Source of the DNA: Limihaloglobus sulfuriphilus
GTDB lineage: Bacteria > Planctomycetota > Phycisphaerae > Sedimentisphaerales > Sedimentisphaeraceae
DNA: 64,000 bases
Assembly: GCF_001999965.1 (NCBI RefSeq)
Contig: NZ_CP019646.1
Coordinates: forward strand, 3,348,001-3,412,000
Direction: 5' to 3'
Position 1 is the first letter of the stretch, and every line of letters begins with the position of its first letter. The notes beneath the pieces are model-generated. The model worked only from the letters and a program-made list of their open reading frames with translations. It was not told the origin of the DNA and ran no database searches. The position numbers were made by a program, and so were the translations under genes. Shown piece after piece: positions 1 to 64,000 of this stretch.

Positions 1-2137
1 AGGCGGCGGCGTTGTAATAATCCATGCCGATATTGTCTTTTATGTAGTAAACTTTTCCTTGGCCTACACTTAGAAGCTGAGAAGCCGGGGCTGAGGAAAT
101 ATCTGAAACTCCCGTCAGCATAGAGAGGCTGTAACCGGCGGGATTAACCGCAAAGTTGCCTTCTTCGCCGCGGCGGTTTCCGCTGCGTCCCGTAACAATC
201 AGCCTGCCGCCGGATTCTACCCACGGATAAAGAATCTCCGAGACATCGTCCCCGTCAAAAACCTCTGATTCACCGATTATCAGAACCTTCAGGCCGTCAA
301 GCGCCTCGGAACTCAGCTTCCATTCCGGCACAAACCTGTACTGAAAATGCAGCTGCCCCAGAGCCGTCGCCCAGCCCCAGTTGGAAAACTGGTGCGGCTG
401 ATTGTCAAAATCCCTTATACCGCCCGGGAAGTACTGGTTCAGTATTGATGAAGACGAATAATATATACCGACATCTTCCACTGCACAGCGCCGGCTAAAC
501 AGATTATCTACCTGGGAGACAAATCCGAAAAACTGACTGTTTGTACTTGGGTCTCCCGTTTCCCTTGGATTTGACGGGAGCAGCATAGGCAGAGTGTTTG
601 ACGAGAGCATTTCCGAATACAGCACACGGCAGACATTTCTGTTAGCACGGTAACCGTTTTCCGTGTCATGTTTTAAATAATCTTCATACCCGCTGTTATA
701 GAACCATACATTTACAAACCTGCTTCTTGACTGCTGCCGGGCAAGTCTGTAGGCGGGCGATATCCTTCCAAACGGCGGGAGCGTGAAACCGCGGGAGCCG
801 CTGCCAAGCCCCCAGCCGGCGGATATCTCTGTGCTTACCATGTCCAGGTTTCCGCGTGTCCAGCCAAGGTTGAACAGAGGCACACCATTTCCAAGGACAG
901 CAAAATCCTCAATACCGTTCTCGCCGGCGGCGGCGTGCACCGCGGCATCATAATTTGTAAGAGCGGCGGTGCCCACCCGGCGTTTGAATATAAGATACGC
1001 CTGCCAGAGCGGTTCATTCTGCCACCTTGAATCTTTCCACGCAGAATGGTTCAAGTCTGTAGAATGAATATCCCAACCCCAGCCGGCGGCTATACTTTTA
1101 AGCCTTTGGCGGATGTCAAATGTCATAACATCTGAGACGCCCATATCCGCTAACTCGCCGGCGGTGAAATTATCTGAAAGGTGATTCCTGAATAGCGCAA
1201 CGGACCACTCTCCAAATGCGTGCTGAACGGGCTTACTGTTGAAATTATCCCACGGGCCGTAATTATCTGTCCACATTCCGTGCAGCCCCAGCCCTGTAGC
1301 GTGCAGCGCAGAGGCGTAGGCATAATCAATCCATGCCGGACAGGCCGTGTCTTTGCCCTGCCTGAGATGCCCGGCATAATCTCCCCTGTCTGAAGGGACA
1401 TAGAGCTGGCCGTTCTGAGCTGCCTGTGAGAGGCTGTTGTACTCATAGTTGACAAATACCCTGCCCAGAATATCCTTTGAACAGCCGGCGTCATAGACCC
1501 TGCTGTTGCGGGGATCGCTGCTGTCGCCAAGATAGCCGGCTGCGGCGGTGCCGTCGGGATAGGTCATAGGGCTGCCGCCGTAAACCGGATGTGTGCGTGT
1601 CCACGGGCGGGCGAATTCTTCATCATCAAACCAGTTGTGAACGCCCACCCATACGATTTCATTGCCGCTGTAGAGCTGCCAGCTCCAGTGATTGCGGCTG
1701 ACAGTGTTATAGTCTGGGCTGGTGCTGACCGGATCCAGCTCGGCTATGTATGTTGCGCATTCACCAAATGTCTCAAAGTATGTTATACTTTTCAAGCCGG
1801 CCTGGTCCGCCTGGGTCTTATTCCATAACCTCTCGGAGAGTTTTTGGCCGTAAAGTCCCCACGTCGGGTCGTTTACAAAACCGTTGAATGCCACTTCCGC
1901 ATTGAGTGCCTCGGCTTCATTCGCGTCGGACGTCTGGGCAATACGCAGCAGTTTGTCCCACCACTTAATGCTGCCGCATACGTCCGCGCCGGCAGGGGGT
2001 TCAGCGGATATAATGGCTTTGTCCGGGCAACCGAGCCCATCACCGCCTAATGAGCCTGATAACCAGTAATAATCCGCAAAAACTGATTGCAGGTTAATAA
2101 ATGCCGCTAAAGCGATAAAAACAGTTAACAATCTCAT
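1..2137 (-). CDS. Secreted glycoside-hydrolase-like protein (3' end outside window)
   Basis: The frame starts at the ATG at 2137 and stays open to position 1, so about 712 N-terminal residues are visible and the C terminus is missing. Residues 1-21 form a signal peptide (hydrophobic core, cleavage likely after SVFA). The body is rich in Trp, Tyr and Gly, as in TIM-barrel carbohydrate enzymes, for example near TWGLYG, WTDNYGPWDNF and WGWDIH. From about residue 616 a segment KVLIIGESEVF...ESGGRLIVTGRSG resembles the amidotransferase-like or trimerisation domain of GH42-type beta-galactosidases. I do not recognise the exact family and cannot assign catalytic residues. It is divergent from the XylR-like regulator at 2322, with a shared control region, and the nearby symporter and GH5-like enzyme suggest a joint role in sugar use. 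Signal peptide and reading frame are seen directly; the enzymatic role is inference. Confidence 0.75.
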   Translation of the reverse strand, partial: MRLLTVFIALAAFINLQSVFADYYWLSGSLGGDGLGCPDKAIISAEPPAGADVCGSIKWWDKLLRIAQTSDANEAEALNAEVAFNGFVNDPTWGLYGQKLSERLWNKTQADQAGLKSITYFETFGECATYIAELDPVSTSPDYNTVSRNHWSWQLYSGNEIVWVGVHNWFDDEEFARPWTRTHPVYGGSPMTYPDGTAAAGYLGDSSDPRNSRVYDAGCSKDILGRVFVNYEYNSLSQAAQNGQLYVPSDRGDYAGHLRQGKDTACPAWIDYAYASALHATGLGLHGMWTDNYGPWDNFNSKPVQHAFGEWSVALFRNHLSDNFTAGELADMGVSDVMTFDIRQRLKSIAAGWGWDIHSTDLNHSAWKDSRWQNEPLWQAYLIFKRRVGTAALTNYDAAVHAAAGENGIEDFAVLGNGVPLFNLGWTRGNLDMVSTEISAGWGLGSGSRGFTLPPFGRISPAYRLARQQSRSRFVNVWFYNSGYEDYLKHDTENGYRANRNVCRVLYSEMLSSNTLPMLLPSNPRETGDPSTNSQFFGFVSQVDNLFSRRCAVEDVGIYYSSSSILNQYFPGGIRDFDNQPHQFSNWGWATALGQLHFQYRFVPEWKLSSEALDGLKVLIIGESEVFDGDDVSEILYPWVESGGRLIVTGRSGNRRGEEGNFAVNPAGYSLSMLTGVSDISSAPASQLLSVGQGKVYYIKDNIGMDYYNAAA

Positions 2138-2211
2138 GACCGGCCTCTAAGTTAATAGTGATTGCATTGTAAATGCTTGTAATTATAACAGATATATGTT
2201 GTGTCACTAAA

Positions 2212-2247
2212 TCATTTTGCGTATTTATTTTGTCATTTTGCGCAAAA
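2212..2247. promoter_or_regulatory. Candidate XylR/AraC operator: 21-bp-phased direct repeats
   Basis: The 10-mer TCATTTTGCG occurs at 2212-2221 and again at 2233-2242, exactly 21 bp (two helical turns) apart. The second copy runs into the palindrome TTTTGCGCAAAA (2236-2247). AraC-family dimers typically bind direct repeats with this phasing. The site sits between the two divergent genes starting at 2137 and 2322 and could control both. A related site is at 3490-3526. Confidence 0.6.
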
Positions 2248-2321
2248 CGCTTGCAAAACAAACTCACAAACGTATCATCTTAGCTATTAAACCATTAACA
2301 TTCAGTTACATAGGCTGATCA

Positions 2322-3506
2322 ATGCATAAATCAAAAAGAGTTCTACTGCTTCTGGACATTGACCGTGGCTGGACACGAGATATACTTCGCGGCATTGCCA
2401 AGTACTGCCGGCTGAACAATCCCTGGGGCCTATACCGGCTCTCACAATTCTACTGGCGGCCCGAACACAAACGGAACAAAAACGAGCTGAAAAAGTTCCA
2501 GCAGTGGAAACCGGACGGAATTATAACACGGGAGATGGATCATATCGATGAAGTCCTGCAGCTTGGTGTGCCGGTAATAGGCTGGGACTATTCAGGGGAA
2601 GTGCCCAGCATACCGATAGTAACCAGCGACTTTGAAACGACGGGAAGTATGGCCGCCGAGTATTTCCAGGAAAAGGGTTTCAAAAATTTCGCTTTCTGCG
2701 GCTACTCCGATGTGGGCTGGTCAACAAAAAGGCTCGAAGGTTTCCGCAGGACTTTAAACGCAAGAGGCTATGAGGTAGAGGTTTACATGAAGCCCATGTC
2801 CTCGCTTCGGAACCTCTGGTCAGATGAAATAGACAAGCTCTCAAAATGGCTCAAGACCCTTGCGCCGGCGACCGGCCTGATGACCTGCAGTGACGACAGG
2901 AGCCTGCATGTGCTGGAAGCCTGCAAAACATCATCGATACTTGTGCCCGAAGAAATTGCGATTTTGGGCGTAGATAATGATGAGCTCTTGTGCGACCTGG
3001 CTAACCCGCCGCTGAGCAGCATTGAATTCAATACCGAAGATACGGGCTATGCCGTAGCAGAAATGCTTGATAAAATGATGAGCGGCAGGCATTTTGAAGG
3101 CTGCAACATAATCACCAAGCCGATTCGGGTTATAGAAAGACGCTCAACTGACATATGTGCCATACAGGATTCACAGGTAACCGCCGCCCTTGCCTACATC
3201 AGAGAACATAAATACAAACTCATAGGCGTCTCAGAAGTGGTCAGCGCTACGTCTGTCTCACGGCGAAATCTCGAGCTGCGTTTCAAAAAGCATCTCAACC
3301 GAAGCATTCTTGACGAGATAAAGAGAACGCATGTTGACCTTATGGCCGATTTACTCATAGAAACAAATTATTCCGTCTCCAAGATCGCTTCCATGCTCGG
3401 CCACAGCAGTGTAGAGAATATATGCAGATATTTCAAAAGCGAGAAAGGTTTATCACCGGCTCAATACAGGGAAGAGTTTGAAAAACCAGTCATTTTACGC
3501 AGATGA
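2322..3506 (+). CDS. XylR-like transcriptional regulator (sugar-binding domain plus AraC HTH)
   Basis: This 394-residue protein probably controls the neighbouring carbohydrate genes in response to a sugar. Residues about 5-270 form a periplasmic-binding-protein-like (LacI/XylR) sensor, seen in KRVLLLLDIDRGWTRDILRG near the start, the ITREMDH segment and LGVDNDELLC in the C-terminal lobe. Residues about 285-390 form an AraC/XylS DNA-binding domain with two helix-turn-helix units (around SVSRRNLELRF and SVSKIASMLGH) and the usual end CRYFKSEKGLSPAQYR. Length and order match E. coli XylR-type regulators. It lies between a divergent secreted glycosidase-like gene and a sugar symporter, and candidate operators lie on both sides of it. 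Family assignment is firm; the inducing sugar is unknown. Confidence 0.92.
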   Translation: MHKSKRVLLLLDIDRGWTRDILRGIAKYCRLNNPWGLYRLSQFYWRPEHKRNKNELKKFQQWKPDGIITREMDHIDEVLQLGVPVIGWDYSGEVPSIPIVTSDFETTGSMAAEYFQEKGFKNFAFCGYSDVGWSTKRLEGFRRTLNARGYEVEVYMKPMSSLRNLWSDEIDKLSKWLKTLAPATGLMTCSDDRSLHVLEACKTSSILVPEEIAILGVDNDELLCDLANPPLSSIEFNTEDTGYAVAEMLDKMMSGRHFEGCNIITKPIRVIERRSTDICAIQDSQVTAALAYIREHKYKLIGVSEVVSATSVSRRNLELRFKKHLNRSILDEIKRTHVDLMADLLIETNYSVSKIASMLGHSSVENICRYFKSEKGLSPAQYREEFEKPVILRR

Positions 3507-3526
3507 TATGTCTTATTGCGCAAAAA
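3490..3526. promoter_or_regulatory. Second candidate operator of the XylR-like regulator
   Basis: TCATTTTACG at 3490-3499 and TCTTATTGCGCAAAAA from 3511 repeat the layout of the site at 2212-2247: same half-site sequence, same 21-bp phase, same TTGCGCAAAA tail. It overlaps the regulator's stop codon and lies about 210 bp upstream of the symporter gene, so it probably controls the symporter and GH5-like genes. Confidence 0.55.
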
Positions 3527-3733
3527 CACCCGCACAGCGAGCCCATTCTAACAGCAGGATAAAGCATTAAAATACGTTTGGCAAAAAACTTACAAGATAA
3601 CTTCAACAGCAAAACCATGCCAAACGGCAGAATTGGCGATAAATATATTACTTGATGAAAAGATTCAATAAATAATAATTCGGACAATTATCTTTAGCGG
3701 TAACAAACTGAAGCAATAATTTATTACAATTGA

Positions 3734-5215
3734 ATGGAACAATATATGGCATCAGAGAATCTGGAAACACCGAACACAACAGGGAACGGGTCTCAAAACA
3801 AGCTAAAGGCAACCACAAAACTGGCCTGGGGCTCAGGCGCGCTTGCTGATGCTATGATGGCAAACGTCATCTCTTACCTGGCCCTGCCGATCTACAACAT
3901 AGCACTGGGCGTAGATCCCAGATGGCTGGGCTGGGCAATGGGACTGCCGCGTATATGGGATGCGATCTCGGATCCGGTTCTTGGAAATATCTCCGATAAC
4001 ACCCGCTCAAGGTGGGGCAGAAGACGGCCGTTTATATTTGTGGGAGCGATCCTCTCAGGTATATTCTTTGCCGTGTTATGGATGCCGCCGGCGAGTTTCA
4101 GCGCCAGGGCAATGGGATACTATTTTCTGGTAACATCATTTTTCTTCTACACGGCATATACGATTTTTGTTGTCCCCTGGAACGCAATGGGGCTTGAGCT
4201 GACAACAGACTACGACGAGCGAACCCGCGTCCAGGCATACCGAACGTTTATGCAGAGTATCGGCGGGCTGCTGCTGGGGACATTGTGGTGGCTCTCTATC
4301 AAAATCGGAGGAGAAGGAAACGAAGTTTACGGCGTTAAGATAGTTGGTATTATCTTCGGTGTGTATGTAATGATTACCGGAATGCTGCCGGCGATTTTCT
4401 GCCGTTCGCAGATTTCCGTGCCAAGCCAGAAAAAGATACCTTTCATAGCGGCAATCACTACAACAGCAAAAAACAAGACGTTTATCCTGCTCGGAGCGAT
4501 AATGTTCTTCCTGCTTATCGGGCTGTTTCTGGTTAATTCTTTCAGCAACTACATAAACATATACTATGTATTCGGCGGCAGCAAAGAAGGAACCTCAAAG
4601 ATAGCAATGATTGCCAATTTCGTGTTTCAGACTACCGGCATAGGGCTGGTGCCGCTGGTTTCTTACCTTGCAGTGCGTTTCGGCAAAAAGCGCATACTGC
4701 TGGCCGGCCTGACCTCTGTGATGGCGGCGTATTTTACAACATGGTTTTTCTACACGCCAAAAGCGCCTTACCTGCAGCTGATCAGTCTGGGAATGATGGC
4801 CCCGGGGCTTTCATGCGTCTGGGTTATTACCGCTTCGATGCTGGCTGATATTTGCGATGTCGAAGAATACCATACAGGCCTGAGAAGAGAAGGAATGTAC
4901 GGTGCGGCTTTTTCATGGATCATAAAAGCAGGCATTGCGTTTACTCTTGTAGGCGCGGGCTATATGATAGATTTTTCAGGTTATGACAGCAGCCTTGCTA
5001 TGCAGACAGAGGATACAATCCTGAAGATGAGGCTTCTGTATATGCTTGTACCGGTTGCCTTTATAGGCACTTCATTCATACTTGTATGCTTCTACCCCTT
5101 AACAAGGGAAAAGGTTGAACAGATCAGGCATGAGATAAACGCGCGAAACAATGCACCGAACAATCCTGTTGACGGGACAATAGAAACTATAAATGACGAT
5201 GACCCTGTTATTTAA
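3734..5215 (+). CDS. GPH-family sugar:cation symporter (MelB-like)
   Basis: A 493-residue inner-membrane protein with about 12 hydrophobic segments. The family signature is clear at residues about 76-100: DAISDPVLGNISDN followed by TRSRWGRRRPF, matching the D-P-x-x-G...R-x-G-R-R-R-P motif of glycoside-pentoside-hexuronide:cation symporters such as MelB. It would import a glycoside or oligosaccharide with Na+ or H+. An in-frame ATG at 3746 is an alternative start with GGAA just upstream. The gene follows the XylR-like regulator by 227 bp, with a candidate operator in between, and its stop lies 14 bp before the chosen start of the GH5-like gene, which suggests a transporter-enzyme operon. Substrate not determinable from sequence. 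Confidence 0.92.
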   Translation: MEQYMASENLETPNTTGNGSQNKLKATTKLAWGSGALADAMMANVISYLALPIYNIALGVDPRWLGWAMGLPRIWDAISDPVLGNISDNTRSRWGRRRPFIFVGAILSGIFFAVLWMPPASFSARAMGYYFLVTSFFFYTAYTIFVVPWNAMGLELTTDYDERTRVQAYRTFMQSIGGLLLGTLWWLSIKIGGEGNEVYGVKIVGIIFGVYVMITGMLPAIFCRSQISVPSQKKIPFIAAITTTAKNKTFILLGAIMFFLLIGLFLVNSFSNYINIYYVFGGSKEGTSKIAMIANFVFQTTGIGLVPLVSYLAVRFGKKRILLAGLTSVMAAYFTTWFFYTPKAPYLQLISLGMMAPGLSCVWVITASMLADICDVEEYHTGLRREGMYGAAFSWIIKAGIAFTLVGAGYMIDFSGYDSSLAMQTEDTILKMRLLYMLVPVAFIGTSFILVCFYPLTREKVEQIRHEINARNNAPNNPVDGTIETINDDDPVI

Positions 5216-5228
5216 AACTGGTAAAACA

Positions 5229-7244
5229 ATGATAAGTACATTCCAAAGAAGTAGTTTTCATACCTCCAGAATCGCAAAAACGGTTTTTCTGATCGGACTT
5301 GCCGTTAGCCTTTTCCCGCTTTCAGCGACCGCAGAAAGCCGGCTCTGGATAAACACAGACGCCGATTCAGACTGGCACAGCCAGGCCAACTGGGATACTG
5401 GCGTCCCCGCAGCCGGCGACCACGCATTGATAAAAGGCGATATCCCCGGAGTCTGGCCTGTTATAAGAACGGCACAGACCGCGGCGCCGGGCGGAATATG
5501 GATCGGCTACAGCAACACTGCCAGCACACCCGCTGTTAATCTCGAATATGGCGGCAGACTCGAAACAGATCAGATATCTGTCGGATTTATCGCAGGGGGA
5601 GTGATGAACATCGAAGGCGGAACACTCGAAGCCGCATCCTCTATAACTCTGGGCGGCGGAAACGCAGAATACGGCTACAGCCGCGGCACAGTGAATATTT
5701 TCGCCGGCAGAAGTCGAACCGCCAATCTGTTCTTCGGCTCACACGATGGTCAGGCATACATGGGCGGCACGGGCAGACTGAATTTATTCGGCGGGAGCCT
5801 GCGAACCCACATTCTTGAGGGACTGGATAATCAGGGCAGCAGCATCAACATAGAAAACGGCGTACTTGTTATATCCGGAGATTACACACTCCAGGACGTG
5901 GACAACTGGGTAAACACGGGCAGACTTTCGGCATTCGGCGGCAAAGGCAAAATCGTTGCCGAGGATGTGGGCTATATTGTAATCACCGCCCAGGGGCCCA
6001 GATACGGTTTGAGCTCATTCTACGATGACGGGCAGATAGACCTCGATGACGCGGCGGCAATGGCACAGAACTGGCTTGCGTCTGATTGCTCAGCCGAAAA
6101 TCAATGGTGCGGCGGCGCGGACATAAACGGCGACGGCTCTGTGAACACCGAAGATTTCACGCGGCTTGCCCGGCACTGGCAGAGCGGGCCTTACTACGGT
6201 CTGCGCGTGCAGAGCGACGGAAACCTCTACGCCAACGGCGTGCCTTACAGCGGCTTCGGCGTAAACTACTTTGATTGCTTTGTTGACCAGATCAAAAACC
6301 CCTCCAACGGCTATTATGTGGCGGGACTGGAAGGGCTTGGCGAGCGGAATATAAAATATGCCCGTATGGCAGGCTGCGGTTTCTGGCCGGTTGATATGCA
6401 GATGTATTTTGATGATAAGACCAGGTACCTGCGAACCATGGACAGGATTGTAAACACTGCCGAAGAAAACGGCGTGGGGCTTATCCCGTCGCTTTTCTGG
6501 ACACACTACACCATTGCCGATATTCTCGGAGAGCCGGTAAACAGCGTAGGCAATGAAAACAGTCAGACCGCAGCAACAATGAAAGAATATATCCGCGAGA
6601 TAGTAACCAGATACAAAAATTCTCCGGCGATCTGGGGCTGGGAAGTCGGCAACGAGTGGAATCTGCCCACGGACCTGCCAAACGCCGAGGCTCACCGCCC
6701 GCCGACATACACCAATCTTGGCAACCCCGCGGAGAGAACCGAACAGGACGAGCTGACATCTGAAATGCAGGCCGCCGTAATGAGATTCGTTGCCGCGGAG
6801 ATCAGGAAATATGACCCGTACAGGCTGATATCATCGGGCAACAGCTACCCCCGCCAGTCTTCGTGGAATCAGTGGCAGTTCAGCAGCTGGGAAACGGACA
6901 CCATCGAACAGAAACGGCTTATGTTCAAACTCCAGAACCCCGACCCGATTAACTGCATCTCTGTCCACTACTATGACACCGCAAGAGATCTTGAGCTTGC
7001 CAAGAGCGTGGCAGACAGTGTCGGCAAGGTACTGTTTGTCGGGGAATTCGGTGCTTCGGGCACTACACAGCAGACACAGGACGATTTCTATGAACGGCTG
7101 AATTACGTACAGGCCTCAAACGCACCAATATCGGGATTGTGGAACTACAACCGGAACTTTCCAAACGATGATTACAATATCCTGCCCGATTATTCACACC
7201 CAAGACACTACCAGCTCGAGGCTATTATGCAGCTCAACGAGTAG
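5229..7244 (+). CDS. Secreted GH5-like glycosidase with internal dockerin-type repeats
   Basis: The frame is open from 5193, inside the symporter gene, but the ATG at 5229 begins a normal signal peptide (basic start, hydrophobic FLIGLAVSLFPLSATA), so it is chosen (671 residues). Residues about 38-255 form a Gly-rich beta domain. Residues about 258-316 hold two dockerin-type units (GQIDLDDAAAMAQNWL and DINGDGSVNTEDFTRLARHW). Residues about 320-660 form a TIM-barrel domain of GH5 type: GWEVGNEWN carries the likely acid/base Glu476 and FVGEFG the likely nucleophile Glu606. The family includes endo-mannanases and endoglucanases; WGWEVGNEWN and SVHYYD favour a mannanase-like enzyme, but the substrate is inference. 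The dockerin lies in the middle, where a C-terminal position is usual. Confidence 0.88.
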   Translation: MISTFQRSSFHTSRIAKTVFLIGLAVSLFPLSATAESRLWINTDADSDWHSQANWDTGVPAAGDHALIKGDIPGVWPVIRTAQTAAPGGIWIGYSNTASTPAVNLEYGGRLETDQISVGFIAGGVMNIEGGTLEAASSITLGGGNAEYGYSRGTVNIFAGRSRTANLFFGSHDGQAYMGGTGRLNLFGGSLRTHILEGLDNQGSSINIENGVLVISGDYTLQDVDNWVNTGRLSAFGGKGKIVAEDVGYIVITAQGPRYGLSSFYDDGQIDLDDAAAMAQNWLASDCSAENQWCGGADINGDGSVNTEDFTRLARHWQSGPYYGLRVQSDGNLYANGVPYSGFGVNYFDCFVDQIKNPSNGYYVAGLEGLGERNIKYARMAGCGFWPVDMQMYFDDKTRYLRTMDRIVNTAEENGVGLIPSLFWTHYTIADILGEPVNSVGNENSQTAATMKEYIREIVTRYKNSPAIWGWEVGNEWNLPTDLPNAEAHRPPTYTNLGNPAERTEQDELTSEMQAAVMRFVAAEIRKYDPYRLISSGNSYPRQSSWNQWQFSSWETDTIEQKRLMFKLQNPDPINCISVHYYDTARDLELAKSVADSVGKVLFVGEFGASGTTQQTQDDFYERLNYVQASNAPISGLWNYNRNFPNDDYNILPDYSHPRHYQLEAIMQLNE

Positions 7245-7274
7245 CAGTTATCCGGGTATCGCGTTTATACCGTG

Positions 7275-8834
7275 TTATTCTGTTATCTTTATGAATTTCT
7301 TTGAGCTGAACGTCTGGTCGAACATATCTGTTGTTTTGACCGTGATGACATGAAGCCCCTGTTCGATGTCTGCGAGTAGATTTGCCTGCCATGTATGCAG
7401 GCTCTCGGGATTGTTGCTCCAGTTTGGGCGTGCGAGATTCTGATTTTTTTCCCATTCTACCATCTTGACAAAATATGGATCCGGCTCTGATGAGGGCTGC
7501 ATCTCTAACCATTGAGAATCATCAAGGCGCATCTGGACAAGCGATTTTTCTGAACCGGCAAATATGTTTGCAAGAATTACCGTTTCTGCTGTTTTGCCGG
7601 CAGATACTTCATCTGGAGCGTAGATATTCATCTGATAATCTTCAGCTCTTCCAAATGCCTTGTATTTAATAGAATATTCATTGCCGTTGACATTCAGTGC
7701 TGCATAGCCGTTGGGAGTCCCGTCACGCATCATTGAATGGGGAATGCCGGTCAATGGCTCTGGAACCCCCGACCACCAGCCGCCGCATACAGCGCCGGCA
7801 ACAAAATGAAGGTGCGGCTTTTCGCCATGAAAGTTTTCTGATTCATCATAGATAATATTTCGGATATAATGATTATGGCCGGCGATACTGAGAGTATTAT
7901 CAAAATCTTTTAGCAGGGCAAACAGCTCATCACGCTCACTGCCAAAAAGGTGCAGGCCGCCGTGCATCAGCAATACAACGAGTTTGTCCTTGTCAACATG
8001 TTTCAAATCGTTGGCGATGAATGTCAATTCCTCACGCCCCAGCCCCTCATCGTATCCGACGCGGCCGTCTTCAGTTTTCTTCACCATAATCGAATCGAGT
8101 ATAATAAAATGGGCGTTTGCGTAGTTGAAAGAGTAGTTCGCGGGCCCGTAGATACTTTTGAAAGTCTCAAGCGAACCGGCATCGTCCTCAGTAACAAAAT
8201 TTATGTCGTGGTTGCCGGAAGTATTGTACCAGGGCAGGCCAATACCGGAGGCAGCCTCGTTGAGGCCTTCAAGCACATCAAGTCTATCAAATGCATTGTC
8301 GCCAAGGCTTATTCCAAAAGCCGCTGCTGAGCCGTCTATTTCGCCAATCACATGCCGAAAATAATTGACCTCTGTGTGATTTCTCGCCTGGATGTCACCG
8401 AAGAGAAAAACATTGAACTCATCCGGCTCGTCTTGCCGCTGCAAGGCAAAATCGATGGATTCGGGCAGCGGCCCCGTTGGTTTTATACCGGGAAACTTAA
8501 GTTCGGAGGGCGAACCCACGGGCTTGTGTATGTAGTAGAACAGCGGCAGGTTATTCTCGTCTATCGGAGTCCTCCAGCCGGAGGGTTTGATTACAAATAT
8601 AATACAGTCATCTGAAACTGAAATTTCATACCACCCCTTACTGTCGGTAGTTACAACATCTGTTCCGTTAGAAACTTGAACACCGGCAATACCCTCTTCG
8701 CCGGCGTCTCTGACATTATTGCCGTTGAGGTCGTTATAGACTACTCCGGCTGCATCGGCAAGTGCCCCGGAACAAAAAAACGCGGCGGCTGTTAATACCC
8801 AGGTACAAATTGAAATAACAGATTGATGCTTCAT
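7275..8834 (-). CDS. Secreted calcineurin-like metallophosphoesterase
   Basis: A 519-residue protein with a signal peptide at residues 1-28. Residues about 29-95 form a prealbumin-like beta domain (GVVYNDLNGNNVRDAGEEGI, resembling MetallophosN or SdrD B-type units). Residues about 140-345 form the catalytic domain, with the metal-binding motifs in order: FGDIQ, LGDN, GNHD, MHGG and GHNH. The rest matches the C-terminal beta domain usual in this group. It would hydrolyse phosphate esters outside the cytoplasm; the substrate is unknown. It converges on the GH5-like gene with a 30-bp gap, so it is transcribed separately. The start ATG at 8834 is set by the signal peptide. Confidence 0.9.
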   Translation of the reverse strand: MKHQSVISICTWVLTAAAFFCSGALADAAGVVYNDLNGNNVRDAGEEGIAGVQVSNGTDVVTTDSKGWYEISVSDDCIIFVIKPSGWRTPIDENNLPLFYYIHKPVGSPSELKFPGIKPTGPLPESIDFALQRQDEPDEFNVFLFGDIQARNHTEVNYFRHVIGEIDGSAAAFGISLGDNAFDRLDVLEGLNEAASGIGLPWYNTSGNHDINFVTEDDAGSLETFKSIYGPANYSFNYANAHFIILDSIMVKKTEDGRVGYDEGLGREELTFIANDLKHVDKDKLVVLLMHGGLHLFGSERDELFALLKDFDNTLSIAGHNHYIRNIIYDESENFHGEKPHLHFVAGAVCGGWWSGVPEPLTGIPHSMMRDGTPNGYAALNVNGNEYSIKYKAFGRAEDYQMNIYAPDEVSAGKTAETVILANIFAGSEKSLVQMRLDDSQWLEMQPSSEPDPYFVKMVEWEKNQNLARPNWSNNPESLHTWQANLLADIEQGLHVITVKTTDMFDQTFSSKKFIKITE

Positions 8835-9148
8835 GCTTATCTAACTTTCTTTAAAGGGTTAATTGAGTTTACACCGAAAATACTAACAAAAACACCTCTC
8901 AATTCAAGCAAAATTCCCAAAACGCTGGAGAAGAATGTTGGATAATTTGGTAGAGCCGTCCTGATGTACTCCAAAACGGTTCAACAATTTACCGGGAGGT
9001 TCTGCAAGTCTCATTGAACATTAAAAAATGCCGCACATGCCTTCAAAGGATTCGTAAAAAGGCTTGTATTAATATTTTCATATATTATACTTAGATATAC
9101 AGCTTAAGATTTAACAATTATTAGATTTTACAGACACAGGAGGATAAA
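8835..9148. other. 314-bp divergent intergenic region
   Basis: This stretch separates the metallophosphoesterase gene (minus) from the COQ7-like gene (plus) and must hold promoters for both. A sigma70-like promoter for the plus gene is annotated at 9064-9091 and an AGGAGG ribosome-binding site lies at 9138-9143. I see no convincing small gene or RNA in the rest. Confidence 0.6.
9064..9091 (+). promoter_or_regulatory. Candidate sigma70 promoter of the COQ7-like gene
   Basis: TTGTAT (9064-9069) and TATACT (9086-9091) are separated by 16 bp, in AT-rich DNA. The predicted start near 9098 leaves a leader of about 50 nt with AGGAGG five bases before the ATG at 9149. Confidence 0.5.
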
Positions 9149-9700
9149 ATGTCTGAGAAGAAATACGATACATCTATTGTGCGGCCTCAAATGCGTGAGG
9201 ATGACGTCAGGATTCGCGGCCTTGAGATGAAACCCGAGCGGCTTAAGGCGATCAGGGAAGGGCTTCTCACTCTGCACACGCTTGAATTGATGGCCTCAAA
9301 CATCTACAAGTTTCAGATAACAAAAAAGCCCACTGAGCTCAACCGCCAACTGATAGCGGCAATGTGTAATGAGATGGGGCATTATCAGGATTTTCAGGTC
9401 AAGCTCTACGAGTTCGGCTTTCAGCCGTCACTTTTTAGATGGGCATACTGGATTGTCGGCTTTGTTTTCGGTTACGGTTCACGGCTGCTGGGAACTAAGA
9501 CTGTTCTAAAAACGGCTATATGGGTGGAGGCAAAGGCGGTAGATCACTACGCCGAACTGCTCGAAACAATTGACTGGGACGAGGAAACCCGCAAAGTCAT
9601 AGAAAAAGATCAGGCTGATGAGGACGGCCATATTGCCCGCTGGAAAACAGAGCTCAAGAAACTTGAAAACAACACCGGGAGCCAATCAAAAGAGATATAA
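9149..9700 (+). CDS. COQ7-like ferritin-family diiron protein
   Basis: A 183-residue four-helix protein carrying a complete diiron ligand set in COQ7 order: Glu46, Glu75-x2-His78, Glu127, Glu158-x2-His161. In the family, COQ7/demethoxyubiquinone hydroxylase adds the last ring hydroxyl of ubiquinone using O2. Helix-forming segments around residues 95-125 (WAYWIVGFVFGYG) could give membrane association, as in COQ7. No quinone gene is nearby, so the substrate here is open; a peroxide- or O2-consuming role is also possible. The start is supported by a strong AGGAGG site. The gene converges on the LamG/dockerin gene with a 30-bp gap and no clear terminator. Confidence 0.82.
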   Translation: MSEKKYDTSIVRPQMREDDVRIRGLEMKPERLKAIREGLLTLHTLELMASNIYKFQITKKPTELNRQLIAAMCNEMGHYQDFQVKLYEFGFQPSLFRWAYWIVGFVFGYGSRLLGTKTVLKTAIWVEAKAVDHYAELLETIDWDEETRKVIEKDQADEDGHIARWKTELKKLENNTGSQSKEI

Positions 9701-9730
9701 GTTTATTTTGCAGATTCTCGCAGGCTCTTA

Positions 9731-12700
9731 CTATTCTGTGTTAAGCAGCCAGTCTTTGACAAGCAGGCCAAAATCCTCCAGGTCAACTTTGCAGTTTCCG
9801 TCAAGGTCGGCAATCATCGCCGTGCATTCAGGCTCGGGGCTGATGTCCTGGTAAATACTGTATATATCCTCGCTTGAGAGCTCTTTGGCGTATATCCTGA
9901 AATCATCAATCATGCCGCGGTAGAATCCGTCCCCGCTGCCCTGGGCTCCCGCATAAGAGCCTATATTGAAGCTCGTTATATCTGTCATGGGTTTTGTCTT
10001 GCCGGTTCCGCTGTGCCAGAGTGAGCCGTTGAGGTACATCTTCATCTCCGCGGTTGTGCAGTTTTTTGTGAAGGCCCAGTGATTCCACCGGCCGCTGTAG
10101 TCGGCTTGTACGGCGGTTTTTGATATTCTGTCGTAGCTGCCCTCGGCGAATCCCGCATCCCAGACAACCAGGCCGCTGCTCCAGGGCAGATGAGAGAGCA
10201 GTATTCTGGACTTGTCAGCTCCGTTGCCGTGAAATACAACATCGGGATTATCTGGCTGATAAGCCGGATCGCCATACACCCAGAGACATATCGTAACCTC
10301 GTCTGACAGTGATGACAGGGCTGCCTGTGGGACAGCGGCGGTTGTGTTTCCGGTAAAGTTGAGAGCATTGCCGTCCCTGCCCTCTGTCCAGGCTGTATCG
10401 ATGTTTACAGCGGCGTTGTGTTCATTGCCGCTGGAGTCAAATGCGGCAGTGCCGGAGGTTTCATCAAATTTCCACCAGCCCAGGCAGTATTGGTCAAATT
10501 CGCTGCCGGTTTCGCTCTGGTAAGTATCCAGCCAGTCAGAGGCAAACAATCTCAGATCGTCAGGGTCAACGCGGTTATCGCAATTCAAATCAGAGCCTGT
10601 TTCAGAAAGGTATGGTCCGGTCAGCCTGAAATGGCGCGTTGTTCTCTGGTCGTTTTCTGTGTCAAAGGGGACTGTGAAACTCAAAGACCAGCTCCGGCAG
10701 GCGGCATCGTAATTGCACTGCCAGAAATCGCTGCCGTGCACGCTCTGGTCGATTGGAATCCATTCGCCAAGGATGTTTTGCTCAAGCCGGTATCCTTTGG
10801 AGGCGGGCAGGTTTTCTATTGTTATGGGGAAGTATCCGATCCCGCCGGTGATTTCAAATTCTGCGCCGCCGCAGACTTTTACAATCAGCGGGTAATTCTG
10901 CACAAGCCTGCCGCGTATCATCTGGATTTGGACATCGTTGCCCGCGGTTTCGCGGTATATTATCTCCCAGCTGTCGGGATTGGCCGCGAGTGCGGCGTTT
11001 AGCTGTGTATTCGGGCCGTAGTAATCTTCTGCGTATTGAGGAACAATCAGATACACAATCTGGGCTTCGAGATAGTCGCCGGGTATCAGCTCTGTAATGT
11101 TATCCGGCACGGACAATTCGAGGTTAGCGCTTTTGTATCCGCCGTTTTCTGTGCCGTACACGCTCACAAGAGGTGTTTGCGTTTCAACACCGCCCAAACG
11201 GGCTGAGTATTCGCGTATTACAAGCCCGCGGTTCGCCCAGGCTCCGTAAACCGATGTGTCTTTGGAGTTTGCCTCGTGCAGTGAGAACCACGGCGTTTCT
11301 CCGGTGCAGGGGATTGCAACTCTGCTGTAGTCGTTGCCGCCCTTGACAGGGTTCCATTCTTCTATCATGCCGTTTATGTCGCCGCGTGCCATTTTGTTGA
11401 AGTTGTGGTTGTTGTAGTTATCGGCTCCAAGCTGGAAAAAAGCGATCCGTTTGCTGTTGCCGGCGGGTGAGGCGTCAACGGGCAGATTGTTTGTCACATC
11501 GTATCTTAGTTTATATACAGCTCTTACGATATCGTCGCTGCGGTACAGTCCTGCGGTGCATTTCATGTCAATTGCGCCGCTGTTGTCGCCGGAGTATATG
11601 GCCTCTGTAATAACCGGGCAGTTCTTCTTGTGCAGAGTCTTCATGTTCCTGTTGTACTGCCGTTCGCCGCCGCCGTTCCAGTACGCCAGGAAGTCGCATC
11701 CGCCGACGTTGTTTGTCCAGCTCCATTTAACCGGCTCGTCTCTGTTCATAGCATACACCATTATCGGGCGGCAGTCATCTATCATTGATCTGTTGAGGCA
11801 TACATCGGGGTCATAGGTGATAGTTTCCGCCCATGAGCCCAGGGCAGATTCTTCCCAGAGCTGGTTTCCCCATTCGCTGCTGTCCGACCACCCGGCAAGG
11901 CACAGCTGAGCATGAGAAGCCGCGGCGACTCCGCCCCAATGAGCGCCGACACTGGTATAGCTGAGCTCAAGTGTTGTCTGCGGCGGTATGGTGATGATTG
12001 TGCTGCCGCGAAACCATGTCGTAGAATCAAACCGGCCGCCGGTATCGGAGTTGTGCCAATTCTTGGAAAGCTGTATCGGGATTCCCAGCGGATTGTACTG
12101 GGAATCGCAAAGCACAGCAGAGAGTCCCACAACCTGGCAGACATTGCCGTCCTTGTAGAAGCTGAGGCGCACCTTTCGCTCAACAGTCGTCGGATTGGTT
12201 ATAAGCATCTCAACCCGTTCGATTCTGTCATTGCCGCTTTGCTGGTATGTGCCGCAGAAGTCGTTTCGCAGTCCGATGTGATACCAGCCGTATCTTCTTT
12301 TGTAGTATGTTGTTAAACCTCTGCTAAGGGGCTGTGTCTGTTGTGCGTTGATGGATATCTGTGTTGTTTCCGCGGCGATAACATCTTCAAGCTTAGCGGC
12401 GAAATTATCCGATTCGGGATAGACTACCAATGCTATTGATTGTTCAGTGCCGGCCTGCCAGTTTTCGATGTTGAGCCTGAGCCGGCACTTTGATTCGGCT
12501 GTGTCGCAGGTGAGAGATGCCGCGGAATGGTCAGAAGTAAAGACGAACCCGTTTTGCCCCTGTGAGTCGCAAAGCCCCTTTATCATGGCCTCATCGATTA
12601 GTGTTGGCAAATACTGATCAAGGTCCAGCTCAAGGATCAGCGAGCCGTTTGTAATGGTCTCCTGCGGCGTGAAGTACAATACAAAACTGATTCTATCGGG

Positions 12701-13204
12701 CCAGGCGGCAATTTCGAGCTGCATTTCGCCCGCCGGTGCCGCGGATTCGAGTGTTATGTTTTCGAGCCATCGCCTTTGGAAAAATTTGCCGCTTTCAATC
12801 AGCATACAGCCGGCAAGTCCCGGTCCTGCAGAAACGGCATTGTACTGCGCGGCGTTTACCTCTATTCCGCAGGTAAGTGATGCAGCGGGCAGAGAGTTAA
12901 TAACGCTGTTATCTGCCCTTAGAGCTTCTGATTCAGCGGGCGGGTTGGGTATTGCGCCAAAACTGATTAGATTGAAATCGTCATAATCGAACGAAAGCCC
13001 GTAGCTGCCGGTCTGGATATTGAAGACCTTTTCACTGCCGCGAAAGCCGTCTTTCCACCACATATAGCTGTAATCGCCGGCGTTTTCAAATAATTCGGGA
13101 GGATACTGCTGTGCCGCCAGTGAGCCTGCCGACGTTATAAAAACAATAAACGCCTGGACAAGGGCGAATCGCATACGAAACCGGCTTTTACCAATATTAA
13201 CCAT
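9731..13204 (-). CDS. Large secreted protein with LamG domain flanked by dockerin-type repeats
   Basis: A 1157-residue protein with a signal peptide at about residues 1-31 (ATG at Met11 is an alternative start). Residues 32-870 are beta-rich and Trp/Gly-rich; I do not recognise a family and see no clear catalytic motif. A dockerin-type unit (SDLNCDNRVDPDDLRLFASDWL) lies near residues 875-905, then a LamG/concanavalin-like domain (about 910-1120, starting CLGWWKFDETSGTAAFDSSG), then a second unit at the C terminus (DLDGNCKVDLEDFGLLVKDWL). LamG domains often bind sugars, so a carbohydrate-binding or surface role is likely. The dockerin halves are thus split by an inserted domain. It is upstream of the COQ7-like gene on the opposite strand and appears to be a single-gene unit. 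Confidence 0.82.
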   Translation of the reverse strand: MVNIGKSRFRMRFALVQAFIVFITSAGSLAAQQYPPELFENAGDYSYMWWKDGFRGSEKVFNIQTGSYGLSFDYDDFNLISFGAIPNPPAESEALRADNSVINSLPAASLTCGIEVNAAQYNAVSAGPGLAGCMLIESGKFFQRRWLENITLESAAPAGEMQLEIAAWPDRISFVLYFTPQETITNGSLILELDLDQYLPTLIDEAMIKGLCDSQGQNGFVFTSDHSAASLTCDTAESKCRLRLNIENWQAGTEQSIALVVYPESDNFAAKLEDVIAAETTQISINAQQTQPLSRGLTTYYKRRYGWYHIGLRNDFCGTYQQSGNDRIERVEMLITNPTTVERKVRLSFYKDGNVCQVVGLSAVLCDSQYNPLGIPIQLSKNWHNSDTGGRFDSTTWFRGSTIITIPPQTTLELSYTSVGAHWGGVAAASHAQLCLAGWSDSSEWGNQLWEESALGSWAETITYDPDVCLNRSMIDDCRPIMVYAMNRDEPVKWSWTNNVGGCDFLAYWNGGGERQYNRNMKTLHKKNCPVITEAIYSGDNSGAIDMKCTAGLYRSDDIVRAVYKLRYDVTNNLPVDASPAGNSKRIAFFQLGADNYNNHNFNKMARGDINGMIEEWNPVKGGNDYSRVAIPCTGETPWFSLHEANSKDTSVYGAWANRGLVIREYSARLGGVETQTPLVSVYGTENGGYKSANLELSVPDNITELIPGDYLEAQIVYLIVPQYAEDYYGPNTQLNAALAANPDSWEIIYRETAGNDVQIQMIRGRLVQNYPLIVKVCGGAEFEITGGIGYFPITIENLPASKGYRLEQNILGEWIPIDQSVHGSDFWQCNYDAACRSWSLSFTVPFDTENDQRTTRHFRLTGPYLSETGSDLNCDNRVDPDDLRLFASDWLDTYQSETGSEFDQYCLGWWKFDETSGTAAFDSSGNEHNAAVNIDTAWTEGRDGNALNFTGNTTAAVPQAALSSLSDEVTICLWVYGDPAYQPDNPDVVFHGNGADKSRILLSHLPWSSGLVVWDAGFAEGSYDRISKTAVQADYSGRWNHWAFTKNCTTAEMKMYLNGSLWHSGTGKTKPMTDITSFNIGSYAGAQGSGDGFYRGMIDDFRIYAKELSSEDIYSIYQDISPEPECTAMIADLDGNCKVDLEDFGLLVKDWLLNTE

Positions 13205-13373
13205 GGGATTTATTATATCTTAGCGCCAAAAAGTTAAAGACCAATAATGCGGTAAACTTTTATCATTTTCCGACAATTCCGTGCACGGCTTTTTATAGTT
13301 AGGCAGATAGCCGCTATTTTGATTGTTATCCGGCCTTCTATAGTTTTTCCATGAGCTGGACTATACTTACGAC

Positions 13374-14822
13374 ATGATAGGGCAGTTGGCAAGTGCCGTG
13401 ATGACTAATATCAACGGCTCTACATGGACTGCCGGTTATAACTATACAAAAGACGGGAATGTTTCCTGTCAGACGGGCAGCAATGCGTCCTTATACAGCT
13501 TTACCGGCGACTTGATGACCGATTTAAACAGCAATACCCTCACCTGGGATGACAACGGAAGGCTGACCGGCGGCATTAACGACAGCTTTACCTACAACCT
13601 TGACGGCAGGCTCAAGACGGGCGGAACCGTCCCAACTGATTATATAGACCTGGCTTACGACCCAATGAACAACCGGGTGTACAAGAAATCCGTTGTGCCG
13701 GGACAGGGTGAGAGCAGCGTTACCACAGAAACCCAATATATCGTTGACATTGTCGGCGGTTTGCCTACAATACTATGTGAGTTTGATCTCGATAACAGCT
13801 CTTTGACATACTCATATATTTACGCCGACTCCCAGGTGCTGTGTCAGCTCAAACACGATAAATACCTTGATGAATACGATGACGATGGGGATAATAGTTA
13901 TGAAGACTATATTATTACCCTCGAAGACAGGCTCTTTTACCTGCATGACCGGCTGGGCAGCATCCGCGAAGTGGTTGATTTTGCCGACATTAATCCTGTT
14001 GACGGTATCGAAGACAGCCCCGTCGTTGTCGCCGGTTATACCTATAACCCCTTCGGCGAGGATTTCAGCAGCGAATGCTTCGAAAATACCGGCATACACA
14101 ACCCCTTCAAATACACCGGCCAGTGGTATGATGATGAGATAGACCAATACTACCTCCGTGCCAGAATGTACGACCCGCAAATGATGCGTTTCACGGGCCG
14201 CGACCCAGTGAGGGGTAAATATGGAGAACCATTAACTTTGCATCGATATCTGTATACTGCTAATGAGCCAATTAATAGAATCGACCCTAATGGTAAAATC
14301 TTTGGGGCAATATGGGGTATGGGTATGCGTGCTAAAGATGCTGCCGTTGGAGTGGGAGTGAAGGCTTGGGCGGCTATGAAAATTAATGCTTTTGGAGCTA
14401 CGGTAAATGCATTAATAAGCGGTGGTGTTAATGCTGCCACTGGGCCAAGTAATTTAAGTTGGGAAACAAAATTTGCAATAGGAGCAAGTGCTGGCTTTAT
14501 AGAATACAACATAGCACAAAAAGCAGGTTTAGGAGTTGCAGGTTCTATAGCCGGAGCATATACAGCATCATTAAATACTTATTTTAGTAATGGTAGCTTC
14601 AAAAGTAAGCGTTTTCTAACAGAAATAGGAATGTCAGTTGTTGCTGGAGGTTTAGGAACTGTTGCCGACAATTTCGTTGAAGAGGGATCACAAGTTATTG
14701 TACCCGGTCTGATAGAACAATTCACCTCACCTGAGAAAATAACTGCTTGGACATTTTCTTTTGATAGGCAGTTTATTACGGGAATGATTGGTGGAATATT
14801 TGGTGATTATGTTGATCAGTAA
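13374..14822 (+). CDS. 5'-truncated Rhs-repeat protein with AT-rich C-terminal tip
   Basis: The frame encodes 482 residues. Residues 1-300 are Rhs/YD-repeat core: YNYTKDGNV, YNLDGRL, YLHDRLGSIREVVD, GQWYDDEIDQYYLRARMYDPQMMRFTGRDP, ending at NRIDPNG. Core-like codons also continue upstream of the ATG (ELDYTYD, from 13353) to an in-frame TAG at 13341-13343, and there is no ribosome-binding site or signal peptide, so this is the 3' end of a once larger rhs gene. From about 14215 base use becomes markedly AT-rich and the sequence changes to a Gly/Ala-rich, partly hydrophobic tip (residues about 305-482) with no toxin motif that I recognise. In Rhs systems such tips are exchangeable toxins, followed by an immunity gene; the next gene fits that place. 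Whether it is still expressed is doubtful. Confidence 0.8.
   Translation: MIGQLASAVMTNINGSTWTAGYNYTKDGNVSCQTGSNASLYSFTGDLMTDLNSNTLTWDDNGRLTGGINDSFTYNLDGRLKTGGTVPTDYIDLAYDPMNNRVYKKSVVPGQGESSVTTETQYIVDIVGGLPTILCEFDLDNSSLTYSYIYADSQVLCQLKHDKYLDEYDDDGDNSYEDYIITLEDRLFYLHDRLGSIREVVDFADINPVDGIEDSPVVVAGYTYNPFGEDFSSECFENTGIHNPFKYTGQWYDDEIDQYYLRARMYDPQMMRFTGRDPVRGKYGEPLTLHRYLYTANEPINRIDPNGKIFGAIWGMGMRAKDAAVGVGVKAWAAMKINAFGATVNALISGGVNAATGPSNLSWETKFAIGASAGFIEYNIAQKAGLGVAGSIAGAYTASLNTYFSNGSFKSKRFLTEIGMSVVAGGLGTVADNFVEEGSQVIVPGLIEQFTSPEKITAWTFSFDRQFITGMIGGIFGDYVDQ
13797..14004 (+). repeat. Rhs core segment, copy A of a 208-bp direct repeat
   Basis: This internal part of the Rhs core is repeated at 15587-15794 with 203 of 208 identical bases. 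The five differences are all in third codon positions and silent (Ile, Val, Phe, Arg, Asp codons). Confidence 0.92.
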
Positions 14823-14846
14823 ATTACATACTTGGAAGACATAAAT

Positions 14847-15470
14847 ATGTTTATTAAAAAGAATAGAATTCGATATTTGTTCGAATGGATTATGACTATT
14901 TATATCAATGCATTCTTGCTCGCTTGGATAGGATCATGCGTCTATGGAATTTGGTATTTTATTAAAATATATAAGTCTTCTGGTGAGTTTTTACTTTTGA
15001 TAGGTATTTTAATTATTGTATCAATGATGGCTTTGCCATTAATACTTATGGTTATTGCATTGTTAAAAGTTAGAAACATGCTCTTAATGCATAAAATAAA
15101 AGTTCATCTTGGACAAAATACGCTTGTCCTCTATCTTGCGGATGACGATACATTCCTTATTCCAATAGAGCAAGTAGACTGTGCTTGGAGAAAGCCATCT
15201 TCTTTAATCCTGTTGGTTTACTACCAAGAAAAAAAATACTGTTTCAGTTTTCCCAAATACGCCTTCGGTGTTAAAGGTTTAAATGAAATTCAAAAATATT
15301 TGAATGAAAATCATAAAATAATTTTGGATCGAGTAATAATTAATCAGAAATCATTAGAATATAATGTTAATAAATTATCTTTGAATAACAGATTAGAATT
15401 TATTATGTCTCCTTTACCCTGGCAGCGAACGAAACGGGGTGAAGTCTCTTTTAACAGCGATGTAACATAA
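14847..15470 (+). CDS. Membrane protein with YcxB-like domain, putative Rhs-tip partner
   Basis: A 207-residue protein. Start chosen at the ATG at 14847, with GGAAG eight bases upstream; a TTG at 14832 is in frame but would precede the GGAAG. Residues about 15-45 and 52-78 are two transmembrane segments. The rest is cytoplasmic and resembles the YcxB-like fold: NTLVLYL...FLIPIEQVDCAW and YCFSFPKYAFGVKGLNEIQKYL. It begins 24 bp after the Rhs tip gene, shares its AT-rich composition, and lies where an immunity gene normally sits. The immunity role is inference from position only. It is followed by a displaced core copy rather than another gene. Confidence 0.6.
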   Translation: MFIKKNRIRYLFEWIMTIYINAFLLAWIGSCVYGIWYFIKIYKSSGEFLLLIGILIIVSMMALPLILMVIALLKVRNMLLMHKIKVHLGQNTLVLYLADDDTFLIPIEQVDCAWRKPSSLILLVYYQEKKYCFSFPKYAFGVKGLNEIQKYLNENHKIILDRVIINQKSLEYNVNKLSLNNRLEFIMSPLPWQRTKRGEVSFNSDVT

Positions 15471-15540
15471 ACTCTTTCAATTAATGTATTTATGCTTAGA
15501 CGCCATCTGCATTTTGAATCTATTATCTGAGAAATACATC

Positions 15541-15568
15541 TTGCGGATTGCCGTAAATCTGTTATAAT
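15541..15568 (+). promoter_or_regulatory. Promoter-like sequence before the displaced Rhs core copy
   Basis: TTGCGG (15541-15546), a 16-bp spacer and TATAAT (15563-15568) lie 19 bp before core copy B. The consensus -10 is clear, the -35 poor. No intact gene follows, so it may be a relic or chance. Confidence 0.3.
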
Positions 15569-15586
15569 ACGAATTATATAAAATAA

Positions 15587-15799
15587 AGCTCTTTGACATA
15601 CTCATATATCTACGCCGACTCCCAGGTACTGTGTCAGCTCAAACACGATAAATACCTTGATGAATACGATGACGATGGGGATAATAGTTATGAAGACTAT
15701 ATTATTACCCTCGAAGACAGGCTCTTCTACCTGCATGACCGGCTGGGCAGCATCCGTGAAGTGGTTGATTTTGCCGATATTAATCCTGTTGACGAATGA
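15587..15799 (+). pseudogene. Displaced Rhs core fragment, copy B
   Basis: 15587-15794 repeats the Rhs core at 13797-14004 (203/208 identical, all five changes silent). It encodes TYSYIYADSQVLCQLKH through INPVD and then hits TGA (15797-15799) in unrelated sequence. It has no start of its own and no tip. Displaced core pieces next to a tip and immunity pair are typical of rhs loci that exchange tips by recombination in the core. Confidence 0.88.
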
Positions 15800-15817
15800 A
15801 AATAACGAATGAAAATA
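15792..15817. repeat. 13-bp tandem duplication at the element boundary
   Basis: ACGAATGAAAATA occurs twice in perfect tandem (15792-15804, 15805-15817), between the end of Rhs core copy B and the first base of the GGGGACAGTTACC terminus at 15818. It looks like a scar of insertion or slippage. Confidence 0.7.
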
Positions 15818-16044
15818 GGGGACAGTTACCAATTTGTTCTTGCATTATGATTTAATTTTGCTATAATTTCGATATGCCACGTAAAGCACGGATAGTTTTG
15901 ACAGGTCAGCCGCACCATGTAACTCGGGGGTAAATGGGGGACAGCTACCCATTTATCACTTGTCTCGGCAGGCCAAAAAAAGAAAATGAAATACAAGAGT
16001 ACGAAAAATGAATAAAAATATAAAATTAATAGGTAACTGTCCCC
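15818..16044. mobile_element. MITE-like, internally deleted derivative of the RAYT element
   Basis: This 227-bp segment is bounded by perfect 13-bp inverted termini, GGGGACAGTTACC (15818-15830) and GGTAACTGTCCCC (16032-16044). Bases 15821-15925 match 16145-16249, the promoter and first 17 codons of the RAYT gene, with one mismatch. Bases about 15963-16044 match the 3' end of the RAYT gene and its right terminus more loosely. The middle of the gene is missing. A variant left end, GGGGACAGCTACCC (15937-15950), lies inside, so two derivatives may be nested. It cannot encode a transposase and would depend on the neighbour's. Confidence 0.75.
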
Positions 16045-16095
16045 TTGTATAATAAATAATAATAGTAGTTTTGTCTTGTTTTGGCAGGGCAGACG

Positions 16096-16125
16096 AGAAT
16101 GGGTCACCCAAGAATGGGTCACCCA
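16096..16125. repeat. Tandem 15-mer containing TGGGTCACCCA palindrome
   Basis: AGAATGGGTCACCCA occurs twice in perfect tandem (16096-16110, 16111-16125). Each unit contains the odd palindrome TGGGTCACCCA. It lies between the MITE-like derivative and the RAYT element. Confidence 0.7.
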
Positions 16126-16163
16126 TACAATACAAAAGGGGACGGACAGTTACCAATTTGTTC

Positions 16164-16191
16164 TTGCATTATGATTTAATTTTGCTATAAT
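16164..16191 (+). promoter_or_regulatory. Promoter of the RAYT gene, predicted leaderless
   Basis: TTGCAT (16164-16169), a 16-bp spacer and TATAAT (16186-16191). Only six bases separate the -10 box from the ATG at 16198, so transcription should begin at or next to the start codon. The same arrangement is kept in the derivative (TATAAT at 15862, ATG at 15874). Confidence 0.55.
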
Positions 16192-16197
16192 TTCGAT

Positions 16198-16893
16198 ATG
16201 CCACGTAAAGCACGGATAGTTTTGACAGGTCAGCCGCACCATATAACTCAACGCGGCAATAACCGGCAGGATGTTTTCTTCGTCGATGACGACTGGAAGG
16301 TCTATCTTGAGCTGCTTGGCGAGCAGTCAGAGAAGTTTGGGCTTGATATTTTATGCTACTGTTTGATGACCAATCACATTCATATTATCGCGATCCCTCA
16401 GGCGTCCGATTCACTCGCCAAGGCTGTCGGCCGGACGCACCTGCTCTATACACAGTACATAAACCGTATGCATCGCCGCAGCGGGCATCTCTGGCAAAAC
16501 CGGTTTTATTCATGTGTACTGGACGGTCGGCACTTGTGGAAAGCGATGCGGTATGTTGAACAGAACCCGGTGCGGGCCCGTATGGTGCGTAAGGCGGGCG
16601 ATTATCCCTATTCCAGCGCAAAGGCGCACCTGGAGAACAGCGACCCTGCCCAGGTACTCGACATGCGGTGGTGGAGAGATAAACGCGGCTCCCGAAACTG
16701 GCGGGGGTTGCTGGAGGAAAAGCTGGATAAGGATTATATCGCCAGACTGCGGCTTTCGACGAGTCGCGGAAGGCCGCTTGTAACCGATTCATTTTTAAGT
16801 AAAATGGAGAAGATAGCAGGCAGACGATTGAGGCCATTGCCGGTCGGACGGCCAAAAAGAACGAAAAAGAAAGACAAGGGTGTAAAAAAATGA
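16198..16893 (+). CDS. REP-associated tyrosine transposase (Y1, RAYT)
   Basis: A 231-residue single-strand transposase of the Y1/IS200-like superfamily. The metal-binding His-x-His is at residues 60-62 (MTNHIHII), and the conserved block WQNRFYS...MRYVEQNPVRA follows, with Tyr119 the candidate nucleophile. The start GQPHHITQRGNNRQ is typical of RAYT proteins. The C terminus is Lys/Arg-rich (RPKRTKKKDKGVKK). The family cuts and joins single strands at REP hairpins and usually occurs as a lone gene flanked by REP sequences, as here. No ribosome-binding site precedes the ATG, in line with a leaderless transcript. It lies in the recombined Rhs patch. Confidence 0.92.
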   Translation: MPRKARIVLTGQPHHITQRGNNRQDVFFVDDDWKVYLELLGEQSEKFGLDILCYCLMTNHIHIIAIPQASDSLAKAVGRTHLLYTQYINRMHRRSGHLWQNRFYSCVLDGRHLWKAMRYVEQNPVRARMVRKAGDYPYSSAKAHLENSDPAQVLDMRWWRDKRGSRNWRGLLEEKLDKDYIARLRLSTSRGRPLVTDSFLSKMEKIAGRRLRPLPVGRPKRTKKKDKGVKK

Positions 16894-16963
16894 ATAAAAA
16901 CGAAAGCCTAATAGGTAACTGTCCCCTATTTAAATCCTATTTACCCTATTTAAATAAGGTTCA

Positions 16964-18184
16964 TTAGATGTCAACTTGAATCATTCTATCATGCAATTTC
17001 CATATAAAGCTGGTTATTCCCATTATTAAAGCTGCTATCGGGACTAACAGCATTGCTACATTGATAGGAACCCCGTAATCAGCAATCAGGCCTATAGTCG
17101 ATGGAGCCATAAACGCCGCTATACAGATGCTCGCTCCCATGTGCCCGTACAAGTGGGCACGAATAGTCGGGAACTGTTCGGGTACCAGAGTCAAAATGCA
17201 TGGCGCAGTAGTAGAAACCGCCAGCCCTCCCATAACAATAAAGATAATTGTAAGCCAGAATCCCGCTGCCAACATTGCCGCGGTGAAAATAAGCCCGCCC
17301 GCTGCCCCGCTTATAACAAGCATCGTTCGTGTGCTGAGCTTGACATAACCTGCCGCCGATAGAAATCTGCCGGCAGCCAGGCCAACTGCGAACGCCGCGA
17401 ACGTCAGAGAGCCGTAAAAGTCGGCAACTGCGAATTTTTCCTGAACCATTGGATTTGCCCAGGTGATTATTCCGACTATCATAGTTCCATGGCAGTAAGA
17501 GATGATAATAATCGAAACCCAGCCGAAGATGTTTCTTTTTTCGGGATTTTCTGTTCCTTTTAACTTTTCTGCATTTTTCCGATCTTCGAACTCTGTTTTT
17601 TTTATGAGGGGCTTGGCAAGCCGGCTTCCAAGTATAAAAACTGCCAGCAGAAGCAGGATATCGAAACTGTAAGGAACAAGAAACATCATCCTGCCAAGCT
17701 CTGCGTTATTTGCATATTCTATCCATAAACCTATTAGAGGGGTGCTTATTATCGAAGAACCGAACCATAAACCTGATGCCAGCGCCATCACATGAAAACT
17801 GTTTTCTTTGAATTCTCCGCTTAGATAGACGTTGTTTGCATTTAAAGTAAGAACATGCAGCACGCCCAGCAGAAACAATGGAATCAAAACCGACCAGAAC
17901 CCCGCCGCGGCGAAAAATAACACTATCGAAGCGATACTTCCCAAAATACCAATTTTCCATATTTTCCATAAACCCAGAAAATCCGAAATATGGCCGATAC
18001 CGATATTCATCAGAAGAGCACCGAGTGAGAGTGAGCTGAGAATAAGGCCTAATTGGGAGTTGGATAATTCGAAAAACCGCTGAATAGACGGTCCGGAGAC
18101 AAAACCTGTAACTTTGCATATCTCTATTGCGATGTAAGTTGCAAATATAACAACAATAGGATTCTTTTTTACAAGTTTAACCAT
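16964..18184 (-). CDS. Major facilitator superfamily transporter
   Basis: A 406-residue inner-membrane protein with about 12 hydrophobic segments in two halves, separated by a charged loop near residues 200-220 (KKTEFEDRKNAEKLKG). The loop GIGHISDFLGLWKIWKIG after helix 2 corresponds to the MFS motif A, in degenerate form. It is a general MFS permease of the sugar phosphate or oxalate/formate type; the substrate cannot be read from sequence. It is downstream of the aminotransferase on the same strand, with a 118-bp gap containing a hairpin, so it may be transcribed on its own. The RAYT element ends 38 bp beyond its stop codon. Confidence 0.82.
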   Translation of the reverse strand: MVKLVKKNPIVVIFATYIAIEICKVTGFVSGPSIQRFFELSNSQLGLILSSLSLGALLMNIGIGHISDFLGLWKIWKIGILGSIASIVLFFAAAGFWSVLIPLFLLGVLHVLTLNANNVYLSGEFKENSFHVMALASGLWFGSSIISTPLIGLWIEYANNAELGRMMFLVPYSFDILLLLAVFILGSRLAKPLIKKTEFEDRKNAEKLKGTENPEKRNIFGWVSIIIISYCHGTMIVGIITWANPMVQEKFAVADFYGSLTFAAFAVGLAAGRFLSAAGYVKLSTRTMLVISGAAGGLIFTAAMLAAGFWLTIIFIVMGGLAVSTTAPCILTLVPEQFPTIRAHLYGHMGASICIAAFMAPSTIGLIADYGVPINVAMLLVPIAALIMGITSFIWKLHDRMIQVDI

Positions 18185-18284
18185 TAAATATTAGAATAGG
18201 ATATGAAATCTTCGGGTCATCATTTAACAAACCTGCCCATAACCGTATGCTTTCAAAGCGTTAACGAAACCGGACGATATTGAA

Positions 18285-18301
18285 ATTGCGCAAAGCGCAA
18301 T
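18285..18301 (-). terminator. Hairpin after the aminotransferase gene
   Basis: ATTGCGC-AAA-GCGCAAT (7-bp perfect stem, 3-base loop) begins one base beyond the aminotransferase stop codon. On the minus strand it is followed by only TTTC, so it is a weak terminator at best. Confidence 0.4.
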
Positions 18302-18302
18302 C

Positions 18303-19415
18303 TTATGCTATAGAATTGAGGATTTCAATACCCTTTTTGAGTTTATCCGGCGAATTGGCGTAGCTGAGACGGAAATGTGTGTCCCTTTCGCTGAAAACTC
18401 CGCCGGGGATTATCAAGAGATTGTTTTCGATAGCCCTGGTAACGAAATCCGTTCCGCTGAGATTGCCGGGGGCCTTTATGAACATATAGAAAGCGCCGCC
18501 CGGGCGGACAAACTCAAATTTATCGCTTAGCCCTTCAACCAGCATATCCCGCCGGCGGGCATAATCGGCGACATGTTCAGAGACATCTACCGTAAGCGCC
18601 GTAATTGCGGCTTTCTGCAATGGGGTAGGTGCGCAGACATAGGTGTACTGCTGCAATTTTGCCAGCTCGTTCATCAATGGCTTAAGCTCCTGGCTGACAA
18701 CAACATAGCCCAAACGCCAGCCGGTCATCGCGCAGTTTTTGCTAAAGCCCTTCATCAGGATCGTTTTGTCATAAAACTTTGCTATGCTTGGAGATGGGCC
18801 GTCATAGCAGAAGTCCTCGTATATCTCGTCGCTCATAACGAGAATCCCCCGCCCGGCGGCAATATCAGCTATGCCCTTGAGCTCATCTTCTGTTGAGACT
18901 ACGCCTGTGGGGTTTGCGGGGGTGTTTATTATTATCAGCTTGGTCTTGTCCGTAACGACCGCTTCAACCTTTTCGGGGGTCATGCGGAAATCAGGGTAGG
19001 TGTCAACAAAGACGCACTTACCGCCAAGCATGTTTATAACCTGTTTATAGATAACAAAATAAGGATCTGGAATGACTACTTCATCACCCGGGTTAATAAG
19101 CGCTAAAAAAGTCAGGAACAAAGCGCCGCTCACCCCGCTGCTGATGAACACTTCGGGATTATCCCAATGAAGCCTGGATGTCTCCTTGGCAATAACAGCG
19201 TCTTTAAGCTCCTGCAAACCAGGTGTTTGCGAATAGCTGTTGCAGCCGGATTCGATCGCTGTTACGGCTGCCTGTTTGACCTGTTGGGGAACGTCAAAGT
19301 CCGGCTGGCCGATTGAGAGATTAACAGGGTCTTTTAGATCGGCGGCGAGTGCAAAAACTTTGCGGATGCCGCTTGCGTCCATTAATTTTGTTCTATCAGC
19401 AAGTAGTTCGAGCAT
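18303..19415 (-). CDS. PLP-dependent aminotransferase, class I/II
   Basis: A 370-residue cytosolic enzyme of the aspartate/aromatic aminotransferase fold. The PLP lysine is in LMKGFSKNCAMTGWRLGY. Other family motifs are IGQPDFDVP near residue 37, YSQTPGLQEL, TPANPTGVV (substrate-carboxylate and ring contacts), MSDEIYEDF, and the C-terminal RLSYAN with the substrate-carboxylate Arg. It would transfer amino groups between an amino acid and 2-oxoglutarate; the exact substrate is not clear. Start ATG at 19415, preceded by an AGGA-type site. Upstream on the same strand is the small basic protein gene, closed by a terminator-like hairpin, so this gene likely has its own promoter. Confidence 0.93.
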   Translation of the reverse strand: MLELLADRTKLMDASGIRKVFALAADLKDPVNLSIGQPDFDVPQQVKQAAVTAIESGCNSYSQTPGLQELKDAVIAKETSRLHWDNPEVFISSGVSGALFLTFLALINPGDEVVIPDPYFVIYKQVINMLGGKCVFVDTYPDFRMTPEKVEAVVTDKTKLIIINTPANPTGVVSTEDELKGIADIAAGRGILVMSDEIYEDFCYDGPSPSIAKFYDKTILMKGFSKNCAMTGWRLGYVVVSQELKPLMNELAKLQQYTYVCAPTPLQKAAITALTVDVSEHVADYARRRDMLVEGLSDKFEFVRPGGAFYMFIKAPGNLSGTDFVTRAIENNLLIIPGGVFSERDTHFRLSYANSPDKLKKGIEILNSIA

Positions 19416-19532
19416 CTTAAATCCTATATTTTCTCCGGTGGGTTATAAAGCCTGAAATGACAGCCGCGGCGAAATTTCAACCAGCCTGATGTCATTTGCG
19501 GCATGATGAATAAATTTGACGCGCAGAGAAAA

Positions 19533-19565
19533 TGCCGCCAGGAAGTGATTAACTTGCAGGCGGCA
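19533..19565 (-). terminator. Terminator of the small basic protein gene
   Basis: On the minus strand TGCCGCC and GGCGGCA (19565-19559 and 19539-19533) form a 7-bp stem with a 19-base loop, followed by TTTTC. It lies 28 bp beyond the stop of the gene at 19594. Confidence 0.5.
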
Positions 19566-19593
19566 ATCATCTCTCTCAAGAAAACGAAGATGT

Positions 19594-19791
19594 TTATTCT
19601 TCGTCGTCTTTTTTCTTTTTCTTCTTGGCAACGCCGACTTTACGGTGTCCGACCTTTGGCAGGCCTGTAACTTCCTGTGAGTCGTCCCAGCGGCCGTCTT
19701 CTGTAAGTTTTTCAAGCCGCTCTGCCCTTGTTAGCACATTGCGATGCCTTTTAAGAGCATTACCTGTTTTAAGTGAACTGTCCAATGACAT
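19594..19791 (-). CDS. Small basic protein (Verrucomicrobia/Planctomycetes type)
   Basis: A 65-residue protein, MSLDSSLKTGNALKRHRNVL followed by TRAERLEKLTEDGRW, LPKVGHRKVGVAKKKKKK and an acidic tail. This pattern matches the short basic protein family widespread in Planctomycetes, Verrucomicrobia and Chlamydiae (I recall TIGR04137). Its many Lys/Arg residues suggest binding to RNA or the ribosome, but the function is not settled to my knowledge. A strong AGGAG site precedes the ATG. It is 47 bp downstream of the membrane-anchored protein gene on the same strand, and a hairpin with a T-run follows it. Confidence 0.85.
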   Translation of the reverse strand: MSLDSSLKTGNALKRHRNVLTRAERLEKLTEDGRWDDSQEVTGLPKVGHRKVGVAKKKKKKDDEE

Positions 19792-19838
19792 TTGCGTTCT
19801 CCTGTAAATCTTTATATTTACTCTATTTACTGTTTTTG

Positions 19839-20519
19839 TTATCTAATTTTCTTACCGTAAACATCCTGAAACGGTTTCGTTCCGAATGTCTCGTATCCGG
19901 CAGGCGCCTCATAGCGTGCGCCGATTTTCTTAATCTTTTCTTTTACGTTATACCCCGTACTTCCGACGGTATTAACAGTTTCAAAGGTCTCTACTGTCTC
20001 GAGATAATACCATTTGCCCCGCTTGACAATATGCAGTGCAATGCCGTTTTGGGCAAAATACTCTTTTACAGGCTCAAGATCGCCGGGTACCTGATAGGTC
20101 ACCACGACAATGACATTACTGCCGCTGCCCATATAATCCGGCTTTGAGTCGGCATTTATTCTCGCTACAATCGGCTCAGGCGATTCATCGGAGTATTCGT
20201 CCGAAACATCTGTTTCTGAAGGACTTAACGTTTCTTTTGTTCCTTCCTGAGATACCTTCGGCTCAGCCGTTTCGCTGCAGCCTCTAAGGGCCGAGACCAA
20301 AATCCAGACGAGGATTATAGTAATAATCAGCCCGATTACAAGTTTTATTATCGCAACCTCGGAAAATAAAGGCCTGCTGCGAGGTTTCTTCTTTTTATGG
20401 TCTTTTTTGTCATCTCCGGGCCTGCCCGAGACCCGTACTGGTTTCCCATCGCGGTACAGACCCCCCCGGCTCTTGCCCAGAGCTTCGTATAAAGCCTTTT
20501 GACCACGACCTTTATACAT
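19839..20519 (-). CDS. Membrane-anchored protein with C-terminal periplasmic domain, function unknown
   Basis: A 226-residue protein. Residues 1-55 are basic and cytoplasmic (ALYEALGKSRGGLYRDGKPV, KDHKKKKPRSRP). One transmembrane helix follows at about residues 57-78 (IKLVIGLIITIILVWILVSAL). An acidic Ser/Glu/Pro linker runs to about residue 125. The C-terminal domain (NVIVVVTYQVPGDLEPVKEYFAQNGI...) has the alternating pattern of a small alpha/beta domain and may be SPOR-like, but I cannot confirm this. GGAGAA precedes the ATG. It shares a transcription direction with the small basic protein gene and is divergent from the type II secretion operon, with 284 bp between them. Confidence 0.65.
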   Translation of the reverse strand: MYKGRGQKALYEALGKSRGGLYRDGKPVRVSGRPGDDKKDHKKKKPRSRPLFSEVAIIKLVIGLIITIILVWILVSALRGCSETAEPKVSQEGTKETLSPSETDVSDEYSDESPEPIVARINADSKPDYMGSGSNVIVVVTYQVPGDLEPVKEYFAQNGIALHIVKRGKWYYLETVETFETVNTVGSTGYNVKEKIKKIGARYEAPAGYETFGTKPFQDVYGKKIR

Positions 20520-20584
20520 TTTGGCTTCTCCAAGTAATAGGGGTTAAATTCGGTTTTTTCGATAATCTGTTGATTATATTTATT

Positions 20585-20613
20585 TTGACATAAATTGCAA
20601 ACACAAATATAAC
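20585..20613 (+). promoter_or_regulatory. Sigma70-like promoter of the type II secretion operon
   Basis: TTGACA (20585-20590), a 17-bp spacer and TATAAC (20608-20613) form a near-consensus promoter. The next plus-strand gene is the secretin at 20804, which implies an untranslated leader of about 180 nt. Confidence 0.6.
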
Positions 20614-20803
20614 CTGCCCGATTCAAAAAAACACTCCCCTTGGTTTTATGAAATAATGAACATACACCGGCTACAAAATGTAGATAAGTGTTGTTAAACG
20701 TAACAAAATTGTTAGAATACCTCTGTTTACAGTCAGCCGGTTCCGCCGCTCATGTAATACATTTAATTTCAATTAGTAATTTGATAGTATAACTGGAGTT
20801 AAA

Positions 20804-23800
20804 ATGCTCTTCAAAATGAGGTTCAATATTAGACCTTACCAAAAAGTCAGCCTTAGTATGATGCTTGTTTTAAGCAGTGTGTTGTTAACCGCGGGCCTGT
20901 GCACGGCCCAGGAAAACGCAGCACCGCCCAAAAGCATAGCGGATTACACCCTCAAAGAAATCAGAATTGAAGAGGCTCTGGCCTATCTTGACCAGCTGGG
21001 ATTGATGGAAATCGTTAATCAGCAGGAACCTGATTCGCCTCAGTTGCAATTTGAAGGTGAGCCGGAAAAGGTTCGCGCGGCAATGACAATCCTTCCCAAA
21101 CTCGACAACAAAACCGCCTATCAGATAATAAACGGCGGCGAGTGCCAACAGAGTGCCCGGGACGTGGTCAATGCGTTGAAACCTCAAATGTCGTCAGGCA
21201 GAGCCAATATTGACACCTTCCAGAATGCCGCCTCCGGTAATGCACAAACGGCGATGGCGGAGGTCATAAACGGCCAACTTGTCATAGCATCGCCAAAAGA
21301 AATATATCAGACTGTGAACAAAGCGGTTGCGTTTTATACCATGTCTAAGCAGATGCCGGAGGGAGACAATGAGAAATTAGGTGAACTTCTGGCGGCTGTG
21401 CAGAAATTAAACGCGGTCGGACCGGAAGGTGAAGAAGAACTGCCCGAAGCCCAGACACCACAGGAAACGCCGCAACCGGACCAGACGGACGAAACAGCGG
21501 GTGAGCCGACAGAACAGACCGATGAGAGAGCCGCGGCAGAAACGGCAGACCCTCCCGCAGAGGAGGGGCAATCCAATGCCGCCCGTCAGCAAGCCCTGCA
21601 AACAGAGCCGGCGGTGTATTCAAAACCTGACACGCTCGAAGATATCATGGCAGATGACACAGAGCTGGAATTAACGATAACCCTGCCTGAAAAGGTTGAT
21701 ATCACTGCACTTATAGACCTTGTAGGTAAACAGCTCGGGCTAACGTATTTCTACGACGCAAATGAAGTCAAAGGCGAAATCACATTCAAGGCCGACGGCG
21801 GGCGTATAACCGTCAGAGACGCATACACACTTCTGGAATCTGCCCTCCGGTTCAAAGACCTGATGATGTCAAGAAACGGCAACATTGTATCAATCGTTCC
21901 CAAGGCCAAGGTTGACCAGACCACGCCGACACTTGTTGATGCGGGTGATAAGATAGAACCTGGCGATATTGTCGTAACCCAGACATTTGAGCTTGAACAT
22001 ATATCTTCAGCCGATGCCAAGACAGTTCTCCAGACCATGTACCTCGGCGAGAGTGTGCTGGATTTGCCTGATGCGGGCAAACTCATAGTAACCGGCTACG
22101 CTTACCAGATGAGCCGCATTGAAAAGATACTCAAAATGGTTGATCTTCCCGGAGAGAAACGCCGCTTCACAACCCGTGAGCTGAAATACACCCAGGCGGT
22201 ATCAGTCGCTGAGAAGGTAGCGAATCTTGCCCAGCAGCTTGAAGATATAAAAGTCTCTGTTTCCGCCGACACACCCTCTCAGCCGCAGGCCCCTACAAGG
22301 CAGCCAATCCGCAGAGATGCCCAGGGCAAGGTTATACCAAACCCTCCCCAGCGGCCCGGCCAGCAGAGCACTTCAATTGGAGATGCCTCCCCCAACCAGG
22401 TTTATCTGGAACCGGACGAGAGAACCAACAGAATTCTAATTATTGGAAATGAGAAACAGATTGCAAGGGTCAACGAGCTAATTGACAGCTTCGATCTGCC
22501 CCAGCAGGACTTGAGATATATTGAACAGTACAAACTCGAGTTTCTCGATGTCAACGAAGCCGTAACCTACCTCGAAGAACTCGGCCTTGTAAGCACCGGC
22601 CAGTCAAGCCAGTACGGCAGCCGTTACGGTTCTGTAACCCCTACGGCGACACCGCAAGGCCAGCAGGCGCAGCAGCGTTCTATTTCTTCACGTTATAATT
22701 ACAACCAGGAAAACACGGAAGAGCAGCCGGTGGTGGTTGTGCTCTCGGGCAGAAATACACTTCTGGTAAAGGCGACCGCCGAACAGCATGAAAAGATAAA
22801 GGAAATACTGCCGGCACTCGACCAGGAGCCGGAAATTGACAATGCACCTGTGCGTGTTTATCCGCTTGAAAATCAATCCGTTGAAGATATCCAGGAAACC
22901 CTGACCAGCGTCGTGGAAACAGTCGCCAAGGAAAAGGCCGAGATGGAAGGCGGCAGCGGCAGCGGCGGGACAACTTCAACTACCGGCAAGATGCAGAAAA
23001 CTTCTCTTTTCGGAGGGGCCGGCAAAAACGTACCGGATGTGTATATAACCGGTGACGAAGGCACAAACTCAATAGTTGTATTTGCCAGCCGCAAAGATCA
23101 GGAATGGATCGAAGCACTCATCAAGGACCTCGACAAAAAACGCCCGCAGGTGCTAATTGACGTTACACTGGTTGAGGTTACCCAGAACGATGAGTTTGAA
23201 TACAGCCTCGATAATGTAACAAATTTAACGGGCAACACGTCCGAACTTGTGAAATTTGGCCCTGTAACATCCTCAACCAGCAGCTCAAAGGCCGAATTTG
23301 AATGGGGCGGGGGAACGCTTGGAGGATTCTATTCCGACGAGAACATAGAGTCGATTTTAACACTAATGCGCAACAAGAGTTTCGGCCGGATAATGGCAAA
23401 GCCCAAACTGCTGGTCAACGACAACCAGGAGGGCGAGATAACAACAAGCAATACAGAGTATGTTGCCAACGTCTCAACAAATGTGCTTGGCGAACAGGGG
23501 ACCAATACCAGCACAGATGTCCAGTGGGATGCTTACGACGCAGGTGTTACCCTGAAAATCAAACCGCATATAAGCGAGGGTGACCTGCTTCGCCTTGAGA
23601 TAACACTCAACAGGACTGACTTCGGCACCACAAACAACACCTATACGCCCTCCGGCGGCAGCGCGGTAAGCGGGCCAAAAGACACAATCTCCAGCGATAT
23701 AACTACAATAATCACAGTTCCCAACAAGAGTACTATTATTCTTGGCGGGCTGACAAAAATCAACCAGGGCAAAGGCGGCGGCAAAGTGCCTATCCTCGGC

Positions 23801-24052
23801 GATATCCCCATAATCGGGGGGCTGTTCAGAAGCATAAAAAATTCTGACGACCAGTCCCGCCTGTACGTATTTGTCAAGGCCAATATATTACGCCCCGACG
23901 AGTCGAGGCCCGGCCTGCCCGACCTTGAAGAAGAATCAGAAAAACAGCGCAGAGCGTTTGAAGAAGCCGAAGCATACTTCCAGCAGTATCAGGACTGGCC
24001 CGGACTGGATTCTAAACCTGTAAGACCCGAGCGCGTCCTTGAGATGGAATAG
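20804..24052 (+). CDS. gspD: Type II secretion secretin (GspD-like)
   Basis: A 1082-residue outer-membrane channel protein. Residues 1-35 form a signal peptide. An acidic, Pro/Gln/Glu-rich stretch at about 205-265 links an N-terminal region to repeated periplasmic N domains (for example VDITALIDLVGKQLGLTYFY, and FELEHISSADAKTVLQTMYL). The secretin domain occupies about 770-1035, with QVLIDVTLVEVTQNDEFEYS at its start and the signature VPNKSTIILGGL and VPILGDIPIIGGLF near the end. It is longer than typical GspD (about 650-700 residues), with extra low-complexity inserts such as the GGSGSGGTTSTTG loop. It opens a ten-gene run of secretion genes and would form the pore for folded exoproteins such as the signal-peptide enzymes in this window. 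Confidence 0.93.
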   Translation: MLFKMRFNIRPYQKVSLSMMLVLSSVLLTAGLCTAQENAAPPKSIADYTLKEIRIEEALAYLDQLGLMEIVNQQEPDSPQLQFEGEPEKVRAAMTILPKLDNKTAYQIINGGECQQSARDVVNALKPQMSSGRANIDTFQNAASGNAQTAMAEVINGQLVIASPKEIYQTVNKAVAFYTMSKQMPEGDNEKLGELLAAVQKLNAVGPEGEEELPEAQTPQETPQPDQTDETAGEPTEQTDERAAAETADPPAEEGQSNAARQQALQTEPAVYSKPDTLEDIMADDTELELTITLPEKVDITALIDLVGKQLGLTYFYDANEVKGEITFKADGGRITVRDAYTLLESALRFKDLMMSRNGNIVSIVPKAKVDQTTPTLVDAGDKIEPGDIVVTQTFELEHISSADAKTVLQTMYLGESVLDLPDAGKLIVTGYAYQMSRIEKILKMVDLPGEKRRFTTRELKYTQAVSVAEKVANLAQQLEDIKVSVSADTPSQPQAPTRQPIRRDAQGKVIPNPPQRPGQQSTSIGDASPNQVYLEPDERTNRILIIGNEKQIARVNELIDSFDLPQQDLRYIEQYKLEFLDVNEAVTYLEELGLVSTGQSSQYGSRYGSVTPTATPQGQQAQQRSISSRYNYNQENTEEQPVVVVLSGRNTLLVKATAEQHEKIKEILPALDQEPEIDNAPVRVYPLENQSVEDIQETLTSVVETVAKEKAEMEGGSGSGGTTSTTGKMQKTSLFGGAGKNVPDVYITGDEGTNSIVVFASRKDQEWIEALIKDLDKKRPQVLIDVTLVEVTQNDEFEYSLDNVTNLTGNTSELVKFGPVTSSTSSSKAEFEWGGGTLGGFYSDENIESILTLMRNKSFGRIMAKPKLLVNDNQEGEITTSNTEYVANVSTNVLGEQGTNTSTDVQWDAYDAGVTLKIKPHISEGDLLRLEITLNRTDFGTTNNTYTPSGGSAVSGPKDTISSDITTIITVPNKSTIILGGLTKINQGKGGGKVPILGDIPIIGGLFRSIKNSDDQSRLYVFVKANILRPDESRPGLPDLEEESEKQRRAFEEAEAYFQQYQDWPGLDSKPVRPERVLEME

Positions 24053-24083
24053 CAGACAACGCTTTCTTTTGCGTTATTAAAAT

Positions 24084-25787
24084 ATGAAAGAATTACTACT
24101 AAAGACAGCTAAAAAGACAGGGCTTGTATCCTCTTCCGAACTGGCGGCCTGGCTCGGGCAAAACGATGACGACCCGCGCCCGCTCGATGAGGTATTGCTG
24201 GGAAACCCTGCCTTTACCGAAGATGCCGTGCTCAGGCTTATCGCCGATTCGCTCGAAGTGGAATTCGTTGAAGAGTTAGACCCGGCCAATGTCCCTAAGG
24301 ATTTCGTCAACAAGGTAAACGCCGTTTACGCCCAGCAGCACTTTATCATCGGCTACCAAAACGATGAGGACGAAATGATGACGGTTATCACCGGCCATCC
24401 CTTTGACATTGACGCGCTCGACAGCGTCTCGAGAATGATCGGTGTGCCTTTAGAGCAGAAAATATCGACCAAGGCGAACATCACCGCCGCGATTGATGTG
24501 GCATACGAGCAGCGAAACACCGTTATGGACGAAGTGGCCGAAGAGCTCGACAGCCAGAACATCAACCAGCTTATGGACGAGGCGGCAAGCTCCGATGACC
24601 TGCTCGATGTGGTCAACCGGCCTCCTGTTATCCGTCTGGTAAATGACATCTTTTTCCGTGCTCTGCAGATGCGTGCCAGTGATATACATATCCACCCCTT
24701 CGAGAGCAAGATCCAGGTTCGCTACCGTGTTGACGGAATCCTCTACGATGCTTTAAGTCTTAACCGCAACATACTGCCGCTGGTTATTTCGCGTATTAAG
24801 GTTATGGCGGGTATGGATATCGCCGAGCGGAGAATGCCCCAGGACGGCCGCACCAGCGTGCGTATGGGGCAGCGTGAAATTGACCTCCGCGTAAGTACCG
24901 TACCAACGAGTTTCGGCGAGCGGTGCGTACTGCGTATTCTCGATAAAAGTGCCGGCGTTTTTGAGCTTGAAGAGCTGGGAATGTGGCCCGATGACCTCGA
25001 AATATTCGACAGGATACTCCACCGCAGCCACGGAGTGATATTTGTTACAGGCCCCACCGGAAGCGGCAAGAGTACCACGCTTTATGCCAGCCTCAACCGG
25101 CTTAACTCATCAGAGAAAAACATCATGACCGTTGAGAACCCGATTGAGTACCAGCTCGAGGGAATCAGCCAGATGCAGGTCTCAGAGAAAAAGGGCATCA
25201 CCTTCATAACCGCCCTTCGGCACATACTCCGCCAGGATCCAGACATCATAATGGTTGGTGAGGTACGTGACCAGGAGACCTCAAGGATGGCGATCCAGTC
25301 ATCGCTTACAGGCCACCTGGTTTTCAGTACCGTCCACACAAACGATTCAGCCGGCACAGTGAGCAGGCTCATTGACCTGGGAGTCGAGCCGTATCTGGTC
25401 AGTTCTTCACTCATCGCGGTTCTGGCTCAGCGGCTTGTCCGCCGGATCTGCCCGTACTGCAAAAAAGAAACAGTGCCTACAGAGAGAGAATTGTTCGAAA
25501 TGGGCACAACCCAGGAAGACATTGCCGGCTCAAAGTTCTACATCGGCCAGGGCTGTGAGAAATGTTTCAACACCGGCTACCGCGGGCGTATCGGAATATA
25601 CGAGCTGATGCTTATGCGCGATGAGCTGCGGGATTTGATAAACGCGCAGGAATCTGCCGGCGTCATAAAACGCAAAGCACTTGATTTGGGCCTCAAAACC
25701 CTGAGAATGGACGGGCTGAGGAAAGTAAAGAGCGGCCAGACAACGATTTCAGAAGTTTTGAGGGTAACACAATCAGACATGGTTTAA
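24084..25787 (+). CDS. gspE: Type II secretion/pilus ATPase (GspE/PilB-like)
   Basis: A 567-residue cytoplasmic hexameric ATPase that powers pseudopilus assembly. An N-terminal MshEN-type domain (about 1-150) precedes the motor. Walker A is GPTGSGKST (residues 323-331), Walker B is DIIMVGEVRD (about 386-396), and the Asp and His boxes lie between and after them (LRHILRQDPD, LTGHLVFSTVHTND). A zinc-binding insert has CPYC near residue 456 and CEKC near 490. All expected ATPase motifs are present. It lies 31 bp after the secretin gene and 73 bp before the gspF-like gene. Confidence 0.95.
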   Translation: MKELLLKTAKKTGLVSSSELAAWLGQNDDDPRPLDEVLLGNPAFTEDAVLRLIADSLEVEFVEELDPANVPKDFVNKVNAVYAQQHFIIGYQNDEDEMMTVITGHPFDIDALDSVSRMIGVPLEQKISTKANITAAIDVAYEQRNTVMDEVAEELDSQNINQLMDEAASSDDLLDVVNRPPVIRLVNDIFFRALQMRASDIHIHPFESKIQVRYRVDGILYDALSLNRNILPLVISRIKVMAGMDIAERRMPQDGRTSVRMGQREIDLRVSTVPTSFGERCVLRILDKSAGVFELEELGMWPDDLEIFDRILHRSHGVIFVTGPTGSGKSTTLYASLNRLNSSEKNIMTVENPIEYQLEGISQMQVSEKKGITFITALRHILRQDPDIIMVGEVRDQETSRMAIQSSLTGHLVFSTVHTNDSAGTVSRLIDLGVEPYLVSSSLIAVLAQRLVRRICPYCKKETVPTERELFEMGTTQEDIAGSKFYIGQGCEKCFNTGYRGRIGIYELMLMRDELRDLINAQESAGVIKRKALDLGLKTLRMDGLRKVKSGQTTISEVLRVTQSDMV

Positions 25788-25860
25788 AATTTAAGCCGCA
25801 ATGTTTAAGGCTCAAACCCAACTATGAAGCGTTTAGCTGTTAACTAATAACTTATAAATT

Positions 25861-27069
25861 ATGCCTCGATACAAATACACAGCTTATGACCTGAACAACA
25901 AAAAAGTCAGAGGAACACTGACCGCGGAGAATTCCTACGCCGCCAGAAAACAGGTAAAGACACGCTCTCTGACACCAATATCGATAAAAGAGATTACCTA
26001 CAAGCGGTCGGGGTTTTCTCTGGGCAGAAAGACCAACAAAAAACAGCTGATGGACTTTACAAAGCAGCTTGCGACACTTATAAATTCCGGCATCAAGCTC
26101 ACCGAAGCCCTTTCGGTTCTGACATCACAGGTCAGCGACGTGAAGTTCAGGAGCGTCCTTACAGACATTCGCGACCGCGTAATGACCGGCGAGTCATTTG
26201 CCGAGGGCCTCAGCGACTATCCGGAATATTTCGGAGTTATCTACGTCAACATGGTGCGTGTGGGCGAGATGACAGGAAGTTTTGGAGACAGCCTTCTAAA
26301 AATTGCCGGCTTCATGGAAAAACGGGCAAAATTCGAGGGCAAAATCGCTACCGCCCTGATTTATCCGGTGTTTCTCCTGCTCTTCGGGATGGTGGCATTC
26401 TTTTTCCTGACAACCTTCACAATCCCAAAAGTCGCCGGCGAAATACGCCGTTCGGGCCAGGAGCTGCCCTGGATAACAGAGTTTGTCATGGGCCTTAGCG
26501 ATGTTTTGAAATCGTGGAAATGGATGCTGGCGATTTTTGCTTCCATCGCACTTTTGATATACGCCTACAAACGTTTTACCGCATCTGAATACGGGGCTTT
26601 GGTCAGAGACCGGCTGCTGCTCTCTATTCCGGTGTTAAACAGAGTTGTAAAACAGACCACTGTAGCCCGTTTCAGCTCCTCCTTGTCCACACTTCTGGGA
26701 GCGGGCCTGCCGATGGCCGAATCGCTGAGGGTCGTTTCAGAGGTTACCGGCAACCAGGTCATGAACAACGCCATTAAAAAAGCACGCGACAGAATCCTAA
26801 GCGGTGCCGACATCTCGACGCCTCTGGTAGAAAGCGGTGTTATTGACCCGACAACTGCCCACATGGTCGCCGTAGGTGAGAAAACGGGCGAACTGGAAGC
26901 CATGCTAAAGGGTATAAGTGAGAGCTTCGAAGCGGACACCGATGTCCTGATAGACAGGATAAACGCACTTGTCGAGCCGACTATAATCCTGGGGATAGCG
27001 GTAATGATCGGAATACTGGCATCTGCGATGCTGCTGCCGATGATTCAGCTCTCCCAGGCAGCGTTATAG
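25861..27069 (+). CDS. gspF: Type II secretion inner-membrane platform protein (GspF-like)
   Basis: A 402-residue protein starting with MPRYKYTAYDLNNKKVRGTL, typical of GspF/PilC. Two homologous GspF domains (about 65-190 and 268-395) are each followed by hydrophobic helices; three transmembrane segments lie near 170-195, 220-240 and 370-395. It anchors the ATPase to the assembling pseudopilus. Within the operon it is followed by a short heptad repeat and the gspG-like gene. Confidence 0.94.
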   Translation: MPRYKYTAYDLNNKKVRGTLTAENSYAARKQVKTRSLTPISIKEITYKRSGFSLGRKTNKKQLMDFTKQLATLINSGIKLTEALSVLTSQVSDVKFRSVLTDIRDRVMTGESFAEGLSDYPEYFGVIYVNMVRVGEMTGSFGDSLLKIAGFMEKRAKFEGKIATALIYPVFLLLFGMVAFFFLTTFTIPKVAGEIRRSGQELPWITEFVMGLSDVLKSWKWMLAIFASIALLIYAYKRFTASEYGALVRDRLLLSIPVLNRVVKQTTVARFSSSLSTLLGAGLPMAESLRVVSEVTGNQVMNNAIKKARDRILSGADISTPLVESGVIDPTTAHMVAVGEKTGELEAMLKGISESFEADTDVLIDRINALVEPTIILGIAVMIGILASAMLLPMIQLSQAAL

Positions 27070-27097
27070 AGAGTAGATAGTAGAAAGTAGAGAGTAG
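27070..27097. repeat. Four heptanucleotide units NNAGTAG
   Basis: AGAGTAG, ATAGTAG, AAAGTAG and AGAGTAG follow one another directly after the gspF-like stop codon. Such simple repeats can vary in copy number; here it is in a 67-bp gap and would not change a protein. Confidence 0.7.
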
Positions 27098-27136
27098 AGA
27101 TTTGAAAACAGAAATAAATTTGAATAAGAGGAAAAT

Positions 27137-27583
27137 ATGAACAAAGCCAAAAACAACAAAAAAAGAATCGCCGGTTTCAGTATGATTGAGCTTATGGCGG
27201 TGCTTATCGTAATCGGACTGCTCGGCGGGTTGGTAGCCCTCAATATCGGCAACTTTACCGACAGGGGCAGGATCACCACCACACGGGCAAAACTGAAAAA
27301 CCTCCACGGAGCCGTCAACCAGTTTAAGAGTGACACCGGCCGCTACCCCAGCGAGGAAGAGGGGCTTATTATACTAATAGAAGACCCCGGTGACGTGTCG
27401 AACTACCCGGAAGGCGGATACATAGAAACCACCGAAATACCGCTCGACGGCTGGGACAACGAATTTTACTACGAGCTGTACCCGCCAAGCGGCAAACCGT
27501 TCCATATTCTCAGCTTCGGAGCTGACGGAGAACCCGGCGGAGAAGGCGTTAACGCCGACCTCTCAAGCACTGATGCCTACTGA
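27137..27583 (+). CDS. gspG: Major pseudopilin (GspG-like)
   Basis: A 148-residue prepilin. The leader ends at Gly13, followed by FSMIELMAVLIVIGLL with Glu at +5 (Glu18), as needed for cleavage and methylation by prepilin peptidase. The C-terminal part (RYPSEEEGL, GWDNEFYYELYPPSGKPFHILSFGADGEPGGEG) matches the GspG fold, including the Asp/Gly-rich calcium-binding loop. It would form the pseudopilus shaft. GAGGA precedes the ATG. No prepilin peptidase gene is seen in this window. Confidence 0.95.
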   Translation: MNKAKNNKKRIAGFSMIELMAVLIVIGLLGGLVALNIGNFTDRGRITTTRAKLKNLHGAVNQFKSDTGRYPSEEEGLIILIEDPGDVSNYPEGGYIETTEIPLDGWDNEFYYELYPPSGKPFHILSFGADGEPGGEGVNADLSSTDAY

Positions 27584-27638
27584 TATGAACTAACGACTTC
27601 GAGGCTTGTGAATCAACTTAATAAATTGTAATACATGT

Positions 27639-28214
27639 ATGGCAGGAAAGAAAAAAAAACGCAGGCCCGGCGGCTTTACAATGCTTGAAGCCTCGATATG
27701 CCTTTTTATAGTGGCTATGGTTGCGGGTTTTACCTTTGTCTCTGTAAGCCATCTCCTGCCCAAAATAAAATTCAAAAGCCAGGCGTCAGACATAAAGCGT
27801 ATGTTTGAGCTTGCCTCGCACTCTGCATCCCAGACGCCCCGGCGGTACGGCGTTATGGTGGATTTTATGGTAAACGCGTGCATACTCTACGAGGTCAACA
27901 CTTCGCAGCCCTACAGCGAAAATTTTGAGACGTTAAGAGACGAGGACATAATGGACATCGTGTATCTCTCGCAGGACTGCCAGCTTTACTATGTCCAGTT
28001 TGACGATTCAGAAGAAACAATAGATGCTACAGCGGAAACCGGCCGGGCATTTTTTGTCGCAGGCCGCGCAGGCTGGGACTACGGAGGAAAAGTCGTTTTC
28101 TTTGACAACGAGGGAATGCTCCACTCAATACTGATTCAGCGGCTGGGAAATAATATACAGATGTACGATTATGACGTAATGATTCCTCAACCGGTATTTA
28201 ATCTGCCATTTTAA
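27639..28214 (+). CDS. gspH: Minor pseudopilin (GspH-like)
   Basis: A 191-residue prepilin with a basic leader (AGKKKKRRPGG) cleaved before FTMLEASICLFIVAMVAGF, Glu at +5. The rest is beta-rich, in keeping with GspH/FimT-type minor pseudopilins. Assignment to H rests on length and operon order (G-H-I-J-K). It starts 55 bp after the gspG-like gene. Confidence 0.82.
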   Translation: MAGKKKKRRPGGFTMLEASICLFIVAMVAGFTFVSVSHLLPKIKFKSQASDIKRMFELASHSASQTPRRYGVMVDFMVNACILYEVNTSQPYSENFETLRDEDIMDIVYLSQDCQLYYVQFDDSEETIDATAETGRAFFVAGRAGWDYGGKVVFFDNEGMLHSILIQRLGNNIQMYDYDVMIPQPVFNLPF

Positions 28215-28216
28215 AC

Positions 28217-28843
28217 GTGATAAAGACCAGAGAACATCTTAATAATCCTGCAAAAGGTTTCACCCTGTTCGAAGCAATGGCATCTGTTGTCATTCTAAGC
28301 ATGATTACCGTATCCGTGCTGGTCGTTGTAAACAACATGTTTGACAAAAGCGATGAGATGAACCTGAAAAAAAGGGCTTTTGAAGTGGCCCGGGATAATA
28401 TGGAAATGATTATTGCCCAGAACTCCACCAAAGAGTATATCGAATCGGGTTTCAGCGAAGAATATCCCGAGATCGAATGGGAAGTAAGCGTTGAGAGTTT
28501 TACTCCGGCAAATCTTGACAACGACATGTGGCTCAAGGCCTACAGCATCGCGTACTATCCCGACAGCGACGGACAATGGCAGCAGCTCAGGCTCGAACAC
28601 TGGCTCACACAGCTTAACGTCGGGCAGAAAAAGCAGATCCTCGATGAGCAAGAGCGGGAAGAAGAATACCTCGAAGAGCTTGGCTATGAAGACGGCGATT
28701 CCGGCTCTGATGACGGGTTTGATTCCGGAGATGAAAACGGCATCTCCGATTCTCAGGACAGCGAGCTCAATGAAATGGAAAGAAAACTCCAGGCCGGCGA
28801 GATTACAGAAGACGAATTTCTCGATTGGGCTATAGGGCAATAA
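28217..28843 (+). CDS. gspI: Minor pseudopilin (GspI-like) with acidic tail
   Basis: A 208-residue prepilin beginning at a GTG two bases after the previous stop codon. The leader ends at Gly14, followed by FTLFEAMASVVILSMITVSV with Glu at +5. The body resembles GspI (short, QLRLEHWLT near residue 130). Beyond about residue 145 is an unusual tail of Glu, Asp, Ser and Gly (EREEEYLEELGYEDGDSGSD and onward), ending in KLQAGEITEDEFLDWAIGQ, which looks like a short helical hairpin. The acidic tail is not part of ordinary GspI and might bind calcium or another pseudopilin. Confidence 0.78.
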   Translation: MIKTREHLNNPAKGFTLFEAMASVVILSMITVSVLVVVNNMFDKSDEMNLKKRAFEVARDNMEMIIAQNSTKEYIESGFSEEYPEIEWEVSVESFTPANLDNDMWLKAYSIAYYPDSDGQWQQLRLEHWLTQLNVGQKKQILDEQEREEEYLEELGYEDGDSGSDDGFDSGDENGISDSQDSELNEMERKLQAGEITEDEFLDWAIGQ

Positions 28844-28845
28844 AT

Positions 28846-29706
28846 ATGTTTAATACGGCAAAAAACATATCGGCCGCCAGGCCGGAGATAAAGACCCTCA
28901 GATTTCGGGGGATTACAATGGCAGAGCTGCTGGCCGGGCTTATAATCTCGGCAATGGTAGTCTCTACCGCGGTGGCGCTCTACATGAACATACAAAGGTC
29001 TCTGCGGTCTATTGAATCAGAGATAAACAAGTCTTCTCTCTCCGAGGAGGTAATGCAGCTGCTGGCAGAAGACCTCGACCGTATCGGCTCCGCTGATTTT
29101 GATGTGAGCCTCAGCCTTGAAAAGAGACAGAACAACGGCTATGAGATTTTCAAGCTCGAAATAAAGAATCTCCTTTACGGAAGCGATAACAAACCCGTGG
29201 AATTCGAGACTATCATCTGGCAGACGGACTACAACATAGATACCGACAAACTAATCCTCTACCGCGGCCGCACAGGCCTGGGCCCGGAAGACCCTGTACT
29301 CGATACACATGCACGCGAGTATCCGGAAAACATGATTTTTGTACCGGTTTGCGATGGGATAACATATTTCAAACTCGAAGTTTACAACGGCCAGGCATTT
29401 GGCGACAGCTGGAGCGGCAAAACAATGCCCACAGGAATCCGCGGCGAGATCTCCTTCTCTGACCCGATAGTCGGCATAGACGGCTCACTTCAGCTGCTTC
29501 AGGAAGATATATATACCCGCATGATCGCCCTAAACAGAGAAAAGAACCTTCAGTTCAGATTTGAAAAGAAAGACCTCGAAGCGATCTACGGAACCGGCGA
29601 AGAAGAAGAGGCTGAAACCGAGGACGAAGAAAATGAAGACCCGCAAACAGAAGAAGATAATGGCCGGGGCTCGCCCTTAGCTGTGCCGGAGGAGCTGCCG
29701 GAATGA
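28846..29706 (+). CDS. gspJ: Minor pseudopilin (GspJ-like) with acidic tail
   Basis: A 286-residue prepilin. The frame is open from 28825, but the ATG at 28846 is preferred because it directly follows the previous stop and gives a normal leader. The leader ends RFRG and the mature protein begins ITMAELLAGLIISAMV, Glu at +5, with Ile instead of Phe at +1. The remainder is beta-rich, with GspJ-like length. The last 35 residues are strongly acidic (EEEEAETEDEENED, then PQTEEDNGRG). It overlaps the gspK-like gene by four bases (ATGA), which implies translational coupling. Confidence 0.8.
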   Translation: MFNTAKNISAARPEIKTLRFRGITMAELLAGLIISAMVVSTAVALYMNIQRSLRSIESEINKSSLSEEVMQLLAEDLDRIGSADFDVSLSLEKRQNNGYEIFKLEIKNLLYGSDNKPVEFETIIWQTDYNIDTDKLILYRGRTGLGPEDPVLDTHAREYPENMIFVPVCDGITYFKLEVYNGQAFGDSWSGKTMPTGIRGEISFSDPIVGIDGSLQLLQEDIYTRMIALNREKNLQFRFEKKDLEAIYGTGEEEEAETEDEENEDPQTEEDNGRGSPLAVPEELPE

Positions 29707-31250
29707 AAAAGGCCGCAATAAAACAAACCCGAAGCCGCGGCATTGCCCTGTTCTTTTTGCTGGGAGCTCTGATAGTCCTGACTGTCTCGACGTATGCTCT
29801 TTTGTCGCGTATGTCGGTCAGAAGACACCGCCTGGGCTACCTCGTATCGTACCAGAAAGCCAGATACGCTTCATCATCTGCCATCAGGTACGCCCTGGCA
29901 CGGCTCAAAGACATGCCGACCACACTCGTTGACCGCAGTGGGGCACCGGACTACTCCGACGTATTCGCCCTTGACCAGGAAAGTTACAATCTTCTAATAG
30001 AAGAATGGGCCATGCAGCTCGAAGATCAGATGTATATAGAAGACGAGTCTGGAAACATCTCGCTCAACCCCTGGCTTGCCGCGGCGGAAAAGAAGACCAC
30101 CCAGACCCGGCGGAGAGAGAACATCAAAGCAGTTCACAAGGCGCGGGAAACGGTTTACAAAGATATCCGCGACCAGGGCTTGACCAGAGACGATTTTCTG
30201 CCCGAGCAGATAAACGAGATGATAGCCGATGTGTATCAGCAGCAGACAAACCGGCCGCTCACAGCGGATATCCTTATGGAGACCATGGATACCGGCGGCA
30301 ACGGCGGGGGGGGCGTCAATGGAAATTCTCTGGATTCGATTATTGCTATGCAGAGCAGCGGCGATCTGTTCAGCCAGTATGAACAGCCCGAGCCGCCCAG
30401 CTGGGAAGAGCTCAAACGTGGACTGGAAATCCCCGGCCCATACGGTCCGCAATGGCCGCTTCTGGCAGAACCGGAGATTATGGATTTCGGCGATGACTGC
30501 CAGGTTGAGATTACCATTGAAGACGAAAACGCAAAACTGCCTGTAACGCTGGCACTTCTGGATGACCCGCAAAATGACATAGAGCCGGAAAAAGACGCCT
30601 GTTTTTATACTTTCTTCGAGTGGATGGGGGCGGCGGAGGAAGATATTCTCGATTTTCTCGATTCAACCGACGAAATTGCCCAGACCAAAACTTTTAATTT
30701 CAACCTGCGGCCGATACGTATCACAGAGAGAAAACCGGTTACCACAACAAGCTCAAGCGGCAGAAAAACCACCCGCTACAGAACAGTTACAACAAACCGC
30801 TCGTCGTACATGCACAGGATGGATTACGCCCTGCTCTTCAGAAACGGAATAAACAAGACAGCTCTAACAGAAGATATTGCCGGCTGGGGACTTAAGGGCG
30901 AAAACGCTCTCAAATACCTCGGTCTGTGGGGCTCGTACAAGGTAAATATAAACACAGCCCCCAGACACGTACTCGAAGCGGTGTTCGCTTTTGGCGGCGA
31001 CGGCGATAAAATTGCCGACTTGATCATAAACAGAAGGCTGGTTGAGCCGTATAAGGAACTCGATGAGCTCAGCGAAGAGGCATACGGATACAAAGAATCG
31101 ATTGATAAAGTAAAAGAAATGTTGACTACTGAGAGTATTTTATTCACAATCAGAATAAAGGCCAGTTGCGGCAGCGCTATTGTTGAGACTGTATCAACTG
31201 TAATAAAGGCCAGAACGACGGTTAAAAAAATTGTAACGGTAACATACTGA
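29703..31250 (+). CDS. gspK: Pseudopilus tip protein (GspK-like)
   Basis: A 515-residue protein. The leader RSRG precedes IALFFLLGALIVLTVSTYAL, which lacks Glu at +5, the known peculiarity of GspK. The large periplasmic domain contains LWGSYKVNINTAPRHVLEAV and a second helix-hairpin region (RRLVEPYKELDELSEEAYG), the SAM-like repeats of GspK. It is longer than typical GspK (about 320 residues), partly through a Gly-rich loop (TGGNGGGGVNGNS) and an Arg/Thr/Ser-rich insert near residues 340-365. It caps the pseudopilus together with I and J. The start overlaps the gspJ-like stop by four bases. Confidence 0.88.
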   Translation: MKKAAIKQTRSRGIALFFLLGALIVLTVSTYALLSRMSVRRHRLGYLVSYQKARYASSSAIRYALARLKDMPTTLVDRSGAPDYSDVFALDQESYNLLIEEWAMQLEDQMYIEDESGNISLNPWLAAAEKKTTQTRRRENIKAVHKARETVYKDIRDQGLTRDDFLPEQINEMIADVYQQQTNRPLTADILMETMDTGGNGGGGVNGNSLDSIIAMQSSGDLFSQYEQPEPPSWEELKRGLEIPGPYGPQWPLLAEPEIMDFGDDCQVEITIEDENAKLPVTLALLDDPQNDIEPEKDACFYTFFEWMGAAEEDILDFLDSTDEIAQTKTFNFNLRPIRITERKPVTTTSSSGRKTTRYRTVTTNRSSYMHRMDYALLFRNGINKTALTEDIAGWGLKGENALKYLGLWGSYKVNINTAPRHVLEAVFAFGGDGDKIADLIINRRLVEPYKELDELSEEAYGYKESIDKVKEMLTTESILFTIRIKASCGSAIVETVSTVIKARTTVKKIVTVTY

Positions 31251-31266
31251 CTCGGCCTGTGAGAAT

Positions 31267-32787
31267 ATGCTCTTATCAGAAGATAAGACAGAACCGGAGA
31301 AAAACTTGGAACATAATAAATATTTAGGCATATATATCAGCAAAAAAACGGCTGTTGGAGTCCTTGTGAGCACCCTCACCGGCGGCCCCGTTATCGAGGA
31401 CGTTATCAGCCGAGATTTGGAACCGGGGCAAACGCAGGAAGACTCTTCTTCCCAGAGCCTCGAACACCTCGGGGCACTGCTTGAGGATATATCTTCTCGC
31501 GGCTATACAAACCTGCCGGTATCGGTATGTATAGACAACAGCCTTTACACGCAGTATATTGTCGTTTCCAGATTCTCTGACAACACCCGCATAGCCAGGA
31601 CGATAGGTTTCGATGTAGAAGAGATTATCGGACAGAATGTTGATCATTACGCTCTTACCTACCAGACGCTCGCACGTGAACAGGCGGGAACCCGTCTGGG
31701 CGTGTATTTGACGGAGAAATCTCTAATCCGCGGAATAATCACATCTTTCCAGGAACAGGGCCTGGATCCGGTGGCGATAGAACCGGATGTGGTATGCCTC
31801 TCACGAATAATATCAGCCTCAAAATGTAACACCTCCGGCAGCTCTTCTCCGCTGTTCGCGGCAATAACCGATGATTCCTGTTATATCATGGCAGGCTACG
31901 ATGCATGCGGCGGTTATGGGCGGAGTTTTCTCTTCAGCCACAGGGCAAAAGGCTCGGCGGTCAGGCTGGCAAGGGAGTTAAAACTCTTTATTTCACTGAA
32001 ATCGCTCGAAATAGACCCGGACAAGGTATTCATTACAGAACAGATACCGCCGCAAAAGATTGAGAACCACCTGGATATACCCGTGGCGAATATTGAAAAG
32101 ATAACTGACCTGCCCGAAAAGTTTGAATACAGTTCAACAGATTTCCGGCTAAGGGCCGCCGTCTCTGCCGGAGCAGCACTGGTATGCTCGAACAGATACC
32201 AGCCCGTCAATTTCAGGCGCAGTTATATGCCGTATCAGGGGCGGATAAAAGTTTTTGAGAGATTCATCCAGTCAGCCATGATTGCCGCGGCGGTAATTTT
32301 GATAGCATTTACAATATTGGGTACATCAAAATATTTAAAACTCAAATCTCAGCACAATCAGTTAACTGAAAAGATTAAAACCGAGTACAAACTCGCCATG
32401 AACGGCCGAAATCCCAGAGGTTATCCGATTCTTGAGATAGACAGAGAAATCGCAAAGCTGGAAAAAATCAAATCCGGCGATACTGCCGGCGACAAGACCG
32501 TCAGCGGAATGCTTATACAGATTTTTAACATCTTGAGCAATACCGACAAGAATAACAGAATCAAAGTTGAAAGCATTTCTGTAACAGACAAAACCATCCG
32601 GCTTGACGGAACTACCGCCGGCAGGCGATACACCCTGGAACTTATCGAAATGCTGAGAAAAAACGATTTCTTTACCGTCTCCCAGGAAGATTTGAAGCAG
32701 GAAGGAGCGGACGACAAATTTGTAATCAGAATTGACGTCTCAAAACAGCCCGCTTCTTCAGTTACCTTAGCAGGAGCAGGACAATGA
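31267..32787 (+). CDS. gspL: GspL/PilM-like assembly platform protein
   Basis: A 506-residue protein. Residues about 18-325 form an actin-like domain of the PilM/GspL type (YLGIYISKKTAVGVLV at its start, then SVCIDNSLYTQYIVV and TIGFDVEEIIGQ). A single transmembrane helix follows at about 338-358 (AMIAAAVILIAFTILGTSKY), then a coiled coil and a ferredoxin-like periplasmic domain. This layout equals GspL, or a PilM-PilN fusion. It would couple the ATPase to the inner-membrane platform. It overlaps the gspM-like gene by four bases. Confidence 0.82.
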   Translation: MLLSEDKTEPEKNLEHNKYLGIYISKKTAVGVLVSTLTGGPVIEDVISRDLEPGQTQEDSSSQSLEHLGALLEDISSRGYTNLPVSVCIDNSLYTQYIVVSRFSDNTRIARTIGFDVEEIIGQNVDHYALTYQTLAREQAGTRLGVYLTEKSLIRGIITSFQEQGLDPVAIEPDVVCLSRIISASKCNTSGSSSPLFAAITDDSCYIMAGYDACGGYGRSFLFSHRAKGSAVRLARELKLFISLKSLEIDPDKVFITEQIPPQKIENHLDIPVANIEKITDLPEKFEYSSTDFRLRAAVSAGAALVCSNRYQPVNFRRSYMPYQGRIKVFERFIQSAMIAAAVILIAFTILGTSKYLKLKSQHNQLTEKIKTEYKLAMNGRNPRGYPILEIDREIAKLEKIKSGDTAGDKTVSGMLIQIFNILSNTDKNNRIKVESISVTDKTIRLDGTTAGRRYTLELIEMLRKNDFFTVSQEDLKQEGADDKFVIRIDVSKQPASSVTLAGAGQ

Positions 32788-33293
32788 TATCAGGATATGA
32801 AATAAAAAAAATAAACTACTGGTTTGCGGGTATTCTTCTGTTAAGTCTGATAGCCGCGCTGATTGTAAATCTGTTGATGGTGCCCTCTGTTGCCCGGGAC
32901 GCGCAGAAACAGGCATCCACATATACCCAGCTCAACGAAAAGTGCGCGAAAATCTACGAGCTTGACCCCGCAAGAATAGCAAACGCAGCCAAAGCCGCCG
33001 CCGGCAAAGAGTTTCATTACTCTAATTCCGTCTCGGAGGTTGCCGCGAGGTGGAAAATTCCAACAGATCAATATAATATTAACGTCCGCAGCATAAGACA
33101 GAGCAAAGACACCAGGACACAGAACGCCCGCGTTGCGATAGACGAAGTCTCGGTAAGTACATTTGCCAAGTTCCTCTCGCAGATTTTATACGAATGGCCA
33201 AACCTCGAATGCCAGACGATAAAGCTGATATCTGAAAGAGAACAGAAAGACACCTGGAAAGCTACTATTGACTTTATCTATACGCTCAACTGA
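32784..33293 (+). CDS. gspM: GspM/PilO-like assembly platform protein
   Basis: A 169-residue bitopic protein: short cytoplasmic N terminus, transmembrane helix at about residues 14-34 (FAGILLLSLIAALIVNLLM), a coiled-coil stretch and a small alpha/beta domain near the C terminus (VSVSTFAKFLSQILYEWPNL). Size, layout and place after the gspL-like gene support GspM/PilO. Sequence similarity in this family is always low, so the name rests mostly on topology and order. Its end is followed within 31 bp by the U32 family gene. Confidence 0.72.
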   Translation: MISGYEIKKINYWFAGILLLSLIAALIVNLLMVPSVARDAQKQASTYTQLNEKCAKIYELDPARIANAAKAAAGKEFHYSNSVSEVAARWKIPTDQYNINVRSIRQSKDTRTQNARVAIDEVSVSTFAKFLSQILYEWPNLECQTIKLISEREQKDTWKATIDFIYTLN

Positions 33294-33324
33294 GAACATC
33301 TTTATTTCGGGAAATACTGCTGAT

Positions 33325-35454
33325 ATGCCCCACCAAAAGAACAAACCAGAACTTCTCGCGCCGGCCGGCGGGCCAGAGGCCTTAAAAGCCGCCGTAGAGG
33401 CCGGTGCCGATGCGGTTTATCTCGGTCTCAACTGCCTCAACGCTCGCAGAGGCGCCGAGAACTTCAGCCTCTCGGCACTTCGCGGCGCAGTGGAGTATGC
33501 CCGCAAAAACGGGGTCAAAGTATTTCTCACGCTGAACACCATGGTTTCATGCCGCGAGACCGGAGTCGCCGCGAGAATACTCCACGCCGCATCTGATACA
33601 GGGGTTGACGCGGTTCTTGTAACTGATCCGATGTTTCTGCCGCTGATCAGGCTTTACCCATCTATCTCTTTCCATTTCAGCACACAGGCGGCAATCGAAA
33701 ACTCCGCCGCGATATCAGCCGCCAAAGAGCTCGGACTCAGCCGTGCGGTACTGGCACGGGAGCTCAGCGAGCAGGAAATACAGGCCTGCTGCGATGTAGA
33801 TGGAATAGAATCAGAAGTGTTTATACAGGGGGCTTTGTGTTTCAGCGTATCGGGCAGATGCCTTATGAGCAGCTGGGGCGGCGGACGCAGCGGAAACCGC
33901 GGCACATGCACAAGCCCTTGCCGCGCAATATGGCGGATAAACGGGCAGAACCCGCAGAGAAGAATGTCAATGCACGACCTGGAAATGGCGCCGCACATCC
34001 AGAAGCTCGGACAATTGGGAGTGTCATGCCTGAAAATCGAAGGCAGACTCAAAAAGGCTCAATGGGTCAGCCGGGCAGTCTCCGCCTATCGAAAACTGCT
34101 TGACGGAGACACTTTAGAAGAAGTCTCTGCCCTGCTCAAACCCCTCGGCGATTACACCGGACGGGATATGACAAGCGGCTATTTCGACGGCCAAAGGACA
34201 GATATGTGCGGCGAATCCGGCCGTACACCTTCTAACGAAGAAACAGCCGCCCGGATACCTCAATCAGAGCTCAATCCAACGGAAGAAGAAAACGATGAGA
34301 CGGTTTTTCACCTGAAAGTTAAAACCGGCTCGGGACGGATTGAATGCGAAGTGATATCTGAAAACGTCGATTCTGATGCGGGGAATTTTGATATGCCGCT
34401 GACAGCCGTGAAAAAAGCCAGACGCGGCCTGCCGGCATCAACCATTGAGAAGAATCTGCAGGAGACAGAGATAGAGGGTTACAAGCTCGGAACGTGCAGT
34501 TTTGACCAGCCCGCTTTAATCATGGCAAAACGCAATATCTCGGCTGTAGTTGAAAAGACTGCCGCCATATTGCGAACATCGGCAAAACGGCCCACGAGGG
34601 AAATACAAGGTATCGACCTGCCCCAGAATGTTCGGGATATTATAGAGCGGAAAAAACCTGACCCGCGAAACAAAAAAGAGCTCGGCGAAAGAGTGGATGC
34701 GCTTCGGGTGGATTACGAAAAACTGCCGCTGATGGGAAAATTGCTGTTTCAGTTCAAAAAAATCATTATTGAGAACATTCCGACAGAAGACTCAAAGCTC
34801 CAAAAGGCGGTTATGTCACTTCCCAAACAATGCGTAATAGCCCTGCCGCCGGTATTTTACGAAGACCGGCTGCCGGCTTACAGAAAACTGACCATAGCCG
34901 CCGCCAAATACGGCATAGCCGTCGAGGTCAACAGCTGGGGCGGATTTTATCTGGCAAGACAATCTGGAGCCCGCTGCTGCGCCGGTCCGGGCATGGCAAT
35001 ACTAAATCACACTGCGGCACTGGCTTACAAACAGATCGGCATAGACTCCGCCTATATAAGCATAGAAGCGGACAAAAAACAGATCGAGCAGCTTTGCTCA
35101 TGCTCGCCTCTGCCGCTGACGATGTATGTTTATGGTTTCCCTGCTCTTATGTACACACGCGCGGCGGGAAAGTGCTTCTCGCCCGATGCCGTGCTTGAAG
35201 ATGAACGCGGGATAAAAATCCGCCCGTCCAAATCGCTCGGCGGCCTGACCGTGCTAAGGTCTGCCGAGCCGATGTGCCTTTTAGATACGAAAAATCCGCG
35301 TATCAGAGTAAACAGCCTTGCTGTTGACACTGTCGGCATCAACGACAATGAAAACCTGATCCAGACCATAAAAGCACTCATACACAGGCGTATCCCGCCT
35401 ATGCAGCCCGGCATAAGATTCAACAGGTTTAACTATAACCGCACTCTGGCATGA
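33325..35454 (+). CDS. U32 family protein (RlhA/YdcP-like)
   Basis: A 709-residue cytosolic protein. Start chosen at the ATG at 33325, because PELLAPAGGPEALKAAVEAG, the family's usual opening, follows at once; the frame is open further up into the gspM-like gene. The N-terminal TIM-barrel-like domain contains four conserved cysteines in CFSVSGRCLM and NRGTCTSPCR, which in U32 proteins bind an iron-sulfur cluster. A DUF3656-like region follows (about 340-470: KARRGLPASTIEKNL). Relatives RlhA and TrhP hydroxylate 23S rRNA or tRNA using prephenate as the oxygen source. The length and middle domain favour an RlhA-like role; this is inference. The link to the secretion operon is probably only positional. 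Confidence 0.85.
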   Translation: MPHQKNKPELLAPAGGPEALKAAVEAGADAVYLGLNCLNARRGAENFSLSALRGAVEYARKNGVKVFLTLNTMVSCRETGVAARILHAASDTGVDAVLVTDPMFLPLIRLYPSISFHFSTQAAIENSAAISAAKELGLSRAVLARELSEQEIQACCDVDGIESEVFIQGALCFSVSGRCLMSSWGGGRSGNRGTCTSPCRAIWRINGQNPQRRMSMHDLEMAPHIQKLGQLGVSCLKIEGRLKKAQWVSRAVSAYRKLLDGDTLEEVSALLKPLGDYTGRDMTSGYFDGQRTDMCGESGRTPSNEETAARIPQSELNPTEEENDETVFHLKVKTGSGRIECEVISENVDSDAGNFDMPLTAVKKARRGLPASTIEKNLQETEIEGYKLGTCSFDQPALIMAKRNISAVVEKTAAILRTSAKRPTREIQGIDLPQNVRDIIERKKPDPRNKKELGERVDALRVDYEKLPLMGKLLFQFKKIIIENIPTEDSKLQKAVMSLPKQCVIALPPVFYEDRLPAYRKLTIAAAKYGIAVEVNSWGGFYLARQSGARCCAGPGMAILNHTAALAYKQIGIDSAYISIEADKKQIEQLCSCSPLPLTMYVYGFPALMYTRAAGKCFSPDAVLEDERGIKIRPSKSLGGLTVLRSAEPMCLLDTKNPRIRVNSLAVDTVGINDNENLIQTIKALIHRRIPPMQPGIRFNRFNYNRTLA

Positions 35455-35490
35455 CATTTACGGAGTTTTTTGACTTTTTCAGGGTTACTG

Positions 35491-35518
35491 TTGACAAATC
35501 AACATCGAACACTAAAAT
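35491..35518 (+). promoter_or_regulatory. Promoter of tRNA-Gly
   Basis: TTGACA (35491-35496), a 16-bp spacer and TAAAAT (35513-35518), ending 13 bases before the tRNA. The consensus -35 and short distance fit a tRNA promoter. Confidence 0.6.
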
Positions 35519-35531
35519 ATCAACTCCATTC

Positions 35532-35602
35532 GCGGGTGTAGCTTAATGGTAAAGCTCCAGCCTTCCAAGCTGGTCACGTGGGTTCGATTCCCATCACCCG
35601 CT
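35532..35602 (+). tRNA. tRNA-Gly (anticodon TCC)
   Basis: A 71-nt cloverleaf: acceptor stem GCGGGTG (35532-35538) with CACCCGC (35595-35601), anticodon stem CCAGC/GCTGG (35557-35561, 35569-35573) enclosing loop CTTCCAA with anticodon TCC (35564-35566), and a T arm with GGTTCGATTCC. The 3' CCA is not encoded. The ATG of the next gene lies only four bases after the tRNA. Confidence 0.96.
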
Positions 35603-35606
35603 TTTT

Positions 35607-37025
35607 ATGCGTGAGTTCCGGATAAACTTTCTTAGTCTCATTATTATCACAGCTTCTGTGTTAAGTCTAACTTGCGGTTGCAGTAATAAGTCGCAAACCA
35701 CTCTCTCCGGCGCAGATACTCCTCAGCTTTCCGTCAAATCACAGGAAGACGCCCGCCGCGCACTCAATGACTTTGAAGTTTATTTAAAAGACCTTGCAGA
35801 TAAGGTCAATTTGCAAATCGACAGTTCAAGCCCTGAGTTTCGTAATCAGAAAAAGTTTATCATGTTCAGGGTAAGAATGCGGCAGGCGTTTAACACCATG
35901 ATAGACAAACCCAATGTGATTATAAGCATCATAGAAACATGGTCGCTGCTGGTTAGAACCTCAGATTTTTTTGAAAGCGGCGAAGGCAGCGATTTTTACG
36001 GCCAATATCAGCAGGTTGTTGTCGATAATTACAAAAAAGTAACAAACCGCTATGACGAAATGGTGCAAAGCCTTTTCAGCGAAGATGTTTATAAAGACAC
36101 AAAAGAAAAAGTGTACAGGTTCGCACGTAAAAACCCAATAAACAAAACGGCCTCCAATCTGATTATGTACGCGACAGAGTCCAAACCCGGGGAACAAAGC
36201 CCGTTTGAGAGGGTTCTGGCAATTCCGCTTTCTCCTTTCAGGGCAATGGAAGGTGTTGACAAAACCGCCATAGCTATTAACAATGTCAGTGAAGCCGCCC
36301 AGAGTTTCAACGAAACTGTAAGAGATATGCCGGAAAACACAAGATGGCAGCTCCTGCTGCTTCTTATGGAGCTTGAGAATATTGATACGGTTAAACGTGC
36401 TCTCAATTCAATAGAAGGAGTTGCCCAAAGCTCGGACAAACTCGCTAAAACCGCCTCAGAGCTGCCGGCAAGTATCAAAAAAGAAGCAGAATCACTCTTG
36501 CAGAACCTCGATGAAAAGCAGAAAAACCTTCAGCAGACCCTCAAACAGGCAGAAACTACCGCTGATATTGCACTTAGAGCTACAGAGAACGTTAAAAGTA
36601 TAACACAGAAATTAGCCGGCACCTCGCAGCAATACAGCGACGCGGCGATTGAATTCCGCAAAACGGCCGATGCCGTTACCGAAACCGTCCAAACTATCAG
36701 ATCTTTTCTGGAAGCCAGAGACCTTGCCGGCAAAGATAAACCCCGCAGCGATATCACAGTCAGGGATTACAATGAAGCCGCCAGAAATATAACAGCCGCC
36801 GCCGCGGAACTGCGAGCCGCAATAAACGAACTCAACGAGACTATCAATAACCGCCAGGCTGTGGCCCAGATTATTGAACACACATCAGATCAAAGCCGCC
36901 AATTAGTCAACCACATCGCAAAGGTCGCGGCGATGCTTATCCTCCTTGCGTTCTCACTGAGCGTTATCTTCCTGATTATAAAACGCAAACTCACACCAAA
37001 GTTTACGGACAATAGACAAAAGTGA
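35607..37025 (+). CDS. Coiled-coil membrane protein, lipoprotein-like N terminus
   Basis: A 472-residue protein of unknown function. The N terminus REFRINFLSLIIITASVLSL then TCGCS resembles a lipoprotein signal, although the lipobox is imperfect. Residues about 40-240 are helical and charged. Residues 240-425 are strongly heptad-like coiled coil (KKEAESLLQNLDEKQKNLQQ, ATENVKSITQKLAG, AARNITAAAAELRAAINELN). A transmembrane helix lies near 437-457 (AAMLILLAFSLSVIFLIIKR). The pattern recalls sensory or spanning coiled-coil proteins, but no known domain is evident. The start codon is five bases after the tRNA-Gly gene and has no ribosome-binding site, so the mRNA may share the tRNA transcript and begin after tRNA 3' processing. 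Confidence 0.7.
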   Translation: MREFRINFLSLIIITASVLSLTCGCSNKSQTTLSGADTPQLSVKSQEDARRALNDFEVYLKDLADKVNLQIDSSSPEFRNQKKFIMFRVRMRQAFNTMIDKPNVIISIIETWSLLVRTSDFFESGEGSDFYGQYQQVVVDNYKKVTNRYDEMVQSLFSEDVYKDTKEKVYRFARKNPINKTASNLIMYATESKPGEQSPFERVLAIPLSPFRAMEGVDKTAIAINNVSEAAQSFNETVRDMPENTRWQLLLLLMELENIDTVKRALNSIEGVAQSSDKLAKTASELPASIKKEAESLLQNLDEKQKNLQQTLKQAETTADIALRATENVKSITQKLAGTSQQYSDAAIEFRKTADAVTETVQTIRSFLEARDLAGKDKPRSDITVRDYNEAARNITAAAAELRAAINELNETINNRQAVAQIIEHTSDQSRQLVNHIAKVAAMLILLAFSLSVIFLIIKRKLTPKFTDNRQK

Positions 37026-37497
37026 AGAAACAATCAGAGCCGTTCTTCACTTGTTTATAGATATTACAAGAATGCGAAATCCCCCGTAAGAGTTCAGGCT
37101 TTAGCCTGTAAATGTCTAAACGCAGACAATAAACAATCAGAGCCGCGACAGTGATGGAGCGGTTAGTTCAGACAAAAGATAACAGGCAATATGAATTACG
37201 AATTACGAATTACGAATGTAAATTGGACAGGATTAACAGGATTGGTAAATAACTGGCGTTGGCGGCGGGGATTAGATTTGATTGTGAGAAACCTCCGCAA
37301 GAGTTCAGGCTTTAGCCTGTAAATGCTTAAACGCAGAAAATAAGCACGCTAAAGCGTGTACTCTTACCGTCAAGTGTCGGGCTGGAAGCCCAACTTACGG
37401 GATGTTTTTCCCGTTTGGGCGAGCGTTCGCGTTCGGAGCAAATTCGTGAATTTGCTCTACAATGTTGCCGTGACACTCCAGAAGAAAAATGCTGCCT
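37026..37497. repeat. Intergenic palindrome cluster and IS target region
   Basis: No gene is visible in these 472 bp. A 47-bp sequence at 37086-37132 recurs at 37297-37343 with a few changes; each copy holds the palindrome CAGGCTTTAGCCTG (37095-37108, 37306-37319). Further perfect palindromes are CACGCTAAAGCGTG (37345-37358), GGGCTGGAAGCCC (37379-37391) and the 22-mer GAGCAAATTCGTGAATTTGCTC (37436-37457). A 7-bp tandem GAATTAC occurs 3.5 times at 37193-37217. The palindromes resemble REP-type dispersed repeats. Confidence 0.75.
37440..37497. repeat. Left copy of the long target-site duplication
   Basis: These 58 bp, beginning AAATTCGTGAATTTGCTC and ending ATGCTGCCT, are repeated at 39377-39432 (56 bp, one 2-bp deletion, otherwise identical). 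The right end abuts the left inverted repeat of the insertion sequence exactly. Confidence 0.88.
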
Positions 37498-37607
37498 CCC
37501 GACTTCGGCGGTTTTGCTGTAGAATTTGTCTAAAATCTTTATTTTTGGTATCCTGAGTGCAGTTTTATTTTGAAAAGGGCTTTGTAGTGCCTAATTTTAT
37601 TTTATTA

Positions 37608-37635
37608 TTGACAAGGTGGCCGGATATGTTATAAT
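37608..37635 (+). promoter_or_regulatory. Consensus promoter of the IS transposase, predicted leaderless
   Basis: TTGACA (37608-37613), a 16-bp spacer and TATAAT (37630-37635): both boxes are perfect consensus. Six bases separate the -10 box from the ATG at 37642, so the expected transcript begins at the start codon. Confidence 0.75.
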
Positions 37636-37641
37636 TCCGGC

Positions 37642-39270
37642 ATGTTTATGCGAGTAAAGACATCAAAGAACAGCCCGAAGCGGTCAGTACAGATCGTCGA
37701 GAGTTACCGTAACGAGAAGAATCAGCCTCGCCAAAGGATAGTACGTCATCTTGGTACCGCATTTACTGACAAGGAGTTAGAGCGGCTCAGGGATTTCGCA
37801 CAGCACGAGATCGCAAAGCTGGAGACCGAGAAAACTCCCTCTCTCTTCAAGCCCCAACAGCTTGCCGAGGCGGCAATAGCCGCCCGCAGCAGGGCCGACA
37901 AAGACGAGGTATTGCAGGTCAACCTCAAAAAGCTCTGCGAAGAAAGCCGCTTTGTCACAGGCATACACGAGGCATTTGGCATGGTTTATGATGAGATCGG
38001 CTTTGAGAGTCTCTTCGGCTCAAGAAACCAGGCCTCGGCAAAGAACCTGCGAAACATAACAATGGCACGCATAGCCAACCCGGAGAGCAAACGGGCCAGT
38101 GTCAAAGACCTATCGCAGGACTTCGGCCTGAACCTATCCCTTGACGGCGTTTACCGCATGATGGACAGGGTCGATGAGAAGCTGATCGAGAAGGCCCAGA
38201 AGCTGGCTTATGAATCAGCTAAAAGCCTGCTTAACGATAAGATAAGCGTGATATTCTATGATTGTACCACCCTGTATTTTGAATCCTTTAGCGAAGATGA
38301 GCTCAAAAAGAACGGCTACAGCAAAGACATGAAATTCAATCAGCCCCAGGTTGTTCTGGGCCTGATGGCAACATCTGAAGGCTTGACAATAGGCTATGAA
38401 GTATTCCTCGGCAATCAATATGAGGGGCATACCCTCAAAACCATGATTCCAAGACTCAAGCAAAAGTACAATATCCAGCGTGTGATATTTACCGCCGACA
38501 GTGCCATGCTCAGCAGGAACAACCTGGAATATCTGGAAACCTCAGAGCTGGAATATATCGTGGCTGCACGTCTTAAAAACCTGGATAGTTACTGGACAGA
38601 TAAGGTTACCGGATCCAGAGAGCCTCTGCGTAGTTTTGATTACGGTCAGGGCCGCAGGCTTATCGTTACCTATAATGATAAACTTGCCCGCAAGAACAGC
38701 CATGACAGGGACAAGGCGATTGATAAACTGCAAAAGAAGCTCGAAAAGAGCAGTAAACCTGAAAGTTTAATCAGCAACTACGGCTATAAGCGTTTCCTGA
38801 AAATCGCCGGCAATGCTGAAATTGAGATTGATCAAGTGAAGTATGCCCAGGCGGCAAGGTTTGACGGCCTTCACGGCGTAATCACTAACGTCAGGGATTT
38901 GAGTGACAATGATGTCATCGAGCATTACCATGGTCTCTGGCAGATAGAAAACTGCTTCCGCGTTGCAAAACATGATTTGCAGATACGGCCGGTGTACCAC
39001 TGGACACCGCGGCGGATCAGGGCGCATATCCTGATATGCTTTTTGGCTTTAACCTGTTTAAATCAGCTGTCTTACAGGCTCAAGCTGCGTTTTGAGCAGA
39101 TGAGTGCCGGGCGTATGATAAACGCCCTCAACCATATACAGGTCAGCATCCTTTATCACACCGGCAATAACCGACGGTATGTTCTGCCCTCAAAGTTCAA
39201 TGAGGATGCCCGTAAAATATACAAGACTCTGGGACTGACTGTCGATACCACTCCGTACCGGCTGAGCTGA
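37642..39270 (+). CDS. IS1634-like DDE transposase
   Basis: A 542-residue transposase of the IS4 superfamily. The catalytic acids can be placed: Asp207 in IFYDCTTLYFES, Asp286 in FTADSAMLSR, and Glu436 in LWQIENCFRVAKHDL, the last within the family's YREK-like block. LRIRPVYHWTPRRIRAHI-type sequence after it is typical of the IS1634 group (here LQIRPVYHWTPRRIRAHILI). The frame is intact, so the element may be active. A second ATG at 37648 is in frame. There is no ribosome-binding site; the promoter's -10 box ends six bases before the ATG. Confidence 0.95.
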   Translation: MFMRVKTSKNSPKRSVQIVESYRNEKNQPRQRIVRHLGTAFTDKELERLRDFAQHEIAKLETEKTPSLFKPQQLAEAAIAARSRADKDEVLQVNLKKLCEESRFVTGIHEAFGMVYDEIGFESLFGSRNQASAKNLRNITMARIANPESKRASVKDLSQDFGLNLSLDGVYRMMDRVDEKLIEKAQKLAYESAKSLLNDKISVIFYDCTTLYFESFSEDELKKNGYSKDMKFNQPQVVLGLMATSEGLTIGYEVFLGNQYEGHTLKTMIPRLKQKYNIQRVIFTADSAMLSRNNLEYLETSELEYIVAARLKNLDSYWTDKVTGSREPLRSFDYGQGRRLIVTYNDKLARKNSHDRDKAIDKLQKKLEKSSKPESLISNYGYKRFLKIAGNAEIEIDQVKYAQAARFDGLHGVITNVRDLSDNDVIEHYHGLWQIENCFRVAKHDLQIRPVYHWTPRRIRAHILICFLALTCLNQLSYRLKLRFEQMSAGRMINALNHIQVSILYHTGNNRRYVLPSKFNEDARKIYKTLGLTVDTTPYRLS

Positions 39271-39376
39271 CCTGCCGCCAAACCGATTTTTCGCCAACAG
39301 GGGTTTTGTAGTGCCTACATAAAAACTCCAGTTCTTTATTTACAAGGACTTACGTCAATTTACCGCCGAAGTCGGG

Positions 39377-39432
39377 AAATTCGTGAATTTGCTCTACAAT
39401 GTTGCCGTGACACTCCAGAAAAAATGCTGCCT
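39377..39432. repeat. Right copy of the long target-site duplication
   Basis: This 56-bp sequence matches 37440-37497 apart from a 2-bp deletion and starts at the first base after the right inverted repeat. The dockerin pseudogene remnant ends 12 bp further on. Confidence 0.88.
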
Positions 39433-39443
39433 GCGTTGCGGAA

Positions 39444-39760
39444 TTATAGCTGTATGAGCCAGCCGTTGGCAAAATCGGCGAGATCGTCCAGCAGCACACA
39501 GGAGTCTCCGTTAAGGTCCGCACCGCCGCATTTACCGCAGTCTTTTTCAAGCCACCATAGTGAGAAAATCATGTAATCGATATAGTCTCTGAAACAATCG
39601 CCGGACATATCCGGAAGCGGGCAGAGCGGATTTTTGAGGTTGACCGCTGCGGTGTTTTCCAGGTAAATATCATCGATATACAGCGGGCCGGAATTCTCAC
39701 TGTTTCCGCCGCCTGTTTTGATAAAAAACCGTATCAGATCGCTGCCTCTGATTCTCTATC
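39444..39760 (-). pseudogene. C-terminal remnant of a secreted dockerin protein
   Basis: On the minus strand a frame from about 39759 to the TAA at 39446-39444 encodes about 105 residues: RIRGSDLIRFFIKTGGG, then NSGPLYIDDIYLEN, then two dockerin-type units (MSGDCFRDYIDYMIFSLWWL and GGADLNGDSCVLLDDLADFA), ending in NGWLIQL. Upstream it meets an in-frame TAG at once and has no start or signal peptide, so the front of the gene is lost. LYIDDIYLEN before the dockerin is typical of a carbohydrate-binding or hydrolase module. The terminal part is intact. The IS lies on its 3' side, so the IS insertion itself did not remove the front. Confidence 0.75.
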
Positions 39761-39945
39761 ATATTTTGACCTCATAAGGGGTTAAATTCAAAGGCCGTGA
39801 ACCGGAGAAGAAACCGAACATGAAGCAGGCTATGTCTTTATATGAAAAAATGTAGATTTTCCCTGGTTTTCTGGTAAAATCCCCCGTTTGAAAAGAACAA
39901 TATGATGACAGGTTTTTATATGTTACAAGACCAGGACGCTTGGCA

Positions 39946-41145
39946 ATGACAAATGTACCGCTGGATTTAAAAGCCATAGGCATTCGCAACGAACACCTCG
40001 TTCTATGTATGCTCAGCCGCTACGGGCGTATGAGCCAGACCCAGCTGCGCCGTCGGACAAAGCTGAGCGTCTCAACATTAAGCTATATAATTTCACGGCT
40101 TAGAAGCAAACAGCTGATAAACGAGTCAAAAGGTTCCAGCAGCTCCCGCGGGCCAAAACCGATGATAATAAGCATCAATCCCCGAGGGGCGTTTATTCTC
40201 GGCGTTGATATCAGCCCGAACTCGCTTCGGATAGGGTTGTTCGATTTTGAGGTAGAGCTTGTAGAATCAAAGCTGATCCGCCTTGATAACAACGAGCCCG
40301 AGCATGTCTGCTCCCAGATTGCAAGCTGTGCTTTTGGACTGCTCAGCGGTAACAGCATCGATCCGCAAAGTGTTCTGGGGATTGGAGTAGGGCTTAGCGG
40401 CACAATCAAATCTGACGGCTCGGTAGAACTCTCAAGCCCGATGGGCTGGAAAAGCGTGCCCGTAAAAGAGATGCTGCAAAGCCGCTTTTGTTTCCCGGTA
40501 TCGATGTTTACAACACGTACCCGTCTGCTGGCAGAGACAGAGTCTTCCGGCGCGGGCGACAAAAACGTAATGTATGTAAATGTAGGCAGCGGAGTGGGTT
40601 CTCATATTATCTCGGACGGGCGGCTGCTTAGAGGGGCAACCGACAATGCCGGCGAAATCGGCCATATTGTAATAGATCCGGACGGCCCCGAGTGCGGCTG
40701 CGGCAATTTCGGCTGCCTGGAGACGTTTATAAGCGGACCGGCCATTGCACGGCGCATAAGGCACGACATAGAAAATGGTGTAAATACTTCTCTGTCAGAG
40801 AGATGCGATGATAATATGCTGCCCGAGAGTATTATAGCAGAGCTGGCCCTGGCAGTAAAGAGCCGCGACCGCTACTCGATCAGGCTCCAGAGCGATATTG
40901 CCGAACAGCTCGCCTCGGCGGTTGCCGTCGCGATAAACTTTTATGATCCGCAGAAAATAATTCTCGGCGGATATGTCGCTCTGCAGTGCTTTGATGCTAT
41001 GAAAGAAGCTATATTCTCCGCGATAAAAACCGAGGTTTACGACAGCACGGCACGTCAGATAACGATTGTTCCGGCCAAAGCAGGGGAAGATGCTCTCGTA
41101 ATCGGCTGTGCCAGGGCGGTCTTAGAAGAGAAGATGGCATTTTAA
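39946..41145 (+). CDS. ROK-family transcriptional regulator
   Basis: A 399-residue regulator of the NagC/XylR-ROK type. A winged helix-turn-helix occupies residues about 12-65 (SQTQLRRRTKLSVSTLSYII). The ROK sugar-binding domain follows from about 80 (LGVDISPNSLRIGLFDFE), with the conserved zinc site His240, Cys250, Cys252 and Cys257 in GHIVIDPDGPECGCGNFGCL, and ETFISG after it. The start is the ATG at 39946, with CCAGGAC nine bases upstream; a TTG at 39940 is also in frame. It would repress or activate genes in response to a sugar or sugar phosphate. No sugar gene is adjacent; gltBD follows 291 bp downstream. Confidence 0.92.
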   Translation: MTNVPLDLKAIGIRNEHLVLCMLSRYGRMSQTQLRRRTKLSVSTLSYIISRLRSKQLINESKGSSSSRGPKPMIISINPRGAFILGVDISPNSLRIGLFDFEVELVESKLIRLDNNEPEHVCSQIASCAFGLLSGNSIDPQSVLGIGVGLSGTIKSDGSVELSSPMGWKSVPVKEMLQSRFCFPVSMFTTRTRLLAETESSGAGDKNVMYVNVGSGVGSHIISDGRLLRGATDNAGEIGHIVIDPDGPECGCGNFGCLETFISGPAIARRIRHDIENGVNTSLSERCDDNMLPESIIAELALAVKSRDRYSIRLQSDIAEQLASAVAVAINFYDPQKIILGGYVALQCFDAMKEAIFSAIKTEVYDSTARQITIVPAKAGEDALVIGCARAVLEEKMAF

Positions 41146-41150
41146 AGGAC

Positions 41151-41169
41151 AGCCGCCGTCAATGCGGCT
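41151..41169 (+). terminator. Hairpin after the ROK gene
   Basis: AGCCGC (41151-41156) and GCGGCT (41164-41169) form a 6-bp stem with a 7-base loop five bases after the stop codon. No T-run follows, so termination is uncertain. Confidence 0.35.
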
Positions 41170-41229
41170 ACAAAGTTGTATTTAATTACAATATTGTATG
41201 TCGCGGTGTAATTATGATACAAAATTGTA
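41169..41229. promoter_or_regulatory. Three TACAA-N2-TTGTA palindromes before gltB
   Basis: TACAAAGTTGTA (41169-41180), TACAATATTGTA (41187-41198) and TACAAAATTGTA (41218-41229) are three perfect 12-bp palindromes with only the central two bases varying. Start-to-start distances are 18 and 31 bp. This is the form of an operator array for a dimeric regulator, placed 208-268 bp before gltB. The regulator is unknown. Confidence 0.6.
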
Positions 41230-41436
41230 ATTTGTTATTCATTTTATCAAATTCACGCTGAGACTTTCTTTAAGGCTAAAGCCTTTTGAAACATGGTTAT
41301 ACGTAGTTTTGTGTTTATCTGGCGCGGATTTTGCACATCATGCAATAGCGGGCGATTCCCCGAATCCTGCAAATCAATGTTTGCGGATTTCACATAAAAC
41401 CCGCCAGAGAAAATATTACTTAAACAGAGCATACAA

Positions 41437-44400
41437 ATGAATAGATTACCAGAAAACCAGGGTCTCTATGACCGCAGGTTTGAACATGACGCCTGCGGGG
41501 TAGGTGCCGTTATAAACATCGACGGAAACGCCGAACACAAGGTCGTTGAACAGGCCAAGACGCTGCTCGTAAATCTGCATCACCGCGGAGCCGCCGGTGC
41601 TGATGAGGTTACCGGCGACGGCGCTGGAATACTTATGCAGATGCCGTACAGCTTCTTTGCCGCTGAGCTGGCAAAGCTGGGCATGGACGTGCCGGCAAAG
41701 GAACACTTCGCCGCGGCAATGGTATTTTTGCCCAAACAGGAGCAGTTGCGTGATAAATGTCTCGAGCTTATCAGCTCAACAATAACCGCCGGCGGAGTCG
41801 AGCTTGTCGGCCGGCGTGATGTGCCGGTATCCCGCGGCTGTCTGGGGGAGATTGCCCTTTCGGCTGAACCGCATATAGCACAGATATTTATGTCGCTCAA
41901 TCAGGATGACGCGGCGGCGAGAGAGCGTAAACTTTATATAATACGCCGGCGCTGCGAGAAGCTCATAGCAGAAAAACTGCCCGAGGCAAAAGAAGATTTC
42001 TATATCTGCTCAATGTCATCGAATACAATCTGCTACAAGGGTATGTTTATGGCTGATCAGCTGTTTTCGTATTACCCTGACCTGGCTGATGAGGAGATGA
42101 AAACCGCGATAGCAATCGTGCATCAGAGATACAGCACCAATACGTTCCCGAGCTGGCCGCTGGCGCATCCGTTCCGGTGTATCGCCCATAACGGTGAGAT
42201 TAACACGCTCAGCGGCAATCGAAACCACATGATGAGCCGCGAAAACCGCATGAGCTGCGAGCTTTTCGGTGATGAGATAAGCGATATCGTGCCGGTTCTT
42301 GATCCGGAGGCGAGCGACTCTGCGTGCTTTGATATGTGTCTTGAGATGCTGTGCAAAGCCGGCCGGAGTATGCCGCACGCGATGATGATGATGGTGCCCG
42401 AGGCTTTTGGTCCGTCGTATCATATAAGTATAGACAAAAGAGCGTTTTATGAATATCATGCTTCAATCCTGGAACCCTGGGACGGGCCGGCGGCTATTCT
42501 GTTTACAGACGGCACAATCTTCGGCGGAACCCTTGACCGCAACGGGCTGCGTCCGTGCCGCTATGTTGTAACAGACGAAAATACCGTCATAATCGGCAGT
42601 GAGGTTGGAGTTATAGATCTGCCGCCGGAGAAGATACGCCGCAAGGGGCGTCTTCAGCCGGGGAAGATGTTCCTGGTTGACACGAGTGAAAAACGGATAA
42701 TAACCGATAATGAGATAAAAGCAAAAATCGCCCGGCGGCGCTCATACCGCCGCTGGCTCAATGATAACCGCATTGAGCTTAGGGGGCTCTTCGATTCGTC
42801 GAAGTCAGTAACCGTTCCGCCCGAAATTATTTACAAGCACCTGCGCTGTTTCGGCTACACCGCCGAAGAGCTGCGTATGATTCTTGCCCCGATGGCGGCC
42901 AACGGCCAGGAGCCGGTAGGCTCTATGGGCAATGACGCGGCGCTGGCGGTGCTTTCTGATCAGCCCAAGAGTATTTTTAACTACTTCAAGCAGATGTTCG
43001 CCCAGGTTACCAACCCGCCGATAGATCCGCTGCGTGAGGGTCTCGTAATGTCGCTGATGAGTTATGTGGGCAAAAAGCGGAATCTTCTCAGCGAGACTCC
43101 AGAGCACTGCCGGCAGTTAAGGATACCGCATCCGGTTTTGACAAATGAAGATATGAAACGTCTGCGTGATGCGCACAGAGATGATTTCAGGGTTGTTACC
43201 CTGCCGGCACTGTTTGACCCGAGAGGCGAGCGGCCGCAGAAGTCTCTTCAAGCCGCTCTTGATGAGCTTGTGGAATCGGCGAGCAGAGAGATAAGAGAGA
43301 ATAACGTATCAATTATAATAGTCAGTGACCGCGGCGTATCAGAGGATAAAGCCCCGATACCGGCTCTTCTGGCGTGTTCGGCTCTGAACAAAGGCCTTCT
43401 CAAAAACAGACTTCGAGGCGAGGCGGGTATAATAATCGAAAGCGGCGAGCCGCGTGAAGTGAACCATTTCTGCCTGCTTTGCGGTTATGGGGCCGATGCG
43501 GTTAACCCGTATTTGGCACTGGAAACCCTTACCGAGCTTCAAAACAAGAGCATAGTAGATTCTGGAATCGATCCGGATAAAATGATCGACAATTATATCG
43601 CGGCGGTAAAGAAAGGTATTCTAAAGACAATAAGCAAAATGGGTATCTCGACGCTTCGCAGCTATCGCAGCGCCCAGCTTTTTGAGGCGGTCGGCCTTAA
43701 CAGAGAGCTTGTCGATAAATATTTTGCCGGCACAGTAAGCCGGATTCAGGGCATAGGCCTGGCAGAGCTTGCCGCGGAGGCGGTGAAGAGGCATTCGGAC
43801 GGTTTTAAAGTCCGCAGAGAAATGGAGCCGCAGCTTGACTTCGGAGGTGAATACTATTACCGTGACAAGGGGCAGAAACATATGTGGACGCCCACTGCCA
43901 TCGCGAATATGCAGAAAGCGGTTCGGCAGAATGACAAAGCGGCTTTCAGGGAGTTTTGTGATGAGATGAATGATTATCACAGGACTCTCTGCACTCTGCG
44001 TTCTATGTTTGAATTCAAGCCGGGCAAAAAAATTGACATCTCAGAAGTTGAACCGGCAGAAGATATCATAAAACGCTTCTGCACAGGTGCCATGAGCCAC
44101 GGTTCTATCAGCAAAGAGGCGCATGAGTGCATGGCAATCGCCATGAACCGGATCGGTGCCATGAGCAACACCGGTGAAGGCGGTGAAGACGTTGAGCGGT
44201 ATCAGCCGGAAAAGAACGGCGATTCAAAGAACTGCGCGATCAAGCAGGTCGCCAGCGGCAGATTCGGTGTAACAATAAACTACCTTGCCCACGCCAAAGA
44301 GATACAGATCAAGATGGCACAGGGCGCCAAGCCCGGTGAAGGCGGACACCTGCCCGGGCATAAGGTAACAGACGAGATCGCCAAACTTCGTTACTCCACG

Positions 44401-45999
44401 CCCGGCGTATCTCTGATATCTCCGCCGCCGCACCATGATATATATTCCATCGAAGATTTGGCACAGCTTATCTATGACCTCAAATGCAGCAACCCGGGTG
44501 TGAAGGTCTCGGTTAAGCTGGTAAGCGAGGTGGGCGTAGGCACTATCGCCGCGGGCGTTGCCAAAGGCAATGCCGACGAGGTATTGATTTCCGGCGGCGA
44601 CGGCGGCTCGGGCGCAACTCCGCTTTCGTCTATCAAGCACGCCGGCATACCCTGGGAGCTCGGACTTGCAGAGACACAGCAGGTCTTGATCATGAACGGC
44701 CTGCGCGAGCGTATTCGAGTTCAAACCGACGGCCAGCTTCGCACCGGCCGCGATGTTGTTATAGCCGCGATGCTCGGCGCCGACCAGTACGGCTTCGGCA
44801 CGTCCGCTCTTGTTGCCCTTGGATGTGTGCTTATGCGAAAGTGCCATCTGGGTACATGTCCGGCGGGTATCGCTACACAGAACAAGGAACTTCGCTGCTG
44901 TTTCGCCGGCAAACCAGAGCACCTGGTAAACTACATGATGCTTGTTGCCCAGGATATACGCAAGATTCTCGCTGAACTGGGATTCTCTAAGCTGGAAGAT
45001 ATAATCGGACGCGTTGATCTGCTTGAAACAACTAAAGCTATCCAGCACTGGAAGGCACGCGGGCTGGATTTTTCCGCGATCCTTCGCCGCCCGGAAATAA
45101 AAGAGGGCCGGCTGCCTCGTCTGGCAGGTAAACAGGCCGACAAACTCAAAGACCATATTGACTGGCTGCTCATCGATAAGGCAAAGGCCGCTCTGGAAAA
45201 AGCGGAACCGGTTATCATAGAAGAGAAAATACGTAACCAGAACAGGACCGCGGGTGCAATTCTGAGCAACAGGGTTGTAAAGAAATACGGTCTTGATGGT
45301 CTGCCGGATAACACGATTGATATAACTTTTCACGGCTCCGCCGGCCAGAGTTTCGGCGCGTTTCTTGCCAAAGGCATCACCCTGCGGCTTATCGGCGACT
45401 CCAACGATTATTTAGGCAAGGGGCTCTCGGGCGGGCGTATAATTGTCAAGATCCCGCAAGGCTCGCGTTTTAGAGCGAATGAGAATATCATCGTCGGCAA
45501 TACTCTGCTCTACGGAGCGACCGGCGGCGAGGTGTTCATCAACGGCGTTGCCGGCGAGAGGTTTGCCGTGCGCAACAGCGGGGCCGCCGCGGTGGTGGAA
45601 GGCGTCGGCGATCACGGCTGCGAATATATGACAAACGGCGTGGTAGTTGTTCTGGGCTCTACCGGACGCAACTTCGCCGCGGGCATGAGCGGGGGCGTGG
45701 CGTATGTATTTGATGAGCTTCAGCTTTTTGATACGCTTTGCAACCTGGATATGGTTGATCTGGAAAGCGTCTGGCATGATGAAGATAAGACCCTGCTCAA
45801 AAACATGATTACACGTCACTATGAAGAAACCGGCTCGCAGCAGGCCCGGTACATCCTCGATTCGTGGAGAGATATGGTCGGGCGTTTTGTGAAAATAATG
45901 CCGGTCGATTACAGAAAGGCTCTCGAGAGGCTCAAGAACAGAGACCAGAGAAGCAATGACAACAGTCCTGCTACAGAGGAGGTTTATAACAATGGGTAA
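41437..45999 (+). CDS. gltB: Glutamate synthase large subunit
   Basis: A 1520-residue enzyme of ammonia assimilation that makes two glutamates from glutamine and 2-oxoglutarate. The class II amidotransferase domain begins at Cys20 (DACGVG), which becomes the N-terminal nucleophile after removal of a 19-residue propeptide. The central and FMN-binding synthase domains follow (SKEAHECMAIAMNRIGAMSN; GEGGHLPGHKV; SGGDGGSGATPLSS). The 3Fe-4S cysteines are Cys1130, Cys1136 and Cys1141 in GCVLMRKCHLGTCPAGIATQ. The C-terminal GXGXG beta-helix domain is complete (about 1270-1490). Length matches bacterial GltB. It overlaps gltD by eight bases, so the subunits are co-translated. Confidence 0.98.
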   Translation: MNRLPENQGLYDRRFEHDACGVGAVINIDGNAEHKVVEQAKTLLVNLHHRGAAGADEVTGDGAGILMQMPYSFFAAELAKLGMDVPAKEHFAAAMVFLPKQEQLRDKCLELISSTITAGGVELVGRRDVPVSRGCLGEIALSAEPHIAQIFMSLNQDDAAARERKLYIIRRRCEKLIAEKLPEAKEDFYICSMSSNTICYKGMFMADQLFSYYPDLADEEMKTAIAIVHQRYSTNTFPSWPLAHPFRCIAHNGEINTLSGNRNHMMSRENRMSCELFGDEISDIVPVLDPEASDSACFDMCLEMLCKAGRSMPHAMMMMVPEAFGPSYHISIDKRAFYEYHASILEPWDGPAAILFTDGTIFGGTLDRNGLRPCRYVVTDENTVIIGSEVGVIDLPPEKIRRKGRLQPGKMFLVDTSEKRIITDNEIKAKIARRRSYRRWLNDNRIELRGLFDSSKSVTVPPEIIYKHLRCFGYTAEELRMILAPMAANGQEPVGSMGNDAALAVLSDQPKSIFNYFKQMFAQVTNPPIDPLREGLVMSLMSYVGKKRNLLSETPEHCRQLRIPHPVLTNEDMKRLRDAHRDDFRVVTLPALFDPRGERPQKSLQAALDELVESASREIRENNVSIIIVSDRGVSEDKAPIPALLACSALNKGLLKNRLRGEAGIIIESGEPREVNHFCLLCGYGADAVNPYLALETLTELQNKSIVDSGIDPDKMIDNYIAAVKKGILKTISKMGISTLRSYRSAQLFEAVGLNRELVDKYFAGTVSRIQGIGLAELAAEAVKRHSDGFKVRREMEPQLDFGGEYYYRDKGQKHMWTPTAIANMQKAVRQNDKAAFREFCDEMNDYHRTLCTLRSMFEFKPGKKIDISEVEPAEDIIKRFCTGAMSHGSISKEAHECMAIAMNRIGAMSNTGEGGEDVERYQPEKNGDSKNCAIKQVASGRFGVTINYLAHAKEIQIKMAQGAKPGEGGHLPGHKVTDEIAKLRYSTPGVSLISPPPHHDIYSIEDLAQLIYDLKCSNPGVKVSVKLVSEVGVGTIAAGVAKGNADEVLISGGDGGSGATPLSSIKHAGIPWELGLAETQQVLIMNGLRERIRVQTDGQLRTGRDVVIAAMLGADQYGFGTSALVALGCVLMRKCHLGTCPAGIATQNKELRCCFAGKPEHLVNYMMLVAQDIRKILAELGFSKLEDIIGRVDLLETTKAIQHWKARGLDFSAILRRPEIKEGRLPRLAGKQADKLKDHIDWLLIDKAKAALEKAEPVIIEEKIRNQNRTAGAILSNRVVKKYGLDGLPDNTIDITFHGSAGQSFGAFLAKGITLRLIGDSNDYLGKGLSGGRIIVKIPQGSRFRANENIIVGNTLLYGATGGEVFINGVAGERFAVRNSGAAAVVEGVGDHGCEYMTNGVVVVLGSTGRNFAAGMSGGVAYVFDELQLFDTLCNLDMVDLESVWHDEDKTLLKNMITRHYEETGSQQARYILDSWRDMVGRFVKIMPVDYRKALERLKNRDQRSNDNSPATEEVYNNG

Positions 46000-47419
46000 A
46001 CCAACCGGATTTATGGAATACAGCCGCGAAGTTGAAAGCCACAGGCCTATCGATGAGCGGATAAAAGATTTTCAGGAGATCATGCTTCCGCTGAGCCCCG
46101 ACGAGGTTCGCTCACAGGCGGCACGGTGTATGGATTGCGGAGTCCCGTTTTGTCACGGCTACGGCTGTCCGGTAGTAAACCGGATACCGGAGTTCAACGA
46201 GTACGTTTACAGCGGGCAGTGGCATGAGGCGTGCAAGATACTGCACGCAACAAACAACTTCCCGGAATTCACCGGACGGGTATGCCCCGCGCCGTGCGAG
46301 ACGGCGTGTACGGCTAACCTGTGCACGGATCCTGTAAGCATACGCCATATCGAATACACGATCGTTGAGTATGGTTTTGAGCAGGGCTGGATAAAGCCGA
46401 TACTGCCCGAGAGAAAAACCGGCAAGCGGGTTGCTGTGATAGGTTCGGGGCCGGCAGGGCTGGCGGCGGCCCAGCAACTTGCCCGCGCAGGCCATTCGGT
46501 CGTGGTATTTGAAAAAGACGCGGCGCCGGGCGGGCTTCTGCGGTATGGAATCCCCAATTTCAAGCTGGACAAGGCGGTGATTGACCGCCGGATTGCACAG
46601 ATGGCCGGCGAGGGTGTTGAGTTTGAGACCGATACCAATGTTGGCAAGGATATCACCGGAAAATATCTGCTCAAGCGGTTTGATGCGGTATGCCTGGCAA
46701 TCGGAGCCGAAACTCCAAGGGATTTGAACGTACCGGGCCGCGGGCTTGACGGCGTATATTTCGCGATGGATTTTCTCGGCCGGCAGAACAAAATTATCTG
46801 CGGCGAAGCCGTAAACGATAAAGAGATTATCAGCGCCAGGGGTAAGAATGTAGTTGTCATAGGCGGCGGCGATACCGGCAGCGACTGTGTCGGCACTTCC
46901 AACCGCCAGGGAGCAAAGAGCGTAACTCAATTCGAGATACTGCCCAAGCCGCCGGAGAGCCGGCCCCCGTCAACACCCTGGCCGATGTGGCCGGCGACAA
47001 TGCGCAGCTCCAGCTCGCACGAAGAAGGCTGCACAAGGCGATGGTCTGTCAGCACAAAGCGTGTCCTCGGTACAGAGACACGGGTTCGCGGGCTCGAATG
47101 CGTCGAGGTAGAATGGAGTAAAAACCGCAAAGGCGCCTGGCAGATGAAGGAAGTCCCGGGCAGTGAGTTTGAAATAGAGGCAGAGCTGGTGCTTCTGGCG
47201 ATGGGTTTTGTTCACCCAAAACACGCGGGGCTTGTGGATGAGTTTGAGCTCGAAACCGACCGGCGGGGCAATATCGTTATTGACCGCAACGGCATGACTT
47301 CGCGTGAAGGTGTCTTTGCCGCGGGCGACAGTATTATGGGTGCTTCATTGGTGGTTAGAGCCATTGCCGACGGACGAAAAACCGCAGAGGGAATAGATAA
47401 CCGGCTCTTAGCCGAATAA
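45992..47419 (+). CDS. gltD: Glutamate synthase small subunit
   Basis: A 475-residue flavoprotein that passes NAD(P)H electrons to GltB. Start chosen at the ATG at 45992, with GGAGG eleven bases upstream, inside the end of gltB; the frame is open a little further up. Two 4Fe-4S clusters are bound by cysteines in CMDCGVPFCH, GCPVVN and VCPAPCETACTANLC. The FAD site is VIGSGPAGLAAAQQL, the NAD(P)H site VIGGGDTGSDCVGTS. The conserved block RPPSTPWPMWPATMRSSSSH and the final AAGDSIMGASLVVRAIADGR are present. It is the last gene before a strong hairpin at 47453. Confidence 0.97.
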   Translation: MGKPTGFMEYSREVESHRPIDERIKDFQEIMLPLSPDEVRSQAARCMDCGVPFCHGYGCPVVNRIPEFNEYVYSGQWHEACKILHATNNFPEFTGRVCPAPCETACTANLCTDPVSIRHIEYTIVEYGFEQGWIKPILPERKTGKRVAVIGSGPAGLAAAQQLARAGHSVVVFEKDAAPGGLLRYGIPNFKLDKAVIDRRIAQMAGEGVEFETDTNVGKDITGKYLLKRFDAVCLAIGAETPRDLNVPGRGLDGVYFAMDFLGRQNKIICGEAVNDKEIISARGKNVVVIGGGDTGSDCVGTSNRQGAKSVTQFEILPKPPESRPPSTPWPMWPATMRSSSSHEEGCTRRWSVSTKRVLGTETRVRGLECVEVEWSKNRKGAWQMKEVPGSEFEIEAELVLLAMGFVHPKHAGLVDEFELETDRRGNIVIDRNGMTSREGVFAAGDSIMGASLVVRAIADGRKTAEGIDNRLLAE

Positions 47420-47754
47420 CATAACGGCAGTCAAGATATCCCGTGAATTTATCCGCTGCCCCGTTGAAATATCGCCAAACGGGGCAGCGGAACTCAAATA
47501 TAAAAGCATTTTGGGACGAAAAGCGAGTTTGTTTTCAAAAATATAATTCTTTTCTAAACTCAATTTCCACAAACTGTTTCAATAAAATCAAGGCTTTAGA
47601 AAAACGTTAAAATTGTTTTTTGCTTGACAACCGGCTTCAAGGTGTTTAACGTAAACTACGATTAGGAAAAAGCCGTCGCAGCGTGCGGCGGCGGAGAAAA
47701 CAATTCTTCAACGTCTTGCACCTCTGATACCAAGGTATTTTATCGGGAGATTGT
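47420..47754. other. 335-bp intergenic region after gltD
   Basis: It holds the gltBD terminator hairpin (47453-47490), an AT-rich stretch, a TTGACA box at 47624-47629 with only a poor -10 partner (TAACGT at 47647), and a hairpin GCCGTCGCA-GCG-TGCGGCGGC (47672-47692, one G-U pair) in the probable leader of the next gene. I see no coding sequence. Confidence 0.6.
47453..47490 (+). terminator. Terminator-like hairpin after gltBD
   Basis: CCGCTGCCCCGTT (47453-47465) and AACGGGGCAGCGG (47478-47490) pair perfectly over 13 bp around a 12-base loop, 33 bp after the gltD stop. No T-run follows, so it may also act by stabilising the 3' end of the mRNA. Confidence 0.65.
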
Positions 47755-48555
47755 ATGATGAAAAACCTATTATTCATTTCTTTAATTACTTTTTTTGTGT
47801 TCGCAGTCAGCGCAGACTGGGACGAGGGAGACGGCCACAAGATGCACTGGCCTCAAGAACCAAAACCTCAGGGCCTGGATGTTGAATTTGCTATGACAAT
47901 GCTGGCTGATGACTGGCAGTGCACATGGACAGGACCGGTAGATGACATTCATTTCTGGGTTTCATGGAAAGAAAATCTGATTCAGCCGATAAACCAAATT
48001 TCGGTTACGATCTTTTCCGACATACCCGCAGACCCGCAAGATCCTACAACTTACAGTATGCCGGGGCAGTCTTTGTGGGATGCGGATTTTGATTTTGCAT
48101 TAGGCCAGTTTGAGAGAAGGCCCATGCTGCCGGATGAGCAAGGCTGGTTTGTAGCTCCGACCGATCCGACTCAGCCGGGAACAGTTATTCCCTGGCAGGC
48201 GGGGGACCATGAAGAGTGGGAACAGATCAATATCACAAAAATTTCAGATTTGATGCAGCCGTTCAACCAGGAAGAGGGAACCATATACTGGCTTGGTTTG
48301 GAGATCTTTACAGAAGACCTATCAGGTGTCCTGCAGCCGACTCCATTTGTTGGCTGGAAAGAGACCGACCGGAACTGGAACGATGACGCTGTCTGGATGA
48401 ATATTGATCCTCCAGACGGTTATCCGGACCTCTACTGGACAGAACTTGTAAACCCCGAACTCGGAACATCTATTGATCTGGCATTTGTTATCACCCCCGA
48501 GCCGGCGACTATCGCCCTGCTGGCGATCGGCGGTTTGTTTATCAGAAAAAGATAA
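47755..48555 (+). CDS. PEP-CTERM secreted protein, paralogue 1
   Basis: A 266-residue exported protein: signal peptide at residues 1-20 (FISLITFFVFAVSA), an acidic beta-rich body (HKMHWPQEP, LADDWQCTWTGPVDDIHFWV) and a PEP-CTERM tail TPEPATIALLAIGGLFIRKR, the sorting signal for exosortase. I do not recognise the body domain, but it is closely related to the next gene, with the shared pattern ILADDWQC, VDDIHFW, YSDIPAD-like, GTIYWLGLEI, GWKET and NWNDD. The conserved Trp, Asp and His could bind a ligand or metal. GGGAG precedes the ATG. Probably surface-exposed or anchored through exopolysaccharide; no exosortase gene is in the window. Confidence 0.85.
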   Translation: MMKNLLFISLITFFVFAVSADWDEGDGHKMHWPQEPKPQGLDVEFAMTMLADDWQCTWTGPVDDIHFWVSWKENLIQPINQISVTIFSDIPADPQDPTTYSMPGQSLWDADFDFALGQFERRPMLPDEQGWFVAPTDPTQPGTVIPWQAGDHEEWEQINITKISDLMQPFNQEEGTIYWLGLEIFTEDLSGVLQPTPFVGWKETDRNWNDDAVWMNIDPPDGYPDLYWTELVNPELGTSIDLAFVITPEPATIALLAIGGLFIRKR

Positions 48556-48598
48556 GAAACCAAAACAACACAGCATGGAAAAAGTGCATATATGTTTT

Positions 48599-48638
48599 CA
48601 GACTCCTCCTTGCTGGCAGTGCCTGTAAGGGGAGTCTG
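48599..48638 (+). terminator. Hairpin between the two PEP-CTERM paralogues
   Basis: CAGACTCC (48599-48606) pairs with GGAGTCTG (48631-48638), and the stem can extend inwards (CCTT with AAGG) across a bulge. No T-run follows; weak terminator or processing site. Confidence 0.4.
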
Positions 48639-48707
48639 TGTGTGTTCAGGGATAGTAATGTAAAGAGATTTTATACCACGATTTTTGTTTTTTTAGGAGA
48701 AAGCACG

Positions 48708-49487
48708 ATGAAAAAACTTACCATTATTTCATTTATTTTGTTGTTTGTCTGGGCTGCAGGCGCTGACTGGGTTCCAATCCCAGAGGATAACCCGACTAAC
48801 CACAAAATGCACTCGGCTCAAACGCCTGATGAGTTCGGAATTGACGTGGGATTTGAAGGTTCTATTCTTGCCGATGACTGGCAGTGCAGCGAAACCGGTA
48901 ATGTCGATGACATTCACTTCTGGATATCATGGCATGATGATCAAGTCGTTGAGATCGACCGGATTTCAGTAAATATTTATTCTGATATACCGGCAGATCA
49001 GTCTTCGACTGGATACAGTGTGCCCGGAGACGTGGAATGGAGCAGAGATTTTGATTCTGGAGAGTTTAACCTCCTGCGGTTGGATGATACAGGCTTGAAA
49101 GACTGGCTTACTCCTTCAAACAATATTAATGAAGATTCCTTCATTGCTGATAACCATGTAACCTGGGATCAGGTAAACATAACAGATATCCAAAACCCAT
49201 TTCCTCAGGAAAAAGGTACTATTTACTGGTTAGGCCTGGAGATATTAGAAGACATTGGAAGTCCGGACTACGAACCAATCCTGACGGCAGGCTGGAAGGA
49301 AACTACTGAAAACTGGAATGATGACTCAGTATGGTGGGATTCAAGTAATCTCGAATGGGTTGAACTTATTAATCCGATAATCCCAGATCCGTCTGCGAAC
49401 TCTATTGATCTGGCATTTGTTATCACCCCCGAGCCGGCAAGTGTGCTAATTATGGCAATCGGGACTTTGCTGATTAGGAAAAAATAA
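48708..49487 (+). CDS. PEP-CTERM secreted protein, paralogue 2
   Basis: A 259-residue exported protein. The ATG at 48708 is chosen because AGGAG lies just upstream and KKLTIISFILLFVWAAGA forms a clean signal peptide; the frame extends further up without one. The body repeats the layout of the previous gene (NHKMHSAQTP, ILADDWQCSETGNVDDIHFW, GTIYWLGLEILED, GWKETTENWNDD) and ends TPEPASVLIMAIGTLLIRKK. It arose by tandem duplication. The DNA encoding the start of the sorting tail (49401-49438) is identical over 38 bp to 48469-48506, although the bodies have diverged. Confidence 0.86.
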   Translation: MKKLTIISFILLFVWAAGADWVPIPEDNPTNHKMHSAQTPDEFGIDVGFEGSILADDWQCSETGNVDDIHFWISWHDDQVVEIDRISVNIYSDIPADQSSTGYSVPGDVEWSRDFDSGEFNLLRLDDTGLKDWLTPSNNINEDSFIADNHVTWDQVNITDIQNPFPQEKGTIYWLGLEILEDIGSPDYEPILTAGWKETTENWNDDSVWWDSSNLEWVELINPIIPDPSANSIDLAFVITPEPASVLIMAIGTLLIRKK

Positions 49488-49576
49488 CAGAGTGTAAAAG
49501 ATTGTAACATAAATAAAGGTTCATATCGATAAAGAATAGTATGAACCGCAGAACAGATATGTGATATGTACAGATT

Positions 49577-49606
49577 CTCCGCGGGTGTTTTGCCTGCGGA
49601 GGTTTT
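49577..49606 (+). terminator. Terminator-like hairpin after PEP-CTERM paralogue 2
   Basis: CTCCGCGGGT and GCCTGCGGAG (49577-49601, one mismatch plus a G-T pair) enclose a short T-rich loop and are followed by GTTTTGT. This is a plausible intrinsic terminator about 90 bp after the stop codon. Confidence 0.5.
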
Positions 49607-49717
49607 GTATAGATGTATATATTAAAGAACCGCAAGGGTATGGTACCCGTTTGCGTGTTCAAAATTGCGCCGCCTTGAGCGGTCAAAGAAGTTGTTCAAT
49701 AAAAAAGGAGAAAGAAA

Positions 49718-50656
49718 ATGAGAAGAATTATGTTGGTGGTACTTGCGGTATCAGCGGCCTGCGTTATCGCTGCGCCCTCTTTGCAGATCAGCAAACCGCC
49801 TGTTGTCCCTTTTGAAAGCTGGAGCGGGCCCGAGGGTGACCCTCACTCTGTGCAGGGGCAGTGGTTTCAGGATATCAGCAGCGGAGCGGAGGAATTTGGT
49901 ACACACGAATTCTATGACAATCTTTCCGGCTCCGGCGGCGGCTTTGCGATTCACCGGTCAATCTCAAGCATTGTTGCCCAGACCTACACAAATTCCGGCG
50001 GTGATCTTGTCCGTTTTGACATGAGTATCACAGTCAGAAACGACACTCCCGGCGGCGGAACCGGCTGGGCAGACGGAGCCAACAGCCACAATGAAAGCCT
50101 CTCAACACAGACTATGTACTCAGGAACCCTTTACGATACCAGGGTGGCGGTTGAATTCGCTTTTGAACCTGTTTCTCTGGGAAACTGGCTCGATGCCGGC
50201 GGCGAAGGCGGCTCGCCGTATTTTGATGTTGAGATCCCGCTGATAGCGGTTGAGCCTGATAAATTGGGCTGGTACTGCTGGTCGCCCCAAAACGAGCCGG
50301 GTATTCAGCCATACGGAGCGTATATTGTTCCGGTTTATGATTTTGGCGACATCCCGCAGGGTGAGCAGGTATCAAGGATTATCAGTTTTGAAATTGGTTA
50401 CCCGCTGTCACCGGATCATCCGCTTTCAGTGCTGCTTGAGAGCGGCAGTGACCTGCTGTTTAACCGTTCAAGCTCGCTCAAGATCAGCAACTGGGGCGCA
50501 GAGCTGAAAAACGATTACGGATTTGCCTATCCCTACGAAGACCCTCAGATTCCGGGAATGAGCAGCAATGTCTCCGTTTTTCACAACGTACCCGAACCGT
50601 CGGGGCTGCTGTTGTTTGCCGCGGCAGTGTTTATGAAGCGTATTACAAAAATGTAA
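49718..50656 (+). CDS. PEP-CTERM secreted protein, unrelated type
   Basis: A 312-residue exported protein. The signal peptide covers residues 1-18 (RRIMLVVLAVSAACVIAA). The body (about 20-285) is Gly-, Ser- and aromatic-rich and predicted beta, with no family that I recognise. The end VPEPSGLLLFAAAVFMKRIT is a PEP-CTERM tail: Pro-Glu-Pro, hydrophobic stretch, basic end. It differs in sequence from the two paralogues upstream, so this is a local group of exosortase substrates rather than a triplication. AAAAGGAG precedes the ATG. The gene converges on the regulator gene at 50734. Confidence 0.82.
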   Translation: MRRIMLVVLAVSAACVIAAPSLQISKPPVVPFESWSGPEGDPHSVQGQWFQDISSGAEEFGTHEFYDNLSGSGGGFAIHRSISSIVAQTYTNSGGDLVRFDMSITVRNDTPGGGTGWADGANSHNESLSTQTMYSGTLYDTRVAVEFAFEPVSLGNWLDAGGEGGSPYFDVEIPLIAVEPDKLGWYCWSPQNEPGIQPYGAYIVPVYDFGDIPQGEQVSRIISFEIGYPLSPDHPLSVLLESGSDLLFNRSSSLKISNWGAELKNDYGFAYPYEDPQIPGMSSNVSVFHNVPEPSGLLLFAAAVFMKRITKM

Positions 50657-50720
50657 GGCAGATATAACACCTGGTTTACAGGCAGTCAGCGCTATTGAAG
50701 ACATGGCGATTGTATGAAAG

Positions 50721-50742
50721 CTCTCCTTGTGATTCAGGAGAG
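50721..50742. terminator. Hairpin between convergent genes
   Basis: CTCTCCT (50721-50727) and AGGAGAG (50736-50742) form a 7-bp stem overlapping the stop codon of the regulator on the minus strand. It may serve both directions; no T-run is present. Confidence 0.35.
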
Positions 50743-51924
50743 GTGGATGTTCTTGCCGGAAAACTGCTTTCTGTATTCCAGAGGCGTAAGGCCGGTGTTC
50801 ATTTTGAAATATCTCGAAATATGGCTTGAGTCATTGAGGCCGATTCTAAACGCGATCTCCGAGACGCTCATGTGCGAATTTATCAGCATGTGAGATATCG
50901 CGTCTATCTGCGCTCGTTTGATTTCGTCTGCTACCGTTCGGCCGATATGCTCTTTGAATTTGCGGGAAAGAGTCCTTCTCGAGAGGTTTACGGCATCGGC
51001 GACCTCTGTGACCTGCAGCGGCGACATGCTGTTGTTTTTGATGAAACTCAGTGCTCTGATAACGTCGGTATCGGTTACGGCATAGGCGTTTGTTGACATC
51101 CTGTCCACGACCTTGATCGGCGATATTACAATCTTTTTGTTTGGAGCGGGCTTGCCCGCCATCAGCAGATCAAGCGTCTCGGCGGCCTGGAAGCCGGCAC
51201 GTTTGCTGTTGTAGGCAATGCTTGAAAGTGACGGCGTGGTCAGGTTGCAGTCTATCTCGTTGTTATCCACACCCAGTATTGCGATGTTATCAGGGATTTT
51301 CATCTCGTATTTCTTGCACACCTTTATCAGGTAAAGGCCCAGGTCATCATTGCCGCAAAGGATACATACAGGCTTGGGTAACTTTCTGAGCCAGGGGAGC
51401 ACCTTTTTCTCCAGCTCATTCTCGGGCTTGAACTCCGACGATTCAATCAAAAGAGAATCAGTTTTGATTTTTTCGCGGCGGTTGGCCTCTGTAAAACCCT
51501 TTTGCCTCTGAACTGACCATTGGAAATTCTTAAAACCGAAAAAACCTCGGTTTTTATAGCCCCTTTCATCAAAAAAAGATGATGCCAGTCTGCCTATCTC
51601 CATATTATCACAGGTGATATAAGGTATCTCATGGTTGAGGCTTTCCTGTGTATCATGTGCGATAACTGCCGGAAGGCTGCCGAAATGGATTTTATCCGCC
51701 TCATGCCGGTTTGGGATATATGCTATTACCCCGTCAAAACCCGAGTTCTCGAGAGAATAATTCAATCCCTCATCATGATAGCTGGCCAGGTACGGCGGCA
51801 GTTCGGTTGTTAAGGCCCAGTTGCCGCGGAATTTGGAGTATTCTATAACCCCCTGGATCAAATCGTTGCCGAACGAGTCGTAACGAGATGCCATTATCAT
51901 CACATTTTTCAGGTTTGTAATCAT
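50734..51924 (-). CDS. XylR-like transcriptional regulator, second copy
   Basis: A 396-residue regulator with the same layout as the one at 2322. Residues about 7-270 form the sugar-binding sensor (VMIMASRYDSFGNDLIQGVI at its start, FDGVIAYIPNRHE, LGVDNNEIDCNLTTPSLSSI). Residues about 290-390 form the AraC DNA-binding domain, with SLSRRTLSRKFKEH-like first unit (here NLSRRTLSRKFKEHIG) and SVSEIAFRIGLNDSSHISRY in the second. It is divergent from the pseudopilin gene that heads the second carbohydrate locus, so it most likely controls that locus. The two regulators are diverged paralogues. The ligand is unknown. Confidence 0.92.
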   Translation of the reverse strand: MITNLKNVMIMASRYDSFGNDLIQGVIEYSKFRGNWALTTELPPYLASYHDEGLNYSLENSGFDGVIAYIPNRHEADKIHFGSLPAVIAHDTQESLNHEIPYITCDNMEIGRLASSFFDERGYKNRGFFGFKNFQWSVQRQKGFTEANRREKIKTDSLLIESSEFKPENELEKKVLPWLRKLPKPVCILCGNDDLGLYLIKVCKKYEMKIPDNIAILGVDNNEIDCNLTTPSLSSIAYNSKRAGFQAAETLDLLMAGKPAPNKKIVISPIKVVDRMSTNAYAVTDTDVIRALSFIKNNSMSPLQVTEVADAVNLSRRTLSRKFKEHIGRTVADEIKRAQIDAISHMLINSHMSVSEIAFRIGLNDSSHISRYFKMNTGLTPLEYRKQFSGKNIHLS

Positions 51925-51991
51925 GTCGTAACCTCAAAATTCAATCGATTTGCTTATTTTAGCCTTCAAAAAGTATCGGTCAAGATAAAAT

Positions 51992-52025
51992 GTCTCAAAA
52001 TGGCGGTTATTTGTCGAAAATTGGC
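51992..52025. promoter_or_regulatory. Candidate operator of the second XylR-like regulator
   Basis: GTCTCAAAATGGC (51992-52004) and GTCGAAAATTGGC (52013-52025) are imperfect direct repeats (10 of 13 identical) with the same 21-bp phase as the sites of the first regulator. They lie between the divergent regulator and pseudopilin genes. Confidence 0.45.
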
Positions 52026-52151
52026 TTTGTAAGAGTTGTTATTATTTCATATATTATGCTGTAAGAAATGATGGTGTGCAGTTCGTCCATCGTTATTGTT
52101 TGGTTCAAATTCATAAAATTAGTAACAGTTATGAATAAACAGGTTGGTAAC

Positions 52152-52988
52152 ATGAATAAAAAAGCATTTACACTAATTGAGCTTCTTGTAGTCATTTCAA
52201 TCATTGCACTTCTTATGGCGATTATGCTTCCCGCTCTTGGCAGGGCGCGGGATCTGGCCAAATCCGCCGTGTGCCGCTCTAATCTAAAGCAGATAGTTCT
52301 CGGCGCGGTTCTCTGGGCAGAGGACAACGACGGCTGGAGTGTGCCGGTAACCTGGTGCAAGGGAGATTACCTGACAAAGGATAACTGGTCATCGGGAGTT
52401 AATAATTTCCCAAATCCAGGTTCCTTAGAGAGATACATCGCCAGCTCGGACACTGACCCGGGTAAGGTTATGGCGTGTCCGGGGGCGAAGTCGGAGGCGT
52501 TTTTCGACTGGGGCGGAGACCTTTCCAGTGAGGATAGAAGCAAAAAGGTCACATACGGCTCAAACGCCTGGATGACGCTTACTACCGATTATAACGGTGA
52601 CCGCAGAGGCGAAAGCCCCGGAAATTCTCCCGATCCCAGATACTACTACTTTAACAGCCCCGACAACCCCTATGCCTGGACGCACGGCGTAACCAGGCTG
52701 GCGAAAGTGAGGCAGCCGGGACAGACCGTATATTTTACGGACAATTTCTATTATGTTACACAGCCGGCTTTCTATACGGTTTTTGAGCCTAAGACGGTTT
52801 ACGGCGTAGAGTCGGTTTCCAGGTGGCACCATAAGAAAAAGACCACTTATAACGGTAAGACCTTTATGATGGGCAGTGCCAATATGGGCTGGGTTGACGG
52901 CAGTGTTTCTGTCGAGCCGGAGGATTTTGACAGAGAGCCCCAGGGCGGCGAGACACCTCGCTGGTGCTACTACTTCTGGGATCACTAA
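52152..52988 (+). CDS. Pseudopilin-like protein with late DG motif
   Basis: A 278-residue protein beginning [20 protein letters not shown], a short prepilin leader cleaved before FTLIE with Glu at +5. The frame is open upstream (another ATG at 52131), but this start gives the usual leader length. The body ([20 protein letters not shown], then a large variable domain) and the late [15 protein letters not shown] segment place it among the H-x9-DG type prepilin-related proteins, which are numerous in Planctomycetes and often lie in carbohydrate loci. Two cysteines may be paired. It is divergent from the XylR-like regulator and 90 bp before the giant secreted protein, so it is part of that locus. 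It could be assembled or exported by the type II system at 20804-33293. Confidence 0.85.
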
Positions 52989-53078
52989 GATATAAGATTG
53001 CAACGGGCGGTAAAAAATGGTTTTGGCGGCATTAAGCATGTGCCGATTTTATTTTATTCAAAAATGGAGAGACTAATT

Positions 53079-56000
53079 ATGAAACAGTTTGTGACTTTAA
53101 TGATGTTTGCAGGGGTAATTTCCGCCGCGATGGGCGCTTTGCCCCAGCCGAGCTATGTCGTTTCTGTAGATAGTTATGTAGGTGCGAAGACAGACCCTCA
53201 GAATGAGGTGGCGGTGCTTACTGACGGCGTTGTTCCGGCAGTATGGCAGGATGACGGGCTGGTAGATTACAATATGGCGGGTGCCGATACACAGGAGATA
53301 GTTTTTGACTTCGGCTCGGAGGAGACCATAGGTTCCGCCCAGATAAGCTATTATACATATTCTACTTATGGAGTAGAGGCCCCTGCTCTGGTTGAGTTTT
53401 ATTTCAGCTCAGACGGGGTAACATATACCGAAGAGCCCGTTACTTACGATGAGTTCAATACCGACTACGTAAGCGGCGACCAGACCCCGGGCACACAGGA
53501 ATACGGCCTTGGAGAAAACAGTGCCCGTTATGTTAAGGTTGTCCTGACGCCCGGCGGCAGCGGCAATGAAATGGTACTATCCGAGATAGCGTTCAGCGAG
53601 ACGGTTATTCCGGTGGCTGAGCCTGATTTCACAATCTCGGTTGCAAGCTACACGGCTACTCCGGCGCCTTCAAGCGCGATAGACAACGATAACGACCTGA
53701 CAAACGGCATTATGGAGCCCAGCGATCCGTATTCGAGCGACTGGGTTGGCTACCGCACGGTTGACAGTTTCCAGCAGATTGTCTTCGATTTTGGAAGCCA
53801 GCAGGAAATCGGCGGCCTGAAGTTCCATTTTCTTATTGTAAGTGCATGGTATATTGAGGCGCCTGAATCAGTGGAATTTCTGTTCAGCACAGACGGCGCA
53901 TCTTTCAGCGATTCTTTCTTCTATGACGGCTTTGACCAGACCGCTGACAGCGGGCATACCGTTGATCTTAACTGTCCGGATATCACTGCAAGATACGTCA
54001 AGCTCTTGATTACCCCGGGTACAAGAGGGGAGTATTCACAGAGTGAGATGATGATCGGCGAGGTGGCGTTTATAATACCCACAGCTGAAAACGAAGATCC
54101 CGTACCGGATTACTATACATCGGATCCCGAGCCGAATTATACCGCTCCTGATGAAAGCGGGATTGATCTTTACGACGGTTTTCTGCCGACAGAGCTTTAT
54201 GATGCCAACTGGGTAGAATTCTTCTCGGCAAAGCGGACGTATAAGTTTGACTTCAATTTCGGCCGCGGGCTGAGCCTCGAAAATGTCGGCCTCTACTATG
54301 ACGCGGAAAGTGTCTGGGGTATTGAAGCCCCGAGCCAGGCGTTGTTTATGTTCAGCAGCGACGGCGAAACATACGGCAGCTATATCTTTATAGATGATTT
54401 TGAAACGGCTGACGGAATGTACAGGGTCACAGAGGCCGCGGCAGGCATAGAATGCACACACGCAAAAGTTATAATAAAAACAAACGCCCCCAGCGGCGTG
54501 ATTCGTCTGGGTGAAATCCTGTTCACAGAGCAGGGGACGCCGATAACATATACAGATATATCGGGATACACAACAGTCTTCAACGGTGACGGCATGGACG
54601 TTGTTGATCTGACCGACGGTGATACAGCCACAGCGGTTGAATATCAGCCCGGCGTTACCGGTTTTTCTGTGCCGATAGTATTCGACCTGAACGGGCCCAA
54701 AGGCATCGCGTCTGTGAACGTCGATTATATAGCAGGGGCCTGGGGTCTTGACCTGAGCACGGTACTTGTGGAATTCAGCGAAGACGGCTCAGCATACAAT
54801 CAGAGCTACCTGCTCGAAAACATCGACAGCACATCTGCCGGTTTTACAGATTACAGCGTTAGTGTTGAGACTCCGGGAGCTTACGGCAGGTATGTCAAGG
54901 TAACCTTTACAACTCCCGGCTCCGCTCTCAAGCTGACAGAAGTGGGCTTCGGCGAGGCCGGCGATATAACATATACATCAAATGTAGAACCTGCGAACTT
55001 CTCCGATTCCGGCGGTGAGCTGGTAAACGGAGTTCCCGCCGACGACAGCTTCTACGGTGACGGGCTGGTTACGTACAGTTTTGAAGTAGATGAAACACCA
55101 GAGCTTGTTATAGACTTTGACCTTGCCGGCTCAAGGGCTGTTGAATCAGTAGGCCTCAACTATTCGGCCTGGACTTCCTGGTCGATGACCATCGCTGAAA
55201 TGCGGGTGCAGTTCAGCGATAATGGTGTTGATTTTGGAGACCCCTATGTAAAATCTGATCTGCCTGATTCTTACGGCGGGCATCTGGGAGTTGTCCAGAC
55301 ACCCGGCGGGTCGGGCAGCTATGTAAGGCTTACTATCGTTCCCGATTCTTACAGCGGAACTGAACAGGTTAAGATATCAGAGGTAATGTTCTTTGCGGTC
55401 GGCGATATGTCCTATACGCTTAGCCAGGAGCCGCTTTGGATCGATCCGGACCTGACCGGCAGGACACTTATAGATGGGTATATTCCCGCGAGTAACAGCG
55501 GTGACCCAGGCTGGATTCAATACGACACCGGAGACAATGTAACCGTAGATATTTCCCTGGGTGATACAGTTGAGCTTGCTGATGTCGGCATATCTTACCT
55601 CGGACAGGGCACCCATGTCGGCGACGGCTGGGTATGGGATCTTATGGCTCCGGGTTCTGCCGTAATCTATACAAGTATGGACGGTGAAAACTTTACTCAA
55701 GTCGGCGAGATAACTGATTTCAGTGATTCTGCCGAGCCGTTCACATCACAGGTGCAGTTCTTCGGCCTTGCTTCAACCCAGCAGGCGCGTTTTGTCCGTG
55801 TTGATATCCTGCATGACCCAACTGATGACAAGCCGTTCATGATTGGTGAGATTATCTTCCACGAAGCCGGTTCAGAGACAGCTCCAGAGATCGTATGTGC
55901 GGGCTTCTCCTCATTCAACAAACCGCTTTCTATAACAGCGGTATTTGATCAGGATATAAGTTCGGCGGCAATAACAGCGGATAACTTTAATATTGAAGGG

Positions 56001-57290
56001 CATACAATTCTCGCCGCAGAGGTCTTTGAAGACCTTGGAAACTGCGTGGAATTGACCCTTGCCGAGTATTCAAACGTTGGTGATGTTCTCACCGTTCAAT
56101 ACAGGGCCGTAGGCGGCATAACCAAGATATGGCAAAATTCAAACAGCTTTTACAATGTCTGCCTTCAGGACGATGTCCAGTCGATCATGGCCCGGCAGCT
56201 GCCCGACGGCGGTATCGCTATGACACAGCCGGCAGACGGCAGCTTTGACGAGGGCGATTCATTGTGGATCGAGCCGTATTTCGGTCTCCATGCCGCTCAG
56301 GCATTGGTACTGGCGTATGATATAGAGCTTGACCCTGCGTATCTGGCCGCGGCAAGAGACTACATGCAGTGGTATGTTGATCATCTCGAGCCGGACGGAA
56401 CTGTTATGGTGCATACCGGAGAATATCCCGATTATACCTCTACAGGTGAATGTGATTCGACCGACTCTTACGCGGCAGAATTCCTCTCACTGGCTAATAT
56501 GTACTATGCCAGGACGCTGGATCTTGATTTCGTCAACTGGGTATGGCCCTATGCTCAGACGATTGTCGGTGCGATGGAGCTTACTCTTGATGCTGCTGAC
56601 CATCTGACATACGCGAAACCCGGTTCGAGTTTCAAGTATCTGATGGATAACAGCGAAGTGGTACTGGGCTACAAAAACGCGGCTATGCTGGCATTCGCGG
56701 CAGCCGATAGTGACAAATACGCCGCGTGGAATGCCGCCGCGGATCAGACACAGGCTGGACTGGAGACAATGTATCTGAGCCAGGACAACAGATACGCCTG
56801 GGCAAAGAGCTCAAGCGGTTCTCTTTCCACCAGCTGGTCAGAGGTTTACGCTGACGGCGATTCTCAGATGTTCATGATAAAGAATGTACTTGAAAATCAG
56901 GACAGGGCCAAGACAATCTGGCAGTCATCTGTTGATCAGTTCATACCCCAGGGAATTCCCGCAGATGGTATTTCTTCGGGGTGGGTGCTCGCGACAGTCA
57001 GTGCCGGTAAATACGGCACCGGCTACGATGAAGTCGCCTATGCAAATTACCAGAAGAATAAATATCAGGACACAACGGGTTATATAAACAAGCATTTTCA
57101 GAGTGCTTTTATGATTCATCAGCAGGTTCAGTCACGTCAGTTCATGAAAACTGATGCATTTGCTGACGGTGAAATTAACCTTGCCGATTTTGCTATGCTT
57201 TCGGCGGACTGGTTTGAAGACCGGGAAGAATTAGTGGCTGATATGGTCGAAGAATGGCTGAATTCTTATCGGTATCAGGCTCGTGAGTAG
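53079..57290 (+). CDS. Giant secreted protein: six galactose-binding-like repeats, all-alpha domain, dockerin-like end
   Basis: Start at the ATG at 53079, with GGAG upstream, which gives signal peptide KQFVTLMMFAGVISAAMGA (1403 residues; the frame is open from 52998). Six repeats of about 145-160 residues follow (about 20-177, 178-334, 335-484, 485-626, 627-771, 772-932). Each ends like ARYVKVVLTPGGSG...SEIAF and contains VEF.FSSDG, resembling discoidin/F5-8C beta-sandwiches. An Ig/SbsA-like unit follows (about 935-1023: SSFNKPLSITAVFDQDISSA). Residues about 1034-1347 are helical, of (alpha/alpha)6 type (DSYAAEFLSLANMYYARTLD). The C terminus has one dockerin-type unit (DGEINLADFAMLSADWF). Probably a multivalent polysaccharide-binding and processing protein; catalysis is unproven. 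Confidence 0.85.
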   Translation: MKQFVTLMMFAGVISAAMGALPQPSYVVSVDSYVGAKTDPQNEVAVLTDGVVPAVWQDDGLVDYNMAGADTQEIVFDFGSEETIGSAQISYYTYSTYGVEAPALVEFYFSSDGVTYTEEPVTYDEFNTDYVSGDQTPGTQEYGLGENSARYVKVVLTPGGSGNEMVLSEIAFSETVIPVAEPDFTISVASYTATPAPSSAIDNDNDLTNGIMEPSDPYSSDWVGYRTVDSFQQIVFDFGSQQEIGGLKFHFLIVSAWYIEAPESVEFLFSTDGASFSDSFFYDGFDQTADSGHTVDLNCPDITARYVKLLITPGTRGEYSQSEMMIGEVAFIIPTAENEDPVPDYYTSDPEPNYTAPDESGIDLYDGFLPTELYDANWVEFFSAKRTYKFDFNFGRGLSLENVGLYYDAESVWGIEAPSQALFMFSSDGETYGSYIFIDDFETADGMYRVTEAAAGIECTHAKVIIKTNAPSGVIRLGEILFTEQGTPITYTDISGYTTVFNGDGMDVVDLTDGDTATAVEYQPGVTGFSVPIVFDLNGPKGIASVNVDYIAGAWGLDLSTVLVEFSEDGSAYNQSYLLENIDSTSAGFTDYSVSVETPGAYGRYVKVTFTTPGSALKLTEVGFGEAGDITYTSNVEPANFSDSGGELVNGVPADDSFYGDGLVTYSFEVDETPELVIDFDLAGSRAVESVGLNYSAWTSWSMTIAEMRVQFSDNGVDFGDPYVKSDLPDSYGGHLGVVQTPGGSGSYVRLTIVPDSYSGTEQVKISEVMFFAVGDMSYTLSQEPLWIDPDLTGRTLIDGYIPASNSGDPGWIQYDTGDNVTVDISLGDTVELADVGISYLGQGTHVGDGWVWDLMAPGSAVIYTSMDGENFTQVGEITDFSDSAEPFTSQVQFFGLASTQQARFVRVDILHDPTDDKPFMIGEIIFHEAGSETAPEIVCAGFSSFNKPLSITAVFDQDISSAAITADNFNIEGHTILAAEVFEDLGNCVELTLAEYSNVGDVLTVQYRAVGGITKIWQNSNSFYNVCLQDDVQSIMARQLPDGGIAMTQPADGSFDEGDSLWIEPYFGLHAAQALVLAYDIELDPAYLAAARDYMQWYVDHLEPDGTVMVHTGEYPDYTSTGECDSTDSYAAEFLSLANMYYARTLDLDFVNWVWPYAQTIVGAMELTLDAADHLTYAKPGSSFKYLMDNSEVVLGYKNAAMLAFAAADSDKYAAWNAAADQTQAGLETMYLSQDNRYAWAKSSSGSLSTSWSEVYADGDSQMFMIKNVLENQDRAKTIWQSSVDQFIPQGIPADGISSGWVLATVSAGKYGTGYDEVAYANYQKNKYQDTTGYINKHFQSAFMIHQQVQSRQFMKTDAFADGEINLADFAMLSADWFEDREELVADMVEEWLNSYRYQARE

Positions 57291-57339
57291 CCGCTCTTTC
57301 TGCGGATATTTATTTCTAACCATTTGCAACTGGAGTAAA

Positions 57340-57364
57340 CCCGCTGTAAGGCTAAGGCAGCGGG
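57340..57364 (+). terminator. Hairpin after the giant secreted protein gene
   Basis: CCCGCTG (57340-57346) and CAGCGGG (57358-57364) form a 7-bp perfect stem with an 11-base loop, 50 bp after the stop codon. No T-run follows directly. Confidence 0.45.
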
Positions 57365-57446
57365 TACAGGGAGAGTGTTTGTTTTTAAAAATTGATATAA
57401 CGTATTTATTTATAGTTTATAGTTTAATTTAATCAGGGAAAATTTA

Positions 57447-58820
57447 ATGTCTGATGTAACAGCAATCAACGCAGATGCAGCGGTGCAGGCCGCGGCGGCA
57501 CAAAAAGAATTAACTGTGCAGGTGCACATGCTGCCGCCGGGGCGCGTGAGCAGTATAGTTCCGATAGAGGTCAGGGCCGGATTTATGAACGGTTTGAACG
57601 ATGATGCCGGTGCCGGGATATCCTTTTACCTCAACGGAAAGGATAGTGAGAATATGGTTTACAGCCGGCAAGTCGAGATTGAAGCAGGCGGGACCGAGCT
57701 GGTAAAATTCAATCTTGAAACCAAAGGGCTAACCGGTAAGAATAAACTTTTTGCACTGGTTACTCAAAACGGGAAAATTGTTGAGTCTGTCGAAAAAGAT
57801 TTTTCTATAGTTGAAACCGGAGTAAGATCAACCCGAATGATAGACGGTTCCTGGTGCGGCATATGCCACTGGAGTGATATAGAAGGGGCAAGGTGGCAGG
57901 ATGATATCAAAAAGATGACCGCCGCCGACTGGCACCAGATGGTCAGCTCAATGCATGAGTGCGGCGTAGAGGTTATAGTCATCCAGGAGATATTCAGGCA
58001 TCAGGAATACGCCTGCAAGCATGATATCCCCCGCAAAGGCTACAAGGGAGAGGCGTTTTATCCCTCGCAGCTTTATCCCGGGAGGGTGGATGTGGCGTGC
58101 CCGGATGCTCTTAAGGCTATACTCGAAAAGGCTCAGGAGCTGGGCATGTATGTTTTCGTCGGGATAGGTATGTATGCCTGGTTTGATTTTACACCTGAAT
58201 CACTGGAGTGGCATAAACAAGTTGCTCAAGAGGTATGGCGTCTTTACGGCGGGTATGAATCCTTTTATGGCTGGTACGTTTCCGAAGAGGCTTACGGCAG
58301 TCTTGACCTGGATTATATCAGCGAAGAACAGATCAGGAAGTACCGCAAAGATATAATCGCTTTCTTCAAGAGTTTTCATGATTTCACAAACAGCCTTACT
58401 CCGGGCAAGCCCGTCATGCTGGCGCCGAACTGCCACTGGCTCAAAAAGGGCGAAAAATACTGGATGGAGCTGTTCAAGTATCTTGATATCGTCTGCCCGT
58501 TTGGTTTTGAGAGAATGCCGTTTACTGATATGAGCGGCCCTGAAGCGGCCGAGTTTTATCAGAAGATGTGCGACGCAACCGGCAGCCGCCTGTGGCTGGA
58601 TATGGAAATATTCCTTTTTGGAAGCCGCGGCGAGCTTTATCCAAGGCCAATTGAGCAGATCAAGTCTGACCTGGTGAGATATTCAGGTTTTGAAAAGATT
58701 ATGTGTTACCAGTTCCCGGGCATGATGAGTGCCCCCTGGGCAAAGATTCAGCCCGGCGGCGATGATGCCGTTGAGCTGTACAAGGCATATTTTGAATATG
58801 TAAAAGATAAACTCGTTTGA
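57447..58820 (+). CDS. DUF4434-like TIM-barrel protein
   Basis: A 457-residue protein without a signal peptide. Residues about 20-125 form an Ig-like beta domain (LTVQVHMLPPGRVSSIVPIE). Residues about 130-450 form a TIM barrel resembling DUF4434, a glycosidase-like family: MIDGSWCGICHWSDIEGARW, HECGVEVIVIQEIF, AQELGMYVFVGIGMY, YGWYVSEEAYG and KIMCYQFPGMMS. Glu in WYVSEEAYG and in LDMEIFLFG are candidate acids by position. In a locus with secreted binding proteins and a symporter, a cytoplasmic enzyme acting on imported oligosaccharides is likely, but not shown. An AT-rich leader precedes it; a 94-bp gap separates it from the next gene. Confidence 0.72.
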   Translation: MSDVTAINADAAVQAAAAQKELTVQVHMLPPGRVSSIVPIEVRAGFMNGLNDDAGAGISFYLNGKDSENMVYSRQVEIEAGGTELVKFNLETKGLTGKNKLFALVTQNGKIVESVEKDFSIVETGVRSTRMIDGSWCGICHWSDIEGARWQDDIKKMTAADWHQMVSSMHECGVEVIVIQEIFRHQEYACKHDIPRKGYKGEAFYPSQLYPGRVDVACPDALKAILEKAQELGMYVFVGIGMYAWFDFTPESLEWHKQVAQEVWRLYGGYESFYGWYVSEEAYGSLDLDYISEEQIRKYRKDIIAFFKSFHDFTNSLTPGKPVMLAPNCHWLKKGEKYWMELFKYLDIVCPFGFERMPFTDMSGPEAAEFYQKMCDATGSRLWLDMEIFLFGSRGELYPRPIEQIKSDLVRYSGFEKIMCYQFPGMMSAPWAKIQPGGDDAVELYKAYFEYVKDKLV

Positions 58821-58914
58821 CATAACCTGATACAAAGTTTAAACTTTAAATTGTTTTGATCTCGCAGCACTATTGCAAGAGATTATACGCAGTCAATATA
58901 TGGAGATAATGTAT

Positions 58915-60345
58915 ATGAATATCAAGATGCTTGCATTTCTTGGCTTGGCTTCTATGGCGGCAGCGGCCGGAGCGGTTCCCGAGACAAATGATTCGGCAAA
59001 GAGCTTTCCCCGTTTTTATGACCAGATAGAAGTCCTGGCCGATATGATACTTGAGAGCCAGATAGAAGAGGGCGGCATAGGCAACTATGTTATAAAAGAA
59101 GGCCAGAGCTCCCCCGTTTTTATGACCACATACACTTTCGGGCCGTTAGGCCTGCTCAAGGCGTATCAGATGAGCGGCAAAGAAGAGTATCTCGAAGCGG
59201 CGAAAAAATTTGTTGATTTCTGGTTTGAAAGGCAAAACGTCCGTCCTGACAGATGGGGTATTGTTGGCACGTTTTATGATCAGAGCAAGGAAAACGGCGT
59301 CATAACAGACCACATTTACACAAAGGAAAGGTCGCTTTCCAATGCCGGCGGCCCGGGTTATGATGCCTCCGATTCTGACGGGCCGATGGTTTCACTTACA
59401 GCGTATAATTATTACCTGCTCACAGGCGATATTGAGATTCTGCAAAATTACGCCGACGGATGCAAGCTCATAGGTGATTCTATCATAGCCACTTATGATT
59501 TCAGAGACAGCCTGACCTACTGCCACCCAAACTACAAGGTTAAATACCTGATGGATGTCTGCGAGGTCTATCATCAGATCAAAGCACTGGCGGGCATTTT
59601 TGAGGTGCTGGACAGTGTCATCAAAGAGAGGGTAAGTGACGGCAATTTTGCCAGTTACAAGGTCTGGAATTACCATTTCCTCAGTGAAAATTACAAACAA
59701 ATAGCCCAGGATATGAAAGAGAGCATACTCTCGTTGTGGAACGAGCAGGAAAAATGGTACTACTGGGCTAAAGATGTCAAAGGGAAAAAACAGCATTGCA
59801 GGTGGGATAGAATGTATCCCGACACCCAGGAACAGATATGGCCGATGCTCTGGTATGTAACTTCCCCCGATATGAAGCAATCCAAAGAAGTCTGGGAAAA
59901 CCTCAATCAAAACCATCCAAAATGGCACGAAACGGACCTCGAATGGCCATCCACCAGCACAGTGGCTATAAAGATGCAGGATTTCGAAAAGGCAGAGACT
60001 CATATCTCCCGAATCCTTAGCGAAATGAAACCCAATCCGGCGTGGGAGACCAACGATAAGCACCTGATGATTCATAACTGCTGTTTTGATTTCGATATAG
60101 AGGGCTGCTGCCGAATGGTGAAGGGTTCTCTTGCCGTAAAGGATAATGAATGCAGATTCCAGATTACCGCGGCTATAGACGGCAGCGCGAAAATAAAGGT
60201 GCGTAAATCTGTTGTCGATGATGCCCGAATTATGGTCAACTCGAAGCCGGCAAAAATAAAGGAATATGCCGGATACTATATATATGAATTTGACGCGAAG
60301 AAATCAGATATTAAAGATATATCCTTTAAAATAGCTAAAGATTAG
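58915..60345 (+). CDS. Secreted all-alpha (six-hairpin type) protein
   Basis: A 476-residue protein. The ATG at 58915 is chosen, with GGAG nine bases upstream and signal peptide NIKMLAFLGLASMAAAAGA; the frame is open further up. Repeated helical pairs such as GPLGLLKAYQMSGKEEYLEA, SLTAYNYYLLTGDIEILQNY and YLMDVCEVYHQIKALAGIFE suggest an (alpha/alpha)6 toroid, the fold of unsaturated glucuronyl hydrolases and many polysaccharide enzymes. Trp-rich segments (WYYWAKDVKGKKQHCRWDRM) could line a sugar cleft. A small beta domain ends the protein (about 410-476). The helical domain may be related to that of the giant protein upstream. The enzyme class is inference. Confidence 0.72.
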   Translation: MNIKMLAFLGLASMAAAAGAVPETNDSAKSFPRFYDQIEVLADMILESQIEEGGIGNYVIKEGQSSPVFMTTYTFGPLGLLKAYQMSGKEEYLEAAKKFVDFWFERQNVRPDRWGIVGTFYDQSKENGVITDHIYTKERSLSNAGGPGYDASDSDGPMVSLTAYNYYLLTGDIEILQNYADGCKLIGDSIIATYDFRDSLTYCHPNYKVKYLMDVCEVYHQIKALAGIFEVLDSVIKERVSDGNFASYKVWNYHFLSENYKQIAQDMKESILSLWNEQEKWYYWAKDVKGKKQHCRWDRMYPDTQEQIWPMLWYVTSPDMKQSKEVWENLNQNHPKWHETDLEWPSTSTVAIKMQDFEKAETHISRILSEMKPNPAWETNDKHLMIHNCCFDFDIEGCCRMVKGSLAVKDNECRFQITAAIDGSAKIKVRKSVVDDARIMVNSKPAKIKEYAGYYIYEFDAKKSDIKDISFKIAKD

Positions 60346-60382
60346 AACAGTTTCTTAAAGGGCACAGAGCCGGAGTATATTT

Positions 60383-62188
60383 GTGATAACAGAAAACATG
60401 ATAGATATTGTCATTGTCGCTTTTTACCTGTTAGCGTCTTTTATTTTTGGAATCTGCGCTAATAAGATACTCAAAACCAGTACATCAGATGAAGAAGGCT
60501 ACTTTCTCGCCGGCAGGAAGATGCCCGCATGGCTCAACGGTATTTCATTTGCGGTTACAGCTATAAATGCCGATGTGGCACCCGTTTATGTCGGGGTGGC
60601 CGTTGTGGTGGGTCTGCCGGTTTGCTGGTTTTACCTCTCGAAATTCACATTGGCGTATTTTCTTGCGGGAATGCTGTTTTTTGAACGCTGGAGAAATCTG
60701 GGCGTTTGCACAGGTCCGGAGTTCTTTAAGGTAAGATTCGGCGGGAAGGCCGGCACATTTGTGCGTATGTACAGCTCGGCGTTTTCTGTTTGTTTTGGGA
60801 TGATACCCTGGATCGGTGCCGGTCTGCTGGGAATCCATATGATATTTTCCCCGTTTCTTGGATTTGAAAGCAAATCTTTAACACTGCTGACAATTCTGCC
60901 GATTCTCATTCTGTATGTCTGGATTTCGGGATTTGCGGGGGTCTTGATCGCTGATTTTGTCCAGACAATTGTCATACTGATATCAAGTCTGGTTTTGCTG
61001 GCGATAGTACTGATAAAATTCGGCGGCCCTTCGGGGCTAACCCAGAATATAATTGATCTGTTCGGCGAAAGAAGCGGCGATATACTCTCGGTAATCCCCT
61101 CGAAAGACAGCAACGTTTTAAATCCGCTGATAGTTCTGGCATGGCTGATTATTCCAACCCTGGGTATCGGCGGCAATGTCGGGTTTGAAGGCCAGCGGGT
61201 TATCTCGGCTAAAAGCAGCAAAGAAGCCGTCAAGGTGGGTGTCTGGACAACCATCTCACTGGTGATACTGCTGCTTGTTATTACCCTTCCCAGCCTTGGA
61301 GCACTGGTGCATAACCCGGAATTTTACAACGCCGAGCCCTCCGAGAGAGAGCAGGTTTACGGCGTTATGCTTCGTGAATTTCTGCCGGTAGGCTTGAGGG
61401 GGCTTGCGCTTGCCGCACTGGCCGCGGCGGTAATGTCAACGATAAGCAGCCATCTAAGCTACGGTGCTCAGACAATTGTAAACGACATAATACACCCTAT
61501 TTTCAAGGGTCTTGACCGCAGGATGGGCGTATGGATCGGCCGGCTGGTAATGCTGGTTATGATGGTTGGCTCGATAGCGGTGGTTTACTACTCCAAAAGC
61601 CTTTTAGGGATTGCTATAACTGTATTAGGCGTATTGGCTTCTGTCAATCTCGTCGGCTGGGCGCAGTGGTGGTGGTGGAGAACTAATATCTATACATGGC
61701 TCAGCGCCAACATTTGCGGGCCTATAATTTACTTTGCTCTTGGATATGTTCTGAGCAATTTCCCGTGGTGGCAGGAAAGAATGGCCCAAAGCGAGACAAT
61801 GCAGCAGCAGCTGGCCTTGTTTAAGGCACTTATTGCCATCGTCCTGAACGCATTTGTCTGGGTTACGGTTACCCTCATGACACAGCCGCACCGTATGGAA
61901 GTGCTCAAGGATTTCTATAAACGGGCCAAACCTTTTGGTTACTGGAAGCCTGTAAGCGATGAACTGCTGAGAGAGGGTTATACCTGGCGGCAGCCGCGGG
62001 GTCTGATTGCGGGCGGTTTATTTGTCGCTGTTGTTGGAGTGGTCTGGACATCATTTTTGATAATGGGGCTCTCTAAGCTATATGTAGGCCAGTACTTAAT
62101 TGCCGCAGTTATGTTTATTGTCATGGCGGCGCTTGCGTACTGGTTTAAAAGGCTTTTCTCCTGGCATATGCGCCGGCTTGAGATGTAA
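60383..62188 (+). CDS. SSS-family sodium:solute symporter
   Basis: A 601-residue inner-membrane protein starting at a GTG and having about 14 hydrophobic segments. It opens with VIVAFYLLASFIFGICANK and DEEGYFLAGRKMPAWLNGIS, the typical N terminus of sodium:solute symporters (SGLT/PutP superfamily). GFAGVLIADFVQTIVILISS and VMSTISSHLSYGAQTIVNDI are the other diagnostic blocks. It would import a sugar or uronate released by the secreted proteins of the locus. It lies 37 bp after the all-alpha protein gene, so both are probably in one transcript. A strong terminator follows at 62230. Confidence 0.93.
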   Translation: MITENMIDIVIVAFYLLASFIFGICANKILKTSTSDEEGYFLAGRKMPAWLNGISFAVTAINADVAPVYVGVAVVVGLPVCWFYLSKFTLAYFLAGMLFFERWRNLGVCTGPEFFKVRFGGKAGTFVRMYSSAFSVCFGMIPWIGAGLLGIHMIFSPFLGFESKSLTLLTILPILILYVWISGFAGVLIADFVQTIVILISSLVLLAIVLIKFGGPSGLTQNIIDLFGERSGDILSVIPSKDSNVLNPLIVLAWLIIPTLGIGGNVGFEGQRVISAKSSKEAVKVGVWTTISLVILLLVITLPSLGALVHNPEFYNAEPSEREQVYGVMLREFLPVGLRGLALAALAAAVMSTISSHLSYGAQTIVNDIIHPIFKGLDRRMGVWIGRLVMLVMMVGSIAVVYYSKSLLGIAITVLGVLASVNLVGWAQWWWWRTNIYTWLSANICGPIIYFALGYVLSNFPWWQERMAQSETMQQQLALFKALIAIVLNAFVWVTVTLMTQPHRMEVLKDFYKRAKPFGYWKPVSDELLREGYTWRQPRGLIAGGLFVAVVGVVWTSFLIMGLSKLYVGQYLIAAVMFIVMAALAYWFKRLFSWHMRRLEM

Positions 62189-62224
62189 GCATCCTTTGAT
62201 TATTACACCGCCGGCTATTGCGGT

Positions 62225-62258
62225 AAAAAAAGCGGCAGGGTGTAATGCCCTGCCGCTT
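62225..62258 (-). terminator. Intrinsic terminator of the porin gene, perhaps bidirectional
   Basis: AAGCGGCAGGG (62230-62240) and CCCTGCCGCTT (62248-62258) form an 11-bp perfect stem. On the minus strand a run of T follows at once (A-tract at 62225-62231 on the plus strand), a classical terminator 32 bp after the porin stop. On the plus strand T8 lies 15 bases further on, so the symporter transcript may end here too. Confidence 0.85.
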
Positions 62259-62290
62259 AAAAGCTCTTTAACTTTTTTTTAAAGGGTAAT

Positions 62291-63466
62291 TTAGAAGTAG
62301 TATCCAATATTTACATTGAATCGCGTTGACCAGCCCTTTTTGCCGCCGTTGCTGAGGCCGTTGTTCCATGGCCCGCCGAGCCACGGGTTGTTCTTGCCCG
62401 AAGCTACATCTACGTAAACAAAGAACTTATTAACAGCAAAAGAACATCCGACAACGTTTTGTAAAGTATCACTGAAATCGGATTTGCTCTTAGTCATGAT
62501 GCTGAAATCATTGTACAGCGTCATGGACTTTACCGGTCCTAAATTAACCGGGAAAGTATAACTTACGCCGGCACTGTAAATCGCCGCTTCTGCCGCGATC
62601 TGGTATGGGTAATCATAGGCACCGACCAGCACGTAGTCTTTGTCGTCCAGTACGGGGTCGCCGTCAACGTCATACTTATAGTACAGTGCTTCGAGCATGG
62701 TGTTCCAGCGTCCGTAATTGCCGTTGAGATGCACTGCCGCGGCGTAGTGCGTGCCGTGGTCATCGGTATTGTCGTTGTGCACTCCTCCTGCCTGAAGAGA
62801 GCCGCCCAGCTCAGTGCTGCAGTCTTCGCTGTGCTGCCAGGTGTGTGTCAAACGCAGGTTGCCCTGGTTCTGCTCTTCATTGCCGGCACCGTTTTCTTTT
62901 ACCAGGTCATAAGAATATCGCGCCGAGTCTTCGCTGTCTCCGTTCCAGCTGCCTTCGTCTGAGACGTAATAGGCCGCCTGAAAATTCCAGCCGTCTTTCC
63001 AGGTTTCATACTTGGCACCGAGATCATAATCATCTTCCAGTCCTACGTAGTAGGGCAGCTGGAAAAACCAGTTATGAGATGCGTAGGGCAGAATGCCAAA
63101 GGGCACTCTGTGAACACCGAGTTTGATGTTCCAGTATTCTTCCTGCCAGCCGAGCCAGCCGTGATGAAGCATGTTGTAGTCATGCCCGTCACTGAATTTG
63201 TCCCGGTAGAAACGGTATTCAAAAGAACCTATGACGTTCTCGTCTTCGAGGTCAAGATTTATTCTCGCCGTATCGAAGGCAAACTCACCCAGGTCTTTAT
63301 AGGTTTCATCCCAGTCTTTGTACACGTAGTTGAGCCTGAAAGCTCCCCCGACTCTCAACGGGCCTACATAAAGGCCGTCTTTTTCCTGGGAATCATCGCC
63401 GTTAGCTGCAAATACAGCCGTAAAAAGACATAGTAGAACTGCAAGTTTCAATTTGCTGTTAAGCAC
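62291..63466 (-). CDS. Outer-membrane porin-like beta-barrel protein
   Basis: A 391-residue protein starting at a GTG with AGGAG seven bases upstream. Signal peptide at residues 1-23 (LKLAVLLCLFTAVFAANG). The body alternates short hydrophobic/aromatic strands with acidic turns (GGAFRLNYVYKDW, VIGSFEYRFYRDKF, YWNIKLGVHRVPFG, FNVNIGYYF) and ends in Phe, the signal for outer-membrane assembly. This matches phosphate-selective or general porins of about 16 strands. It lies 62 bp downstream of the betaine-binding protein gene in the same direction and is probably transcribed with it; the porin may pass that solute across the outer membrane. Confidence 0.82.
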   Translation of the reverse strand: MLNSKLKLAVLLCLFTAVFAANGDDSQEKDGLYVGPLRVGGAFRLNYVYKDWDETYKDLGEFAFDTARINLDLEDENVIGSFEYRFYRDKFSDGHDYNMLHHGWLGWQEEYWNIKLGVHRVPFGILPYASHNWFFQLPYYVGLEDDYDLGAKYETWKDGWNFQAAYYVSDEGSWNGDSEDSARYSYDLVKENGAGNEEQNQGNLRLTHTWQHSEDCSTELGGSLQAGGVHNDNTDDHGTHYAAAVHLNGNYGRWNTMLEALYYKYDVDGDPVLDDKDYVLVGAYDYPYQIAAEAAIYSAGVSYTFPVNLGPVKSMTLYNDFSIMTKSKSDFSDTLQNVVGCSFAVNKFFVYVDVASGKNNPWLGGPWNNGLSNGGKKGWSTRFNVNIGYYF

Positions 63467-63528
63467 AAATAGTCTCCTTTGTTTTCAATAATAGTACTCA
63501 TTTTATTATACGTTGTTTATCAAAGTGT

Positions 63529-64000
63529 TTATTTCGGCATAAAACTGTCAACTAAAGCCTTGTTGTCGGCTATCCACTGTTTTGCGACAGCGGCTTCGTT
63601 GCCCTTTGCTTCAGACATCTTGAGAAGAAGATCACTCATCTGAGAGTCATCAAGCGTGAAGTTAGCCAGCAATTCCGCTGCAAACGGGTCGTCCGTTTCG
63701 AGTCCCTGTCTGGCCCAGGTTTCAATTGTTTCTGTTTCACCGTAGGTGCCTTTTGGGTCTTCAAGGTATTTCAGTTCCCAGCGGGCAAACTTGAAGTGCG
63801 GCGACCAGCCGGTTACCACGATCCAGTTGTTTTCGCCGATAGCTTTTTGAAGTTCGCTGAGCATAGCAACACCGGAAGAGGGCATCAGCTCAAGTTTCAG
63901 GCCGTAACTCTCGGTAGCTTCCTGTGTTTTCTTCATGATGCCGGCACCGCTGTCGATACCTACGATCCTGCCGTTGAATTTTTCAGCGTTGTCGTTAAGC
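63529..64000 (-). CDS. Glycine betaine-type ABC transporter substrate-binding protein (5' end outside window)
   Basis: The C-terminal 157 residues are visible; the frame is open to the window edge. KFNGRIVGIDSGAGIMKKTQ, followed by SYGLKLELMPSSGVAMLSEL and NWIVVTGWSPHFKFARWELK, matches the OpuAC/ProX family that binds glycine betaine, choline or related compounds, including the Trp-rich binding-site segment. WARQGLETDDPFAAELLANF and the late KQWIADNKALVDSFMP are also typical. The start, signal peptide and any permease genes lie beyond the window. It precedes the porin gene in the same direction. Confidence 0.88.
   Translation of the reverse strand, partial: LNDNAEKFNGRIVGIDSGAGIMKKTQEATESYGLKLELMPSSGVAMLSELQKAIGENNWIVVTGWSPHFKFARWELKYLEDPKGTYGETETIETWARQGLETDDPFAAELLANFTLDDSQMSDLLLKMSEAKGNEAAVAKQWIADNKALVDSFMPK

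Follow-up and report, generated by a model that had tools for sequence, protein, structure and literature searches.

The rhs locus studied here carries the same piece of Rhs core twice in one orientation, once inside a core fragment and once behind the AT-rich tip and the membrane protein gene that follow that fragment. It lies in the window, by which we mean the whole 64,000-nucleotide stretch analysed (positions 3348001-3412000 of a closed 3.87-Mb chromosome), and it raises the question of how the second core copy came to its present place. The original prediction, made from the letters of the DNA alone, had read the arrangement as the scar of a tip exchange mediated by the core. The following features were distinguished, with coordinates of the window:

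13344-14216, + strand: module 1, an orphan Rhs core fragment that contains copy A; TIGR03696 match, 45-55% identity to cores of other genera, GC3 0.60
13797-14004, + strand: core copy A inside the module 1 core; 208-bp repeat with 97.6% identity to copy B
14217-14297, + strand: last 27 codons upstream of the tip, with DPNG and foreign composition; GC3 0.185 against 0.605 upstream
14298-14822, + strand: tip, 174 aa, a putative membrane-acting toxin; Gly/Ala-rich, no family match
14832-15470, + strand: partner, a putative immunity protein; start at TTG 14832 or ATG 14847, two long hydrophobic helices and a C-terminal region
15428-15586, + strand: leader of a dispersed repeat (element E); the left end and a promoter-like block are conserved, the middle varies
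15541-15568, + strand: promoter-like motif TTGCGG-16 nt-TATAAT, read from an alignment and conserved in all five element copies
15587-15794, + strand: core copy B, start of the truncated module 2; 69 codons, with a 68-aa ORF from TTG 15593
15817-16935, + strand: REP/RAYT unit downstream of copy B; REP-like GGGGACAGTTACC, Y1 transposase at 16198-16893

The rhs frame is open from 13344 to 14822 and matches the profile Rhs_assc_core (TIGR03696, E = 1.4e-20). An in-frame stop lies at 13341 and the first ATG, at 13374, is already inside the core. Because no start precedes the core, while the homologous frame of several relatives runs far upstream, module 1 is an orphan module and not a complete rhs gene; its N-terminal or export part is absent. 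The border to the tip is marked by a DPNG motif, as in relatives, and a 212-aa membrane ORF adjoins the tip. The locus thus is a unit of Rhs core, tip and partner, as had been predicted. Core DNA has a GC content of 0.49, the stretch 14217-14822 one of 0.39 and the partner gene one of 0.29.

Tip and partner had been described as lying outside the recognised toxin and immunity families, and profile searches agree with this: neither had a meaningful family match in Pfam, NCBIfam, PADLOC or PHROGs, and searches of PDB sequences, PADLOC, PHROGs and Rfam returned no useful match. Among 161 genomes of the order and plasmids, the tip had only matches at E ~0.002-0.005, none of them convincing; where checked, these were transporter permeases and other unrelated proteins. 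The tip consists of Gly or Ala at 50 of its 174 residues and lacks His and Cys altogether. Its single-sequence structure model is helical, unreliable (mean pLDDT 37) and too poor for a fold search. In the partner, the N-terminal part forms two long hydrophobic helices, and the remainder is modelled from the single sequence with low confidence, again too poorly to look for similar folds. The proposal that the partner resembles YcxB did not survive: a Pfam profile search up to E = 10 gave no YcxB (PF14317) match in it. A partner protein from the genome G025 matched PF14317 with E = 0.037, which is below the Pfam cut-off. Candidate homologues of the window's partner at E ~1e-5 to 1e-2 were dropped; those that were checked are N_methyl proteins. 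From position, we infer that the tip is a toxin and the partner its immunity protein. The composition and helical model of the tip, together with the hydrophobic helices of the partner, point to a tip that probably acts on membranes and is paired with a membrane immunity protein.

The 208-bp segment was confirmed at the predicted places, 13797-14004 and 15587-15794, with a spacing of 1790 bp. The copies differ at five positions (2.4%), in copy A coordinates 13820, 13838, 13937, 13967 and 13988. The codon pairs (A/B) are ATT/ATC, GTG/GTA, TTT/TTC, CGC/CGT and GAC/GAT, so that every difference is a silent third-position transition, in line with the earlier description. If substitutions were random, all five would be silent with P = 0.0003-0.005, the range being set by the transition bias assumed; for a copy B made locally from A and non-coding ever since, the same outcome has P ~0.004-0.04. 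Both copies therefore probably diverged while coding, and the prediction of divergence under protein selection is retained at that strength. The same observations bear on a recent local tandem duplication of A without any exchange. Such an event would account for the 97.6% identity, the shared orientation and the distance of 1.8 kb. It would have to produce silent differences only, and to place at the junction a leader that is dispersed over the chromosome and whose other copies share the base of B at 13820, where kept, and at 13838 in the single copy that reaches it. We consider a local duplication very unlikely, in agreement with the earlier rejection of it.

Copy B comprises only the first 69 core codons of module 2 and ends just before the REP/RAYT element. 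The transposase of this unit matches Y1_Tnp with E = 5.5e-13 and REP_Tyr_transpos with E = 1.6e-21, the latter at a bit score below the curated cut-off. Part of the beginning of this unit is present twice, at 15820-15925 and at 16144-16249. REP-like ends related to it, with a shared left-end motif, were seen in several other parts of the chromosome and at two more positions in the window.

The left side of copy B is of a different kind. The ~160 bp between partner and copy B, which include the last ~14 codons of the partner (from 15428), recur at four further chromosomal sites with the same join to core. The additional copies and the isolated left ends are located as follows:

G000:C1:750352, + strand: copy of element E
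G000:C1:2104758, - strand: copy of element E
G000:C1:2105368, - strand: copy of element E, right part only
G000:C1:3515901, + strand: copy of element E
3148544, 1289414 and 750887: left-end stubs of element E

In all five copies AATAA is joined to AGCTCTTTGACATAC or a close variant. The core part of this join is native to rhs, as relatives encode SI.KTYIYANSQILAQ there. To the right of the leader, core extends for 208 bp in the window and for ~21-45 bp (about 45, 33, 32 and 21) elsewhere. The left end is constant in most copies and absent at 2105368; the right end is variable. The promoter-like motif was omitted by a scan for consensus promoters, as its TTGCGG matches at only 3 of 6 positions. 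The leader was not found in 58 relatives, and a pattern scan of a public genome collection found nothing. An integron attC/attI reading of the leader, which often follows a stop codon, was rejected since no attC core sites were seen by eye. The reading of the leader as a general intermodule spacer was likewise rejected: the modules of the other resident rhs arrays lie only tens of bases apart or overlap.

Two of the dispersed copies have a particular setting. At G000:C1:749776-751461, two copies of a 519-bp fragment of an endonuclease/exonuclease/phosphatase gene (L091, 4777-5295 and 5943-6461) are 99.8% identical. The insert between these duplicates contains the 750352 element copy and 45 bp of rhs core, together with a BrnT fragment (E = 2.5e-5) and a small ORF in the brnA position; it looks like a recent single-crossover insertion. 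At G000:C1:3515899-3516127 (L092, 4899-5127), the element copy, promoter-like block included, is directed into a sulfatase-like gene that lies ~30 bp further downstream.

The presence of the same join at four dispersed sites means that copy B inherited its left boundary, which existed before the element spread. The age of the core sequence itself appears to be different. The leader copies diverge from one another by 20-31%. At half of this divergence, a copy B evolving freely ever since the element dispersed would show five or fewer differences in 208 bp with P ~1e-4 or less. Where the bases are kept, other element copies carry the copy-B state, at the equivalent of 13820 in two of them and of 13838 in one. 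We infer that the junction of leader and core B is old while the sequence of core B is young. Because A and B differ by only 2.4%, all silent, against 20-31% among the leaders, the data suggest a renewal of copy B, later than the spread of the element, through homologous recombination with an rhs core under protein selection; this argument presupposes near-neutral evolution of the leader blocks.

These findings allow copy B to be read as the tail of a mobile element. On this view, a small non-autonomous element would have acquired the beginning of a displaced rhs core before it spread, and its source or longest copy would be the one in the window. The junction common to five copies with right ends of different length, the left end standing alone at three further sites and the 750352 copy between its 519-bp duplicates are all in keeping with this. 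However, terminal inverted repeats, target duplications and a helper transposase were not identified for element E, copy 2105368 has no left end, and ordinary duplication could account for the spread. We hold this explanation to be possible, though rather unlikely. A more far-reaching version takes the leader as a mobile promoter cassette that joins the canonical start of displaced Rhs modules. It would give orphan toxin-immunity units their own transcription and spread them or their starts, and the core repeats would be kept homologous by recombination. This we regard as a long shot.

Evidence for the place of a tip exchange comes from base composition. At ~14217 GC3 falls from 0.605 (291 codons) to 0.185 (27 codons), with a Fisher P = 2.7e-5 for a position chosen post hoc. 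This is 26 codons upstream of the end of DPNG; in most other modules the same stretch retains a higher GC3 and the drop comes only at DPxG. Because of this early drop, the tip probably brought the end of its own core along with it. A breakpoint at ~14217, inside the core end, is likely and is a better candidate than the boundary of copy B.

Outside the locus, copy-A-like core DNA in the closed chromosome is confined to the repeat tails and a 39-bp match at 3772149 that has no evident meaning. All other resident rhs loci, the full-length rhs genes included, belong to a different core clade and have no detectable DNA similarity to A. In two of them displaced modules come after a long rhs frame, and in one resident array of the other clade the displaced modules are interrupted by insertion-sequence-like genes (L086; G000:C1:1399000-1417000). 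A full-length rhs gene of the same clade is absent upstream of module 1 and anywhere else in the closed genome, and no usable result came from core searches of plasmids and of the public genome collection. The claim that copy B stems from another functional rhs gene thus finds no support within this genome, nor did the suggested search for other rhs loci with copy B yield one. The silent differences would suit a copy B that was brought with the tip from such a gene and left as a footprint of exchange at this locus. Against this stand the missing donor, the left junction that copy B has in common with four other sites and the position of copy B downstream of the tip, the compositional breakpoint being upstream of it. 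We regard such a footprint as improbable. Of the predicted scar, the core-tip-partner unit and the silent core copies remain, and the boundary of copy B does not, as its junction and ~160-bp leader occur at four other sites.

The layout also occurs in other genera of the order, where tandem displaced cores are common. Related cores were present in 67 of 98 genomes searched (the window's own included), many in tandem, and tandem displaced cores occur in G002, G030, G088, G056, G025 and G019. An array from the same family as the window's genome (L096; G002:C1:1841000-1860900) contains at least ten tandem displaced rhs cores that are as much as 97% alike. The start region of copy B is that of displaced cores in other genera, which begin near the same position (NNGSLERSYIYSGAQP in L097, KTYVYANSQ in L104 and LMEFDNSGSLTRSYVHANAQ in L100). 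The L100 locus of G025, from another family of the order, resembles the window in having a core, a tip, membrane ORFs (three) and a truncated second core with silent differences, the first eight, within 198 bp, being silent without exception. Beyond the 198 bp a short insertion follows, the alignment then gives two replacement changes, and the copy is truncated. Unlike the window, L100 has no leader element, its tip and partners are others, and the second core is interrupted by the insertion. Several other displaced core pairs of the order contain replacement changes, so silent-only divergence is not a rule.

All this makes it probable that the locus is what remains of an array of displaced (orphan) Rhs modules formed by C-terminal displacement. 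The basis for this is the anatomy, the silent differences, the recurrent layout, the canonical start of copy B, the GC3 break at ~14217 and the absent same-clade parent. A circular molecule of core, tip and immunity gene, the presumed intermediate, would integrate by a single crossover with a resident rhs core and leave direct core repeats around tip and partner. Such repeats can also loop out the 1.8-kb unit again. Module 1 would have kept core fragment, tip and partner and would be silent for want of an export part; module 2 would have been reduced to 69 core codons before the REP/RAYT unit. An upstream rhs gene of the same clade is usual for displaced modules and not required; module 1 is stranded, or its parent was lost. 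Because the full-length same-clade gene is absent, the past displacement cannot be reconstructed here. The displacement model accounts neither for the ~160-bp leader that separates copy B from the partner nor for its dispersal, and the other arrays examined have no such leader.

Displacement of tips by homologous recombination with circular intermediates was proposed by Jackson et al. 2009 (PMC2935791). Their arrays and the window share dissociated core fragments of variable length that carry AT-rich tips and small downstream genes, tandem core copies and exchange confined to one core clade. The window differs from them in that no intact same-clade rhs gene lies upstream, the second module is cut before a RAYT unit and a dispersed leader is joined to the second core. 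In Salmonella, Koskiniemi et al. 2014 (PMC3967940) obtained evidence that an orphan had fused to the main rhs gene. The Salmonella orphan rhs-CT/rhsI, too, combines a core-homologous fragment, a tip and an adjacent small gene without the N-terminal export part. It can fuse with the resident main gene through 522 bp of 95% identity, whereas module 1 has no such partner in its genome. As in Rhs proteins with pore-forming tips such as Tse5-CT (PMC10684867), the tip follows the DPxG of the core, and a membrane partner would fit a membrane-acting tip; the two tips have no sequence match, and the likeness in mechanism is putative.

The window fits a stranded, partly decayed example of the known C-terminal displacement of Rhs tips. 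What is new is that copy B is much fresher than its ~20-31% diverged leader, and the rhs-tailed repeat itself, the sole part of the locus left unplaced among known kinds. The locus shows C-terminal displacement, known from Enterobacteriaceae, at work in this distant order as well. An orphan core repeat far younger than the DNA attached to it makes the refreshing of cores by recombination testable in sister strains, and the rhs-tailed repeat could be a route for the spread of module starts.
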